Source: Pseudomonadota bacterium (GTDB taxonomy: Bacteria; Pseudomonadota; Gammaproteobacteria; Burkholderiales; Rhodocyclaceae). From it: a stretch of DNA of 64,000 nucleotides. Made by a program: the position numbers and the translations under genes. Of this stretch, positions 1 to 64,000 are shown piece by piece. Below the pieces are notes generated by a model, which had not been told where the DNA came from, ran no database searches, and saw only the letters and a list, made by a program, of their open reading frames with translations. The stretch lies in NCBI GenBank assembly GCA_018262095.1, contig JAGTRW010000001.1, positions 121,875 through 185,874 of the forward strand. Reading direction: 5' to 3'. Position 1 is the first letter of the stretch. Each line of letters starts with the position of its first letter.

Positions 1-789
1 GGCAACTACATCCACTACGGCGTTCGCGAATTCGGCATGGCCGCGATCATGAACGGCCTGGTGCTGCACGGTGGCTTCCGTCCCTACGGCGGCACTTTCC
101 TGATGTTCTCCGAGTACGCGCGCAACGCGATCCGCATGGCCGCGCTGATGAAGATCAACCCGATCTACGTGTTCACGCACGACTCGATCGGCGTCGGTGA
201 AGATGGCCCGACGCACCAGCCGATCGAACAGACGGCGACGCTGCGCATGATGCCCAACCTCGACGTCTGGCGTCCTTGCGATAGCGTCGAAGCCTTCGTC
301 GCCTGGCAGATGGCGATCGAGCACCGTGCCAGCCCGACGGCGCTGATCCTGACGCGCCAGAACCTGCCGCACCAGGCGCGTGACGCCGCTCAGATTGCGG
401 CGATTCGCCAGGGCGGCTACGTGCTCAAGGATTGCGCCGGCAAGCCGCAGGCGGTGATCATCGCCACCGGCTCTGAAGTGAGCCTCGCGATCGCGGCGCA
501 GCAATCGCTCGCCGACAAGGGCATTGCGGTTCGCGTCGTCTCGATGCCGTCGAACTTCATCTTCGATCAGCAGGACGCAGCCTACCGCGATAGCGTGCTG
601 CCGCGCGGCGTTCCGCGCATCGCGGTCGAAGCCGGCGTCACCGATTACTGGCGCAAGTACGTCGGTCTCGAAGGTGCGGTCGTCGGCATCGATCGCTTCG
701 GCGAATGCGGTCCGGCCAACCAGGTCTTCGAATACCTCGGCGTCACCGCGGCCAAGGTCGCGCAGGCGGTCGAAGGCGTCATCGCCTAA
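1..789 (+). CDS. tkt: Transketolase, C-terminal part (truncated by window start)
   Basis: Open from window edge; [59 protein letters not shown] typical of transketolase. Confidence 0.95.
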
Positions 790-813
790 GCCGCGTCACG
801 CGGCGCACCTACA

Positions 814-841
814 AGAACCCGGCCAAGTGCCGGGTTTTTTC
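814..841 (+). terminator. Rho-independent terminator after tkt
   Basis: aacccggccaagtgccgggtttttt hairpin plus T-run. Confidence 0.8.
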
Positions 842-864
842 ATTGCACCACAGGAAAAATATTC

Positions 865-1851
865 ATGCCCGTCATTTCCATTTGCCTAAGTCCCGGACTG
901 CAACGCTCGGTGATCATCGACACGCTGATTCCCGGCGAAGTCAATCGACTGAAAAGCGTGGTGATCGATGTCGCCGGCAAGGGCGTCAATGTCTGCCGCG
1001 TACTGCAGCGCCTGGGAATCGAAGCGCTCTGCCTGGCGCAGGGCGGCAGCAACGCCGACGAGGTGATGGCGCTGGCACGCAGCGAAGGTCTCGAGCTGCG
1101 GCTGATCGCGTCTTCCGGCACCTTGCGCACCTGTACGTCGATCATCGAGACGTCGATGGCCACCGGGCGCCGCGTCACCGAACTGGTCGAGCCTTCGGCG
1201 TGTGTCGATGAGGCCTGCGTCGCGGCGCTCGCCGAAGCGCTGCTGACGCTCTTGCCGACGGCCAGCGCGCTGGTCATCGCCGGATCAATGGCACCCGGCT
1301 ATCCGCCGGGCTATCAGGCGCACCTGGCTGATCTGGCGCGGCAAACCGGCGTTCCTGTCGCGATCGACCAGCAGGGCGCGGCGCTGGTCGACGTTCTTTC
1401 GATGCGACCGGCGCTGGTCAAGATCAACCTCGCCGAATTCGTCGCGACTTTCCTCGCCGACCGCTTCCGGGGCGGCGAGCACAGCGGCATGCTGGCGCAG
1501 CCCGCGCTGGCCGCCGAACTGACGGCGGCAATCGCCGACGTATCGCGCGGCTACGCGACGAGCTTCGTGCTGACGCGCGGCGCCAACAGCATCGTGCTGG
1601 CGCGCGACGGGCAGCTGCGCGTCGTCGCGGTGCAGCCGCTGGCGGCCAGCGAGGTGGTCAGCCCGATCGGTTCGGGTGACTCGTTCCTCGCCGGAATGCT
1701 CGCGCAGCTGCTGCAGACCGGCGCAACCGACTGGGAGCGGCTCTCGCTCGACGATCTCGCAGACGCAACTACTCTCGCCACCGCGTGTGCGCAGTCGAAC
1801 GCACGCACCGCGCGCCCGGGCTTCCTCGATGAATCGTTCGCCCGACACTGA
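865..1851 (+). CDS. PfkB-family sugar kinase (1-phosphofructokinase/tagatose-6-phosphate kinase-like)
   Basis: N-terminal SPGLQRSVIID..GKGVNVCRVLQRLG and C-terminal SPIGSGDSFLAGML (PfkB signature). Confidence 0.85.
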   Translation: MPVISICLSPGLQRSVIIDTLIPGEVNRLKSVVIDVAGKGVNVCRVLQRLGIEALCLAQGGSNADEVMALARSEGLELRLIASSGTLRTCTSIIETSMATGRRVTELVEPSACVDEACVAALAEALLTLLPTASALVIAGSMAPGYPPGYQAHLADLARQTGVPVAIDQQGAALVDVLSMRPALVKINLAEFVATFLADRFRGGEHSGMLAQPALAAELTAAIADVSRGYATSFVLTRGANSIVLARDGQLRVVAVQPLAASEVVSPIGSGDSFLAGMLAQLLQTGATDWERLSLDDLADATTLATACAQSNARTARPGFLDESFARH

Positions 1852-1951
1852 CCAACGCCTGGCAGTCGCTGGACAATCGCCAGCCGAATGCTTACCTTGG
1901 CAGACGCCAGGCGTCGACCGGCGCCACCGATTACCGCTCAGGAAAACAGCA

Positions 1952-4067
<2,116 letters not shown>

Positions 4068-4116
4068 CCGCTTTTTGGCGGGTAGTGAGGATTCGGCGTA
4101 ATCGACGGAGGGTAGC

Positions 4117-4824
4117 GTGAAATCTTTCCATCTCAAGACCTTTGGGCTACGGACATTCGCTCTGCCCATGCTGCAAATGCTGGTGTGCTGTTTCGCGGCG
4201 ATCGACGCCTGGGCGCTGCCCGCTGGTTTTGTCTATCTCGACGAGGCCGTCCCCGAAGTGATCGCCAACGCGCGTTATGCGGGCAGCGACAATTTCGTCG
4301 GCGCACCGGTCGATGGCTACCTGGTCCCGCGCGTCGTGCTCACCACGCCAGCGGCCGCGGCTTTACGCCAGGTCGCCAAGACGCTCGCACCATTCGGACT
4401 CGGCCTCAAGGTGTTCGACGGCTACCGGCCGCAAACGGCGGTCAATCACTTCATGCGCTGGGCGGCCGACCTGCAGGACACGCGCACCAAGACCAATTAC
4501 TACCCGCGGGTGGCCAAGGAAAATCTGTTCCGTGACGGTTACATCGCCGAGAAATCGGGTCACTCGCGCGGCAGCACCGTTGACCTCACGCTCGTCAACT
4601 TGGCTGACGGCAACGAATTGGCGATGGGTACGCCGTTCGATTTCTTCGGCCCCGAGTCCTGGCCCGACTATCGGCAACTCGACGCACAGACTCGCGCCAA
4701 CCGCGCGCTGCTGCAACAGCTGATGCTGCGCGGCGGTTTCCGCGCGCTGGCGCAGGAGTGGTGGCACTTCACGCTCGACCAGGAGCCCTGGCCTGAGCGC
4801 TACTTCGATTTTCCGATCGAATAA
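4117..4824 (+). CDS. D-alanyl-D-alanine dipeptidase (VanX/DdpX family), secreted
   Basis: Signal-like N-terminus; FDGYRPQ, SGHSRGSTVDLTL and EWWHF zinc-peptidase motifs. Confidence 0.88.
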   Translation: MKSFHLKTFGLRTFALPMLQMLVCCFAAIDAWALPAGFVYLDEAVPEVIANARYAGSDNFVGAPVDGYLVPRVVLTTPAAAALRQVAKTLAPFGLGLKVFDGYRPQTAVNHFMRWAADLQDTRTKTNYYPRVAKENLFRDGYIAEKSGHSRGSTVDLTLVNLADGNELAMGTPFDFFGPESWPDYRQLDAQTRANRALLQQLMLRGGFRALAQEWWHFTLDQEPWPERYFDFPIE

Positions 4825-4852
4825 CGGTCATTTGGCAGCGAGTTCGCACAAC

Positions 4853-4884
4853 AAAAAAGGTGGGGACTCGGGGTCGCCACCTTT
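4853..4884 (-). terminator. Rho-independent terminator after TRAP dctM
   Basis: AAAGGTGG...CCACCTTTTTT on minus strand. Confidence 0.75.
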
Positions 4885-4939
4885 CGAGCTGTTTAGGGCG
4901 CTTCTTGGTTATCCTGATTCAAGCCCCCAGTCGACAACA

Positions 4940-6250
4940 TCATCCACCACCAAGTACCAGGTTGGGGAACCACAGCACGATGCCGGGAAAAAGCGCCAGC
5001 ATGAGGGTAAAGGCCATCATCATGAGCAGGAAAGGCATTGTCACCTTGCACAGATAACCCATTGGATATCCTGTAATGCCCTGAATGATCGACAGATTGA
5101 ACGCTACGGGCGGAGTGATCTGCGCCATCTCGACCACCAGCACCATGAAGATGCCGTACCACACCTTGTCGAAGCCGGCTGCGGTGATCAGCGGCAAAAC
5201 CACCGGCAGCGTCGTGGCGATCATCGAAAAGCCTTCCATGAACATGCCAAGAATGACGTACATCAGCATCAGCATGATGATCAGGCCAAACGGCGGCAGA
5301 TTGATGTCGGTCACGAACTGGGTGACCGCCCCAGGAACACCGAGCACCGCGGTCGCGCTGCCCAGAATCGTTGCGCCGACAATGATCATCCCCATCATGC
5401 TGCACGATTGAACGGTGCCGAGAGAAACTGCGCGGATGGTTTCCCAGGTGACCGAGCCCTGCTTCTTCGCCACGCCAAAGGCGCCGAGCACCCCGAGCGC
5501 AGCCGCTTCGGTCGGCGTCGCGACCCCGGCATACATCGAGCCGATCACGCAGATGATCAGGAACATCGCCGGCGCCAGCTCTTTGAGAGCTGCCATGCGC
5601 GCTGAAAAAGGCAGATGACGCAGGTTGCGCTCCGCGTCCGGTATCAGCTCCGGCCGGCGCCACGTAATGAACATGATCATTCCCATGAAACACGCCGCCA
5701 GCAAAATCCCCGGAATCCAGCCGGCGGTGAACAAGCGCAACACGGACTCTTCAGCCAATACACCGTAGATGATCATCACCGTACTGGGCGGAATCAAAAA
5801 GCCGAGCGTACCAGCCCCCGCCAGACTGCCGATAATGACGTCCTCGCCATAGCCGCGGCGTTTGAGTTCGGACAAGGTCATCTTGCCGACCACCTGCGTG
5901 GTCGCCGCCGAAGACCCCGAGATCGAAGCAAAGATCGAGCAGGCCAACACATTCACATGCAGCAAGCGCCCAGGCAACAGGCCCGCCCACGGCGCCAGGC
6001 CGTTGAACAAGGTGCGCGACAGATTGGTGCGAAACAGGAACTCGCCCATCATGATAAACAAAGGAAGGGCAACCAGGTCTGCATTCGACAGGATGTTGAA
6101 TGAATGCTGAGCAACCAATTTACCCGTTGGAATGTCGGTAAAAATCCCGAGCAGGACCATGGCCGTCGCCGCCAACGAAATGCCGATACCCACGCCGCAA
6201 CCAAGAAAGCCGAACAAGGCGACAAACATGGTGATGAAAATTGCACTCAT
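4940..6250 (-). CDS. dctM: TRAP transporter large permease (DctM)
   Basis: LVALPLFIMMGEFLFRTNLSRTLFNGL, GSSAATTQVVGKM, GAGTLGFLIPPSTVMIIYGVLAEESV. Confidence 0.93.
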   Translation of the reverse strand: MSAIFITMFVALFGFLGCGVGIGISLAATAMVLLGIFTDIPTGKLVAQHSFNILSNADLVALPLFIMMGEFLFRTNLSRTLFNGLAPWAGLLPGRLLHVNVLACSIFASISGSSAATTQVVGKMTLSELKRRGYGEDVIIGSLAGAGTLGFLIPPSTVMIIYGVLAEESVLRLFTAGWIPGILLAACFMGMIMFITWRRPELIPDAERNLRHLPFSARMAALKELAPAMFLIICVIGSMYAGVATPTEAAALGVLGAFGVAKKQGSVTWETIRAVSLGTVQSCSMMGMIIVGATILGSATAVLGVPGAVTQFVTDINLPPFGLIIMLMLMYVILGMFMEGFSMIATTLPVVLPLITAAGFDKVWYGIFMVLVVEMAQITPPVAFNLSIIQGITGYPMGYLCKVTMPFLLMMMAFTLMLALFPGIVLWFPNLVLGGG

Positions 6251-6261
6251 TGGTAGTTCCC

Positions 6262-6843
6262 TTACTCGGAGGCCGAAGCCACTTTAAACGACTCGTTGAC
6301 CAGCGGCTTGTTCAGTACGGCGGCGATCACCCGCATGATGCTTTGCAAGGCGTAAACCGTCGTTCCGAGGGCCAGCGTGAACTGTGGAACCCACAACGGC
6401 GTCAGGCTTCCGCCAGAGACCTGGCCGGAACTGAACGAATCGGCGGCAAACAGTGCCAAGCTCACGGCCAGGAAGGACACAAATGCGGCGCCAATCGTTG
6501 ACGCCAGGATTTCCAGCGGCCGCTCGAAGCGGCCGCCGAAAGAGCGCATGACGATTTCAACCCGAATCTGCATCCCGGCACGCATCGTCAAAGCGCCGCC
6601 CAGCATGAAGGCGGTGCCCATCAAGTAGGCACTGTATTCCCAGCCCACCGCAATATCGCTCGGAAAAACGTGACTGACTTTGGAGAGCAACCCGAGGGCG
6701 ACTTGACCGAGAGTCAATAAGGTCAACCCGCCCAGACAGCCGGCGGCGATGTAAGCCGATACCAGCGATATCCGGTCGATGACTCTTTGCAAGATATCAA
6801 CCGGGCCGTTGCGCTCTGGCTGCGCGCCGAGTTCCTGGCTCAT
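6262..6843 (-). CDS. dctQ: TRAP transporter small permease (DctQ)
   Basis: Small membrane protein between DctM and DctP with WEYSAYLMGTAFMLGGALTMRAGMQIRVEIV. Confidence 0.88.
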   Translation of the reverse strand: MSQELGAQPERNGPVDILQRVIDRISLVSAYIAAGCLGGLTLLTLGQVALGLLSKVSHVFPSDIAVGWEYSAYLMGTAFMLGGALTMRAGMQIRVEIVMRSFGGRFERPLEILASTIGAAFVSFLAVSLALFAADSFSSGQVSGGSLTPLWVPQFTLALGTTVYALQSIMRVIAAVLNKPLVNESFKVASASE

Positions 6844-6845
6844 GC

Positions 6846-7853
6846 TTACTTCCTTCCGGTGGCGTCAAGGTAGCTCTTGATCAGCGGTGCCGCGGCCGGC
6901 GCACGCTTGAGGTATTCGTCGAGCAGCGGAGCGGCTTGTTTGCGCATATCGGCCATCATCGCCTGACTGACAGGAACCACTTCCATGCCATTGGCGGAGA
7001 GCTTCTTCAGGCTTTCGACGTCAGCGTTGGCGGACACCGCCCAGAATTCAGGTTCCAGTCTGAGCGCAATCGCTTCGATGGTTTTTTGGTGATTGGCGGG
7101 AATCTTCTTCCAGGTGTTCAGGTTGATGTTAACCATATTGGTCGACCAGGTATGGTTGGTCGGATAAACGTATTTCATGAATTCCCAGAACTTGGCATCG
7201 ACCCCGGTCGTCGCCGAGGTCGCCACGCCGTCCACTCGGCCGGAAGCCAGTGCCGGAATCAACTCGCCGAACGGAATCATCACGCCGGCCATGCCAATTG
7301 CGCTCACCGTATCGACCGTCATCTTGTCGGCACCGCGGATCTTGATGTTTTTGAGCCCCTCAAGCTTGTCGGTCTTCACTTTCAGGAACAGATACTGGCC
7401 GGGCGACGGCACCATGTAGAGAATTTTCTGGTTGTACTTGGTCGCCGCAATTTTCTCCAGTTCGGGGCGTGCAAACTTGTGCAGCGCCTTGAGGTCGGTC
7501 TGCGAACTGACCAGGAAAGGCACGCCTTCAATACCAAAAAAAGGTTCATCGCCGATCTGCTGGCTCAACAGGATGTCGGCCATCGGCACCATCCCGTCGC
7601 GCACGGCGCGCATCTGTTCCGGCCCCTTGAAACCCAGCGAGCCACCGGCGCGAATATTGATGACGACTTCGCCCTTGGTTTCCTTGGCCACTTCATCGGC
7701 AAAGCGCTTGGCGTTCTGGACCATGAAGTTGCCATCAGGCAACACATCGGCCAGATTGATCTGGATCGGGTCAGCCCAGGCCGGCGAGCACATCATGATG
7801 GCCGCGGCGCCTGCACAGACGGTGGAAATGAAAGTACGTCGAGTTGCCTTCAT
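6846..7853 (-). CDS. dctP: TRAP transporter substrate-binding protein (DctP)
   Basis: Signal peptide MKATRRTFISTVCAGAAAIMMCSPAWA then DctP-type protein; start ATG at 7853. Confidence 0.9.
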   Translation of the reverse strand: MKATRRTFISTVCAGAAAIMMCSPAWADPIQINLADVLPDGNFMVQNAKRFADEVAKETKGEVVINIRAGGSLGFKGPEQMRAVRDGMVPMADILLSQQIGDEPFFGIEGVPFLVSSQTDLKALHKFARPELEKIAATKYNQKILYMVPSPGQYLFLKVKTDKLEGLKNIKIRGADKMTVDTVSAIGMAGVMIPFGELIPALASGRVDGVATSATTGVDAKFWEFMKYVYPTNHTWSTNMVNINLNTWKKIPANHQKTIEAIALRLEPEFWAVSANADVESLKKLSANGMEVVPVSQAMMADMRKQAAPLLDEYLKRAPAAAPLIKSYLDATGRK

Positions 7854-8031
7854 GGTCTTTCTCCTTGATGATCGATTATGAATTCGGAAAAGCAGTACCG
7901 GATGACGAGATAGTTTTGCCTCCCCTAAGGCCCGGAACAAATCGTATGCGCCTTATTTCTTCATGGAAAAGACGCTTTTCATCTGGATGTATAAGCTTAT
8001 GCAATGCTTGTTCGTGCCGATATAAAACGCC

Positions 8032-8046
8032 CTTGCATGGTGCAAG
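8032..8046. promoter_or_regulatory. Palindrome CTTGCA-TGG-TGCAAG upstream of TRAP operon
   Basis: Perfect 6-bp arms in the leader region of dctP. Confidence 0.35.
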
Positions 8047-8221
8047 CGATCATGAGCCTTACCAGCTACAACATACTGACCAACACCATAAATAACAATG
8101 GGTTATTCCTTCCTACGGCGATTCAAGCAGTCGACCATGGTGCATGTGCCGCACCTTTTTTGCCCCAAGCCAGGAACTGAGAATAACCGTCGGAAATATC
8201 GTTTTCTGCGCACCAGAGCAA

Positions 8222-8248
8222 AAAAAACCCTGTCCGAAAACAGGGTCA
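8222..8248 (-). terminator. Rho-independent terminator after RraA-like gene
   Basis: Minus strand ACCCTGTTTTCGGACAGGGTTTTTTT. Confidence 0.8.
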
Positions 8249-8269
8249 AGCCCATCTACTACAGGAAAG

Positions 8270-8935
8270 TCAGTTATTGCATCGCGCTTCGAGCGCATCG
8301 ACGAACGACAGGTCCCAACGTTTTTCCAGGATCGCCTGAATCGTCGCCTCTTCCTTGGCCAGTTGCGCTTGCGCCTTGGCGATCAGCCCCTCAGCCTCTT
8401 CCGGAGCGAAAGCCAGAAGGCCATCTTCGTCGCCGATGATGATGTCGCCCGGCATCACGGTCATGCCGCCGATAGAGACCGGAACGTTGATCTCGCCGGG
8501 GCCGTCCTTGTACGGACCGCGGTGGATGTGGCCGCGGGCAAAGACCGGAAATTTTCGCTCACGGATCTCTGCGACATCGCGAATCGCGCCGTCGACCACC
8601 AGCCCGGCCAAACCGATCTCGCGCGCGTGCAACGACATGATGCCGCCGAGCAGCGCCTGGCTGGTATCGCCACCGCCGTCGATCACCATCACATCGCCCG
8701 GACGGCAATACTGATAGGCGCGCAGGATCGCCAGGTTGTCGCCACGGCGAACGCGTACGGTAACGGCCGTTCCCGCCATCGTGCCGGTGCTGCAGTCGTA
8801 TTTTTTGAGTTCGCCGGTACCGACGATACGATGGAGTTGATCGCTGATCAGCGCGACCTGGATGGTGCGCAGAACGTCAATAAGGGCCGGTATGGCCTGC
8901 GCTGCGGAGGGGTTCTTGCGTGCGCCAGTCGACAT
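8270..8935 (-). CDS. RraA-like protein / 4-hydroxy-4-methyl-2-oxoglutarate aldolase family
   Basis: GDVMVIDGGGDTSQALLGGIMSLHAREIGLAGLVVDGAIRD core motif. Confidence 0.85.
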   Translation of the reverse strand: MSTGARKNPSAAQAIPALIDVLRTIQVALISDQLHRIVGTGELKKYDCSTGTMAGTAVTVRVRRGDNLAILRAYQYCRPGDVMVIDGGGDTSQALLGGIMSLHAREIGLAGLVVDGAIRDVAEIRERKFPVFARGHIHRGPYKDGPGEINVPVSIGGMTVMPGDIIIGDEDGLLAFAPEEAEGLIAKAQAQLAKEEATIQAILEKRWDLSFVDALEARCNN

Positions 8936-8980
8936 AGATTTTTTCCTTTGGGTTTGGATTTTTTGATAGCAATCGGTCGA

Positions 8981-9733
8981 TCAGACCGGCTCGGGTTTGA
9001 CCGTCGTCAGGCCGGCAGCCACTTGCAGCGTCGGCAAAATTTCCATATTGGAGATATTCACGGCAATCGGCGCGGCAACGGCAAAGGCGATGGCGTCGGC
9101 AATATCCGACGCCTGCGGCAATTCGAAACCATCGATGAACTGCGCGCGCGCGGTCGCGGTGTCGGTGCCGTTGACGTGGGCGAAAATGTCGGTCGCGACG
9201 CGACCGGGGCAGATCTCGGTGACGCGCACGCGTTTGCCGATGGCATCGACGCGAAGCTGACGCGACAACATGTGCATCGCCGCCTTGGTGGTGTGATAAA
9301 GCGTGTTGCTGCCGACGAAGTTGTAGATCGCGGCAATCGACGTGATGTTGATGATATGGCCGCGGTCACGCTTGAGCATGCCCGGCATGATCAGGCGCAC
9401 GAGATGCATGGCTGACTGCAGGTTGACGCCGATTTCGGCGTCGATTTGCTCAGCTTCGGCGCTGACGATTGAGCCTGGAAAATTGATTCCGGCGCAGTTG
9501 ACCAGGATGTCGAACGGCACTTCCTGGGTCAGCAGGGTGATCGCCTTCAGGTCGCGCACATCGAGCGCATGGGGAATGCAGCCGGTACGCTTGGCCAGTT
9601 CCTGCAGCAGGTCGCCGCTGCGCGCCAGCGCATGAACTTTCAAGCCCTCCTTGCAGAATCGCTCAACGATGGCCGCCCCCATCCCGGAAGAAGCCCCGGT
9701 AACCAACGCTGTTTTATAGTCCGAAAATGGCAT
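8981..9733 (-). CDS. SDR family oxidoreductase
   Basis: TGASSGMGAAIV, DILVNCAGIN, YHTTKAAMHMLSRQLR; start MPFSDYKTAL at 9733. Confidence 0.88.
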   Translation of the reverse strand: MPFSDYKTALVTGASSGMGAAIVERFCKEGLKVHALARSGDLLQELAKRTGCIPHALDVRDLKAITLLTQEVPFDILVNCAGINFPGSIVSAEAEQIDAEIGVNLQSAMHLVRLIMPGMLKRDRGHIINITSIAAIYNFVGSNTLYHTTKAAMHMLSRQLRVDAIGKRVRVTEICPGRVATDIFAHVNGTDTATARAQFIDGFELPQASDIADAIAFAVAAPIAVNISNMEILPTLQVAAGLTTVKPEPV

Positions 9734-10116
9734 CGAATGACTCCGTAGTTGGGCGCCGACAGCAAAAAACCAGCCCCCGGTGAATGATCGAGACTCCGGT
9801 TTCGTCACCGGAAAGTAATGCATGTTAGGTCTTGCCGGAACGCTTGACCAAGAGGGTTTGAGTTTGAAGGGATAGAACCTGCTTATGACCAGAGCCTCTG
9901 CCGATTTTGTTGCGCTTGGCTCGTCTCAGCCATCAGAACTTTGATTGACCCCATTCGAATTTCGTGTGTCAGCTTGGCGAGGTACGTGTGTTAGTTTTGT
10001 CGCTGGATTGAAGCGACCACCGACGGATGGCCGCGAATACCGATACCTAAAACCCGACGAATCACTCTGCCAGAGCAGGGGCAGGCCACGTTGGCGCGAG
10101 AGAAAAGACACACACG

Positions 10117-10459
10117 ATGGATCTTCAAGAAATCAGGGCGTTGATCGATTTGGCCGCCGCATCCGGTTTGTCGGAACAGGATCTCGAGGAAAACGGATGC
10201 CGCCTGCGCCTATCGCGAGGCGATGCGCCAGCGCTCATCAAGACCGACGCCCCGCCCCCGGCAACGATCGATCGGGCATGCGCCGACCCGCGCCGAGGCG
10301 CTGGTACGCATGCGGCTCGCCTTGCGGGAGATAGAGGTCGAAGGCGTCAGCACCAACATCCCTTTGCATCGCCAAATCTTGCGGGACCAAGCCTTCTGCG
10401 CTGGCGAGTTCGATATTCATCACCTTGAACTGCACTTGAGGCAACGGCAAGCCACATGA
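10117..10459 (+). pseudogene. Remnant: AccB (BCCP) N-terminus joined out of frame to AccC (biotin carboxylase) C-terminus
   Basis: Frame 1: MDLQEIRALIDLAAASGLSEQDLEENGCRLRLSRG (BCCP start). Frame 2: TRAEALVRMRLALREIEVEGVSTNIPLHRQILRDQAFCAGEFDIHHLELHL (AccC tail). Everything between is missing. Confidence 0.8.
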
Positions 10460-10522
10460 CCGCGTCCATTCACTTCATGCGAGCCAAGCCGGCTCGTGCC
10501 ACCTTGATGGAAAAAGCACCGC

Positions 10523-11197
10523 ATGACTAATACCAATCAACCAGAGCAAACTCCCCGGATCAGCCTGCTCGGCACGACAGCTTTGTTGTTCGAACCGCCG
10601 GGCAAAATGGACATCCATACGCAACGCCGCATCTGGTGGCTGGCGCGCGAGGTCGAAACCTGGCCCTGCATCAAGGAGGCGGTTCCAGGCATGAGCAATC
10701 TTATGTTGGTGTTCTCGACCCCGCCGCGCCACGTCGATTCGCTTGAGGTTGATCTCATCGCCGCCTGGGGCCGTGCCGAGGAACTGCATCTCGAAGGCCG
10801 GATCGTCGAGCTTCCCGTGATTTATGGCGGTGAGTACGGCCCCCATATCGCTGATGTCGCCGCGCATACCGGCCTGACGATCGAAGAAATCGTCAAGATT
10901 CACAGCGAACCGCTTTACACCGTTTTTGCGCTGGGCAGTCATCCTGGTTATTGCTATCTCGGCGGAATGGATCCGCGCATCGCGACGCCACGCCGTAAAG
11001 TGCCGATACGCGGCTTGCCGGGCGGCGCCGTGTCGATCGGCGGTGCGCAGACCGGCGTCTCGGCTTCGCCCGGCCCCAGCGGATGGAACACGATTGGACA
11101 TACCGCCCTGTCTTTTTTTGACCCGCTACGCGCGCCCCCAAGCTTGCTGGCTCCTGGCGACATGATTCGATTCAAGGTTGAAAGGACAATTAAATGA
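10523..11197 (+). CDS. pxpB: 5-oxoprolinase subunit B (KipI family)
   Basis: LGSHPGYCYLGGMDPRIATPRRKVPIRGLPGGAVSIGGAQTGVSASPGPSGWNTIGHT. Confidence 0.92.
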   Translation: MTNTNQPEQTPRISLLGTTALLFEPPGKMDIHTQRRIWWLAREVETWPCIKEAVPGMSNLMLVFSTPPRHVDSLEVDLIAAWGRAEELHLEGRIVELPVIYGGEYGPHIADVAAHTGLTIEEIVKIHSEPLYTVFALGSHPGYCYLGGMDPRIATPRRKVPIRGLPGGAVSIGGAQTGVSASPGPSGWNTIGHTALSFFDPLRAPPSLLAPGDMIRFKVERTIK

Positions 11198-12201
11198 TCG
11201 AGATTTTGTCGGCAATTCCATTGTCCTCGGTTCAGGATCTGGGGCGCGATGGCTATCTGCGTTATGGCGTCGGCACCTCAGGCGCAATGGATCGCCTGGC
11301 GCTGGCCGCAGGCAATATTCTTCTGGGCAACCCGGACAATTCGGCGGCGATTGAAATCCCCTTCTTCCCGTTCGAGGTGCGTTTCCTCGAAGACATCGCC
11401 TTTGCCTTGACCGGCGCGGACGCCGCCGCGGAGCTCGACGGCCATGCCATGCCGCCGTGGTGGACGCTGCAAGCCAGGAAAGGCCAGGTGCTCAGACTGA
11501 ATCCGACCAGACGCGGCGCCCGTTGCTATCTGGCGCTCGCTGGCGGCGTCAATGTTCCCGTCGTGCTTGGTTCGCGCAGTACCCAGTTGCGCGGCGAATT
11601 CGGCGGCTATTGCGGTCGAAACCTGAAACAGGGCGATGTGATCCGCGCCATCCAGTGCGGGGAACGTAGAGAGATTTCCGACCGTTTTCCCGCAGCAGGT
11701 TTTGGTGTCGAGCCGCCCGAGTTTGTGTTACCGCAGGGAGATCTGGAATCGATCGCGCAGGGGACACGGACCTTCGTTCGTGTATTGCCGGCCGCCGAAT
11801 ATGACTGCTACGAGGAGGCTTCGCTCGAATCGTTCTGGAACAAGGACTGGAAGATCAGCGCGCAAAGCGACCGCTACGGTTACCGCCTGGAAGGCCTGGC
11901 GCTGGTCCCCAAACGAACGCTTGAACAACGCTCGCACGGCATTGTTCCGGGCGTGATCCAGGTTCCGCCCAGCGGCCAACCGATTATCCAGCTGCGCGAT
12001 GCCCAGCCATCCGGCGGCTATCCGAAGATCGGAACGGTCATCGAAGCTGATCTCTGGCGGCTGGCTCAGGCCGATCTGTGCACGCAACTGCGCTTTGTCA
12101 AAACGACTTACGACGAAGCGGTGGCGGCGCTCGATACCGTCGATGACTACCTTAACCGGGTGCGCCGACTGGCCGAGCTTTACAAGCTCTCAATGCGCTG
12201 A
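11194..12201 (+). CDS. pxpC: 5-oxoprolinase subunit C (KipA family)
   Basis: SSVQDLGRDGYLRYGVGTSGAMDRLALAAGNILLGN; overlaps pxpB. Confidence 0.93.
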   Translation: MIEILSAIPLSSVQDLGRDGYLRYGVGTSGAMDRLALAAGNILLGNPDNSAAIEIPFFPFEVRFLEDIAFALTGADAAAELDGHAMPPWWTLQARKGQVLRLNPTRRGARCYLALAGGVNVPVVLGSRSTQLRGEFGGYCGRNLKQGDVIRAIQCGERREISDRFPAAGFGVEPPEFVLPQGDLESIAQGTRTFVRVLPAAEYDCYEEASLESFWNKDWKISAQSDRYGYRLEGLALVPKRTLEQRSHGIVPGVIQVPPSGQPIIQLRDAQPSGGYPKIGTVIEADLWRLAQADLCTQLRFVKTTYDEAVAALDTVDDYLNRVRRLAELYKLSMR

Positions 12202-12219
12202 CCACAAAGGATAATCGCG

Positions 12220-12465
12220 GTGGAATTGAACGAAATTCAACGACTCATTGCGTGGCTTGAAGCCTCTGGGATGCGCAATCCGGAATTGAATCGGCCGGGA
12301 AAATGCTAAAGGCTCAAGGTTTCGGGCAGCGATCAGGTCCGCCTCGCCACGCGAGACGGCGCCGATCGCGGGCGTGCTAGCAAAGATCATCGCGACAAAT
12401 GGAGAGATGATTGGTTTCGGTTCGCCGGTTCTCGAACAGGCCCCCATTTGCGCCGGACAGTTTTT
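12220..12465 (+). pseudogene. Second decayed BCCP (accB) remnant
   Basis: GTG-initiated VELNEIQRLIAWLEASGMRNPELNRPGKC* (BCCP N-terminus), then in a shifted frame GVLAKIIATNGEMIGFGSPVLEQ resembling the BCCP C-terminal GxVKEILVENGQPVEFGQPLF; no biotinylation AMKM motif. Confidence 0.7.
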
Positions 12466-12488
12466 GAAACGTAACAGCGAGGAAGACG

Positions 12489-13262
12489 ATGGATATTGAT
12501 TTGAATTCGGATATGGGCGAGGGCTTCGGCGCTTACCGCATCGGCGAAGACGAAGCGCTGATGGCGATCGTTTCGTCGGCCAATGTGGCCTGTGGTTATC
12601 ATGCTGGCGACCCGGTGATCATGGACAAGACCGTTCGCCTGGCGTTGGCCAACGGCGTCGATCTCGGGGCGCACGTAGGCTTCCCGGACTTGATGGGTTT
12701 CGGCCGGCGCCAAATGCAATGCGACCCGGCGGAGCTTGCCCAGTACGTGCTGTATCAACTCGGCGCGCTGTCCGGTATCGCTTCGGTGGCCGGAGCCCGT
12801 GTCACGCACATGAGTTTTCACGGCGCATTGGGCAACATGGCTGCCGCTGATTACGATCTGGCCGAGCCGCTGGTACGTGCCGTGGCCGCTTTTGATCGCA
12901 AGCTCATCGTCACCGTTTCGACCAACACGCAGATCGAACGCGCCGCCGACAAATGCGGTCTCAGAATAGCCACCACCTTCCTCGCCGACCGCGCATATAC
13001 GGATGAAGGCGATCTCGTTTCGCGCAAACTGCCCGGCGCCGTGATCAACGATCACGACGCCGTGTTGCAGCGCGTGAGACGCCTGCTCGATGACGGCGTA
13101 ATCACCAGCATTACCGGCAAGAAATTGCCGATCAAGGTGCAATCGATTCTGCTGCACGGCGATACGCCTGGGGCGGTCGAAAATGCGCGTGCGATTCGCC
13201 AGGAAATCGAATCCGGCAAAGGACGCATCGTTCCCATTTCCCGGCTGGTCGGTGGCGGCTGA
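12489..13262 (+). CDS. pxpA: 5-oxoprolinase subunit A (LamB/YcsF family)
   Basis: DIDLNSDMGEGFGAYRIGEDEALM, SSANVACGYHAGDPVIM. Confidence 0.95.
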   Translation: MDIDLNSDMGEGFGAYRIGEDEALMAIVSSANVACGYHAGDPVIMDKTVRLALANGVDLGAHVGFPDLMGFGRRQMQCDPAELAQYVLYQLGALSGIASVAGARVTHMSFHGALGNMAAADYDLAEPLVRAVAAFDRKLIVTVSTNTQIERAADKCGLRIATTFLADRAYTDEGDLVSRKLPGAVINDHDAVLQRVRRLLDDGVITSITGKKLPIKVQSILLHGDTPGAVENARAIRQEIESGKGRIVPISRLVGGG

Positions 13263-13315
13263 AATTACAGCGATCAGCTTCAGGCGCGCCCAGACGAGGA
13301 GACTCCTGGAAAATC

Positions 13316-14248
13316 TCAGTGCTCTGCGGTCTGCGCGTCCACTTCAAAGCTGAACGTCTGCTGCTCGACCAGTTCAAGGATGATGTCCTTGACGACTTGC
13401 GCTGGTTCCGACAATGGCAAGTGGTCGGATTCGCACAAAGCGAGCGGCACTTCAATGCTGGGCGATACGATCCGGCACAAGTGGGCTTGTATCGATGTGG
13501 CCATGGCACGCGCTGCCGATTCCGGCAAAATGGTCGCCCCCAGGCCCGCGGCAACCGCGGCGCTCAGGGTCGCCGCCGACTCAATTTCAGCGACCACATG
13601 CGCGCTTGACTGCAGGCTGGCAAAAGCCTCGTCGACATATTTGCGCAAGTAGTTGTAGGGGCGCGGAAGCAAAAGGTCCATGTCGTTCAATTTGCCCAGC
13701 TCGATCTGGTCCGGCGGTGCAGGCATTCCCGGCGAAACCACCAAGAACAGCGGCTCCTTGAGCAAGAGCCGGTAGGAAAGGCCATGAACCCCTGTCTTTC
13801 CTGAATAGAGGACGGCCATGTCCATGCGGCCATTCATCACCAACTCGCTCAGCGTGGTGCCAAAATTCTCGTTCAAGTAAAGCAGAATCGACGGATGACG
13901 CGCCCTGACCGATTTGAGCAAGGGCAAGGCCAGCGCGGACGCCGCCGTTCCCGGCGCAAGCCCTACCGACACCTGGCCCGACAGACTCTGTCCGGAGTGG
14001 CTCACATCGCTTTGCGCCTGCTCGAATTGACGCAGGATGATCTGCGCGTGCCGGTAAAGAACCTGCCCGGCTTCAGTGGGAGTAACGCCCCGCTTGGTTC
14101 GCACCAGCAATTGTTGGCGAAATTCGCCCTCCAAGGTGGCGATCTGCTGACTCAACGCCGGCTGGGCGATATGCAGCACATCGGCGGCCTGCGTCAGGCT
14201 GCCGATGTCGACAATCTTCACGAAATACTTCAAACGCCTCAGATTCAT
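13316..14248 (-). CDS. nac: LysR-type regulator, Nac-like
   Basis: MNLRRLKYFVKIVDIGSLTQAADVLHIAQPALSQQIATLEGEFRQQLLVRTKRGVTPTEAG, very close to enterobacterial Nac. Confidence 0.8.
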   Translation of the reverse strand: MNLRRLKYFVKIVDIGSLTQAADVLHIAQPALSQQIATLEGEFRQQLLVRTKRGVTPTEAGQVLYRHAQIILRQFEQAQSDVSHSGQSLSGQVSVGLAPGTAASALALPLLKSVRARHPSILLYLNENFGTTLSELVMNGRMDMAVLYSGKTGVHGLSYRLLLKEPLFLVVSPGMPAPPDQIELGKLNDMDLLLPRPYNYLRKYVDEAFASLQSSAHVVAEIESAATLSAAVAAGLGATILPESAARAMATSIQAHLCRIVSPSIEVPLALCESDHLPLSEPAQVVKDIILELVEQQTFSFEVDAQTAEH

Positions 14249-14410
14249 GCGATTGTTCCCACGGGTAATTTAGCGCTGACCCGTACGGCGAGGGCGGCCC
14301 CTGATCAACACATAAGGCGGCACTATACACCCAGACGAAAGTCATCTTTGCGCCAAACGCGGCAGGTGCTTAGTCTTGCAATTCATGCCTTACAGAGCCA
14401 GGAGAACTTC

Positions 14411-15619
14411 ATGAGCACGTCCCGAATTGCCTCACGCTTAAGCCGCGTCAAACCGTCACCGAGCAGCGCCGCACAGGATCGAGCAGCCGCATTACGCCGT
14501 GCCGGCAAAGACATCGTCAACATGGTCGTCGGCGAACCCGATTTCGATACCCCGGACTATATTCGTCGTGCGGCGTGCGCAGCGATCGAGCACGGAGAGA
14601 CGCGTTATACGCCGGCGGCCGGCACGCTGGCGCTGCGTGAAGCGATCGCCGATAAATTCAAACGCGAGAACGGTCTTTCCTATACACCAAAAGACATCAT
14701 CGTCACCATCGGCGCCAAACACGCCATCTACAACGCGTTGTCGGTGACCCTGGAACCCGGCGACGAGGTGATCATTCCCGCCCCGTACTGGGTCTCGTAT
14801 CCGGACATGACGCTTGCCTGCCAGGGCGAGCCGGTCATCGTAACCTGTCAGGAAGCCGACGATTTCAAGCTGACGCCGGCAGCGCTGGAAGCCGCCATCA
14901 CCCCCAGGACGCGCTGGCTGATCCTCAATTCGCCGAACAACCCGACCGGTTCCTGTTACAGCGCCGCCGACTACCGCGCGTTGGCCGACGTCTTGCTGCG
15001 CCATCCGCAAGTCATGTTGATGACCGATGACATCTATGAACATATCCGCTTCGAGTCGAAGGACAACCCACACCCGGTGGCCATCGAACCACAGCTCAAA
15101 TCGCGCACGCTGGTCATCAACGGCGTTTCGAAGACCTACGCCATGACTGGCTGGCGAATCGGTTGGGCGGCCGGCCCGGCCGATCTGATCGGCGCGCTGG
15201 ACATGCTGCAATCGCAGTCGGTGACCAACGCCTGTTCGATCAGCCAGGCGGCCGCCTTGGCGGCGTTGCGCGGCGACCAGAGTTTTGTCGCCGGCTGGGT
15301 CGACACCTACCGCCAGCGTCGCGACCGCGCGCTGGAACTGATCAACGCCACGCCTGGACTGAGCTGCCGCACACCCGGCGGCGCGTTTTATCTGTACGTC
15401 AATTGCTCGGGAATGATTGGTCGCAGCACGCCGGAAGGCAAGAAGCTCGAAACCGACATGGATGTGGTGATGTACTTGTTGGAAGGCGTCGGCGTCGCGT
15501 TGATCGCCGGTTCGGTCTACGGTCTTTCTCCTTACTTCCGCATGTCGATCGCGACCAGCGTCGAGATCGTCGAAGAAGGTTGCCGCCGCATCGCGCAAGC
15601 GGTCAAAGACTTACGCTGA
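14411..15619 (+). CDS. PLP-dependent aminotransferase (aspartate aminotransferase-like)
   Basis: VVGEPDFDTPDYI, SPNNPTG, NGVSKTYAMTGWRIGWAAGP. Confidence 0.93.
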   Translation: MSTSRIASRLSRVKPSPSSAAQDRAAALRRAGKDIVNMVVGEPDFDTPDYIRRAACAAIEHGETRYTPAAGTLALREAIADKFKRENGLSYTPKDIIVTIGAKHAIYNALSVTLEPGDEVIIPAPYWVSYPDMTLACQGEPVIVTCQEADDFKLTPAALEAAITPRTRWLILNSPNNPTGSCYSAADYRALADVLLRHPQVMLMTDDIYEHIRFESKDNPHPVAIEPQLKSRTLVINGVSKTYAMTGWRIGWAAGPADLIGALDMLQSQSVTNACSISQAAALAALRGDQSFVAGWVDTYRQRRDRALELINATPGLSCRTPGGAFYLYVNCSGMIGRSTPEGKKLETDMDVVMYLLEGVGVALIAGSVYGLSPYFRMSIATSVEIVEEGCRRIAQAVKDLR

Positions 15620-15666
15620 CACGCCACGTCGCTCGATTTGCCTGCTGGCCGAGCACTGCCGACGTC

Positions 15667-15693
15667 AAAGAAGAGGCCATCCGCCTCTTCTTT
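15667..15693. terminator. Bidirectional hairpin after aminotransferase
   Basis: Perfect AAAGAAGAGGC-CATCC-GCCTCTTCTTT. Confidence 0.7.
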
Positions 15694-15770
15694 GAGTGAC
15701 CAGCGAACAACTATAGATGCTTCGTCAAGCTCAGGCGCACGACGCTAGGCACTCTGCCACGCCTGGATCG

Positions 15771-16745
15771 CTAGCCTCGAAAATCGACCAGTGACGGCAG
15801 CAGCTCTTGCAACTCGGCATCCAGTCTCGTCAGTTGCCGCAGCAGATTGTGCTCCAGCCAACGCCCCGCTCTCGTCGCGCCGGCGTCAACCACCGAGGAA
15901 TCCTGAGCCAGGTCAAAGCGCGCCAAGGTCTGTAGAAAAACGGCCTGAATCCTGGCAGACAACTCATCGCTCGCAGGCCAACACTCGGGGTGCCCGTCAT
16001 TGCCCTCGTCGGCCATCACTTCAAGCAACGCCAGAACCGATCGCTGGCCATGCAACACGCTTTCAAGCAGCAGGCCATCGACATTCGTTTCGCGACACGC
16101 AGACGACGCCAGCGTACGCAATTTCTGTCCGCGTAGCAGAATGGCCTCCTGCGTCTGCCGGTTCAGCCCCTGCCCCTGCGCGACGCCGCGATAGAGCAAA
16201 GACAGATCGCGCAGATTGTCGCCCAGCAGGAAAAACCAGTGTTCGCTGGCCCGAGACGGAATCAGGGTGGCAAACACCTGCGCCACCCCGACGCCCAGAC
16301 AGACGTTGAGCATTCGCCACAGTGCGATGTACAGATCACCGCTATTCGCCACCATCACCATGGTGATCCCGCTCACCAGCGCTGCATAGCCAAACCGGCC
16401 GATCGACAGATACGCGGCCGTCACCGCAATTACGAGTTCGAGTGCGGCGCATCCCCAAGGTGAGATATAACGGTCGACCAACACCGCCAGCACGCCGCCC
16501 AGTCCGCCCACCAGCGTGCCCAGCGCCCGTTGCCGGACCTTCTCGCCAATGCTCCCCGTGAACTGTATCGAACCCATGACCGCAAGGACACTGATCAGCA
16601 TCCAGATCGAGTGAGGATTGGGGAAAATCGCAGCAATCAGCAGGCAAACAAGAAACGCCCCGCCCACCCGCAGCACATGAACCAGGACCGCCTGCTCGAA
16701 GCGGAAACGCGGATGACGCCAGGTCTTCAAGATTTCGCTCGGCAC
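15771..16745 (-). CDS. FUSC-family (aromatic acid exporter-like) membrane protein
   Basis: Multi-TM FUSC-type N-terminus: SIWMLISVLAVMGSIQFTGSIGEKVRQRALGTLVGG. Confidence 0.75.
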   Translation of the reverse strand: MPSEILKTWRHPRFRFEQAVLVHVLRVGGAFLVCLLIAAIFPNPHSIWMLISVLAVMGSIQFTGSIGEKVRQRALGTLVGGLGGVLAVLVDRYISPWGCAALELVIAVTAAYLSIGRFGYAALVSGITMVMVANSGDLYIALWRMLNVCLGVGVAQVFATLIPSRASEHWFFLLGDNLRDLSLLYRGVAQGQGLNRQTQEAILLRGQKLRTLASSACRETNVDGLLLESVLHGQRSVLALLEVMADEGNDGHPECWPASDELSARIQAVFLQTLARFDLAQDSSVVDAGATRAGRWLEHNLLRQLTRLDAELQELLPSLVDFRG

Positions 16746-16826
16746 GGTGTCTCGCTCAACGGATTGCTATGCTTGTTGCACACATTGTAGCCGTCTGGCG
16801 GCGCCGCCAACAGACAGCGGCTTGGC

Positions 16827-17777
16827 TCACAAAATCCTGCCGGAATGGATCAGGTTGAGAAATTCCTGCGCAATGGGGCTTACCGATCGATCGCGATGAA
16901 CCAGGCTGCCCCATGAGGTCAGGCTGTGCGTGAAGGCATAGGGCAATATGCTCAACGCGCCGTACTGCTCGTAGTTTAGGGCGATCGACTGAGGAATGAC
17001 GGCGATCATATTTTCGAACGCCAGCAGGTCGGTCGCGATGAGAATCGACGTCGTCTCGATCAGTCCCAACGGCAAAGACGCTTGGTGACTGAGAAACTCC
17101 TGTTCGATCACTTCGCGCGACGGACTGCCGCGCGGTTGAAGTATCCAGGGGTAGGCCAGCAACGCCTCGAAGCGCAGTCGTTTTTTCCTGGCCTGACCTA
17201 ACAACGGGTGGTCACGGCACACCACCACCGAGATGGTCTCGGCAGCAACGGGCTGGAATATCAAGTCCTGTTCGGCAGCGCCCGTCGTCGCCGGAATCCG
17301 GCCGATGACAACGTCAAGCCCCCCACCGCGCAGCAGTTCGAGCAGATGGTCGCTGGTGTCCACGGTGATCTCCATCGACAAGCGTGGATAGCGCCTCTTG
17401 AGCGCGACCAGGGCGCTGTTCAGATGCGTCGGCACGGCCACCATGATGCAGCCGATCGACAGTTTTCCCGCGCTGCCCAGACGCAACTCGTTCAATTCAT
17501 GGGCCAACGCCGTCATGTTGTTCTGCAGCGTGCGAAAGCTGTTCATCACCGCCTGCCCAGCGGAGTTCAATTGCAAACCTCGCCCGACCCGGTCAAAGAG
17601 CCTTTCTCCTAAGGCATCTTCCAGCTCGTGCAGCATCTGACTCGCCGCCGACTGCGTCATGCCGAGGCAATTGGCCGCGCCGCGCAGCGTCCGGTACTGA
17701 TGGATGGCGAGCATCAAGGCGACTTGACGCATGCGCAGACGATTGAGCAGTTGTGGCGTATGACTGGTCGATTGCAT
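16827..17777 (-). CDS. LysR-family transcriptional regulator
   Basis: HQYRTLRGAANCLGMTQSAASQMLHELEDALGERLFDR HTH; divergent from denD-like gene. Confidence 0.88.
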   Translation of the reverse strand: MQSTSHTPQLLNRLRMRQVALMLAIHQYRTLRGAANCLGMTQSAASQMLHELEDALGERLFDRVGRGLQLNSAGQAVMNSFRTLQNNMTALAHELNELRLGSAGKLSIGCIMVAVPTHLNSALVALKRRYPRLSMEITVDTSDHLLELLRGGGLDVVIGRIPATTGAAEQDLIFQPVAAETISVVVCRDHPLLGQARKKRLRFEALLAYPWILQPRGSPSREVIEQEFLSHQASLPLGLIETTSILIATDLLAFENMIAVIPQSIALNYEQYGALSILPYAFTHSLTSWGSLVHRDRSVSPIAQEFLNLIHSGRIL

Positions 17778-17814
17778 CACGGCTTTCCGATAAGTACAGC
17801 TAATCAATATATCA

Positions 17815-17842
17815 AATACTTTAAATTTACGTAAATAGTATT
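17815..17842. promoter_or_regulatory. Candidate LysR operator between divergent lysR and denD-like genes
   Basis: AATACT...AGTATT inverted repeat enclosing TTTACGTAAA palindrome. Confidence 0.5.
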
Positions 17843-18006
17843 GCGCGTTAGGATTCTTTCCTTTTGCGGCGATCGCGCTTGTCGGATCGAAGTCCTTCCC
17901 GAGATTTCATGTGGCAAGCCCATCGAATTGCAGCGCGCACCGACCAGAGAGGAGACACTTGTCGTTTCGCTGGTCGATCACGAATCGATAACCAAGGAGA
18001 GGCTGC

Positions 18007-18981
18007 ATGAACGTACTCATCACCGGCGCCGGAGGATTTATCGGCAGCCGCTTGGCACAGGCCTTGCTCAAACGCGGAACACTCGCCGACAGCACGGGCC
18101 AGCAGAAGGAGATTTCGAAAATCACCCTGTTGGACATCACCTTTCCAGCAGAAAAGGATCGACGCCTCGACTATGTCCTGGGCGACTTGAGCGATACTGC
18201 CTTGCTCGCCGCAACGATGGGAACTGACACGACGTCGGTATTCCACTTGGCGTCGATCGTCAGCGGTGGTGCCGAGGCTGATTTCGAGCTGGGGATGAAG
18301 GTCAACCTCGACGGCACTCGCGCGCTGATGGATGCCTGCCGCCAACAGTCGAAGCCTCCTCGATTCGTTTTTTCCAGCTCGGTGGCGGCCTTCGGTTCCG
18401 GCTTCCCGCCGGTGGTCGACGACGACACCAAGGCCAGTCCGCTGACCTCGTACGGCGCGCAAAAAGTCTGCTGCGAATACCTGACCAACGACTATTCCCG
18501 CCGCGGCTTCCTCGATGGGCGAGTGGTTCGACTGCCGACCATTTCAGTACGCCCGGGCAAACCCAATTTGGCCAAATCGTCGTACGCCAGCGGAATCATC
18601 CGCGAACCGTTAAACGGGGTGGTTTCGCGTTGCCCGGTCAGCGCGAGTACCGGAATCTGGATTCTGTCGCCGAGCAGAGTGGTCGATGCACTGATTCATG
18701 CACATGACTTGCCCGCTTCGGCCTGGGGCGTCAACCGCGTTCTCAACCTGCCGGGGACGACGGCAACGGCGGGAGAAATGGTCGATGCCTTGCGCAAGAT
18801 TGCCGGAGACAAAGTCGCCGACCTCGTGCAATGGGCGCCGGATGCCGACATCCAGGCTTTCATCGACAGCCTTCCCGTACGTTTCAAGACGACTCGCGCG
18901 CTCGAAATGGGATTCGTTGCCGACCTGAATGTTGAAACGATGATCCGCGATCACATCGAAGAGCAGGGAATCACGATCTAA
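18007..18981 (+). CDS. denD: NAD-dependent epimerase/dehydratase, D-erythronate dehydrogenase-like
   Basis: MNVLITGAGGFIGSRLAQALL, FHLASIVSGGAEADFELGMKVNLDGTRALMDACR, SYGAQKVCCEYL. Confidence 0.7.
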   Translation: MNVLITGAGGFIGSRLAQALLKRGTLADSTGQQKEISKITLLDITFPAEKDRRLDYVLGDLSDTALLAATMGTDTTSVFHLASIVSGGAEADFELGMKVNLDGTRALMDACRQQSKPPRFVFSSSVAAFGSGFPPVVDDDTKASPLTSYGAQKVCCEYLTNDYSRRGFLDGRVVRLPTISVRPGKPNLAKSSYASGIIREPLNGVVSRCPVSASTGIWILSPSRVVDALIHAHDLPASAWGVNRVLNLPGTTATAGEMVDALRKIAGDKVADLVQWAPDADIQAFIDSLPVRFKTTRALEMGFVADLNVETMIRDHIEEQGITI

Positions 18982-19008
18982 CCCGACGCAATACCTGGAG
19001 AGAAAATC

Positions 19009-19953
19009 ATGACAGAAGGAAACAAAGCCATGCCGCTGAACCGAAACAACTGGCCGATCGCCGCGGCGATGATCAACTTCCCCGGCGTTCTGCCCGATGG
19101 CAGCCTGGTCCAGGAACAGTCGGTCGACCAATGGGCGGCGACGCTGCAACAGGTCGTCGACGCGGGCTTTACCGAACTCGACCCGACCGACAGCTGGCTG
19201 CGCGTCGCCGACCTCTCGCCGGCTCGCCTGCGCGAGTTCCAGTATCTGGTCAAGACGCTTGGCCTGACGGTTCCCGCGATCTCGACGACACGGCGTTCCA
19301 GCGTGATTGATCCGGTCCATGGCGATGAGTATCTGGCCTACAACCACCGGGTCATCGATACCGCCGCCGAAATCGGCGCCAAGGCGGTGAGCTTCGGCTT
19401 GTTCGGGCAACTCACCGAACAACAGGCAAAGCAACTCTGGTTCTGGACCGCTCAAGGGGTGAAGAACCCGGACGACCCGGCAACCTACCAGAAAGCCGTA
19501 AGCCGCATCCGCGAACTGGGCAAGCACGCTGCTGAATATGGCATCGAGGTTTCGCTCGAAATGTACGAAGACACCTACATCGGCACCGCCGACGGCGCGG
19601 TCCGCTTCGTCGCCGACGTCGACGTTCCGTCGGTCGGGATCAACGCCGACCTCGGCAACCTCCAGCGACTGCACCGTCCGGTCGAGCACTGGCTGGCGAT
19701 GGTCGAGAAGGTCGTTCCCTACGCCAAGTACTGGCACGTCAAGAACTACATGCGCGTCGAGGACCCGACCAAGGATCTGATCTGTTCGTACCCGACTTCG
19801 CTGGCGCTGGGAATCATCAACTACCGTGTCGCCGTTCAGAAGGCGATCGCCGCTGGCTTCAAGAGCGCTTTCCTGTGCGAGCACTACGGCGGCGACGGCC
19901 TCTCGGTGTGCGCGATGAACCGCGACTACCTGCGAACGATCCTGCCGCGCTGA
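19009..19953 (+). CDS. Sugar phosphate isomerase/epimerase (xylose isomerase-like TIM barrel)
   Basis: EVSLEMYEDTYIG, VGINADLGNLQRLHRPVEHW, KYWHVKNYM. Confidence 0.75.
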   Translation: MTEGNKAMPLNRNNWPIAAAMINFPGVLPDGSLVQEQSVDQWAATLQQVVDAGFTELDPTDSWLRVADLSPARLREFQYLVKTLGLTVPAISTTRRSSVIDPVHGDEYLAYNHRVIDTAAEIGAKAVSFGLFGQLTEQQAKQLWFWTAQGVKNPDDPATYQKAVSRIRELGKHAAEYGIEVSLEMYEDTYIGTADGAVRFVADVDVPSVGINADLGNLQRLHRPVEHWLAMVEKVVPYAKYWHVKNYMRVEDPTKDLICSYPTSLALGIINYRVAVQKAIAAGFKSAFLCEHYGGDGLSVCAMNRDYLRTILPR

Positions 19954-20108
19954 TTGTTGTTCCACATCCGAGACGGCGACTGCTAGTCACGCCACTCCGG
20001 TCGTTCCCAGCGTCCTTCAGGATGTCCGGCCGAACGATCGGATTTGGCTGTGACTCAGGCAACCCGGCGAGGCGGCACTGGCCATCCCGGCGACACGTCT
20101 GCAAACGA

Positions 20109-21278
20109 CTAGGAATGCCTTTGAAGTCCAGCGCGCTCGTCAATCGAGCGAGCCGCCTTGATGATCCGGCACAGGCGCGCCGTTGCCGATTCGATCAGCA
20201 CGCTGGCGCCAGCCATGCATTCCTCGAGCGCCATCGGCTTGTCGCAAATGCTCAGCACGGCATCGATGCCTTGCGCCAAGACCTCGTCAGCGCCTTCGCC
20301 GAGGCTGCCGGACAGACAGAAGACCGGCACCGCGAAGCGTTTGGCGACCTTCGCCACGCCAACCGGCGCCTTGCCGAACGCCGTCTGGAAATCGGTTCGC
20401 CCTTCGCCGGTGACGACGAACGCGGCGTCCTTGACCAAGTCGGAAAAACCGACTGCGGCAAGAACGATTTCGACGCCGGGCTTTAGTTGCGCGTTGGTGA
20501 AGAACAGCAATCCGGCACCGAGGCCACCCGCGGCGCCCGCGCCCGGCCGCTCGGCGACGTCGCGCCCGGTCGCTTGGCGAGCGAGCGCGGCAAAATGCCG
20601 CAGTGCGCTGTCGAGCTCGCCAACCATCGGCATCGTCGCGCCTTTCTGCGGGCCGAACACCGCCGATGCGCCTCGCAGGCCACAGAGCGGGTTGTCGACG
20701 TCACAGGCGATGATGATTTCGGTGTCGCGCAGCCGCGCGTCGATTCCGTCGACGCGAATCTGCTGCAATTCGGCGAGCGCGGCGCCGCCCTCGGGCAATT
20801 CCTGCCCATGAATATCGGTGAAGCGCACGCCGAGCGCGCGCGCCATGCCGGCACCACCGTCGTTGCTCGCGCTGCCGCCGATGCCGATGATGATCTTGCG
20901 CAGCCCGGCGTCGAGCGCAGCCAGAATGAGCTCTCCGGTACCGTAGCTGGTCGTAATCCTGGGGTTCCTCTTTGCCGCCGGCACGAGCGGGAGTCCGGAA
21001 GCGGCGGCCATTTCGATCACCGCCGTCTGGCCGTCACCGAGCACCCCCCATTGAGCCATAATGCGCCTGCCCAAAGGATCGCTCACTTCGCTCTGCTGCA
21101 AACAACCGCGGGTGGCGGCAACCAGCGCCTCGACGGTTCCTTCGCCGCCGTCGGCGATCGGGATGGTGCACACTTCGGCGTCCGGGAAGACCTTGCCGAC
21201 CCCATGCACCATGGCCTGCGCGACGCCAAGTGCCGAGAGACTTCCCTTGTATGAATCCGGCGCGACGACAATCCGCAC
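20109..21278 (-). CDS. Glycerate kinase (GarK/GlxK family)
   Basis: MRIVVAPDSYKGSLSALGVAQAM, IADGGEGTVEALV, IGIGGSASNDGGAGMA. Confidence 0.92.
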   Translation of the reverse strand: MRIVVAPDSYKGSLSALGVAQAMVHGVGKVFPDAEVCTIPIADGGEGTVEALVAATRGCLQQSEVSDPLGRRIMAQWGVLGDGQTAVIEMAAASGLPLVPAAKRNPRITTSYGTGELILAALDAGLRKIIIGIGGSASNDGGAGMARALGVRFTDIHGQELPEGGAALAELQQIRVDGIDARLRDTEIIIACDVDNPLCGLRGASAVFGPQKGATMPMVGELDSALRHFAALARQATGRDVAERPGAGAAGGLGAGLLFFTNAQLKPGVEIVLAAVGFSDLVKDAAFVVTGEGRTDFQTAFGKAPVGVAKVAKRFAVPVFCLSGSLGEGADEVLAQGIDAVLSICDKPMALEECMAGASVLIESATARLCRIIKAARSIDERAGLQRHS

Positions 21279-21356
21279 GGCAATTCCTCCTGCTGAATTT
21301 GCAATTTCCGTCGAAAGCGAACGACCGGCGCGAACGCCCGTCGTTTCGCCGCATCC

Positions 21357-22304
21357 TTACTGCTTGCGCGTCAACACTTTTTGCGCACGCGCGACGATAT
21401 TGGCCGCCGACAGCCCGTACTTGGCGAGCAGCTTTTCATAGTCGCCCGACTCGGTAAAGGTGTCTTCGATACCGACGAATTCAATCGGCACCGGACATTC
21501 GCTGACCAGCACCTCGGCCACCGCACTGCCCAGGCCGCCGAAGACATTGTGTTCCTCTGCGGTGACGATGGCGCCGGTCTCGCGCGCGCAGGCGATCAGC
21601 AGCTCGCGGTCGATCGGCTTGATGGTGTGGATATTGACGACGCGCGCGAGGATTCCCTTGGCCGCCAGAATCTGCGCGGCTTCGAGTGCCTTGATCAGCA
21701 TGTAGCCGGTGGCGACGATGGTCAGATCGCTGCCATCGACCAGCGTCACGCCCCTGCCGATCTCGAACTTGTAGCTCGCCTTGTCGAACACCACCGGCAC
21801 TTCGGCGCGGCTTAGCCGCAGATAGACCGGGCCCTTGAATTGCGCCGCAGCACGTGTCGCCAGTTCGGCCTCGACCGGGTCGGAGATCGAGACCACCGTC
21901 ATGTTCGGCAGCGAGCGCATGAACGCAATGTCGGCGATCGCATGGTGGCTGGCGCCGTCGTACGAATCGGAGAGGCCGGCGTACGTTCCGGCGAGCTTGA
22001 CGTTGAGCTTGGTGTAGGCGATCAGGCTGCGCACCGGGTCGGCGCCACGCAGCACCATGAACGCGGCAAAGGTATTGACGAAGGGAATCTTTCCGGTCGT
22101 CGCCAGGCCGGCAGCGATGGCGACCATGTTCGCCTCGGCGACGCCGACGTTGAAATAGCGGTTGGGAAATTCCTTGCCGAAGACGATGCTCTTGCTCGAA
22201 CTGCCGACGTCGGCGTCGAGCGCGACGATGTTCTTGTTCTCGCGGCCCAGTTGCGCCAGCGTGTCGCCATAGACGTCGCGGATGGCCTTTTTCACCGTAG
22301 TCAT
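21357..22304 (-). CDS. Split transketolase, C-terminal subunit
   Basis: LDADVGSSSKS, FNVGVAEANMVAIAAGLATTGKIPFVNTFAAFM; 4-bp overlap with N subunit. Confidence 0.92.
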   Translation of the reverse strand: MTTVKKAIRDVYGDTLAQLGRENKNIVALDADVGSSSKSIVFGKEFPNRYFNVGVAEANMVAIAAGLATTGKIPFVNTFAAFMVLRGADPVRSLIAYTKLNVKLAGTYAGLSDSYDGASHHAIADIAFMRSLPNMTVVSISDPVEAELATRAAAQFKGPVYLRLSRAEVPVVFDKASYKFEIGRGVTLVDGSDLTIVATGYMLIKALEAAQILAAKGILARVVNIHTIKPIDRELLIACARETGAIVTAEEHNVFGGLGSAVAEVLVSECPVPIEFVGIEDTFTESGDYEKLLAKYGLSAANIVARAQKVLTRKQ

Positions 22305-23134
22305 ACGTTCACCCCCAGTTCATTCATTGCACTGACATATTCGTTCTGACTGATCGGCTTGCCGTGCCAGGCGCTCTTGCCCTCCATGAACGACACACCC
22401 TTGCCCTTGACCGTCTTGGCGATAATCACGCTCGGCTGGCCCTTGACGGTCTTGGCCAGATCGATGGCGGCGCTGATTTCCTCGACGAGGTGGCCGTCGA
22501 TGCTGATCACATTCCAGCCGAAGGCCCGCCATTTGGCGGCGATATCGCCCATCGGCATGATCTCGTCGACGGTGCCGTCAAGCTGAACACCGTTGTTGTC
22601 GACGATCACCGTGAGGTTGTCGGCCTTGAACTTCGACGCCGACATCGCGGCTTCCCAGACGATCCCTTCCTGCAACTCGCCGTCGCCCATCAGCACATAG
22701 GTGCGATAGTCGCGGCCATCGAGTTTGGCGCCCAGCGCCATCCCCAGCCCGGCCGGCAGCCCGAGCCCGAGCGGACCGGTCGACAATTCGACGCCGCAGG
22801 TCTTGAGCGCGCAGGGATGACCCTGAAGCCTGCTGTCGAGCTGGCGCAGCGAGGTGAGCTCGTCCTGCGGGAAGTAGCCCTTCTCGGCGAGGATCATGTA
22901 GAGCATCGGCGCCGCGTGCCCCTTGCCGAGAACGAAGCGATCGCGGTTCTCGTCCTTGGGATTGTTCGGATCGACGTTCAGCTTTTCGAAATACAGCGTC
23001 GTCATGATTTCGACCGACGACAACGATCCGCCCGGATGCCCGGTCTGGATGCCGTGAAGAAGCTTGATCAGGTCCTGCCGGAACTGCATGCAGAGCCGTT
23101 CAAGATTCTCCTTGCTCTTGGGCTTCAAACTCAT
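22301..23134 (-). CDS. Split transketolase, N-terminal subunit
   Basis: GHPGGSLSSVEIMTTLYF, GPLGLGLPAGLGMALGAK, VLMGDGELQEGIVWEAAM (TPP motif). Confidence 0.93.
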   Translation of the reverse strand: MSLKPKSKENLERLCMQFRQDLIKLLHGIQTGHPGGSLSSVEIMTTLYFEKLNVDPNNPKDENRDRFVLGKGHAAPMLYMILAEKGYFPQDELTSLRQLDSRLQGHPCALKTCGVELSTGPLGLGLPAGLGMALGAKLDGRDYRTYVLMGDGELQEGIVWEAAMSASKFKADNLTVIVDNNGVQLDGTVDEIMPMGDIAAKWRAFGWNVISIDGHLVEEISAAIDLAKTVKGQPSVIIAKTVKGKGVSFMEGKSAWHGKPISQNEYVSAMNELGVNV

Positions 23135-23251
23135 CTAACTCTCCTGTCATCACTTCAAAAAAAAGCAAAAAAGGCCCCTTCGTGCCTGTCGCGCAGGCCT
23201 CTCTCAACCGTCGCGCCACCAGCAACGGTGGCCAGCGCCTTGGCCGAAAAA

Positions 23252-24280
23252 TTATTCCGAGACTTTGATGACTACCTTCATGACCGTGTCGGGGTGGCTG
23301 TCGATGTACGGATAGACCTCATCGACCTTCCTGATGTCAAAGTAGTCGCTGATCAGCGGCGCCGTGTCGATCGCCTTGCTGGCCATCAACTCGACCGCGC
23401 GTTCGAAGTCCTCGCGCACATACATCATGATCCCGAGCAGATCGACTTCGCGCCGCTGGAAAAGCGGCAGCTCGACTTCGACCGGTTCCTTGTAGTTGGC
23501 GACGATGACGATTTTCGACGAGCAACGCGCAGCGGCCACCGCTTCGTCGAAGATGGCCTTGCCGCCGGCGCAATCGATGATGATGTCTGCTTCGTCATCG
23601 CCGAATTGCTCGACGATCACGTCCTTGAGCTTGCGCCCGCGAGTATCGACGCAGGCGTGGATGCCACACTTATTGGCGATGTCGAGGCGGTTCTGGTTGA
23701 TGTCGGTGATCAACACCTTCCTGGCCCCGCTAGCGACGGCGACCTGCGCCACCAGATTGCCGATCGCTCCGGCACCGAGCACAACGACGTTGAGTCCCTC
23801 GATGTCGCCGCAGCGCCGGATCGCGCCGGTGGCGACGGCCGCCGGCTCGACCAGCGCGCCCTCGTCAAAGCTGATCGCTGCGGGCAGCAGCAGCACCTTC
23901 GACGCCGGCACCGGGAAGTACTCGGCGAACATCCCGCCGGTATGCACGCCGTACACCTTAAGGTTCTTGCACACGTTGTAATGTCCACCGCGGCACGGCG
24001 CGCATTCACCGCATACCACCTGCGGCTGGATCGTCACGCGGTCGCCGATTTTGAGCCCGGCGACCTTGGCGCCGACCTTGGCGATCACACCGGCGCCCTC
24101 GTGCCCTTGGACCACAGGGAACGTCATGTACTTGTGCTTGCCGTGGTAGATCTGGATATCGGAGCCGCAGACCCCGACGCGCTTCATCTGCACCAGCACC
24201 TCGTCGTCGCCAATTGCCGGAACGGGCAGTTCAAGGTAATCAACTTTGAACGCTTCCGGCATTCTTACTTGCAGCATCAT
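23252..24280 (-). CDS. Zinc-dependent alcohol/polyol dehydrogenase (L-idonate/sorbitol dehydrogenase-like)
   Basis: GVCGSDIQIYHG, GHEGAGVIAKVG, GAGAIGNLVAQVA. Confidence 0.88.
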   Translation of the reverse strand: MMLQVRMPEAFKVDYLELPVPAIGDDEVLVQMKRVGVCGSDIQIYHGKHKYMTFPVVQGHEGAGVIAKVGAKVAGLKIGDRVTIQPQVVCGECAPCRGGHYNVCKNLKVYGVHTGGMFAEYFPVPASKVLLLPAAISFDEGALVEPAAVATGAIRRCGDIEGLNVVVLGAGAIGNLVAQVAVASGARKVLITDINQNRLDIANKCGIHACVDTRGRKLKDVIVEQFGDDEADIIIDCAGGKAIFDEAVAAARCSSKIVIVANYKEPVEVELPLFQRREVDLLGIMMYVREDFERAVELMASKAIDTAPLISDYFDIRKVDEVYPYIDSHPDTVMKVVIKVSE

Positions 24281-24397
24281 GTTCTCCCTAGATTGAAAAA
24301 GCGGGACTGCCGGTGGACGTGGAGTCATCCGCGCCACAGGACTTTTCCGAATTACGCCATGCGCTTGCGCTTGCCGCAGGGCGCGATGGAAACCGCG

Positions 24398-25666
24398 TCA
24401 TTTGAAAACTCCGGGCAGCCACAGCGACATCCACGGAACGTAGGTAAGCACCGTCAACGCGAGGATCAGAACGATCAAATAGGGGATCACTTCGCGGACC
24501 ACGTCACCGAGGCCGACCTTGCCGATCGAACTCGCGACGAAGAGCAGCACGCCAACCGGCGGCGTCAGTTGGCCGATGGTCAGGTTGACCAACAGCACGA
24601 TGCCGAAGTGAACCAGATCGATATGGAACAGATTCAAGACCGGGATCAGGATCGGCACCAGGATGATCATGATCGCGATCGTCTCCATGAAGCAGCCGAG
24701 GATCATCAGCGCGACGTTAAGCATCAGCAGGATGACCCACGGCTTGTCTGTGGCTCGCACCAGTATCTCCGAAAGCAGTTGCGGCGCCTGCTCGATACCG
24801 AGAATCCAGCTGAACGGAGACGCCGCGGCGACGATCAGCAGGATCACCGCCGTCTCCTTGGCCGTCTGCAGCAGGATCTTCGGCACGTGGGACCAGTTCA
24901 GCGTACGGAAGATGACGACACCGACAATCAGCGAGTACATCGCCGCGACGCCGGCGATCTCGGTCGCGGTAAAGATTCCCAGGCGGAAACCGCCGAGGAT
25001 AAGCACCGGCATAAACAAGGCCCACGCCGCTTTGCGCGTCTCGCTGGCCAGCCTGCTCCAGGCAAAGGCCTGCTCCTTGGGAAACTGGCGCTTGTGCGCG
25101 ATATAGGCGGTCAGCAGCAGCATGGCCAGCCCCATCAGCAGACCGGGAAGGACCCCGGCCCAGAACAGGTCACCAAGCGAGATATTGGCCTGCCAGGCAT
25201 AGACCACCATCAGGATCGACGGCGGAATGATCGGGCCGAGCGTCGCGCAAGCAGCGCAGACCGCCGCGCCAAAACTCGCGCCGTAGCCCGACTTGGCGAG
25301 TTGCGGAATGAACACCCGTGAGGTGGCCGCGCAATCGGCGACCGACGAACCAGAAATTCCGGCCATGAAGATATTGCCGACGATCGCGGTGTGCGCCATT
25401 CCGCCGCGAATATGGCCGACAAAAGCCCGCGTAAACCCGAACAGACGTTCGCTGATTCCCGATTCGTTCATCAGCGACCCCGCCAGTGTGAACAAGGGAA
25501 TGGCAAGCAAAGGAAAGGACTGCACGCCGGTCACCACGCGCTGCGCGACGACCGACATCGGAATACCTTCCCAGCCGACGAACAGCAGCGAAGCGCCCAT
25601 CATCGCCAGCGCAATCGGCAAGCCAATCGCCAGCAGCACGGCAAAGGAAACGAGCAGAAGAGTCAT
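24398..25666 (-). CDS. dctM: TRAP transporter large permease (DctM)
   Basis: ATG at 25666; FPLLAIPLFTLAGSLMNESGISERLF, GSSVADCAATSRVFIP, PPSILMVVYAW. Confidence 0.93.
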   Translation of the reverse strand: MTLLLVSFAVLLAIGLPIALAMMGASLLFVGWEGIPMSVVAQRVVTGVQSFPLLAIPLFTLAGSLMNESGISERLFGFTRAFVGHIRGGMAHTAIVGNIFMAGISGSSVADCAATSRVFIPQLAKSGYGASFGAAVCAACATLGPIIPPSILMVVYAWQANISLGDLFWAGVLPGLLMGLAMLLLTAYIAHKRQFPKEQAFAWSRLASETRKAAWALFMPVLILGGFRLGIFTATEIAGVAAMYSLIVGVVIFRTLNWSHVPKILLQTAKETAVILLIVAAASPFSWILGIEQAPQLLSEILVRATDKPWVILLMLNVALMILGCFMETIAIMIILVPILIPVLNLFHIDLVHFGIVLLVNLTIGQLTPPVGVLLFVASSIGKVGLGDVVREVIPYLIVLILALTVLTYVPWMSLWLPGVFK

Positions 25667-26199
25667 TGCACGCCCCCCTCTTTCATCACCAGAGCTTCGG
25701 TTTCGCCGCGAAACACTGGCGCTGCGCCCTGATCCATCCAGATCCTGAGCGCATGAACGAGCATCAGTAGCAGGCCGACCGGCATCGCGGCGACGAACCA
25801 CGCCTTCGAAACACGCAGCATCGGCGATTCGACGACCAGCTCCTGGAGCACCTGTTCATAGCACCCCCAGATCATCGTGACCATGATCGCGATGCCGATC
25901 ACCAGCGTCACCGTGTTGAGCCAGCAGAATTTCGGCATGCGGAAAACCGGCGCCATGACGTCGATGCGGATATGCATCTGCGACCTGACCGCCGCCGCCG
26001 CCCCCAAAAATACCATCCAGGTCAACAGACCGACGATCAGTTCCTCACCCCAGGTCAGCGGATTGTTGAAAACGTAACGCAACACCACGGCGAGAATCAC
26101 CAACGCGGCGATCAGTCCGTGGATCACGATAACGGTAATGTCTTCGAACTTGCCGATAACGTCATCTAGGCGGCCGAATATCTTGCGAAAATCACCCAT
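25663..26199 (-). CDS. dctQ: TRAP transporter small permease (DctQ)
   Basis: TWGEELIVGLLTWMVFLGAAAAVRSQMHIRIDVM. Confidence 0.9.
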   Translation of the reverse strand: MGDFRKIFGRLDDVIGKFEDITVIVIHGLIAALVILAVVLRYVFNNPLTWGEELIVGLLTWMVFLGAAAAVRSQMHIRIDVMAPVFRMPKFCWLNTVTLVIGIAIMVTMIWGCYEQVLQELVVESPMLRVSKAWFVAAMPVGLLLMLVHALRIWMDQGAAPVFRGETEALVMKEGGVQ

Positions 26200-26249
26200 A
26201 GGTGTCCCCCGAAAAGGTCTGAGTAAGGCGGAGTATTTTTGCGAGCCGG

Positions 26250-26276
26250 GTCATTCCCGGCCACGCCCGGAATGAC
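26250..26276. repeat. Palindromic REP-like hairpin between dctP and dctQ
   Basis: GTCATTCCCGGCCACGCCCGGAATGAC, near-perfect arms. Confidence 0.65.
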
Positions 26277-26285
26277 GGCTCTATT

Positions 26286-26317
26286 GAGCGCAGCCCCTTG
26301 GTCCGGGGTCTGCGCTC
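26286..26317. other. Second hairpin in dctP-dctQ gap
   Basis: GAGCGCAG...CTGCGCTC with inner CCCC/GGGG pairing. Confidence 0.6.
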
Positions 26318-26321
26318 CCCA

Positions 26322-27341
26322 CTACTTCGTTGCCGCGACCGCGGCGCGGATGCGCTGCAGGTTGTCAACGCCCCAGCGCGACTCCAGACTCTTGTAGGCT
26401 GGGGCCATTTTGGCGGCGAACGCGGCGCGGTCGGGGTTATCGACGATCGCCGTCTTGCCGGTCTTGCGGATCTCTTCGAGCATGCTCGCTTCGCGCTCCT
26501 GCTGCACCTTTGAATTCTTGTCGGAGAGGGTCGCAATCTCCTCGAACAAGACTTTCTGCAATTCGGGCGACAATTTTCCGAGCGATCGCTTGTTGATGAT
26601 CACCGTGTTGTTCTGCAGCATGTGGCGGGTCATCGACAGGTGCGCCTGAACTTCATAGAACTTGCGCGTATAGATCGTCGGGATCGGATTCTCCTGGCCG
26701 TCGACGACCTTCATCTGCAGCGCCATATAGACTTCGCCAAAGGGGATCGGCGTCGGCGAAGCGCCCATGGCCTTGATCATTTCGACCCAGACGGGCGATT
26801 CGGGAACGCGGATCTTCATCCCGGCCATGTCTTCGGGCGTGTTGACGGCCTTGTTGCCGGTGGTCAGATTGCGCCAGCCCCAATACCAGATTTTCGACAG
26901 CATCAGCACGTTGTGCTTGGCCGCCAGTTCGTCGAAGATCGGCTGAAATGCCGGGCCGCTGATGACCTTCTGTGCCTGCGCCCAGTCTGCCCACAGGAAG
27001 GGCGCGCTGGCGATTTCGAGCGCCGGCGCGAGATTAGACAGCGCGGCCATCGACGGTGACGAAATGTCGAGCGCACCGGACTTGACCTGCTGAATGAGGT
27101 CGACTTCCTTGCCCAGTTGTTCGGCCGGAAAAACCTTGATGATGACCTCGCCCTTGCTGCGCTGCCCGACCTTGTCGGCGAACTCCTGGTAGAGTTCGGT
27201 GGCCAGTTCGCCGGTGTTATTGACGTGACCGAAGCGCAACGTCGTCGCCGCCGTAGCGACGCTCGATGCCAGCGTGAAAGCAGCGATCACCGACGCCGCC
27301 AGAGTCGACGCAAGGATTTTTTTTGTGGTGAGACGAAGCAT
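26322..27341 (-). CDS. dctP: TRAP transporter substrate-binding protein (DctP)
   Basis: Signal peptide; LRFGHVNNTGELATELYQEFADKVGQRSKGEVIIKVFPAEQLGKEVDLIQQVKSGALDI. Confidence 0.93.
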   Translation of the reverse strand: MLRLTTKKILASTLAASVIAAFTLASSVATAATTLRFGHVNNTGELATELYQEFADKVGQRSKGEVIIKVFPAEQLGKEVDLIQQVKSGALDISSPSMAALSNLAPALEIASAPFLWADWAQAQKVISGPAFQPIFDELAAKHNVLMLSKIWYWGWRNLTTGNKAVNTPEDMAGMKIRVPESPVWVEMIKAMGASPTPIPFGEVYMALQMKVVDGQENPIPTIYTRKFYEVQAHLSMTRHMLQNNTVIINKRSLGKLSPELQKVLFEEIATLSDKNSKVQQEREASMLEEIRKTGKTAIVDNPDRAAFAAKMAPAYKSLESRWGVDNLQRIRAAVAATK

Positions 27342-27417
27342 TTTTAACCCCCTGTTATATGAAGCATTAAGTTACGTTCTCAGACTTGCCCTATGGTGGC
27401 GAGCTACCCACCCCCGC

Positions 27418-28314
27418 TTACTTTTTGCGCGTCACCTCGACCTTGGCGAGTTTTTCGTAGTACTTGACGATGGCACCGTGATCGTCGCTGCCGGCACCGG
27501 CGATCTTGAGCGACTGCAGGATTTCCATCACGCCGGCGGTCAGCGGCAGCGGCACCCCGACGTTGTGCGCCGTCTCCAGCGCGTTGTTCAGATCCTTGAT
27601 GTGCAGATCGATGCGAAAGCCCGGTGCGAATTTGCGCTCGAGCATCAGCGGCGTTTTGGCGTTCATCACCGTGCTGCCGGCGAGTCCGCCCTTGATCGCG
27701 TTGAACACCAGTTCCGGATCAACGCCGGCCTTGGTCGCCAGCGTCATCGCTTCCGACAGCGCAGCGATGTTGAGCGCGACGATGACCTGATTGGCGAGCT
27801 TGGTGACGTTGCCGGCGCCGACGTCGCCGACGCGAACGGCCGATGCGCCCAGGCACTTGAGCAGCGGCAGGCACTCGTCGAAGACCGTCTGGTCGCCGCC
27901 GACCATGATCGACAGCGTCGCGTCGATGGCCTTCGGTTCGCCGCCTGAAACCGGCGCATCGATCATCTTGATCTCTTGCGCGGCCAGAGCCTTGGCGACT
28001 TCCTGCGCCGCCTGCGGCGCAATCGAGCTCATATCGACGACGATGGAGCCTGCGCGCGCCCCTTCGATGATGCCGTCTTTGCCGAGCGCAACAGCCTTGA
28101 CCTGGGGCGAATTGGGCAACATGGTGACGATGATTTCGGTCTGCGCGGCGACTGCACTGGGCGTCGCTGCCGACTTTGCGCCGAGCGCGACGACTTCGGC
28201 GACTGCCGCGCCATTGATGTCGCAGACAGTCAGGTCGTAGCCAGCCTGCAGCAGGTTCTTGGCCATCGGTTTGCCCATGACGCCAAGGCCGATGAAGCCT
28301 ATTTTTTTGCTCAT
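27418..28314 (-). CDS. garR: 2-hydroxy-3-oxopropionate (tartronate semialdehyde) reductase
   Basis: IGFIGLGVMGKPMAKNLL, MIDAPVSGGEPKAIDATLSIMVGG, GNVTKLANQVIVALNIAALSEAMTLATKAGV, collinear with E. coli GarR. Confidence 0.93.
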   Translation of the reverse strand: MSKKIGFIGLGVMGKPMAKNLLQAGYDLTVCDINGAAVAEVVALGAKSAATPSAVAAQTEIIVTMLPNSPQVKAVALGKDGIIEGARAGSIVVDMSSIAPQAAQEVAKALAAQEIKMIDAPVSGGEPKAIDATLSIMVGGDQTVFDECLPLLKCLGASAVRVGDVGAGNVTKLANQVIVALNIAALSEAMTLATKAGVDPELVFNAIKGGLAGSTVMNAKTPLMLERKFAPGFRIDLHIKDLNNALETAHNVGVPLPLTAGVMEILQSLKIAGAGSDDHGAIVKYYEKLAKVEVTRKK

Positions 28315-28346
28315 GTTCTCTTCCCTTTCAGATGAATGTCGTTCGC

Positions 28347-29144
28347 TTACAGTGAATAACCGTACTCGGTAACCCAGCCCAGCGAGCCGGCGCTATCCGG
28401 TGTCGGCACATACTCGAGGCCGATGTGGCCGCGATAGCCGGCCGTGGAAAATTCGTCGAGCAACCAGCGGTAATTGATTTCGCCCGTTCCGGGCTGATGC
28501 CGGCCGGGGTTGTCGGCGATCTGGATGTGGCTGATGCGCGGCAGATTGGCGCGAAGAATATTGGCCAGCTCGCCTTCCATGCGCTGCGCATGATAGACGT
28601 CGTATTGCAGGTAGGCATTGGCGTGACCGACCTCGTCGAGCGCCGCCAGAACCTTGGCCGTCGTATCGAGCGCGAAGCCGACGGTGTCCTTCGAGTTGAG
28701 ATGCTCGACCAGCAAGCGAATTCGCGCCTTGGCGAAAATCTCGGCCGCATAGCGCAGATTATCGATCAAGGCCGTGCGTTGCTGCGCCGCCGGCACCTCG
28801 GCGAGCGTTTTTCCGACCAGACAATTGACCTGCGGCACGCCAAGCGCCTGCGCATATTCGACGGCCTTGACGACGCCGTCGCGGAACTCGGCGCGGCGCG
28901 CCGGATCGACGGCGATGCCACGCTCACCGGCGGCGAAATTGCCGGCCGGGGCATTGATCAGCACCAGTTCGAGGCCGTTGTCAGCGAGTTCCTTTTTGAG
29001 GTCGGCGACCGGGTAGTCGTAAGGAAACATGAACTCAACGGCCTTGAATCCGGCCTTGGCCGCCGCCGCGAAGCGCGCCATGAACGGCACCTCCTGGAAC
29101 ATCATCGAAAGATTGGCCGAGAATTTCGGCGGGTTCGCAATCAT
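28347..29144 (-). CDS. otnI: Hydroxypyruvate isomerase / 2-oxo-tetronate isomerase (Hyi/OtnI family)
   Basis: FSANLSMMFQEVPFMARFAAAAKAGFKAVEFMFPYDYP, LINAPAGNFAAGERGIA; ATG at 29144. Confidence 0.82.
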   Translation of the reverse strand: MIANPPKFSANLSMMFQEVPFMARFAAAAKAGFKAVEFMFPYDYPVADLKKELADNGLELVLINAPAGNFAAGERGIAVDPARRAEFRDGVVKAVEYAQALGVPQVNCLVGKTLAEVPAAQQRTALIDNLRYAAEIFAKARIRLLVEHLNSKDTVGFALDTTAKVLAALDEVGHANAYLQYDVYHAQRMEGELANILRANLPRISHIQIADNPGRHQPGTGEINYRWLLDEFSTAGYRGHIGLEYVPTPDSAGSLGWVTEYGYSL

Positions 29145-29237
29145 TTCTATCTTTTCTCCACGCTTGGTTTGACAGGAGAGCGTTGCCGCAGCTTGGCTGC
29201 CCTCGGCGACTGCCCGAATTTTGTTTCCGTAGATGAC

Positions 29238-29253
29238 AGCAATATCCAAGCCA
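29238..29253 (-). promoter_or_regulatory. Sigma54 (-24/-12) promoter
   Basis: Minus strand TGGCTTGGATATTGCT: GG-N10-GC spacing with TGGC and TTGCT elements. Confidence 0.8.
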
Positions 29254-29330
29254 GCTTGCGGAAAAACACCTAACCCGATGTTTATTAGATATTTTCATAT
29301 CGCATTAAAAACACGGACGCAGGAACGAGC

Positions 29331-29365
29331 GTTTCACATCGAAACACGTGGTTCTATTTTGGAAC
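29331..29365. promoter_or_regulatory. Tandem 15-bp palindromes, candidate enhancer (UAS) for the sigma54 activator
   Basis: GTTTC-N5-GAAAC (29331-29345) and GTTCT-N5-GGAAC (29351-29365), centres 20 bp apart, about 80-110 bp upstream of the -24 element. Confidence 0.55.
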
Positions 29366-29460
29366 AGCAATTGGTTTGCCGCAGCAGAGGGCGGCACAAG
29401 GGCGCGAGCGGAGCTGGCAGCTCACGCCTGGGCGGAGGAGACCAGTGGTCGACGCCCCGA

Positions 29461-31395
29461 TCAGCGGCGGCGCAGCTTCTCCGCCTGACTCGAGCGGTTT
29501 TCCTTGATCCGGCGCCAGAGCGTCGTTCGGCCAATGCCCAGGATGGCGCTCGTCTCCTTGAGCGAGCCATTGGTCTTGGCGTAGACATGGTCGATGTATT
29601 CGTCTTCCATATCCTTGAGCGTCAGCGCATCGGAAAAGACAGGCGGCGAGTCGTCGGACGCGCTCTCGGCGCAAGGCATCGCGGTCAGATCGTCGATACC
29701 GATGATTCTGCCTTCGCAAATCACCACCGCGCGTTCGATCATCCCCTGCAGCTCGCGCACGTTGCCCTTGTAGACGCAGCGCCGCAGATAGTCGATGGCA
29801 TCGGCCGCCAGCGTCATGGTCCCCTTGCGATAGCGCTTGCCGAATTCATTGACGAAGTGCGCGGCGAGCAGTTCGACGTCGTCGCTACGCGCATTGAGCG
29901 GCGGAATGTAAAGGCTCAGGATGGCGATTCTAAAATAGAGGTCGGCGCGGAACTGATTGCGACTGACCAGACCGGTCAAATCGCGGTTGGTCGCGCAGAC
30001 GACGCGAACATCGACCGGAATCAGCTTGTTGTCGCCGATGCGCATCACCTGTTTTTCCTGAAGCACGCGCAGCAATCGCCCCTGTAGCAACAAAGGCAGC
30101 TCGCTGATTTCGTCGAGAAAAATCGTCCCACCGTGCGCCATTTCGAAGAGACCGGCCTTACCCTTGCGGCCGGCACCGGTAAAAGACCCCTCGACGTAGC
30201 CGAAGAGTTCGCTTTCAATGAGCGTCTCCGGAAGCGCCGCGCAGTTGATCGCGACGAACGGCGAGTTCTTGCGCTGGCTAGCGTTGTGAATTCCTTGCGC
30301 AAAGAGCTCCTTGCCGACTCCCGACGGGCCGAAAATCAACACCGAAGTATCGTACCGGGCGAACTTCTTGGCGGTCCTGATGCATTCGGCAACCACCGTG
30401 CTCTGGTGAATGATGTCCGAGAAGTCGTATTGAGCGACAAAACCCTTTTCCGAGAGCTTGATCCGAATCCTCTCTTCAAGCCTCTGAACGTCGGTGATGT
30501 CCTGATAGGTCGCCACGGCGCCGCGAACTTCGCCGTCGACGACGACCGGAGTGCGGCTGGTCGCGACGACCGTCTGGTTGTCAAGCTGCTGGATATCGCC
30601 GATCTCCGAGCGCTCCGTCTCAAGGATGTTGAGCAATCGGGTCTCGGGAATGATCTCGGTGATCCGTTTGCCCAGCGCCTCGTTCTTGCCAAAGCCGGTG
30701 ATTTTCTCCGACGCGCTGTTGAAGACCGTAATGCAGCCGTGATTGTCGATGGCAATAATGCCGTCATGGACGAAGTCGATGATGGTGGCAAACTGCTGCG
30801 CCTTTTCCTTCTGCAGCCTTTGCGCATAAAGAATGTCATTGGCTTGCTGGATGGCGATGTGCATCGCCTGACTGCCCGACTGCACCAGAAAGGCCTGGCA
30901 GGGGGGCTTGGCGATCGCCGTATTGACGTTGTTGTCACCGACAAAAACGCGGATTCCCTGCTCGATCAACCGTTCGACATCGGCGACGATGTCGCTCTGC
31001 TTGGTCATTTCGAAGCAGACCGTAGCGAGCCCCATGACCTCGGCGATTGTCTGCGCGCCATAGATCACATTGCGGTAACCGACCACCCCGATCAGCTCGT
31101 TGCCGACGGTCTGTTTGACCTTCTTGAAGGTATCGATGAGATCAAACGCCGTAACCTTGACCTCGACCGTCGGAATATCGAACTCGGTCTTGATGAGCTC
31201 GTAGAATCCGCCGCGCGAAATGATCGCCTTGGCGCCGCCGTCAATCGCCTGGCGCGTTCGTTCGAGGATGTTGCCGGGTTCCGCTTCGAGCAGATCGACG
31301 TTGGCGTAGCCGTACTCAGCGATGACTCGCCGGGTGACCTCGGACATCGAACTGAACGGCGTGACAACGACGATTTCCTTCATGCCCCATCCCAA
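29461..31395 (-). CDS. Sigma54-dependent activator, PrpR-type (PrpR_N, PAS, AAA+, Fis HTH)
   Basis: PrpR_N-like N-terminus, PAS (IIDFVHDGIIAIDNHGCITVFNSASEKITG), Walker A GPSGVGKE, GSFTGA, C-terminal LKETSAILGIGRTTLWRRIKE. Confidence 0.93.
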   Translation of the reverse strand: MGWGMKEIVVVTPFSSMSEVTRRVIAEYGYANVDLLEAEPGNILERTRQAIDGGAKAIISRGGFYELIKTEFDIPTVEVKVTAFDLIDTFKKVKQTVGNELIGVVGYRNVIYGAQTIAEVMGLATVCFEMTKQSDIVADVERLIEQGIRVFVGDNNVNTAIAKPPCQAFLVQSGSQAMHIAIQQANDILYAQRLQKEKAQQFATIIDFVHDGIIAIDNHGCITVFNSASEKITGFGKNEALGKRITEIIPETRLLNILETERSEIGDIQQLDNQTVVATSRTPVVVDGEVRGAVATYQDITDVQRLEERIRIKLSEKGFVAQYDFSDIIHQSTVVAECIRTAKKFARYDTSVLIFGPSGVGKELFAQGIHNASQRKNSPFVAINCAALPETLIESELFGYVEGSFTGAGRKGKAGLFEMAHGGTIFLDEISELPLLLQGRLLRVLQEKQVMRIGDNKLIPVDVRVVCATNRDLTGLVSRNQFRADLYFRIAILSLYIPPLNARSDDVELLAAHFVNEFGKRYRKGTMTLAADAIDYLRRCVYKGNVRELQGMIERAVVICEGRIIGIDDLTAMPCAESASDDSPPVFSDALTLKDMEDEYIDHVYAKTNGSLKETSAILGIGRTTLWRRIKENRSSQAEKLRRR

Positions 31396-31530
31396 CTCTG
31401 CGGTCTACCCCATTCCACCAAAGCAAGGCTTCAGGGCTAACGCGCGAAAAGCCGTAATAATATCCCCGTGCCACGGATGCCGTCGCGTCGATCGGTGTTT
31501 CGCTGAGCGTTTCAGTTCGCGCAACCGGTC

Positions 31531-32610
31531 TCAGTCGAGCAGCGCCACCGCCTTGATCTGCGCGCGTAGCGCGAGGCCTGGGTGGACGCCGAGCTTGTCG
31601 GCCGAGCGTTTGGTGATGCGCGCCAGCAGCGGGTCGCCGCCGACATCGAGGCGCACCAGCATCTGGCCCGGCGTCTGCGTCGGCGCCAGATCGATCACCG
31701 TCGCCGCAACGCAGTTGAGGATGCTCGACTGGACCTGCGGCAGCAGCGTCAAGCTGACGTCGCGCGCGTGGATTCGGCAGCGCAACCGGGTACCGACCGC
31801 CTCACTGCGGCGCGAAACGTAGATCTTCCCGCCAGCGAATTCGAGCCGCGTCAGTTCGTCGGCTTCGTGCTCGGCGACGTGCGCCTCGATCACCACGCCG
31901 GCATCGTCGGCAAACGACGACGGCAGGTCGATTCGGCTCAACACCTGGTTGAGCGCGCCGCTCGCCACCACCTGGCCCTGATCGAGCAACACCAGATGAT
32001 CGGCGAGCCGCGCCACCTCGTCGGGCGAATGGCTGACGTAAATGACCGGGATCGACAGTTCGCTGTGCAAACGTTCAAGGTAAGGCAGTATCTCGAGCTT
32101 GCGCTTCCAATCGAGCGCCGCCAGCGGTTCGTCCATCAGCAGGATCTCGGGCGCCGCGAGCAGCGCGCGCGCAATCGCCACGCGCTGGCGTTCGCCGCCC
32201 GACAACTGGCCGGGCGAGCGCTCGAGCAGGTGGGCGATGCCGAGCAGCTCGGCGACCTCGGGTAACGCCCTTTGGCCGGCGCGCTGCGCGGCGCGCTTTT
32301 GCCCATACGCCATATTGCGGCGTACCGACAGGTGCGCGAACAGGCTCGCTTCCTGAAACACCATTCCCAGCGCGCGCTGGTGCGGCGGCACGAACAAGCC
32401 TTTGGCCTCGTCCTGCCAGACCTCGCTGCCGATCGCAAAATAACCGCGTGGCGCACGCTCGAGCCCGGCCATCGCGCGCAGGCAGGTGGTCTTGCCCGAA
32501 CCCGAGTGACCGAACAGCGCGCTGACGCCGCGCCCGGGCAGCGCGAGGTCGACGTCGAGCGTAAATTCACCGCGTGTGACGCGAAATCTGGCGCGAATAT
32601 CATCGCTCAT
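31531..32610 (-). CDS. modC: Molybdate ABC transporter ATP-binding protein
   Basis: [44 protein letters not shown]-terminal TOBE; start ATG 32610. Confidence 0.93.
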
Positions 32611-33281
32611 AGGGTCTGCCTGCGTGAAGGATTCCAGGTGTAGAGCGCGAGCAGCACGGCAAAGCAAAACAGTACCATCCCACCGGCGAGCCAATGCGCC
32701 GACCCGTACTCGAGCGCCTCGACGTGATCGTAGATTTGCACCGAAACGACGCGGGTTTTGTCCGGAATATTGCCGCCGATCATCAGAACGATGCCGAACT
32801 CGCCGACCGTATGCGCGAAGCCCAAGATCGCGCCGCTCAGAAAACCGGGTCGCGCCAGCGGCACGGCGACCGACCAGAAGGCATCCCACGGACTCGCGCG
32901 CAGCGTCGCAGCGACTTCGAGCGGGCGCTCGCCGATCGCTTCGAAAGCGTTCTGGATCGGTTGCACGACGAAAGGCAGCGAATAGAACACCGAGGCGATC
33001 ACCAGTCCGGGAAAAGTGAAGGGCAGCAGGCCGAGGCCCAGCGACTGCGTCAGATGCCCGACCGGACCGTTGGGCCCCATTGCGACGAGCAGGTAGAAGC
33101 CGATCACGGTCGGCGGCAGCACCAGCGGCAGCGCGACCAGCGCGCCGATCACTCCCTTGAGGCGCGAGCGCGTTCGCGCCAGCCACCAGGCGATCGGCGT
33201 GCCGATGATCATCAGCAGCGCGGTCACGACGATCGCCAGCTTGAGCGTCAGCCAGACGGCGGCAAGGTCAGCGTGGTCCAT
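32607..33281 (-). CDS. modB: Molybdate ABC transporter permease
   Basis: [54 protein letters not shown]. Confidence 0.95.
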
Positions 33282-33365
33282 GCTTGGGCACGCGATGGCT
33301 GAACGCGCCGCGTCGGCGACAGGTCGAACAGTGGCGCGCGCTGACCTGGCCGACTCCGGCGGACA

Positions 33366-33824
33366 TCATTCGCGACCTTCCGGTTTTTGGCGCCACGGCT
33401 TGTCGGCAGTCCACCCTTCGCTTGCCGAAGGCACAGTGTCGAATCGCGGAATATACGGCTTGATGTCGAGCAAGGGCGTCTCGTCGAGCATGTCGACGCC
33501 TTCGACGACAAGAACACTGCCTTCCCGACGGATGAGTCTGACGATCGACATGCCGATTCCATTGGGCCGGCACGGATGCCTCGACGCAAAGACGCCATGC
33601 GGGGTGTCATCGAGGAAAGTGGGGCGGACCAGGCTGATCGCCTCAGCCCGGTCAAAGAGGTAAAGCAGATGAAGGTGCGAAAAGCCCTCGATGTCTTTCA
33701 ATCCCTCGGCGTAGCGTTCCAACACTTCCACGCGGCCACCAAAGCTGGTGGCGTAAAGCGGCTGAATCGGGCAGTCCTGCTTGGTCTTGTGCGGCGTACG
33801 GATGGTGCCGATGGCTTCCATCAT
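33366..33824 (-). CDS. trmO: TrmO/YaeB family tRNA m6t6A methyltransferase-like protein
   Basis: IGTIRTPHKTKQDCPIQP, EGFSHLHLLYLFD, FASRHPCRPNGIGMSIVRL. Confidence 0.85.
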   Translation of the reverse strand: MMEAIGTIRTPHKTKQDCPIQPLYATSFGGRVEVLERYAEGLKDIEGFSHLHLLYLFDRAEAISLVRPTFLDDTPHGVFASRHPCRPNGIGMSIVRLIRREGSVLVVEGVDMLDETPLLDIKPYIPRFDTVPSASEGWTADKPWRQKPEGRE

Positions 33825-33892
33825 GCTTAATATCCTCGGGCATAAATTGGGTGATTTTTTGGAGTTGCAGGCGTTCATCCGACACCGCCTCT

Positions 33893-34285
33893 TCAGCGCG
33901 GGCACTGTTCGGCAAAGGAATAGAAACCGCGGCCGGGCGCGCCCTCGCCGCAATGGTGCACGACACGGTGGATCAGCCAGCGATCGTCGCGCAGCCGCCA
34001 GGCATGAACCGTCTCGCTATAGACGACGACCTGGTAGAACTCTTCGTCGTCGTCCGAACGGGGTTCGTTGAGCGCATAGCCGTGGGCGTAGTAACAGGCT
34101 TGTCCGTCGACGTCATAGCCATGGCAGCGGCTGGCTGCCACCTCGTACTCGTGGTGCACGGCGAAGTCGAGCGGCGCAATCACCATCTCGCGCCACTCGC
34201 TCGGCAGATAGGCTAGCCAGTCCGTACGGTCGCGCGCCGTGCGTCGTAGCCTCACGGCAAGGGGGTCGATCGTCGCGAGCATCAT
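33893..34285 (-). CDS. Hypothetical protein within mod locus
   Basis: 130-aa ORF tightly packed between modA and trmO-like gene. Confidence 0.65.
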   Translation of the reverse strand: MMLATIDPLAVRLRRTARDRTDWLAYLPSEWREMVIAPLDFAVHHEYEVAASRCHGYDVDGQACYYAHGYALNEPRSDDDEEFYQVVVYSETVHAWRLRDDRWLIHRVVHHCGEGAPGRGFYSFAEQCPR

Positions 34286-34288
34286 TTT

Positions 34289-35044
<756 letters not shown>

Positions 35045-35869
35045 CTAGTGGTAAAGACAAAGAATGACGGCCGAGGCCTTGAAGATCGCGCAAGCCTGCC
35101 CGCCAACGGCCAGGCCCAGACTCGCCACGCTGTCGTGCGTGACGACGGCGCAGACGCTGCGCCCGCCAGGCAACGCCAGCACGACTTCCGAATTGACCGG
35201 CCCGTCGTGGATGCGCGTAATTTCGCCCCACAACTGGTTGCGCGCCGAGGTGCGCACGCTGCGATCGGTGAGCAGCAGCACCGAAGAGGACTTGACCAGC
35301 GCGGACAGTTCCATGCCGATAGCCAGTTCCATGGCCTGCGCCGAGTCGCCGGTGATCACCGCGACGATTTCGCAGTCGCTTTGCTCGTCGAGCTTGAGGC
35401 GCACCTCGAAATCGACGTGACCTTCGCGCAGCGCGACGACTTTTCCGGCGAACTGGTTGCGCGCGCTGGTCTTCATCGAAAGACGCCTGAGCAACTGGCG
35501 AAACTCGCCGTAGTCGCCCGCCTGGCCGTCGCTCATTCCGGCCGAGAGGCGGTCGAGCGCAGCTTGGTGCTCGGCTTCGAGCGCGCGGTAGAGCGCGATC
35601 GTCTTGCGCCCGTGGGCGGTGAGCAGCGTTCCGCCGCCGTTCTTGCCACCGGTCGAACGCAGCACCAGCGGCTGGTCGGCAAGGTTGTTCATGGCGTCGA
35701 TCGCGTCCCAGGCGGCTTTGTACGACAGCGGAACGGCCTTGGCCGCCTGCGAGATCGAGCCGTGCGTGGCAATCGCCTCGAGCAGCCGGATTCGCGTGTC
35801 GCCAAGGAAGCTGCCGAACTCGGTCGCCACTTCCAGCTTGCCGCGCAACTTGTGTGCGATTTGTTCCAT
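35045..35869 (-). CDS. modE: Molybdenum-dependent regulator ModE (HTH plus di-Mop)
   Basis: IRLLEAIATHGSISQAAKAVPLSYKAAWDAIDAMNNL and two TSARNQ-type Mop domains; ATG 35869. Confidence 0.93.
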   Translation of the reverse strand: MEQIAHKLRGKLEVATEFGSFLGDTRIRLLEAIATHGSISQAAKAVPLSYKAAWDAIDAMNNLADQPLVLRSTGGKNGGGTLLTAHGRKTIALYRALEAEHQAALDRLSAGMSDGQAGDYGEFRQLLRRLSMKTSARNQFAGKVVALREGHVDFEVRLKLDEQSDCEIVAVITGDSAQAMELAIGMELSALVKSSSVLLLTDRSVRTSARNQLWGEITRIHDGPVNSEVVLALPGGRSVCAVVTHDSVASLGLAVGGQACAIFKASAVILCLYH

Positions 35870-35885
35870 TTTGTCGGTCTTCCTA

Positions 35886-35909
35886 CGTGATATTGTCGTG
35901 TATATAACG
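35886..35909. promoter_or_regulatory. ModE-like box upstream of modE
   Basis: CGTGATATT-GTCGTG-TATATAACG; 7/9 arm symmetry, resembles CGCTATATA-N-TATATAACG. Confidence 0.6.
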
Positions 35910-36016
35910 GAAACCTGAATACTACCTTCCCTGGAGGCATCCAGCCATAGTCCTTGAGCGCTATGGTTGAAGCTGCACAACGTTTCCGGCTAGAGTGCTG
36001 GCGTTCCCGGGGAGAT

Positions 36017-36042
36017 TCGTTATGTCAATCCGTACATAGCGA
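36017..36042. promoter_or_regulatory. ModE-like box upstream of mop gene
   Basis: TCGTTATGT-CAATCCGT-ACATAGCGA; 8/9 arm symmetry. Confidence 0.65.
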
Positions 36043-36058
36043 GAACCGGGCCAGCTCA

Positions 36059-36499
36059 ATGGAGATCAAAATGAAAGTCAGCGCGCGCAATGTCTTCGAA
36101 GGCACCATCACCGCCCTAGTCAATGGCCAGGTCAATGCCGAAGTCGAGCTCACCACCGCGGGCGGCGACCGTATCGTCGCCGTCGTCACCGAGGCCAGCG
36201 TCAAGTCGCTCGGGCTGGCGCCCGGCAAGCCGGTCATCGCCCTGGTCAAGGCACCGTGGGTAATCGTCATGACCGGCAATAGCGACATCAAGTTCAGTGC
36301 GCGCAATCAGCTCGCCGGGACCGTGCAGCACATCCAGAAAGGCGCGATCAACAGCGAAGTCACCATCAAGCTGGGCGGCGGTACGCTGGTCAATGCGGTA
36401 GTCACCAACGAAGCGGTCGTCGAGCTGGGCCTGGCGCCGGGCGTTGCGGCCAGCGCGCTGATCAAGGCCAGCCACGTCGTGCTCGGCGTTCCGGCCTGA
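36059..36499 (+). CDS. Di-Mop molybdopterin/molybdate-binding protein (molbindin)
   Basis: Two repeats: KVSARNVFEGTITALVNGQVNAEVEL and KFSARNQLAGTVQHIQKGAINSEVTIKL. Confidence 0.92.
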   Translation: MEIKMKVSARNVFEGTITALVNGQVNAEVELTTAGGDRIVAVVTEASVKSLGLAPGKPVIALVKAPWVIVMTGNSDIKFSARNQLAGTVQHIQKGAINSEVTIKLGGGTLVNAVVTNEAVVELGLAPGVAASALIKASHVVLGVPA

Positions 36500-36537
36500 T
36501 CTCGCAGACCGAGTGAGGAACTAGCGACGACGAGAAA

Positions 36538-37974
36538 TCAGGCCCACAGCACCTTCATCGTGCGCACAAAGTCCTCGGCCAGCGCCGGCCACAAGCCGAA
36601 CTCCGACTCGTTCCCGCTAGCCCGACCGCCAGCCACGCGCCGCTGACCGGCAACAAAGACTTCGGCGATTGTGGCATCGGGACTCGAAAAAACCAGCGCA
36701 TCGAGCAGTTGCTCGGCGGGCACGCCAAGCAGCGCCGGGCAGTGTCGGTCGAGCACCAGAAAATCGGCGCGGCAGCCGACTTCAATCGCCCCCAGCGCGC
36801 GGCCCGTCGCCGGCGCACCGCCGGCCAGCGCGGCCTCGAACAACGCCGCACCGCAACTCGCCGAGCGACCGAACTGAGCGGCGACGTTGCGCCTTTGTTG
36901 CGTCAGACGCTGACCATACTCAAGCAGGCGTAGCTCTTCGCTCCAGCGCCGGGTGACATGACTGTCCGAGCCGATCGACCAACGGCCAGCGCTGCCGACA
37001 TAGCACGAAAGATCGAAGACGCCGTCGCCGAGATTGGCTTCGGTGCTCGGGCAGATGACAATTGACGCGCCGCACGCGGCAACCGCCTGCAGTTCGGCTG
37101 GCGTGGCGTGCGTGGCATGCACCAGGTTCCAGCGCGCATCGACCGGCAGATGGTCGACCAGCCAGGCGATCGGGCGCTGCCCGGTGTGCGCGACGCAGTC
37201 GCGTACCTCCTGAGCCTGTTCGGCAACGTGGATATGGATCGGCAAGCCGCCGTCGGCGGCAAATGCCGCAACCTCGGCAAGTGCACCGGCGTCGGCGGCG
37301 CGCAGCGAGTGCAGCGCGACGCCAGCGTTGACGCCGGACAAGGTAGCGGCCAGCGCCCGCACACCCTCGACCAGACGCAGTACGCTGTCAGGCGTGGACG
37401 CGAAGCGGCGCTGGTCGTCGCGCAGGCCGGCGGCGCCGAAGCCTGAGCGCATATAGAGCGCGGGCAACAACGTCAGGCCGATGCCGACGCGCTGTGCGGC
37501 GCGCACCAGCGCCAGCGACAGTTCCAAGGGGTCGGCGTAGGGCCGGCCATCGACCGCGTTGTGCAGGTAGTGAAACTCACATACCTGCGTGTAGCCCCCG
37601 GCCAGCAGTTCGGCGTAGAGCAGCGCCGCGATGCGCTCCAGTTGCTCGGGCGTAATGCGCCGGGCAACCGAGTACATGCGGTCACGCCAGCTCCAGAAGT
37701 CGTCGCCGACGGCCGTCCGCGCGTCACCCCGGAATTCAGTGAGTCCGGCGATGGCGCGTTGGAAAGCATGGCTGTGCGCATTGACCAGGCCGGGCAACAG
37801 CGGACCGTCGAGGACGGTGACCGTCGGATCGGCAGGCGGAGGCGAATCAGGCTCGACACCATGCCAGTTGCCATGCTCATCGACGCTGAGCAGGACCTGG
37901 CGCGCCCACGCCCCGCGCACCCAGGCGCAGGGCGCAAAAAAACGCTGGCTCACGCGTCTCGTCTCATTTTGCAT
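36538..37974 (-). CDS. hutF: Formimidoylglutamate deiminase
   Basis: Amidohydrolase: LLPGLVNAHSHAFQRAIAGLTEFRG, VCEFHYLHN, IHIHVAEQAQEV. Confidence 0.9.
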   Translation of the reverse strand: MQNETRRVSQRFFAPCAWVRGAWARQVLLSVDEHGNWHGVEPDSPPPADPTVTVLDGPLLPGLVNAHSHAFQRAIAGLTEFRGDARTAVGDDFWSWRDRMYSVARRITPEQLERIAALLYAELLAGGYTQVCEFHYLHNAVDGRPYADPLELSLALVRAAQRVGIGLTLLPALYMRSGFGAAGLRDDQRRFASTPDSVLRLVEGVRALAATLSGVNAGVALHSLRAADAGALAEVAAFAADGGLPIHIHVAEQAQEVRDCVAHTGQRPIAWLVDHLPVDARWNLVHATHATPAELQAVAACGASIVICPSTEANLGDGVFDLSCYVGSAGRWSIGSDSHVTRRWSEELRLLEYGQRLTQQRRNVAAQFGRSASCGAALFEAALAGGAPATGRALGAIEVGCRADFLVLDRHCPALLGVPAEQLLDALVFSSPDATIAEVFVAGQRRVAGGRASGNESEFGLWPALAEDFVRTMKVLWA

Positions 37975-38770
37975 AGAGATCCCGGCAGGCGGTGAGCGCC
38001 TGGCTGAGCATGGCCTTGAGCACCGGCTTGATCGCCGCAGCCTTGGCCTCGTCGTAATCGAACGGCATCGACTCGCGCATGTAGAGCGACTGGCACATCT
38101 CAAGCTGCACGGCGTGGATGCGATCATCGGGCGCTCCGTAATGGCGGGTGATGTAGCCCCCCTTGAAGCGGCCGTTGAGCGCATGGCTGACACCGTCTGC
38201 GCAGGCGCAGGCTGCGGCCACTGCCGAAGCTACTGAAGGGCCCGCGCTGGCCCCGGCGGCGGTGCCGATATTGAGGCCGGGCAAAGTCCCTTCGAATAGC
38301 CAGGGAATCTGCGAGCGAATGCTGTGCGCGTCCCACAGCAGGACGAAGCCATGAATCGCCTTGATCCGTTGCAGCTCGGCGGCGAGCGCCGCATGATACG
38401 GCTGCCAGCAGGCGGCGCGCCGCCGATCGCGTTCGTCCGGCCCCGGCGCACAGCCCGTACGGAAGAGCTCGTCGCCGGTAAAGAAGCGCGTCGGGCAGAG
38501 CTCGGTATTGGACGAGCCTGGGTACATCGGCGCATCGTCAGGCGGGCGGTTGAGGTCGATCACATAGCGCGAGTAACGCGGCCTGAGCACGCTGGCGCCA
38601 AGCTCGGGCAAAAAGTCATAAAGCCGGTCGAGATGCCAATCGGTATCTTCAAGCGCGCGTGCACGCGGCACGTAGTCGCTTAGCAGCTCAGGCGGAATCT
38701 CGGTGCCCTGATGCGGCATGCTCACCAACAGCGCGGACGTTCCGCGATCCAATGTAAAAGTCATCGTCAT
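37964..38770 (-). CDS. hutG: N-formylglutamate deformylase
   Basis: SMPHQGTEIPPEL, DTDWHLDRLYDF, VIDLNRPPDDAPMYPG. Confidence 0.93.
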   Translation of the reverse strand: MTMTFTLDRGTSALLVSMPHQGTEIPPELLSDYVPRARALEDTDWHLDRLYDFLPELGASVLRPRYSRYVIDLNRPPDDAPMYPGSSNTELCPTRFFTGDELFRTGCAPGPDERDRRRAACWQPYHAALAAELQRIKAIHGFVLLWDAHSIRSQIPWLFEGTLPGLNIGTAAGASAGPSVASAVAAACACADGVSHALNGRFKGGYITRHYGAPDDRIHAVQLEMCQSLYMRESMPFDYDEAKAAAIKPVLKAMLSQALTACRDLYAK

Positions 38771-38826
38771 TCACCGTAAGAGATTCGGAGGGATAGTTGC
38801 CGCCAACGCGCCGACGTTCGCCGATT

Positions 38827-39396
38827 TCAGACGCATGGCTCGATCTCGATCCACAAGGCAGAGGGCCCGCAGACCTGCAGCGAAGTCCCCGCGGGCAAGG
38901 CTTTCCAGGCCAGGTTGCCTGGCGCCAGGCGCAGCGCGCGGTGGCCCAGATCGATGCGCACTGCGGCATCGATGGCATAGACGGCAATCGTTTTTGGCGC
39001 CGCGAGGACGACGTCGAGATTTCCCGAGAGCCGCCGCATCACCGCCCTCGCCTGACTGCGACGCAGCATCAGGTTGAAATCCTGAGTGGCACCACCGAGC
39101 AAACGGCAGTCGGTGGCAACGCCACCGTCGAAGCGCAGCGGCGCGCTGCGGCACGTCAGTTGCTGCGCCTGCTCGTCGATCACCAACTGCACGCCGTCGC
39201 CGCTGAGCACGGCAAACCAGCGCTCGATTCCCGGAAAGCGCGAAAAAGGTCCGTCGTGCTCGACTTCGGCGACGGCCATGCGCCACGTCCAGCTGTCGCC
39301 ATCGGGCGGCCACACCGCCAGCTCGCGCGTCACCCCGCCGCCGTTGCGCCAGGGACTCGCCGAAACGTCGCCCAGCGCGACCAGTTGCCAGTTCAC
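38827..39396 (-). CDS. hutD: HutD family protein
   Basis: SASPWRNGGGVTRELAVWPPDGDSWTWRMAVAEVEHDGPFSRFPGIERWFAVLSGDGV. Confidence 0.9.
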   Translation of the reverse strand: MNWQLVALGDVSASPWRNGGGVTRELAVWPPDGDSWTWRMAVAEVEHDGPFSRFPGIERWFAVLSGDGVQLVIDEQAQQLTCRSAPLRFDGGVATDCRLLGGATQDFNLMLRRSQARAVMRRLSGNLDVVLAAPKTIAVYAIDAAVRIDLGHRALRLAPGNLAWKALPAGTSLQVCGPSALWIEIEPCV

Positions 39397-39406
39397 GGCA
39401 AACCGA

Positions 39407-40171
39407 TCAGGCGCGCGTCAGGATCGCGCGCAGAAAGTCTCGCGTACGTCCCTGCGTCGGGTTGGTGAAAATAACCTCAGGCGGACCGGATTCGATCAGC
39501 ACGCCGCCGTCCATCACCACGACGATATCGGCGACCTCACGCGCGAAGTCCATTTCGTGAGTCACGACCATCATCGTCATGCCTTCGCTGGCGAGCACTT
39601 TCATGACCTGCAGCACCTCGCCAACGAGTTCGGGGTCGAGCGCCGACGTCGGCTCGTCGAAAAGCATGACCTGCGGCTGCATGGCCAAGGCGCGGGCGAT
39701 CGCCACCCGCTGCTTCTGGCCGCCCGACAGGCTGGCCGGCATGGCATGGGCTTTCTGCTCGAGCCCGACTTTTTCGAGCAGGACCAGCGCTTCGGCCTCG
39801 GCCTGCTGCTTCGATACGCCGCGTACCTTGCGCGGCCCGACGGTGATGTTGTCGATCACCGACAGGTGCGCAAACAGATTGAACGACTGGAAGACCATGC
39901 CGACCTGCTCGCGCAGATGGTTGAGTGCCTGATCGCCGAGCATCTGCCCGCCTTCGCACAAGCTGTGGCCGCAGATCTCGACGTCGCCGCGGTCAGGTTT
40001 TTCGAGCCCGTTGCAACAACGCAAAAAAGTGCTTTTCCCGGACCCGCTTGGTCCGATGACGACCACCACCTGCGACGGCGCGACGTCAAAATCGATGCCA
40101 TGCAACACCACGTGGTCACCGAACGACTTGCGCAGGCCGCGGATGTGTACGATCGGCTTTTGCGTTTTCAT
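39407..40171 (-). CDS. Polar amino-acid ABC transporter ATP-binding protein
   Basis: [46 protein letters not shown]. Confidence 0.95.
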
Positions 40172-40836
40172 TGCACCATCCCCCCCGCGCGAAGGTGTTG
40201 CTCGATGCGGCGCAGCGCCAGCGTTGTCGCGCCGGTCAAAATGAAATAGACAAGCGCGATGGCCAGATAGACCTCGAGCGAGCGGTAGCTCACGCTGATG
40301 ATTTTCTGCCCCTCGTGCATCACGTCGTGAATGGTCAACAGCGAGACCAGCGCCGAATTCTTGATCAGCGCGATGAACTCGTTGCCGAGCGGCGGAATCA
40401 TGCGCACCAGCGCCTGCGGCAGGATGATGGTGCGCATCGCCGTGCCGTAGGGCATGCCCAGCGAGCGCGCCGCTTCCATCTGACCGCGGTCGATCGACTG
40501 GATGGCGCCGCGGACGATCTCCGAAACGTAGGCGCCAGAATAGATTCCAAGCCCGATGACGCCGCAAAAAAAAGCCGGCAACATGATGTTGAACTGCGGC
40601 AGGCCGAAAAACAGCAGAAACAGTTGTACCAGCAGCGGCGTGCCACGAATCACCGCGACATAGCCCGAGCACAGCGCATAGACGACTCGCCGCTCGGGCT
40701 TGAGGCGCCCGACGCCGACCGCCAGGCCCATCAGGCAGCCGAGCACCAGCGCCAGCGCGGTAATTTCGACAGTCACCGAAGCGCCCTGCAGCAGCTTGTA
40801 GCAGCCGGAAAAGACCGGAGAAAAATCGAGTGCCAT
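40168..40836 (-). CDS. Polar amino-acid ABC transporter permease
   Basis: HisMQ-type: [43 protein letters not shown]. Confidence 0.95.
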
Positions 40837-40853
40837 CGCCGTGTCCCTGCGCC

Positions 40854-41597
40854 TTACTTGCTCGTTCCGCTAAACCACTTCTTGACGATTTTGGCGTAGC
40901 TGCCGTCGGCCTTGAGCTTGGCCAGCGCGGCGTTGACCGCGCGCGTCAGTTCAGGCGTGTCCTTGCGCAGCGCCATGCCGTATTCTTCGGTGCTAAGTTG
41001 CTGCTCAAGCACATGCAGGCCGCCGCGGGTGCGCACGTACTGGTACGCAGCGGGCTTGCCGGTCACCGCGGCGTCGGCGCGACCGATGTCGACCAGATTG
41101 AACATCTCCTGGTTTTTCTCGACCTCGACCAGTTGCACCTGCGGGTAGTTCGTTCCCAGATAGGCAACCGACTTGGTTCCCACCTGCACCGCGACTTTCT
41201 TGCCGTTGAGGTTTTCCAGCGTCTTGATCCCGGCATTGCCGTCCTTGACCATGGCGACCAGTCCGCCGGCATAGTACGGTTCAGAAAAATCGACCGCCTT
41301 CTTGCGCTCGTCGGTAATGTAGATCGCCGATACCGCCATGTCGAAACGCTTGGCGGTGAGGCCGGGAATCAGTCCCTTGAAATCGATGTCGACCCACTCG
41401 ATGCGCTTGTTCATGACCTTGCCGATCGCCTCGACGAGCTCGATATCGAAACCGGTACGCTTGTCATTCTCGACATACTCCATCGGCGGAAAAGTCGCGT
41501 CGGTGCCGACACGCAGAACCTCCTGCGCGTTTGCCGTGGCGGCGCCAAGCGCTGCGGCGGCGAAGCAGGAAAGAACAAATCGACGGTAAAAATTCAT
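40854..41597 (-). CDS. Amino-acid ABC transporter substrate-binding protein
   Basis: [35 protein letters not shown]. Confidence 0.95.
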
Positions 41598-41626
41598 GAT
41601 GTAGTCCTCGTGGTGAAATGAATCGG

Positions 41627-42337
41627 CTAATGCTTGCTTAGACTGCGGGAAATTCGGGCGGCAGCCACCACCGTCATCTGGATCATCGGCAACTGCCGGT
41701 CACCGACGCGAACACTCGGGGCCATCAAGGTCAGCGCACCGACGGCGTGTTTGCCGATGGAGAACAGCGGCGCGCTGACCCCCCAGACCCCCGGATCGAC
41801 CTCGCTGTCGCTGACCGCGAAACCGGCCTGGCGGATCGCCCCCAAATCCTCTGCCGGAAGCGCGGTCGCCGGACTCAAAACCTCGGCCGGCAGATGCGCG
41901 CGCAGGCATTTGGCCGACGCCCCCTGGCGTAGCGGCACGCTGCGCCCTTTCTCGAACGAGCAGCGCAGAGCCTGCCGGCTCTCGACCATGTCGATGCAGA
42001 CGGCCTGACCATTGGCCGCCACCAGCAAACCGACGCTCTCCTGCGACTGCTTGGCCAACGCCAGCATCGCGGTGCGCGCGTGCTGCACCAGGTGCGAGGC
42101 CAGATCGAAGCCCAGCGCCAGCTGCAAACCCAGGGGGCCCGGCGCGTAAGCGCCCTCGGTTTCGAGAACGAAGCCCCAGCGCTTGAGCGACGCCAATTGG
42201 CGGTACAAGGTGCTTTGACTGAGTGCCGTTTTCTGCTTGAGTTCGGCCGCGGTCATCGGTCGCCCGCGCTGCGCCAGTGTGGCCAGCACCACCAGCGCGC
42301 GATCGACAGCTGAGACAGGAGGAGAGGTAAGTAGCAT
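41627..42337 (-). CDS. IclR-family transcriptional regulator
   Basis: ALVVLATLAQRGRPMTAAELKQKTALSQSTLYRQLASLKRWGFV. Confidence 0.9.
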   Translation of the reverse strand: MLLTSPPVSAVDRALVVLATLAQRGRPMTAAELKQKTALSQSTLYRQLASLKRWGFVLETEGAYAPGPLGLQLALGFDLASHLVQHARTAMLALAKQSQESVGLLVAANGQAVCIDMVESRQALRCSFEKGRSVPLRQGASAKCLRAHLPAEVLSPATALPAEDLGAIRQAGFAVSDSEVDPGVWGVSAPLFSIGKHAVGALTLMAPSVRVGDRQLPMIQMTVVAAARISRSLSKH

Positions 42338-43137
42338 GGGTTCAGTATCGAGCGACTGCTTTTGGCCGTAAATCCGAAATTCTCACTGAGTGGGAATGCA
42401 TCTGACTCTTTCTGCACCTGCCAGGATCTCACCCCCGCAGATCGTTGCTGCTCGGCTCGATTTTCATGGAACCACTCGGCAGCGGGCAGGTTCTTCGATG
42501 GAACTGTTTGATCCCGATATTGGGAATCTGAATGTGACAGGTGATCTGCTGCGGCGTCATGCCCGGGATGCCAATGCCCCTGGTCTGCGCCCAGCCGGCT
42601 GATTCGACTGTTCCTATCACGCGTCGCTTTGCCTAAGGGATCGCCCCGCACACCTCCGCCGGTCCCTCTTCGCAGGGCACGGCAGACCACCCCAAAAGGT
42701 TTCCATGGCACGGATTGCAGCCGACATGGCAATGCTCCTGAATACGCGTTGATGGTGGAGAAGCGCTAATGGATTTTCTCTAGCAGCTTCCGTGCCGCTT
42801 GCCGCGGCGCGGCCGGAATATTCATCGACATCGGCTATCCATCAGCGTTGCACGGCAATTGCCGAGCCGTTTTGTCGGCTTGGCGATATTCGCGCGCGCT
42901 CGAGTCCTCCCGGTTTTGGTGCGTCAGCCGCCCAACGGTGCAGCAAAGGGGTCGCGCCGAACGTTCCGATCGCGGCACGGCTCATGCGGTCGTGAATCCT
43001 GAACACGAAAGCCGATCAGGCCCGTGATTTTTCTGCCGTCCGCGGCGCGCTCCGCATCCCCCGATCGCTGCCCGGACGAGCTCAATGACGACGATCGCTT
43101 CAAGAGCGATGCCGGCTCAGGCAGTACGCTCGCCTAC

Positions 43138-44520
43138 CTACGCTAGGGAATCATTGCCGCGCCGAAAGGCGCTCAACAGCAAGGGAACGAAGCCGAGCGC
43201 TATTCCGCCGATGCCAAGCAAGTTGGTCACCGGATCGAAGGTCGGGATGCTGTAGAGCGCGATGAACACCATGAACAGCGCCGCGAGCAAGGGCCAGAGA
43301 ACATACGAGATGGCATCGCAGGCGCCGCCTTTCAACTTGACGCGGTAATGCCAGGCGCAGGCGAATCCGGCCAGACTCATGTAAAAACAGATCTGAAAGC
43401 CGATGGCGAGGATCGAGCTTTCGAGGATTTTTTTCACCGAAGGCATATACGACGAGCTGAACAGCAACAACACGCCGAGCAACCAGATGACCGACGTCGC
43501 CACCCAGGGCGTTTGCCATTGCGGGTGGATTTTGGCGTAACGCGGATGCAGCATTTCGTCGCGCGCCATGGCGAACATGCTGCGACTAAATTGCAGAATC
43601 TGGGTTTCGATCGTTCCGATGGTCGACAGGATCGTCGACAGCACCGCCAGATAATTCCAGGGCGCCGGGAACAATTTGTTGGCGATCGCGTAGAGCACAT
43701 TGGTATTGGCCTTGGCGATCTCCTCGTCGCTCAGCACGATCAGCACGACGATCATCATGATGATGAAGAAGAGGATCAGATTGACCATCGCCCAGAATGC
43801 GCCCTGGCTCGCCGGATGCGCCTTGCCGAGTTCGCCAAGCTTGGTCTCTTCGCTGAGGTTCATGGTGACGTCCCAGCCCCAGTAGAAAAATATCGCGGTC
43901 AGCGCGCCGGTGGCGAACAATTGCGGCGAAAACGAAAACGGTGAAAACCAGATGAGCGAAGGTATATGCGCGGGACGACCGCCATATTCGACGAAGGCGC
44001 TCAGAATCAGCGCAAAAATCACGAGCGTTTCGACGCCGGTCAGGATCAGCTGCGTGTAGCTCGCGTGCTTGATCCCCTTGGTCACCACCAGCGTCACCAG
44101 CGTCAGCCAGATCGCTGCGGTCAACGCCACCCAGGAAGTGCTTTCGACCAGTTCCGGGGCGATCAGCACCAGCGTCGACGTGGCGGCGGGAATCGTCGCC
44201 GAAACCATGAAGAAGATCGAGGCGACCAACAGCCCCCAGCCGGTGAAAAAACCCCACGTCCGGCCGAACACATGGCCAACCCACGCATAAGCGGCGCCTG
44301 CGTGCGGACTGATTTTGCTGAGATGAAAAAAAGCCAGCATGATGCCGAACATGATCAGGCCGCAGTAGAGGATGCTGCCGACCGACAGCACGCCGACCGA
44401 AGCGACGATCGTCGCGGTGGTGACGGCGACGCTGAACGCCGGGGCGGTTCCGGCAATCCCCATGACTGCGGACTCGAAAGCGCCGAGCGATTCTTTGGCC
44501 AAGCCGACCTTGTCTGACAC
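43138..44520 (-). CDS. APC-family amino acid permease
   Basis: About 12 TM; FESAVMGIAGTAPAFSVAVTTATIVASVGVL, ISPHAGAAYAWVGHVFG. Confidence 0.9.
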   Translation of the reverse strand: MSDKVGLAKESLGAFESAVMGIAGTAPAFSVAVTTATIVASVGVLSVGSILYCGLIMFGIMLAFFHLSKISPHAGAAYAWVGHVFGRTWGFFTGWGLLVASIFFMVSATIPAATSTLVLIAPELVESTSWVALTAAIWLTLVTLVVTKGIKHASYTQLILTGVETLVIFALILSAFVEYGGRPAHIPSLIWFSPFSFSPQLFATGALTAIFFYWGWDVTMNLSEETKLGELGKAHPASQGAFWAMVNLILFFIIMMIVVLIVLSDEEIAKANTNVLYAIANKLFPAPWNYLAVLSTILSTIGTIETQILQFSRSMFAMARDEMLHPRYAKIHPQWQTPWVATSVIWLLGVLLLFSSSYMPSVKKILESSILAIGFQICFYMSLAGFACAWHYRVKLKGGACDAISYVLWPLLAALFMVFIALYSIPTFDPVTNLLGIGGIALGFVPLLLSAFRRGNDSLA

Positions 44521-44657
44521 GAGCTTTCCTTAATCCTTTGGTGTTGAGTCGAACGGGCAGATCGCCGCGACGCGACTTTATTTTAATTGCGGCGCACAGG
44601 CAAATGCCCCGTTCAAACGGCGCTCCCCAACGGCAAAGGCCTTTGCTCGGCGGCAGC

Positions 44658-45482
44658 TTACGGCGTACGGCAATAGTCGTCGGTCGAAACGACCGCAACC
44701 GCCTCGACGGTGCTGGTCGGCGTCACGATGAATTCTGACGCGCCGTAATGGTCGGCCCGCGCCGTCGGCGCCCAGTCGTACGTATAGCCCAAGCGGGTAA
44801 AGGGATAACCCGGCGCTCCCAGGCGATCGACGACGTAGGACTCGGCCATCTGCCGCCCGACCAAGGCACGTAACGTCGCCGGCGTCGTCGGCTGCGCGTC
44901 GAGCGTACAAACCGGCCGCGCGGGGTCGCTCGCATCGACGCCAAGGCACGGCCGTGCAAGGTTTTGGCGAGCGACGCGAAATTCGACGAAGACCGCCTCG
45001 CGGTACTGAGACGGCGGGTCGACGGGCATTCCCAACAACTGATCGAGCCGGCGCTGCAATTGCTCGCCGCGCAACTTCCAGCGCCGACAAAGGACCTGCA
45101 CCTCGCCGCTTAGCGTCACCCACAGCGGACGATCGCCGAGCGTCACGACGCACGGCAGCGCGTCCTTGCTGCACGACGGCAGCTTGTTGGCGCTCATCAA
45201 GGAAACGACTGACAGCGTCTCGGCCGGGGGCTGCGCAAGCAGCGCAACGATCTTGCGCGGACTGGCGACCGCAGCGTCGCTGATCGCCGCGCGGTAGGCG
45301 GAATTCGGCTCGGCCGGATCGTTGGGCAGCGTTGTACAGGCAGCGAGCGCGAGCAGCAGGACGGCGTAAGCGGGCTTGAGGATCGGCATGGTTTTTCCCG
45401 GATCGGAGAGAACGCAGCCTATCATTTTCAACGTCGCCATGGCGCTGCTTTGGCAGCCGACTGACGCCGGGTGAACATGCAA
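44658..45482 (-). CDS. Putative lipoprotein of unknown function (true start probably around 45389)
   Basis: Lipobox-like LLLALAACTT; no recognised domain. Confidence 0.6.
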   Translation of the reverse strand: MHVHPASVGCQSSAMATLKMIGCVLSDPGKTMPILKPAYAVLLLALAACTTLPNDPAEPNSAYRAAISDAAVASPRKIVALLAQPPAETLSVVSLMSANKLPSCSKDALPCVVTLGDRPLWVTLSGEVQVLCRRWKLRGEQLQRRLDQLLGMPVDPPSQYREAVFVEFRVARQNLARPCLGVDASDPARPVCTLDAQPTTPATLRALVGRQMAESYVVDRLGAPGYPFTRLGYTYDWAPTARADHYGASEFIVTPTSTVEAVAVVSTDDYCRTP

Positions 45483-45513
45483 AAAGCCCCCGCCGGCATT
45501 GCCGAAGGGGGCT
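45481..45513 (-). terminator. Rho-independent terminator after ulaG-like gene
   Basis: Minus strand GAGCCCCCTTCGGCAATGCCGGCGGGGGCTTTTT. Confidence 0.75.
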
Positions 45514-45553
45514 CTCGGGACTTCAGTGCGCGACCGCGTGGCGGTCAGCTCGG

Positions 45554-46618
45554 TCAGAGGAAAGACGGGAACGGCATGTCCGTGTCTTTGGTGAAGACGT
45601 CGTCGAAGCCGCGATAGAAGTGGAACTCCATGTCGTCCTTGTTATCGGGAAAGACGAACTTGCCGCCGACCTGCCAGATGTAAGGCTTGAACTTGTACTT
45701 GAGGCGATCCTTCTTCATGTTCCAGAGCATCGTGATTTCCATCGGATCGGCCATGAAGTTGGCCCAGATGTCGTGGTGGAAGGGGATGATCACCTTGGTA
45801 TTGAGCGCCTCGGCCATGCGCAGGATGTCCGACGAGGTCATCTTGTCGGTGATGCCGCGCGGGTTCTCGCCGTACGAGCCGAGCGCAACGTCGATCACGT
45901 GCTCGTTGCCGTGCTTGGCGTAACCGTTGGCGTAGTGCGAATCGCCGCTGTGGTAGAGGTTGCCGCCCGGCGTCTTGACCAGGTAGTTGACCGCGACGTC
46001 GTCCATGTCGATCGGCATCTTGTCCTTGGCGGTCTGTTCCTTGGGCAGCGTGATCATCATCGTGCGGTCGAACGATTCGAGCACCGTGAGTTCGATGTCG
46101 CCGATCTTGACCACGTCGCCGGGTTTGACGACGACGATGCGCTCGGCCGGGACGCCCCACTTGGTCCACATCTCGGCGCACGACTTCGGCCCGATGAACG
46201 GCACGCTGCTCGGGCAGTTCTTGAGCACCGCTGCGGCGACGTTGATGTCGATGTGATCGTTGTGCGTGTGCGTCGAGACGACGGCGTCGATCTGTTTGAT
46301 GGCGAAGGGATCGATGACGAACGGCGAGACGCGCAGATTGGGCTGCAGCGCGACGCAGCCGCTCATTCGCGCCATCTGGTGGTGCGGGTCCATCAGCGGG
46401 TTCTTCATCGAGCGCTTGCCGGTGCCGCACCACAGGTCGATGCAGATATTGGTATTGCCCTCGGTCTTGACCCAGATGCCGGTACACGCCAGCCACCACA
46501 TGGCGAAGGTGCCGGGCTTGACGACTTCGCGCTCGATCTCCTCGTTGAGCCAGGTGCCCCACTGCGGGAACGTGCTCAGCACCCACGATTCCTTGGTGAT
46601 TTCATCGACTTTTGCCAT
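45554..46618 (-). CDS. ulaG: UlaG-like MBL-fold lactonase (L-ascorbate-6-phosphate lactonase family)
   Basis: [79 protein letters not shown]. Confidence 0.88.
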
Positions 46619-46665
46619 GCTCTTCTCCTATCTAAAGTTCAAATTGATTCAACGCGGGTGACCGA

Positions 46666-47697
46666 CTAACTGACGAAATAGAGCGCGGCCTCGCCCTTCT
46701 CACGGTTGGCGGCAACGATGATGTCGCGGCGCTGTTCATGCAGCACGTAGACGTTGCTCGGACCGACGCCTTCTTCAATGACCACCGCTTCGAGTTGCGC
46801 CGGATCGGAGGGCGTCGCCTGCACGTAGAAAAGCTGTTGCTTGCCGCGTCGGCAGCCGCCGATGAAGACCGGCCGCCCGGCCAGCGTGGCACCGACGACG
46901 ACATGGTAGAACTCGGTGACTTCGGGATGCTCGTAGATCTTCTTGAACGCGCCGTCGATCTTCTTGTAGACGCGGAAGTACTCACCGTGAAACGGTTCGA
47001 TGGTCGCGAATTCGAGTTCGCCGTCGCCGTCGATGTCGATCGCCGAAATATCGCTGATCGGCCAATCCATCAACTGCGTTACGGTCCATTCGCCGCCGGG
47101 AAGCTGCGGTGGCGCAACCTCGAAGGCGCCCTGTTCGCAGGTGACCAGGCCGCACATCGCGCCATCTCGCACCAGCCGGCTATAGCCGTGGTTCTTGGTC
47201 AAGCCGTCCTTGAGCACGGAGACCTGCAGCGGGCCCGCGCCAGTGAATTCGCCGACCCAGATCTTGCCGGGATTCGACCAGTCTTCCTTGGACTCCTTGG
47301 TGGTCGCCAGCGTGCAACCTATGAAATAATGCCGGCCGCCGACCGTGAGCAGATCGAAACGGTGAATGTAGGGAAGCTGCAACACATCGCTGACCGCGTA
47401 GCCGCCGGTACTCAGCGGGCGCACATGGACGATTTTTGCTTCTTCCCATTGGAACATCTTGAAGAATTTCTGCACCGCCAGGAACTCGCCGTTGGTTCCC
47501 GGAATGGGAACGATCGACATCGTGCCGCCGGGGCCTTCCCAGACCGTATGCGACGACGCGTAGTCGGCGCCGGTCCACGCCAGACACGGCCCTTCGCCCT
47601 CGGTGGCGAGCAGGATTCTGGACTGACCGTCGACCACGATGCTGTTGGCCGAATAACAGCGGTTGAGCTCGGTCAGAAAGTGCTTTTCGATTTTCAT
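46666..47697 (-). CDS. Uncharacterised protein with FG-GAP/VCBS-like Ca-binding motif
   Basis: 344 aa, no signal peptide; DIDGDGELEFATIEPF (DxDxDG) and repeated beta-rich blades; likely cotranscribed with ulaG-like gene. Confidence 0.7.
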   Translation of the reverse strand: MKIEKHFLTELNRCYSANSIVVDGQSRILLATEGEGPCLAWTGADYASSHTVWEGPGGTMSIVPIPGTNGEFLAVQKFFKMFQWEEAKIVHVRPLSTGGYAVSDVLQLPYIHRFDLLTVGGRHYFIGCTLATTKESKEDWSNPGKIWVGEFTGAGPLQVSVLKDGLTKNHGYSRLVRDGAMCGLVTCEQGAFEVAPPQLPGGEWTVTQLMDWPISDISAIDIDGDGELEFATIEPFHGEYFRVYKKIDGAFKKIYEHPEVTEFYHVVVGATLAGRPVFIGGCRRGKQQLFYVQATPSDPAQLEAVVIEEGVGPSNVYVLHEQRRDIIVAANREKGEAALYFVS

Positions 47698-47785
47698 CGC
47701 ATTCGTCCTCAAGGATCAAAACAACTGCCGCAAACGATAATTTCAGCGAATTTTATATCATTTTGTTAAACAAATAAAGCGAGTA

Positions 47786-47802
47786 ACGATCAAAAAGATC
47801 GT
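47786..47802. promoter_or_regulatory. Shared operator ACGATC-N5-GATCGT (site 1)
   Basis: ACGATC-AAAAA-GATCGT in divergent region between the unknown/ulaG pair and the kinase/deoR pair. Confidence 0.7.
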
Positions 47803-47867
47803 ATTGAACAGTGCATTTTGCGAAATTTCGCTTTAGAATTCGCTGGGCGTTGGTAACTGGAGGTGGC

Positions 47868-49376
47868 ATGAAGGGGATCATTACCGTCGATATCGGAACA
47901 ACCAGCATGAGGGCCATCCTCTTCGACAGGCAGGGCCTTGCCTTGCATATCGATCAGCGCGAAAACGTTCCGCAGTTTTTCAACGACGGTCGCGTCGAGC
48001 AGGACCCGGCGGCGTGGCAAACGATTGTCTGCGAGGTCCTGGGCAATTGCGCCAAGGTCGCCGCGACGAAAGGGGTCGAGCCGCTCTGCGTGTCGGTCAC
48101 CGCGCAACGTTCATCGGTGATTCCGGTCGATCGCGACGGCAAGCCGTTGCATCCCGCGATCATGTGGCAGGACAAGCGCTGCGCCGCGCTGGCGTTGGCC
48201 ATGGCGGAATACAACCCGCTGGTGTACGGCAAGACCGGGCTCAAGATCTCACCGGTTTTCTCGGCGCTCAAGATGACCTGGCTGCGCCGCAACCATCCCG
48301 ACATCTGGCAGAAGACGTACAAGATGATCGGCATCCAGGACTGGGTTCTCTACCTGCTGACCGGCCGCTTCGTCACCGACCAGACCTTTGGCAGCCGAAC
48401 CAATCTGCTCGACCTGAAAACGCGCGCCTGGGACCCCGATCTGCTGTCGCTGTTCGAGGTCGAACCCGGAATGCTTTGCGATCTCGTCGAGCCCGGATCG
48501 GTAATCGGCGCACTGACCCCGGCGATGGCCCTGGCGACCGGTCTGCCAGCCGGCTTGCCGGTCGTTTCAGCGGGCGGCGACCAGCAATGCGCGGCGCTCG
48601 GCCTTGGCCTGTTTTCGGGCGAACACGCCGTATCGAACACCGGAACCGGCTCCTACCTCATCGGCCACACCGAGCGGCCGGCATTCGACGAAAAGATGCG
48701 CTTGTCGTGCAATGTCTCGGCGGTTCCCGGCGCGTATATCGTCGAGGCCGCGGTACTGACTTCGGGAACGATCTACCGCTGGTTCGCTGAATCGATCTTC
48801 GGCGGCAACGCGCCCTCAAGAGACACTTTCGCCGCGGTCAACGCGGCGGCGCAGAGCGCGCCGCCCGGTTGCAACGGCCTGCTGCTCTTGCCCCATTTCA
48901 AAGGCTGCGGATCGCCGCACTGGGACCCCGACGCCAAGGGCGTATTTTTCAACCTGACACTCTCGACTTCGCGCGGCGACATGGCGCGCGCCATCCTTGA
49001 GGGCATTGCGGTCGAGATGAAGGGAAGCCTCGAGCTCGTCGAAAAGCTCTGCGGTACCGTCGCTTCGGTGACCGTCTCGGGCGGACTGACGCGATCGACG
49101 CTGTTTAACCAGATTCAGAGCGACATCTTCGAGCGCGCTGTCGTCCGCCTCAAAAATGATGAAGCCACCTCGCTCGGCGCCTGGATCGCCGGCGCCGTCG
49201 CGCTGGGCGTCGAAGACAATCATGCAGCCGCTTTCGCTCGCGTCAGCGACCCCGCTTCGGCGCAAAGCTACCAGCCCGACCCCGCCCTGCAGCAAACGTA
49301 CCAACGCCAGTCCCGCCAGTCGCAAGCGCTCTACCAGGCCTTGGCGTCCCCCGCCTTCCGCGAGCAGTTAAAGTGA
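47868..49376 (+). CDS. FGGY-family carbohydrate kinase (xylulokinase-like)
   Basis: GIITVDIGTTSMRAILFD, SVTAQRSSVIPVDRDGKPLHPAIMWQDKR, SNTGTGSYLIGH; ATG 47868. Confidence 0.92.
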   Translation: MKGIITVDIGTTSMRAILFDRQGLALHIDQRENVPQFFNDGRVEQDPAAWQTIVCEVLGNCAKVAATKGVEPLCVSVTAQRSSVIPVDRDGKPLHPAIMWQDKRCAALALAMAEYNPLVYGKTGLKISPVFSALKMTWLRRNHPDIWQKTYKMIGIQDWVLYLLTGRFVTDQTFGSRTNLLDLKTRAWDPDLLSLFEVEPGMLCDLVEPGSVIGALTPAMALATGLPAGLPVVSAGGDQQCAALGLGLFSGEHAVSNTGTGSYLIGHTERPAFDEKMRLSCNVSAVPGAYIVEAAVLTSGTIYRWFAESIFGGNAPSRDTFAAVNAAAQSAPPGCNGLLLLPHFKGCGSPHWDPDAKGVFFNLTLSTSRGDMARAILEGIAVEMKGSLELVEKLCGTVASVTVSGGLTRSTLFNQIQSDIFERAVVRLKNDEATSLGAWIAGAVALGVEDNHAAAFARVSDPASAQSYQPDPALQQTYQRQSRQSQALYQALASPAFREQLK

Positions 49377-49386
49377 GGAAAACACA

Positions 49387-50187
49387 GTGAAAGTGAGCAA
49401 CCAGCGACCGCCGACGACCGTCTCCAATTACCGCCACAAGAAAATCCTGGAGATGCTGTACCAGCGAAAATCCGTCTCTGCCGACGAACTGGCCGCGGAA
49501 TTCGGCGTCTCCAAGATCACCATCCGACGCGACCTCGACGCCTTGGCCGGCGACAAGTTTCTCGAGCGTACGCGCGGCGGCGCCGTTTCAGTGTCCGGCC
49601 TGAGTTTCGAGGAGTTTTTCGAGGAAAAGGACCATTCCGCCAAGAAGGAAAAGAGCCTGATCGGCCGCTATGTCGCCGCGCTGGTCGCCGAAAACGAAAC
49701 CGTCTTCGTCAATGCCGGATCGACGACGCTCGAGGTCATCCGCCATCTGCAGGGCAAGAATGCACGCATCGTCACCAACAACGCCGCCTGCCTCTCGCTC
49801 GATCTCGATCCGCATCAGGAGTTGATCCTGCTCGGCGGCGACTACCGCATGCAGTCAAAGTCGCTGGTCGGCGACCTGACCATCAACAGCCTGCGCCCGA
49901 TCTTTTCGAGCATCACCGTGCTCGGCATCAATGGCGTGAGCATCAAGAAGGGATGCACCAGCGCGGTACACCAGGAAACCAGCGTCAACAAGGCGATGAT
50001 CGAAAATTCAAGCGGCAAGGTGATCGTCGTCGCCGACCATACCAAGATGAACAGCGTCTCAAGTTTCCTGACCTGCCCGCTCAACCGCATCGACATGATC
50101 GTCACCGACTGGCTGGCACCGCTTCAGTTCTGCGAAGAACTCGAAGCGTCCGGGCTATGCGTCGTCAGAGTGGCGGAAGAAGCTTAG
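49387..50187 (+). CDS. DeoR-family transcriptional regulator
   Basis: RHKKILEMLYQRKSVSADELAAEFGVSKITIRRDLDAL, VNAGSTTLEVIRHL sugar-phosphate sensing domain. Confidence 0.95.
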   Translation: MKVSNQRPPTTVSNYRHKKILEMLYQRKSVSADELAAEFGVSKITIRRDLDALAGDKFLERTRGGAVSVSGLSFEEFFEEKDHSAKKEKSLIGRYVAALVAENETVFVNAGSTTLEVIRHLQGKNARIVTNNAACLSLDLDPHQELILLGGDYRMQSKSLVGDLTINSLRPIFSSITVLGINGVSIKKGCTSAVHQETSVNKAMIENSSGKVIVVADHTKMNSVSSFLTCPLNRIDMIVTDWLAPLQFCEELEASGLCVVRVAEEA

Positions 50188-50222
50188 CCCGGTCGCCAGA
50201 ACATCCCGGCGACCGTAGCGGC

Positions 50223-50918
50223 TCAGTTCTGCCCGTAGTACGCGCCGGGGCCGTGCTTGCGGAAGAAGTGCTTCTCAAGCAGATGCTGCGGCATCGGTGG
50301 CAGGTTCTTTTCCAGTTGCAAACTGAGCAAGGCCATGCGTGCGGTCAGTTCGAGCACGGCCGCATTATGCACGGCGTCGTTGGCATCGCTGCCCCAGGCG
50401 AAGGGGCCGTGGTTGGCCACCAGAACGACCGGCATATGACGCGGGTCGATATTGCCTTCGCGGAAGCGCTCGACGATCGCCAGCCCCGTTTCGGATTCGT
50501 ACTCACCGGCCGTCTGCTGCTGCTTGAGCTGCCGCGTGCAGGGAATCTCACCGAAAAAATAGTCGGCATGCGTCGTCCCCAGCGCGGGAATTCCCCGGCA
50601 GGCCTGAGCCCAGACCGTCGCCCAGGTCGAATGGGTATGCACGATGCCGCCGATCTGCGGAAAGTGGCGGTACAGTTCGACGTGCGTCGGCAGGTCCGAC
50701 GAAGGACGCAGCTTGCCTTCGAGAACACGGCCATCGGCATCGACGACGACCATGTCGGCCACTTTCATGGTTGCGTACGGAACACCGCTGGGCTTGATGA
50801 CGAAAGCGCCGCTCTCGGGGTCCTTGCCGCTGACATTGCCCCAGGTAAAGTCGACGAGACCTTGGCGCGGCAGTTCGAGATTGGCTTCGAGAACCTGCTC
50901 TTTGAGTGCTTCAAGCAT
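50223..50918 (-). CDS. L-ribulose-5-phosphate 4-epimerase (AraD/UlaF family)
   Basis: [64 protein letters not shown] 50918. Confidence 0.95.
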
Positions 50919-51772
50919 TATGCGTACCCTCCTTGGTGCAGACGTTCGCCGACCCACTGACGGGCCAGCGCAATTTCCTTGATCGGATCGGCGGCTTTCT
51001 CGGTCCACATTTCGACCAGAAACGGTCCCGCATAAGCCAGATCGTGCAGCGTTCTGAAGCAATGGACGAAGTCGACGCTGCCTTCGCCAAAAGCGATATC
51101 GCGGAAAGCTCCCGGAAAGTTCGGAGCGACCGGCAGCGTTTCCTTGACATGGACGCCGACGATTTGATCGATTCCAGCCTTCAATTCGGCGGCCACGTCG
51201 TTGCCCCAGGCGGTGAGGTTGCCGAGGTCCGGATAGACCATGAACCACGGCGACGGCAACCGCTCCTTGAGCACCAGGTATTTGCTGATCGAGTTGAGAA
51301 AGGTGGTGTCCATGATTTCGAGCGCCAGCGTCACCTGATGCTGCGCAGCGACCTGCAGCGCGCGCTCCATCCCCGCGTAGTAGCGCTCGCGGGATTCGCG
51401 CGTGGTCGGCTCGTAATAGACGTCGTAACCGGCAAGCTGGATGACGCGGATGCCGGTATCGCTGGCGAAACGAATCGCTTTCGTCATGAACTGCGCAGCT
51501 TGCGCCCGGATGCCCGGATCGGCGCTACCGAACGGTATCTTGCGGTGACCCGACAGGCACATCGAGGGAACCGGCACCTCGTTTTCGCGCGAAGCGCGGA
51601 AAAACGCCAAGCGCTCGGCCAGCGACCAGTCGAGGCGAGCCATGCGCTCAGGCGTTTCATCGACCGACAATTCAAGAAAATCATAGCCGGCACCGCGTGC
51701 GGCCTTGAATCGTTCGCCCCAGGTCATATCCTTGGGCAGGGCCTTTTCGTAAATACCAATCGGATTTTCCAT
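50918..51772 (-). CDS. L-ribulose-5-phosphate 3-epimerase (UlaE/SgbU family)
   Basis: [48 protein letters not shown]; overlaps the araD start. Confidence 0.92.
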
Positions 51773-52017
51773 CAAACCCTCTCGCTTTGGGGCCTGCAGT
51801 GTAATTTCGGCGGCCGAAAATGTAAAGAAAGAAAAGCACAAAGTGATCGATAACAGAACACAAAGCGCCGAACCAGCCTCATTTTCAGGCAACACGGCAC
51901 GCCGAACGATGCCGCTCGCCGACTCTGTTTATCGCCGTATTGCGTTGATTCTAGGGGCCTATTATTTTATCCGAAATTTATTGCCAAGAACGACAATTTG
52001 ATTATAGAATGGTTCCA

Positions 52018-52040
52018 TAAACGATCATATTGATCGTTTA
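52018..52040. promoter_or_regulatory. Shared operator ACGATC-N5-GATCGT (site 2), perfect 23-bp palindrome
   Basis: TAAACGATCA-TAT-TGATCGTTTA, just downstream of TTGCCA-N16-TATAGA promoter-like elements. Confidence 0.85.
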
Positions 52041-52081
52041 GTGCATCCATGTTCATGGCGTTTTTTTCGAGGGGAAAAGAG

Positions 52082-53026
52082 ATGGCAAAGACAAAATTGA
52101 TGGCGATGCTGACCGCCTTGCTGGTCACCGCAAGCGGGGTCGCGACGGCGCAGACCAGCTACAAGATTGGTTATTTACCGAGCACCGTCGGACAGGCGCT
52201 GACCCAGGCGTGGCGCGTCGGCATCGAAAACGCGCTCAAGGACAAGAAAAACGTCACGATGCAGTCGCTCGACGCGCAAATGAAAGCGGAAATCCAGGTC
52301 ACCATGATGGACGACTTCATCAACCAGGGTTACAACGCGATCATCCTGCAGCCGATCGACGCCGCGGCGCTCACCGCCAGCGTCAAGAAAGCCGAAAGCA
52401 AGGGTATCCCGGTGATCACGCTCAACACCGACACCATGCTGCCGCACGCTGCCTGCGTGACGATGGACGATACCGGTGCCGGTTACATGGTCGCCGAAAA
52501 CGTCGGCAAATCGCTCGGCGGCAAGGGCAACGTCGCGATCCTGCAGTCGCCTCCTGGCGCCCAGGCCGGCGTCGAACGCGAAAAGGGATTCCGCGCGGCA
52601 CTCGCCAAACAGTATCCGAACATCAAGATCGTCGGCGCCCAGAATGCCCAGTGGAACAAGGACAAGGGCATTGAGATCATGAACAGCTTCCTGCAGGTCA
52701 ACAAGGAGCTCGACGCTGTCTTCGCAGTCAATGACAATATGGCCGAAGGCGCAATGATCGCCGCCGAATCGGCAGGCCGTCTCGGCCAGATCAAGATCTG
52801 GGGCTTCAACGGGCAAAAGAGCACGCTGGCGCTGATCGAACAGGGCAAGATCACCGGCACCGCGTATACCAATGCCTACAACCAGGGTGGAATGGCGGCG
52901 AAATATGCGATGGACCTGCTGACCGGCGCCAAGAAGAAGGGCGCGGCGACCGAGATCATCAAGGTTCCGCCGTTTGCCGCAACCAAGGATACGGTGGCAC
53001 AAATCAAGGCTGAAGATCGCTGGTAA
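52082..53026 (+). CDS. Sugar ABC transporter substrate-binding protein (RbsB-like)
   Basis: Signal peptide; YKIGYLPSTVGQALTQAWRVGIENALKDKK, VITLNTDTMLPHAACVTMDDTGAG. Confidence 0.92.
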   Translation: MAKTKLMAMLTALLVTASGVATAQTSYKIGYLPSTVGQALTQAWRVGIENALKDKKNVTMQSLDAQMKAEIQVTMMDDFINQGYNAIILQPIDAAALTASVKKAESKGIPVITLNTDTMLPHAACVTMDDTGAGYMVAENVGKSLGGKGNVAILQSPPGAQAGVEREKGFRAALAKQYPNIKIVGAQNAQWNKDKGIEIMNSFLQVNKELDAVFAVNDNMAEGAMIAAESAGRLGQIKIWGFNGQKSTLALIEQGKITGTAYTNAYNQGGMAAKYAMDLLTGAKKKGAATEIIKVPPFAATKDTVAQIKAEDRW

Positions 53027-53101
53027 GCAGAGATTCAATTCACAACGGGGCCACGAGGTCCCGTTGCTTGTCCTACAGAGAATGATCCGGAGGTACCTAT
53101 C

Positions 53102-54102
53102 GTGTCGGTCAGCGCTATTCGACGACTCATCCTGGTTGGGCTGCTGATATCCATCGGTGCCGCCCTGTCCATTGCCAGCCCAAGCTTCCTCACCCTCGAC
53201 AACCTGATGACGCTGCTGCAGGAAGCATCGCTGACGGGCATTGTCGCCATCGGCTTTACGCTGGTGCTGATCACCGCCGGAATCGACATGTCGATCGGCG
53301 CAGTGATCGCCATCACCTCGATGGTCTGCGTCAATTTCATTTCCTATACCCACTTGCCGGCCTATGTTTTCATCCCAATCGCGCTTGCCGGCGGCTGCCT
53401 GATCGGCTGGGTCAACGGCTTCTTCATCACTTATTTCAAGCTGCCCGAATTCATCGTCACGCTCGCCACGCGAGGGATTCTGGCCGGCCTGGCGCTGATC
53501 GCGGCGGTCAAGGACGACCAGGGCTTCGTCAAGAACGTCTTCATCCAGGACGAGGTCTTCCTCTCCTTCGGCGAAACGGTCGGCCCCGTCTATATCGTGA
53601 CCATCGTCTTCTTCGTGCTGGCGTTCGCCACCCAGCTCTTCCTCAAGCGCACGCGCGCCGGAACCAACGTCTACGCGACCGGCGCCAACCCGACCGCGTC
53701 GCGCCTGTCCGGAATCAATACCGACCGCACGCTGATCGGCGTCTATATGTTCTCGGGCTTCTGCGCGGCGCTGGCGTCGATCTTCCTGTCGGCACGAATG
53801 ATGACCGCGATGCCCGATTTCGGCATCGGCTCCGAAATGGACGTGATCGCTTCGGTGGTGATCGGCGGCACGCCATTTACCGGCGGCGTCGGCGACATCT
53901 GGGGAACGGTAATCGGCACGCTGTTCCTGGCGCTGATCAAGAACGGCATCCTCAAACTGGGGCTATCGCCGTACATCCAACCGATCGTGATCGGCGGAAT
54001 CATCGTCGTGACGGTAATCGCCGACGTCTGGTACAAGGGCTTCGCCGAAAAGCGGGCGACCCGCATCGCACGTCAGAAACAGGCTTTGGCCAAGGAGGGC
54101 GT

Positions 54103-54106
<4 letters not shown>
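53102..54106 (+). CDS. Sugar ABC transporter permease (RbsC-like)
   Basis: GTG start; GIVAIGFTLVLITAGIDMSIGAVIAITSM. Confidence 0.93.
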
Positions 54107-55625
<1,519 letters not shown>

Positions 55626-55629
<4 letters not shown>

Positions 55630-56621
55630 AAGCTACCAACTGGCGGCGACTGATCGTCGATTTTCGCTTGTTCGGGATATTGTTGCTGATGATGGTCGTA
55701 CTCTCCTTCGTCTCGGACCGCTTCCTGACCGTCGACAACCTGACCAACGTGTTGTGGTCGGTCTGCCTGATCGGCATCATGTCGGTCGGCGCGATCTATG
55801 CGCCGATCACCGGCGGCATCGACCTGTCGGTCGGATCGATTGCGGCGCTCTCGGGAATCGTCGCCAACGTACTGATGAACGTCTACGGACTCAACTGGAT
55901 GCTCGCGATCTTCATCACGCTAGGCATCGGCGTGCTGATCGGCTGGGTCAATGGCATGGTCACGACCAAGTTCCTGGTTCCGGCGTTCATCGTCACGATG
56001 GCCGCCAAGACCTATCTGTTCGGCGTCGCCATGCTGGTGTCCAACGGCGACCAGATCACCATCATGCAGCCGAAGGAGTTTCTGATCATTGGCGTCGGCA
56101 AGTTCCTGGGAATTCCGATTCCGATCTACATCATGATCATCCTCGCCGTCGGCAGCCACATCCTGCTCAAGCACACGGTCTTCGGCCGGCAGGCGATCGC
56201 GGTGGGCGCCAACGAAGTGTCGGCAAAACTGTCGGGCGTCAATCCCGACCGGACGCGAATCATCGTTTATATCATCTCGGCGGTGACCGCGACGATTGCC
56301 GGAATCGTCATGGCGTCGCTGACCCAGCAGGCCTTTGCGATGAACGCCACCGGTTACGAGTTCGACGTGATTACCGCCATCGTCATCGGCGGAACCAGCC
56401 TGATGGGCGGCAACGGGTCGGTGACCGGAGCGCTGATCGGCGCGGTGATGGTCGGCTTCATCAACAACGGACTCAACCTGCTTGACATGCCTTCGTCATT
56501 TCACCCGATCGCCACCGGCCTGGTGATTCTGATCGCGCTGATCATGAACCAGGGCTTCAGCCTGCCCGGCGCCGTCAAGAAAGTCCTGGCGCGATTCAGG
56601 ACCGCCGAATCGCTCAAATAG
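55626..56621 (+). CDS. Sugar ABC transporter permease (RbsC-like), second copy
   Basis: GIMSVGAIYAPITGGIDLSVGSIAALSGIV. Confidence 0.93.
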
Positions 56622-56630
56622 CCGTTCGCC

Positions 56631-56658
56631 AGGATCGGCGCCAAATGGCGTCGATCCT
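56631..56658. terminator. Stem-loop after ABC operon
   Basis: AGGATCGGCGCCA-AA-TGGCGTCGATCCT, 12/13 paired, no T-run. Confidence 0.45.
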
Positions 56659-56941
56659 GACCTGCCCAGGGCATCGGCGACTCGGCGGCGACCGGCGTCC
56701 CGAATGCGCTCGGCGACTCGCTCGCTTGCCGCTACGCCGGCGCACTGCGCTGCCTTGATATGGATCATGAAGCGGGCCGAAAAGCCTCATTTCCCTTGCC
56801 TTGACGCGGTGGATTCAGTAGCATCACGGGTTCGCGGCAACTTTGCAGCTGCTGCTCGGCGCAAGGCTTACAACCGGTTACGCATTGCGTAATTGCGGTT
56901 AAAAAATGCCCCCCAATTTCTTACAATCCGAAAGGTTTATC

Positions 56942-59107
56942 ATGTCAAACGAGAGCACTCCTCCGCTACCTGACTCATCCAATCTCGACGCCTGGAAAAA
57001 GGCCGCGACCAAATCGGCGCCCGGCGGCGATGTCGAGAAACTCAACTGGATTACGTCGGAAGGCATCACCGTCAAGCCGCTCTACACCAAGGCCGACGTG
57101 CAGGATCTGCCCTACGCCGACACGCTGCCCGGCCTGCCGCCTTACCTGCGCGGCCCGCAAGCGACGATGTACGCGGTTCGTCCCTGGACGATCCGTCAAT
57201 ACGCGGGTTTCTCGACCGCTGAAGAATCCAATGCCTTCTACCGCAAGGCGCTGGCCGCCGGCGGCCAGGGCGTCTCCGTCGCTTTCGACCTGGCCACGCA
57301 CCGTGGTTACGACTCAGACCATCCGCGTGTTACCGGCGACGTCGGCAAGGCCGGTGTAGCGATCGACTCGGTCGAAGACATGAAGATCCTGTTCGACAGC
57401 ATCCCGCTCGACAAGGTCTCGGTTTCGATGACCATGAACGGCGCCGTGCTGCCGGTCCTCGCCGGCTACATCGTCGCCGCCGAAGAACAAGGCGTGCCGC
57501 AGGCGCAGTTGTCGGGAACCATCCAGAACGACATCCTCAAGGAGTTCATGGTTCGCAACACCTACATCTACCCGCCGACGCCGTCGATGAAGATCATCGC
57601 CGACATCTTCGGGTACACCGCCAAGAACATGCCGAAGTTCAACTCGATCTCGATCTCCGGCTATCACATCTCGGAAGCCGGCGCCAACCAGGCGATCGAA
57701 CTGGCCTTCACGCTGGCCGACGGCCAGGAGTATGTGCGTACCGGTATCGCCTCAGGCATGGACGTCGACACCTTCGCCGGTCGCCTGTCGTTCTTCTGGG
57801 CAGTCGGCATGAACTTCTACCTCGAAATCGCCAAGATGCGCGCCGCCCGTATGCTGTGGCACCGCATCATGACCAAGTTCGACGCCAAGAGCCCGAAATC
57901 GATGATGCTGCGCACGCACAGCCAGACTTCCGGCTGGTCGCTCACCGAGCAGGATCCGTACAACAACGTCGTGCGTACGACGATCGAAGCGATGGCCGCG
58001 GTCTTCGGCGGCACCCAGTCGCTGCACACCAACGCGCTCGACGAAGCGATCGCGCTGCCGACCGCGTTCTCGTCGCGCCTGGCGCGCAATACGCAGCTGG
58101 TGATTCAGGAAGAAACGCACATCTGCAACGTCGTCGATCCGTGGGCCGGTTCGTACATGATGGAAAAGCTGACCCAGGACATGGCCGACAAGGCCTGGGC
58201 GATCATCGAAGAAATCGAAGCGATGGGCGGCATGACCAAGGCCGTCGAATCGGGCTGGGCCAAGATGCAGGTCGAAACCTGCGCCGCTGAAACGCAGGCG
58301 CTGATCGATTCGGGCAAGCGCGTCATCGTCGGCGTCAACAAGTACAAGCTCGACAAGCAGGACGCGATCGAAATCCGCGACATCGACAACGCCGCTGTTC
58401 GCGAGTCGCAAATTGCTCGCCTCAAGACGATCCGCGCCAAGCGCGATTCGGCTGCGGTGCAGGCTGCGCTCGACGCACTGACCGAATGCGCCAAGACCGG
58501 CGAAGGCAATCTGCTCGACCTCACGGTCAAGGCCATGCGTCTGCGCGCCACGGTTGGCGAAGTGTCGGACGCGCTCGAAAAGATCTTCGGCCGCTTCCGC
58601 GCCAACAACCAGACCATTTCGGGAGTTTATGGAGGCGTCGTGGAAGGAATCGAAACCTGGGAAACGATCAAAGCTGACATCGAGAAATTTGCCGCCGCGC
58701 AAGGCCGTCGCCCGCGCATCATGATCGCCAAGCTTGGCCAGGACGGCCATGACCGCGGCGCCAAGGTCGTCGCTACGGCGTTTGCCGACCTGGGCTTCGA
58801 CATCGACGTCGGCCCGCTCTTCCAGACCCCGGAAGAAGCGGCGCGCCAAGCGATCGAGAACGACGTGCACGCCATCGGCTGTTCGTCGCTCGCTGCCGGT
58901 CACAAGACGCTGGTTCCCCAACTGATCAAGGCTTTGAAGGACCAGGGTTCCGACGACATCATCGTTTTTGCCGGCGGCGTCATCCCGGCGCAGGACTACG
59001 ATGAGCTCTACGCCGCCGGCGCCAAGGCGATTTTCGGACCGGGAACGCGCATCGAAGACTCCGCGCGCAAGGTACTCGAAGAAATCAACAAGGCAGTCAA
59101 GGCTTAA
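56942..59107 (+). CDS. scpA: Methylmalonyl-CoA mutase
   Basis: [55 protein letters not shown]12-binding [34 protein letters not shown]. Confidence 0.97.
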
Positions 59108-59125
59108 ATCAGGAGTTGGCAATAG

Positions 59126-60127
59126 ATGGACGCGAGCAACCCCGAAGGCGCGCTTGACGCTGCCGATCAGCAACTGGTCGACGGCGTCCTGGCAAAACAG
59201 CGGCGGTCGCTCGCTAAAACCATCACCCTGATCGAATCGACGCGCGCCGATCATCTGCTGCGCGCACAGAAAGTTGTCGCTGCATTACTGCCGCACACCG
59301 GACGTGCCATCAGAATTGGCATCTCCGGTGTTCCCGGTGCCGGAAAATCGACCTTCATCGAAGCGCTCGGTCTCTGGCTGATCGAACAGGGACATCAACT
59401 GGCCGTACTCGCGGTTGATCCGTCCTCATCAGTTTCTGGCGGCTCCATCCTCGGCGACAAGACGCGAATGGAGTTGCTCTGCCACCACAAGGAAGCTTTC
59501 ATTCGTCCCAGCCCGTCAGCCGGATCGCTCGGCGGTGTCGCCGAAAAAACGCGCGAAGCCATGCTCGCCTGCGAAGCCGCAGGCTACGACGTCATCCTCG
59601 TCGAAACGGTCGGCGTCGGCCAAAGCGAGACGACGGTGGCCGGCATGGTCGACATGTTTGTGCTGCTGCAATTGCCGAACGCCGGCGACGATCTGCAGGC
59701 GATCAAGAAAGGCATCGTCGAGATCGCCGATCTGGTCGCCATCAACAAGAGCGACATCGACCCCCAGGCCTCGGCGATCGCGCGCTCCCAGTGGAAGCAG
59801 GCGCTGCACATGCTGCGCCCGGCGTCGCCCAACTGGCGCCCGCCGGTGATCGGCGTGAGTGCGCTCAAAAAGGAAGGCATGGTCGAGTTCTGGGGCGAAA
59901 TCGAACGCTTCCGCGCCGCCATGATCGCCAGCGGCGAACTCGAGGCAAAGCGCAAGAAGCAGGCGCTCAACTGGATGTGGAGCCTGATCGACTCAGGCTT
60001 GCGTCACTATTTTCACGCGCATCCGGCCGTGCACGCCGCACTTCCCGGCCTGCTGCACGACGTCGCCGAAGGCCGAACGACGCCCGGCGTTGCCGCCAAT
60101 CGGCTGCTGCACAGCCTGGAAATCTGA
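59126..60127 (+). CDS. meaB: Methylmalonyl-CoA mutase-associated GTPase MeaB (ArgK)
   Basis: IGISGVPGAGKSTFIEALG, AVDPSSSVSGGSILGDKTRM, ETVGVGQSE. Confidence 0.96.
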   Translation: MDASNPEGALDAADQQLVDGVLAKQRRSLAKTITLIESTRADHLLRAQKVVAALLPHTGRAIRIGISGVPGAGKSTFIEALGLWLIEQGHQLAVLAVDPSSSVSGGSILGDKTRMELLCHHKEAFIRPSPSAGSLGGVAEKTREAMLACEAAGYDVILVETVGVGQSETTVAGMVDMFVLLQLPNAGDDLQAIKKGIVEIADLVAINKSDIDPQASAIARSQWKQALHMLRPASPNWRPPVIGVSALKKEGMVEFWGEIERFRAAMIASGELEAKRKKQALNWMWSLIDSGLRHYFHAHPAVHAALPGLLHDVAEGRTTPGVAANRLLHSLEI

Positions 60128-60190
60128 AATCGTTTTGAACCGTCGGCATTTGGCGTAGTCTTATCCCCGCCAACAACAGGGGGATTTTTA

Positions 60191-61723
60191 ATGCACGACA
60201 TCATCCAGCAGCTTGCCGACAAGCGCGGAGCAGCTTGTCTCGGCGGTGGCCAAAAACGTATCGACAGTCAGCACGCCAAAGGCAAACTCTCGGCGCGCGA
60301 ACGCATCGAGTTGCTGCTCGATGCCGGCTCCTTCGAAGAGTGGGACATGTTCAAGGAGCATCGCTGCGCCGATTTCGGCATGGCCGAACAGCAGGTTCCG
60401 GGCGACGGCGTCGTCACCGGCTACGGCACCATCAACGGCCGTCTGATCTTCGTCTTTTCGCAGGACTTCACGGTCTTTGGCGGATCGCTCTCCGAAGCGC
60501 ACGCCGAAAAGATCTGCAAGCTGATGGATCACGCGATGAAGGTCGGCGCGCCGCTGATCGGCCTCAACGATTCGGGCGGCGCGCGCATTCAGGAGGGCGT
60601 CGCTTCGCTCGGCGGCTACGCCGACATCTTCCAGCGCAACATGCTGGCCTCGGGCGTGATTCCCCAGATTTCGCTGATCATGGGCCCGTGCGCCGGCGGC
60701 GCGGTCTATTCGCCCGCCATGACCGACTTCATCTTCATGGTCAAGGATTCTTCGTACATGTTCGTCACCGGACCCGAAGTGGTCAAGACGGTGACCCACG
60801 AGGAAGTGAGTGCCGAAGAGCTTGGCGGCGCGACGAGCCATACCAGCCGCTCGGGAGTCGCCGACTTGGCCTTCGAGAACGACGTCGAGGCGCTGATGAT
60901 GATGCGCCGCTTCGTCGGCTTCCTGCCGTCGAACAATCGCGTCAAACCGCCGCAATGGCCGGCGCAGGACCCCGCCGACCGACTCGACCACTCGCTCGAC
61001 ACGCTGGTTCCTGACCACCCCAACAAACCCTACGACATCAAGGAATTGATCCTCAAGATCGTCGACGACGGCGACTTCTTCGAGTTGCAGCCCGACTACG
61101 CCAAGAACATCGTGATCGGTTTCGGCCGCATGGACGGCTCGCCGATCGGCATCGTCGCCAACCAACCGCTGGTGATGGCCGGCTGCCTCGACATCAAGAG
61201 CTCGACCAAGGCGGCGCGCTTCGTTCGCTTCTGTGACGCTTTCAACATCCCGGTCGTGACCTTCGTCGACGTCCCCGGCTTCATGCCCGGCACCGCTCAG
61301 GAATACGGCGGAATCATCAAGCACGGTGCCAAGCTGCTTTACGCCTACGCCGAATGCACCGTACCCAAGATCACCGTGATCACGCGCAAGGCCTACGGCG
61401 GCGCCTACGACGTGATGAGTTCGAAGCACTTGCGCGGCGACGTCAACTTCGCCTGGCCGTCGGCCGAGATCGCGGTGATGGGTCCCAAAGGCGCGGTCGA
61501 GATCATCTTCCGCGAGGAAAAGGGAAATCCGGAGAAGCTCGCCGAGCGCGAAGCCGAATACAAGGCCAAGTTCGCCAATCCCTTCGTCGCCGGCGCGCGC
61601 GGCTTCATCGACGACGTCATCATGCCCAACGAGACGCGCAAGCGAATCTGCCGCTCGCTGGCGATGTTGCGCGACAAACAGCTCGAGAACCCCTGGCGCA
61701 AGCACGGCAACATCCCGCTCTAA
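60191..61723 (+). CDS. pccB: Propionyl-CoA carboxylase beta subunit
   Basis: [74 protein letters not shown]. Confidence 0.95.
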
Positions 61724-61740
61724 CGATTAACCGCATTCGA

Positions 61741-61834
61741 CACAGAGTGCACAGAGACACGGAGAGCACAGAGAGAGCATCGACTTTCTTTCATTGTCTC
61801 TCCGTGTTCTCTGTATCTCCGTGGTCTCCGTGTT
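61741..61834. repeat. Imperfect inverted repeat of CACAGAGA(C)ACGGAGA-type units
   Basis: Left arm cacagagtgcacagagacacggagagcacagagagag, right arm tctctccgtgttctctgtatctccgtggtctccgtgtt, around a short spacer. Confidence 0.75.
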
Positions 61835-61851
61835 AAGAGAGGTTATAAAAA

Positions 61852-63840
61852 ATGTTCAAGAAAATTCTGATAGCCAACCGCGGTGAAATCGCCTGCCGCG
61901 TGATCAAGACCGCCCGCCGCATGGGCATCGCCACCGTCGCCGTATACTCGGAGGCAGACAAGGACGCACTGCACGTCATCAGCGCCGACGAAGCCGTCTG
62001 CATCGGTCCGGCAGCGGCTAAAGACTCTTACCTTTCGATCGACAAGATCATCGCCGCGTGCAAGCAGACGGGCGCGCAGGCCGTCCATCCGGGCTATGGC
62101 TTTCTCTCCGAGAACCAGGAATTCTCAAAGCGCCTTGAAGACGACGGCATCATCTTCATCGGACCCAAGCACTACTCGGTCGCCGCGATGGGCGACAAGA
62201 TCGAGTCGAAGAAGCTGGCGATCGCCGCCAAGGTGAACACCATTCCCGGCTACAACGATTCGATCGCCGACGCGCTTGAGGCGGTCGAGATCGCCAAGGG
62301 AATCGGCTATCCGGTGATGATCAAGGCGTCGGCCGGCGGTGGCGGCAAGGGACTGCGCGTCGCGCACAACGATGCGGAAGCGTTCGAAGGCTTCCATTCG
62401 TGCCGCAGCGAGGCCAAGGCGAGTTTCGGCGACGATCGCGTATTCATCGAAAAATACGTCGAGGGCCCGCACCACATCGAAATCCAGATCATCGCCGACG
62501 CCCACGGCAACACCGTTTATCTGCTCGAGCGCGAATGCTCGATCCAGCGCCGCCACCAGAAGGTCATCGAGGAAGCGCCGTCTCCGTTCATCGACGACAC
62601 GATCCGCCGCGCGATGGGCGAACAGGCGGTGGCGCTGGCCAAGGCCGTCAGGTACCAGAGCGCCGGGACTGTCGAGTTCGTCGTCGGCTCGGACAAATCG
62701 TTCTACTTCCTCGAAATGAATACGCGCTTGCAGGTCGAGCACCCGGTCACCGAAATGATCACCGGGCTCGACCTCGTCGAGCTGATGATCCGTGTCGCCG
62801 CCGGCGAGCAACTTCCCTTCGTGCAGGGCGACATCAAGCCCAAGGGCTGGGCGATCGAATGCCGAATCAACGCCGAGGATCCGTTCCGCGGCTTCCTGCC
62901 ATCGACCGGGCGGCTGGTTCGCTTCCAGCCGCCGCTCGCCGTCGACGGCGAGGTGCGCGTCGACACCGGCGTCTACGAGGGCGGCGAGATTTCGATGCAC
63001 TACGACTCGATGATTGCCAAGTTGATCTGTCACGGTGACGATCGATCACAGGCAATCGTGCGTATGCGCGATGCGCTCAATGGCTTCCTGATTCGCGGCG
63101 TCGCCTCGAACATCCCCTTCCAGGCGGCACTGGTTCAGCACCCGCGCTTCGTTTCCGGAATCTTCACTACGGCCTTTATCGCCGACGAGTACCCCAAGGG
63201 CTTCGTCGCCGCCGACGTACCTTATGAAGACCCCGGGCTGCTGGCCGCGGTCGCCGCCTTCGCGCGCCGTCGCTACATCGACCGCGCGGTGCAGATCGGC
63301 GGCCAGATGACCGGCCATCCGCGCCGGGTCGGCAGCAACTGGGTCGTCGTCATCGAAGGGAAAAATTACCCGATGACGCTCGAAACGATCGCCGGCGGCT
63401 ATTCGATCGTCTGCGGCGGCAAGCGCTACGACATCGTTTCCGACTGGCTGTTCAGGGAGCTGGTCTTCAACGGCAGCTGCAACGGCAAGCCGATCTGCCT
63501 GCAACTCGAACGCGCCGGGCTCGAGTATCGAATCAGCCACTTCGGCAAGCAGGTCAAAGCCGTCGTGATGACGGCCAAGGCCGACCGCTTGCTCGCACTG
63601 ATGCCGGTCAAGGCACCGCCCGATCTATCGAAATTCCTGCTCTCGCCGATGCCAGGATTGCTGCGCGAAGTCTTGGTCCATGAAGGACAGCAGGTTCGCG
63701 CCGGAGAAAAACTGGCGGTGATCGAGGCGATGAAGATGGAAAACATCCTCAAGGCCGAGAAGGACTGCAAGGTCAAGCACATCGTCAGCGGCCCCGGCGA
63801 AAGCCTGTCGCTCGACCAGGTGATCGTCGAGTTCGAATAG
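61852..63840 (+). CDS. pccA: Propionyl-CoA carboxylase alpha subunit (biotin carboxylase plus BCCP)
   Basis: KKILIANRGEIACRVIKTARRMGI, biotin attachment VIEAMKMENIL. Confidence 0.95.
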   Translation: MFKKILIANRGEIACRVIKTARRMGIATVAVYSEADKDALHVISADEAVCIGPAAAKDSYLSIDKIIAACKQTGAQAVHPGYGFLSENQEFSKRLEDDGIIFIGPKHYSVAAMGDKIESKKLAIAAKVNTIPGYNDSIADALEAVEIAKGIGYPVMIKASAGGGGKGLRVAHNDAEAFEGFHSCRSEAKASFGDDRVFIEKYVEGPHHIEIQIIADAHGNTVYLLERECSIQRRHQKVIEEAPSPFIDDTIRRAMGEQAVALAKAVRYQSAGTVEFVVGSDKSFYFLEMNTRLQVEHPVTEMITGLDLVELMIRVAAGEQLPFVQGDIKPKGWAIECRINAEDPFRGFLPSTGRLVRFQPPLAVDGEVRVDTGVYEGGEISMHYDSMIAKLICHGDDRSQAIVRMRDALNGFLIRGVASNIPFQAALVQHPRFVSGIFTTAFIADEYPKGFVAADVPYEDPGLLAAVAAFARRRYIDRAVQIGGQMTGHPRRVGSNWVVVIEGKNYPMTLETIAGGYSIVCGGKRYDIVSDWLFRELVFNGSCNGKPICLQLERAGLEYRISHFGKQVKAVVMTAKADRLLALMPVKAPPDLSKFLLSPMPGLLREVLVHEGQQVRAGEKLAVIEAMKMENILKAEKDCKVKHIVSGPGESLSLDQVIVEFE

Positions 63841-63847
63841 AACGCTC

Positions 63848-63880
63848 GAAAAAAAACCCGCTTGGCAGCGGGTTTTTTTG
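63848..63880. terminator. Rho-independent terminator between pccA and converging gene
   Basis: AAAAAAAACCCGCTTGGCAGCGGGTTTTTTT. Confidence 0.85.
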
Positions 63881-63903
63881 ACGAAAGCTACTTCTTTGGC
63901 AAC

Positions 63904-64000
63904 TTAACCGCCGGCGCCCATCAGCGCCAGCAGCACGCCGCCGGCGACCACGCTGGCGACCTGCCCAGCGGCGTTGGCGCCCATCGCGTGCATCAGCAGG
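63904..64000 (-). CDS. C-terminus of Na+-translocating decarboxylase beta subunit (OadB/GcdB-like), truncated by window end
   Basis: Minus-strand translation LLMHAMGANAAGQVASVVAGGVLLALMGAGG*. Confidence 0.75.
   Translation of the reverse strand, partial: LLMHAMGANAAGQVASVVAGGVLLALMGAGG

Follow-up and report, generated by a model that had tools for sequence, protein, structure and literature searches.

A conserved palindrome at an ABC transporter promoter as the probable main operator of a DeoR-family regulator in a variant ula-type gene cluster

Here we have analysed a 64,000-nucleotide stretch of a Rhodocyclaceae genome (the window), part of which is taken up by a sugar-related gene cluster arranged in the order UlaG, propeller protein (both on the minus strand), FGGY kinase, DeoR (both plus), UlaF/AraD, UlaE (both minus) and an ABC transporter operon (plus), the last encoding, in order, a binding protein, a permease, an ATPase and a second permease. 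The genes, in window coordinates, are as follows.

45554–46618, minus strand: UlaG, L-ascorbate-6-phosphate lactonase (NF008688, 644 bits against a cut-off of 306; 71% identity to E. coli UlaG)
46666–47697, minus strand: conserved 343-aa protein, predicted seven-bladed beta-propeller (a confident AlphaFold model, pLDDT 88.6, 28 strands)
47868–49376, plus strand: FGGY carbohydrate kinase (PF00370, PF02782; ATG start with GGAGG)
49387–50187, plus strand: DeoR-family regulator, the putative binder of the sites described below (PF08220 and PF00455 above cut-off)
50223–50918, minus strand: UlaF/AraD, L-ribulose-5-phosphate 4-epimerase (NF006047 above cut-off; 62% identity to E. coli UlaF)
50918–51772, minus strand: UlaE, L-xylulose/L-ribulose-5-phosphate 3-epimerase (NF009689 above cut-off; 53% identity to E. 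coli UlaE)
52082–53026, plus strand: periplasmic sugar-binding protein, first gene of the ABC operon (PF13407)
53102–56621, plus strand: ABC permease, ATPase and permease (PF02653, PF00005, PF02653)

The regulator gene lies 10 bp downstream of the FGGY kinase gene and encodes an N-terminal HTH_DeoR domain (PF08220, 61.5 bits, cut-off 21) followed by a C-terminal DeoRC sensor domain (PF00455, 132 bits, cut-off 31.8). Two components of the E. coli pathway are missing from the 97.7% complete genome: a search for UlaD (3-keto-L-gulonate-6-P decarboxylase) returned a single PF00215 protein, which resembles PyrF, and no match to PF03611 (EIIC-GAT) of the UlaABC PTS was found anywhere. By its predicted gene content the cluster is thus a non-PTS variant of the ula (L-ascorbate-type) pathway, with UlaG, UlaE and UlaF present and UlaD and the PTS absent.

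Between the divergent ulaE gene and the ABC operon lies a palindrome, O1, which a sequence-only reading had described as perfect with 10-bp arms and as preceded, some 10 bp upstream, by a -10-like TATAGA. Both descriptions were borne out: O1 reads TAAACGATCA-TAT-TGATCGTTTA with 10 of 10 arm pairs matched, and begins 9 bp past the TATAGA. The predicted promoter elements and operators are as follows.

46633–46653, no strand assigned: O3, weaker predicted operator just upstream of ulaG, TAAAGTTCAAATTGATTCAAC (15.3 bits)
47784–47804, no strand assigned: O2, second predicted operator, between the divergent propeller gene and kinase-DeoR operon, TAACGATCAAAAAGATCGTAT (21.2 bits)
51832–51852, no strand assigned: O4, weaker predicted operator upstream of ulaE, AAAAGCACAAAGTGATCGATA (12.7 bits)
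51981–51986, plus strand: TTGCCA, predicted -35 box of the promoter driving the ABC operon (TTGCMA in the corresponding position of the ABC promoters at related loci L009, L021, L026 and L034)
52003–52008, plus strand: TATAGA, predicted -10 box of the same promoter (TATARA conserved)
52018–52040, no strand assigned: O1, predicted main operator of the ABC operon, an exact, perfect 23-bp palindrome and the best-scoring site

Symmetry is weak evidence when taken alone, because 10-bp arms arise by chance in 64 kb: a first-order Markov model matched to the window in composition predicts about 1.8 perfect 10-bp arm pairs (loops of 0–10) per 64 kb, and the window holds three distinct ones including O1. 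We therefore dropped symmetry as sole proof. The other two lie at 15668–15692 and 63853–63876; the latter (AAAACCCGC...GCGGGTTTT) has runs of A and of T at its flanks and resembles a bidirectional terminator. What raises O1 above chance as a putative operator is its conservation, not its symmetry.

The whole palindrome, with up to three mismatches allowed, has no match but itself in the window or in the 4.80-Mb genome. Furthermore, its core ACGATC-N5-GATCGT, which the sequence-only reading had singled out for a genome scan on the grounds that scatter would speak against it, occurs exactly in only four places in 4.8 Mb; two of these are in the cluster's two divergent promoter regions, at 52021–52037 and 47786–47802. 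The genome-wide scatter that would have counted against the proposal is thus not seen. When one mismatch is allowed, 76 places appear in the genome, many with a GC-rich spacer, and a loose genome scan is therefore misleading. Each half-site contains one GATC, and control by GATC methylation was considered and rejected, as the genome has no Dam-type methylase (PF02086).

To place O1 among its relatives we drew on 27 loci returned by a protein search with DeoR, mostly betaproteobacterial (Propionivibrio, Accumulibacter-labelled, Comamonadaceae and Hydrogenophaga MAGs) and including two spirochaete MAGs; two distant Firmicutes loci were excluded from analysis. De novo motif discovery was run on 55 promoter segments from 25 related loci, leaving out the window. 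An unconstrained search settled on an ill-defined, AT-rich pattern of some 380 'sites' and was discarded; the motif retained, aAa.GATCAAaTTGATC.tTt, comes from a search with fixed site density, and its log-likelihood (17-bp version) is 358 versus 47–108 in six shuffled promoter sets. Among 2160 permuted palindromes of equal base make-up, CGATCA-N3-TGATCG is the commonest in the relatives' promoters (14 hits, mean 0.02) and ACGATC-N5-GATCGT the second (8 hits, same mean), the latter at a density of 0.76 per kb versus 0.03 elsewhere. Scanning the window with this motif, learned without it, ranks O1 first (52019–52039, 27.4 bits) and O2 second of the entire 64 kb (21.2 bits). O3 and O4 fall within the next four matches, alongside an overlapping shifted match and an off-cluster site in a coding frame, 27957–27977 (15.5 bits), which we rejected as it lies inside the open frame 27418–28314.

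The motif occurs in relatives at the same kinds of position: upstream of the ABC operon, between the propeller and kinase genes, upstream of ulaG and upstream of ulaE. An inverted repeat is thus conserved in the promoters of DeoR's own cluster, as would be expected of a DeoR operator. About ten relatives have a counterpart of O2, a site that the sequence-only reading had passed over, in the equivalent position. O3 and O4 score as weak predicted sites within the window; relatives have stronger sites upstream of ulaG, and upstream of ulaE the CGATCACTTTG element is kept in L009, L026 and L034. The partial half-site suspected near 51844 is real, as part of the weak but conserved full site O4.

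At the ABC promoter itself, the -35 TTGCCA lies 16 bp upstream of the -10 TATAGA; an alternative pairing, TTGCCA-18-TAGAAT, can also be listed. Five ABC promoters (the window, L009, L021, L034 and L026) have in common TTGCMA, a 16-bp spacer, TATARA and then the operator, with a distance from TATARA to the operator (measured to GWTCA) of 14 bp in four and 13 bp in one. L026 is a near-duplicate of L009, so that the geometry is kept in three other lineages besides the window. Relative to the predicted transcription start, O1 would span about +3 to +25, a position in which a bound protein would block initiation.

It is most improbable that the palindrome instead works at the RNA level, folding into a hairpin in the ABC transcript's 5' leader and acting through stability or attenuation. 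A 10-bp hairpin would form in the leader, with a fold z-score of -2.85; however, no T-run follows the palindrome, arm complementarity is lost in L021 (AACGTTCA/TGATCGTT) and in L034, and the same motif lies upstream of other promoters, outside their transcripts.

Several comparisons bear on which protein would bind these sites. The 25 footprinted loci were gathered by DeoR search, and co-occurrence of motif and DeoR among them is partly built in; because they were found via this DeoR, only the paralogous loci and a family-wide count are independent. The same genome holds a paralogous ABC operon (locus L082, G000:C37, 2.5–7.2 kb) whose binding protein is 80%, permeases 90% and 83%, and ATPase 86% identical, and no operator was found upstream of its binding-protein gene. 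The neighbours of this copy include a GntR regulator, a class II aldolase and further sugar genes, and one suggested reading is a duplication or transfer with a switched regulator. Similarly, the propeller gene occurs in further copies next to different regulators at five loci (three from this genome, two from congeners), and none of these has a site above 12.7 bits. A search of the class for further ABC-operon orthologues to serve as controls gave none beyond this genome. Across 299 genomes of the family, a stringent version of the motif is present in 4 of 5 with this DeoR, always in the cluster, versus 9 of 294 without it (Fisher p = 1e-5); the family-level search returned four further DeoR-positive genome matches, three of them records already among the loci. 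Additionally, the motif goes with DeoR not only in betaproteobacteria but also in a spirochaete MAG whose transporters differ. The DeoR recognition helix is near-invariant across the 27 sequences though some loci use GGATCAAATTGATCC, and no signal of covariation between operator and helix was detected.

These controls support the adjacent DeoR protein as the putative binder of the sites. The sequence-only reading had named the palindrome as a repressor site of this protein (49387–50187), and the proposal, of putative binding and putative repression, gains weight from a motif found at 25 DeoR loci and absent where close copies of the ABC operon or the propeller gene adjoin other regulators. Binding is not computable, and the sites might be operators of another regulator encoded elsewhere in the genome, for example of LacI, GntR or Lrp type, with the adjacent DeoR not the binder. 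At another place in the genome, a one-mismatch relative of the motif does lie between a gene resembling that for 4-hydroxyphenylpyruvate dioxygenase and one for an Lrp-type regulator (L040, G000:C28:6434-6452), though it is probably an unrelated site. We consider such a foreign regulator quite improbable, given that the motif tracks DeoR across betaproteobacteria and into the spirochaete MAG despite different transporters, and that it is missing where the ABC operon or the propeller gene adjoins other regulators.

We therefore favour, at a probability of roughly 0.8, a reading in which the palindrome is the main operator of DeoR (49387–50187), repressing the ABC operon, with O2–O4 belonging to the same regulon. 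When substrate is lacking, DeoR would occupy the two inverted (A)CGATCA half-sites of O1 and stop RNA polymerase from starting at, or leaving, the ABC-transporter promoter. It would also occupy O2 (between the divergent propeller gene and kinase-deoR), O3 (before ulaG) and O4 (before ulaE), such that the four sites would place the genes for uptake, kinase and epimerases, with deoR included, in a single regulon. A phosphorylated pathway intermediate most likely binds the DeoRC domain, upon which DeoR would be released.

Activation by a bound DeoR, at least at the divergent kinase and propeller promoters, is conceivable on account of O2, which lies between the two promoters, upstream of both and over neither start site, and upstream of the propeller gene's conserved TGATATAAA element. 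We regard this as unlikely: O1 sits just downstream of the ABC -10, where a bound protein blocks transcription, and the regulator of the E. coli ula system is a repressor with four operators (PMC3219644). Repression by DeoR from O1 accordingly remains our preferred reading.

Indeed, E. coli UlaR offers the closest comparison, being a repressor that acts as a tetramer on four operators and is released by L-ascorbate 6-phosphate (PMC3219644). As in that system, a DeoR-family regulator is encoded in the same cluster as ulaG, there are four operator-like sites (here computed), and the regulon (here predicted) takes in orthologues of UlaG, UlaE and UlaF. Unlike UlaR, the regulator described here shares only 29% identity with it and scores 106.6 bits on NF010034 versus the UlaR cut-off of 244; judged on these scores, it is not an E. 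coli-type UlaR. Transport also differs, being by an ABC system and not a PTS, and ulaD is absent. The sites were also considered as E. coli-type UlaR operators, and this was rejected for want of a convincing match: scanned with our motif, the E. coli ulaG-ulaA intergenic region reaches a maximum of 9.0 bits. Purely by analogy with UlaR, this DeoR may form a tetramer, loop the DNA between its four computed sites and respond to an effector, and its sites may cooperate.

More broadly, DeoR/GlpR-family systems share the arrangement seen here, a two-domain regulator (HTH_DeoR and DeoRC) within a sugar cluster whose promoters carry inverted-repeat sites, and the kind of switch is well known. The motif, (A)CGATCA-N3-TGATCG(T), differs from other DeoR/GlpR-family operators, and no published description of it or its regulon was found in the literature searched; as far as that literature goes, both are undescribed. 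The present analysis offers a motif that can be tested for binding, together with a predicted regulon of four sites, for a DeoR-type regulator undescribed so far, which occurs in Propionivibrio, Accumulibacter-labelled and other betaproteobacterial genomes.

The pathway is more unusual than the operator. By marking the genes that belong together, the operator helps in finding what the variant ula pathway takes as its substrate and what the propeller protein does. It is possible, though we put this forward tentatively, that the operator marks a UlaD-less, PTS-less L-ascorbate-type regulon in which the ABC transporter and FGGY kinase replace the PTS, the propeller protein supplies the missing catalytic step and the effector is a phosphorylated sugar acid that is not among the known DeoR ligands. 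The propeller protein has no match in Pfam, NCBIfam or PDB sequences. In a fold search, aldos-2-ulose dehydratase is among the best matches and heads the list by query-normalised TM-score (0.81), with LGI1 propellers ranking above it by E-value and propeller matches being unspecific. The gene is present in four copies in the genome, some of them beside DhaK/DhaL-like kinases, reductases and TRAP transporters; the propeller proteins are possibly a sugar-acid enzyme family.
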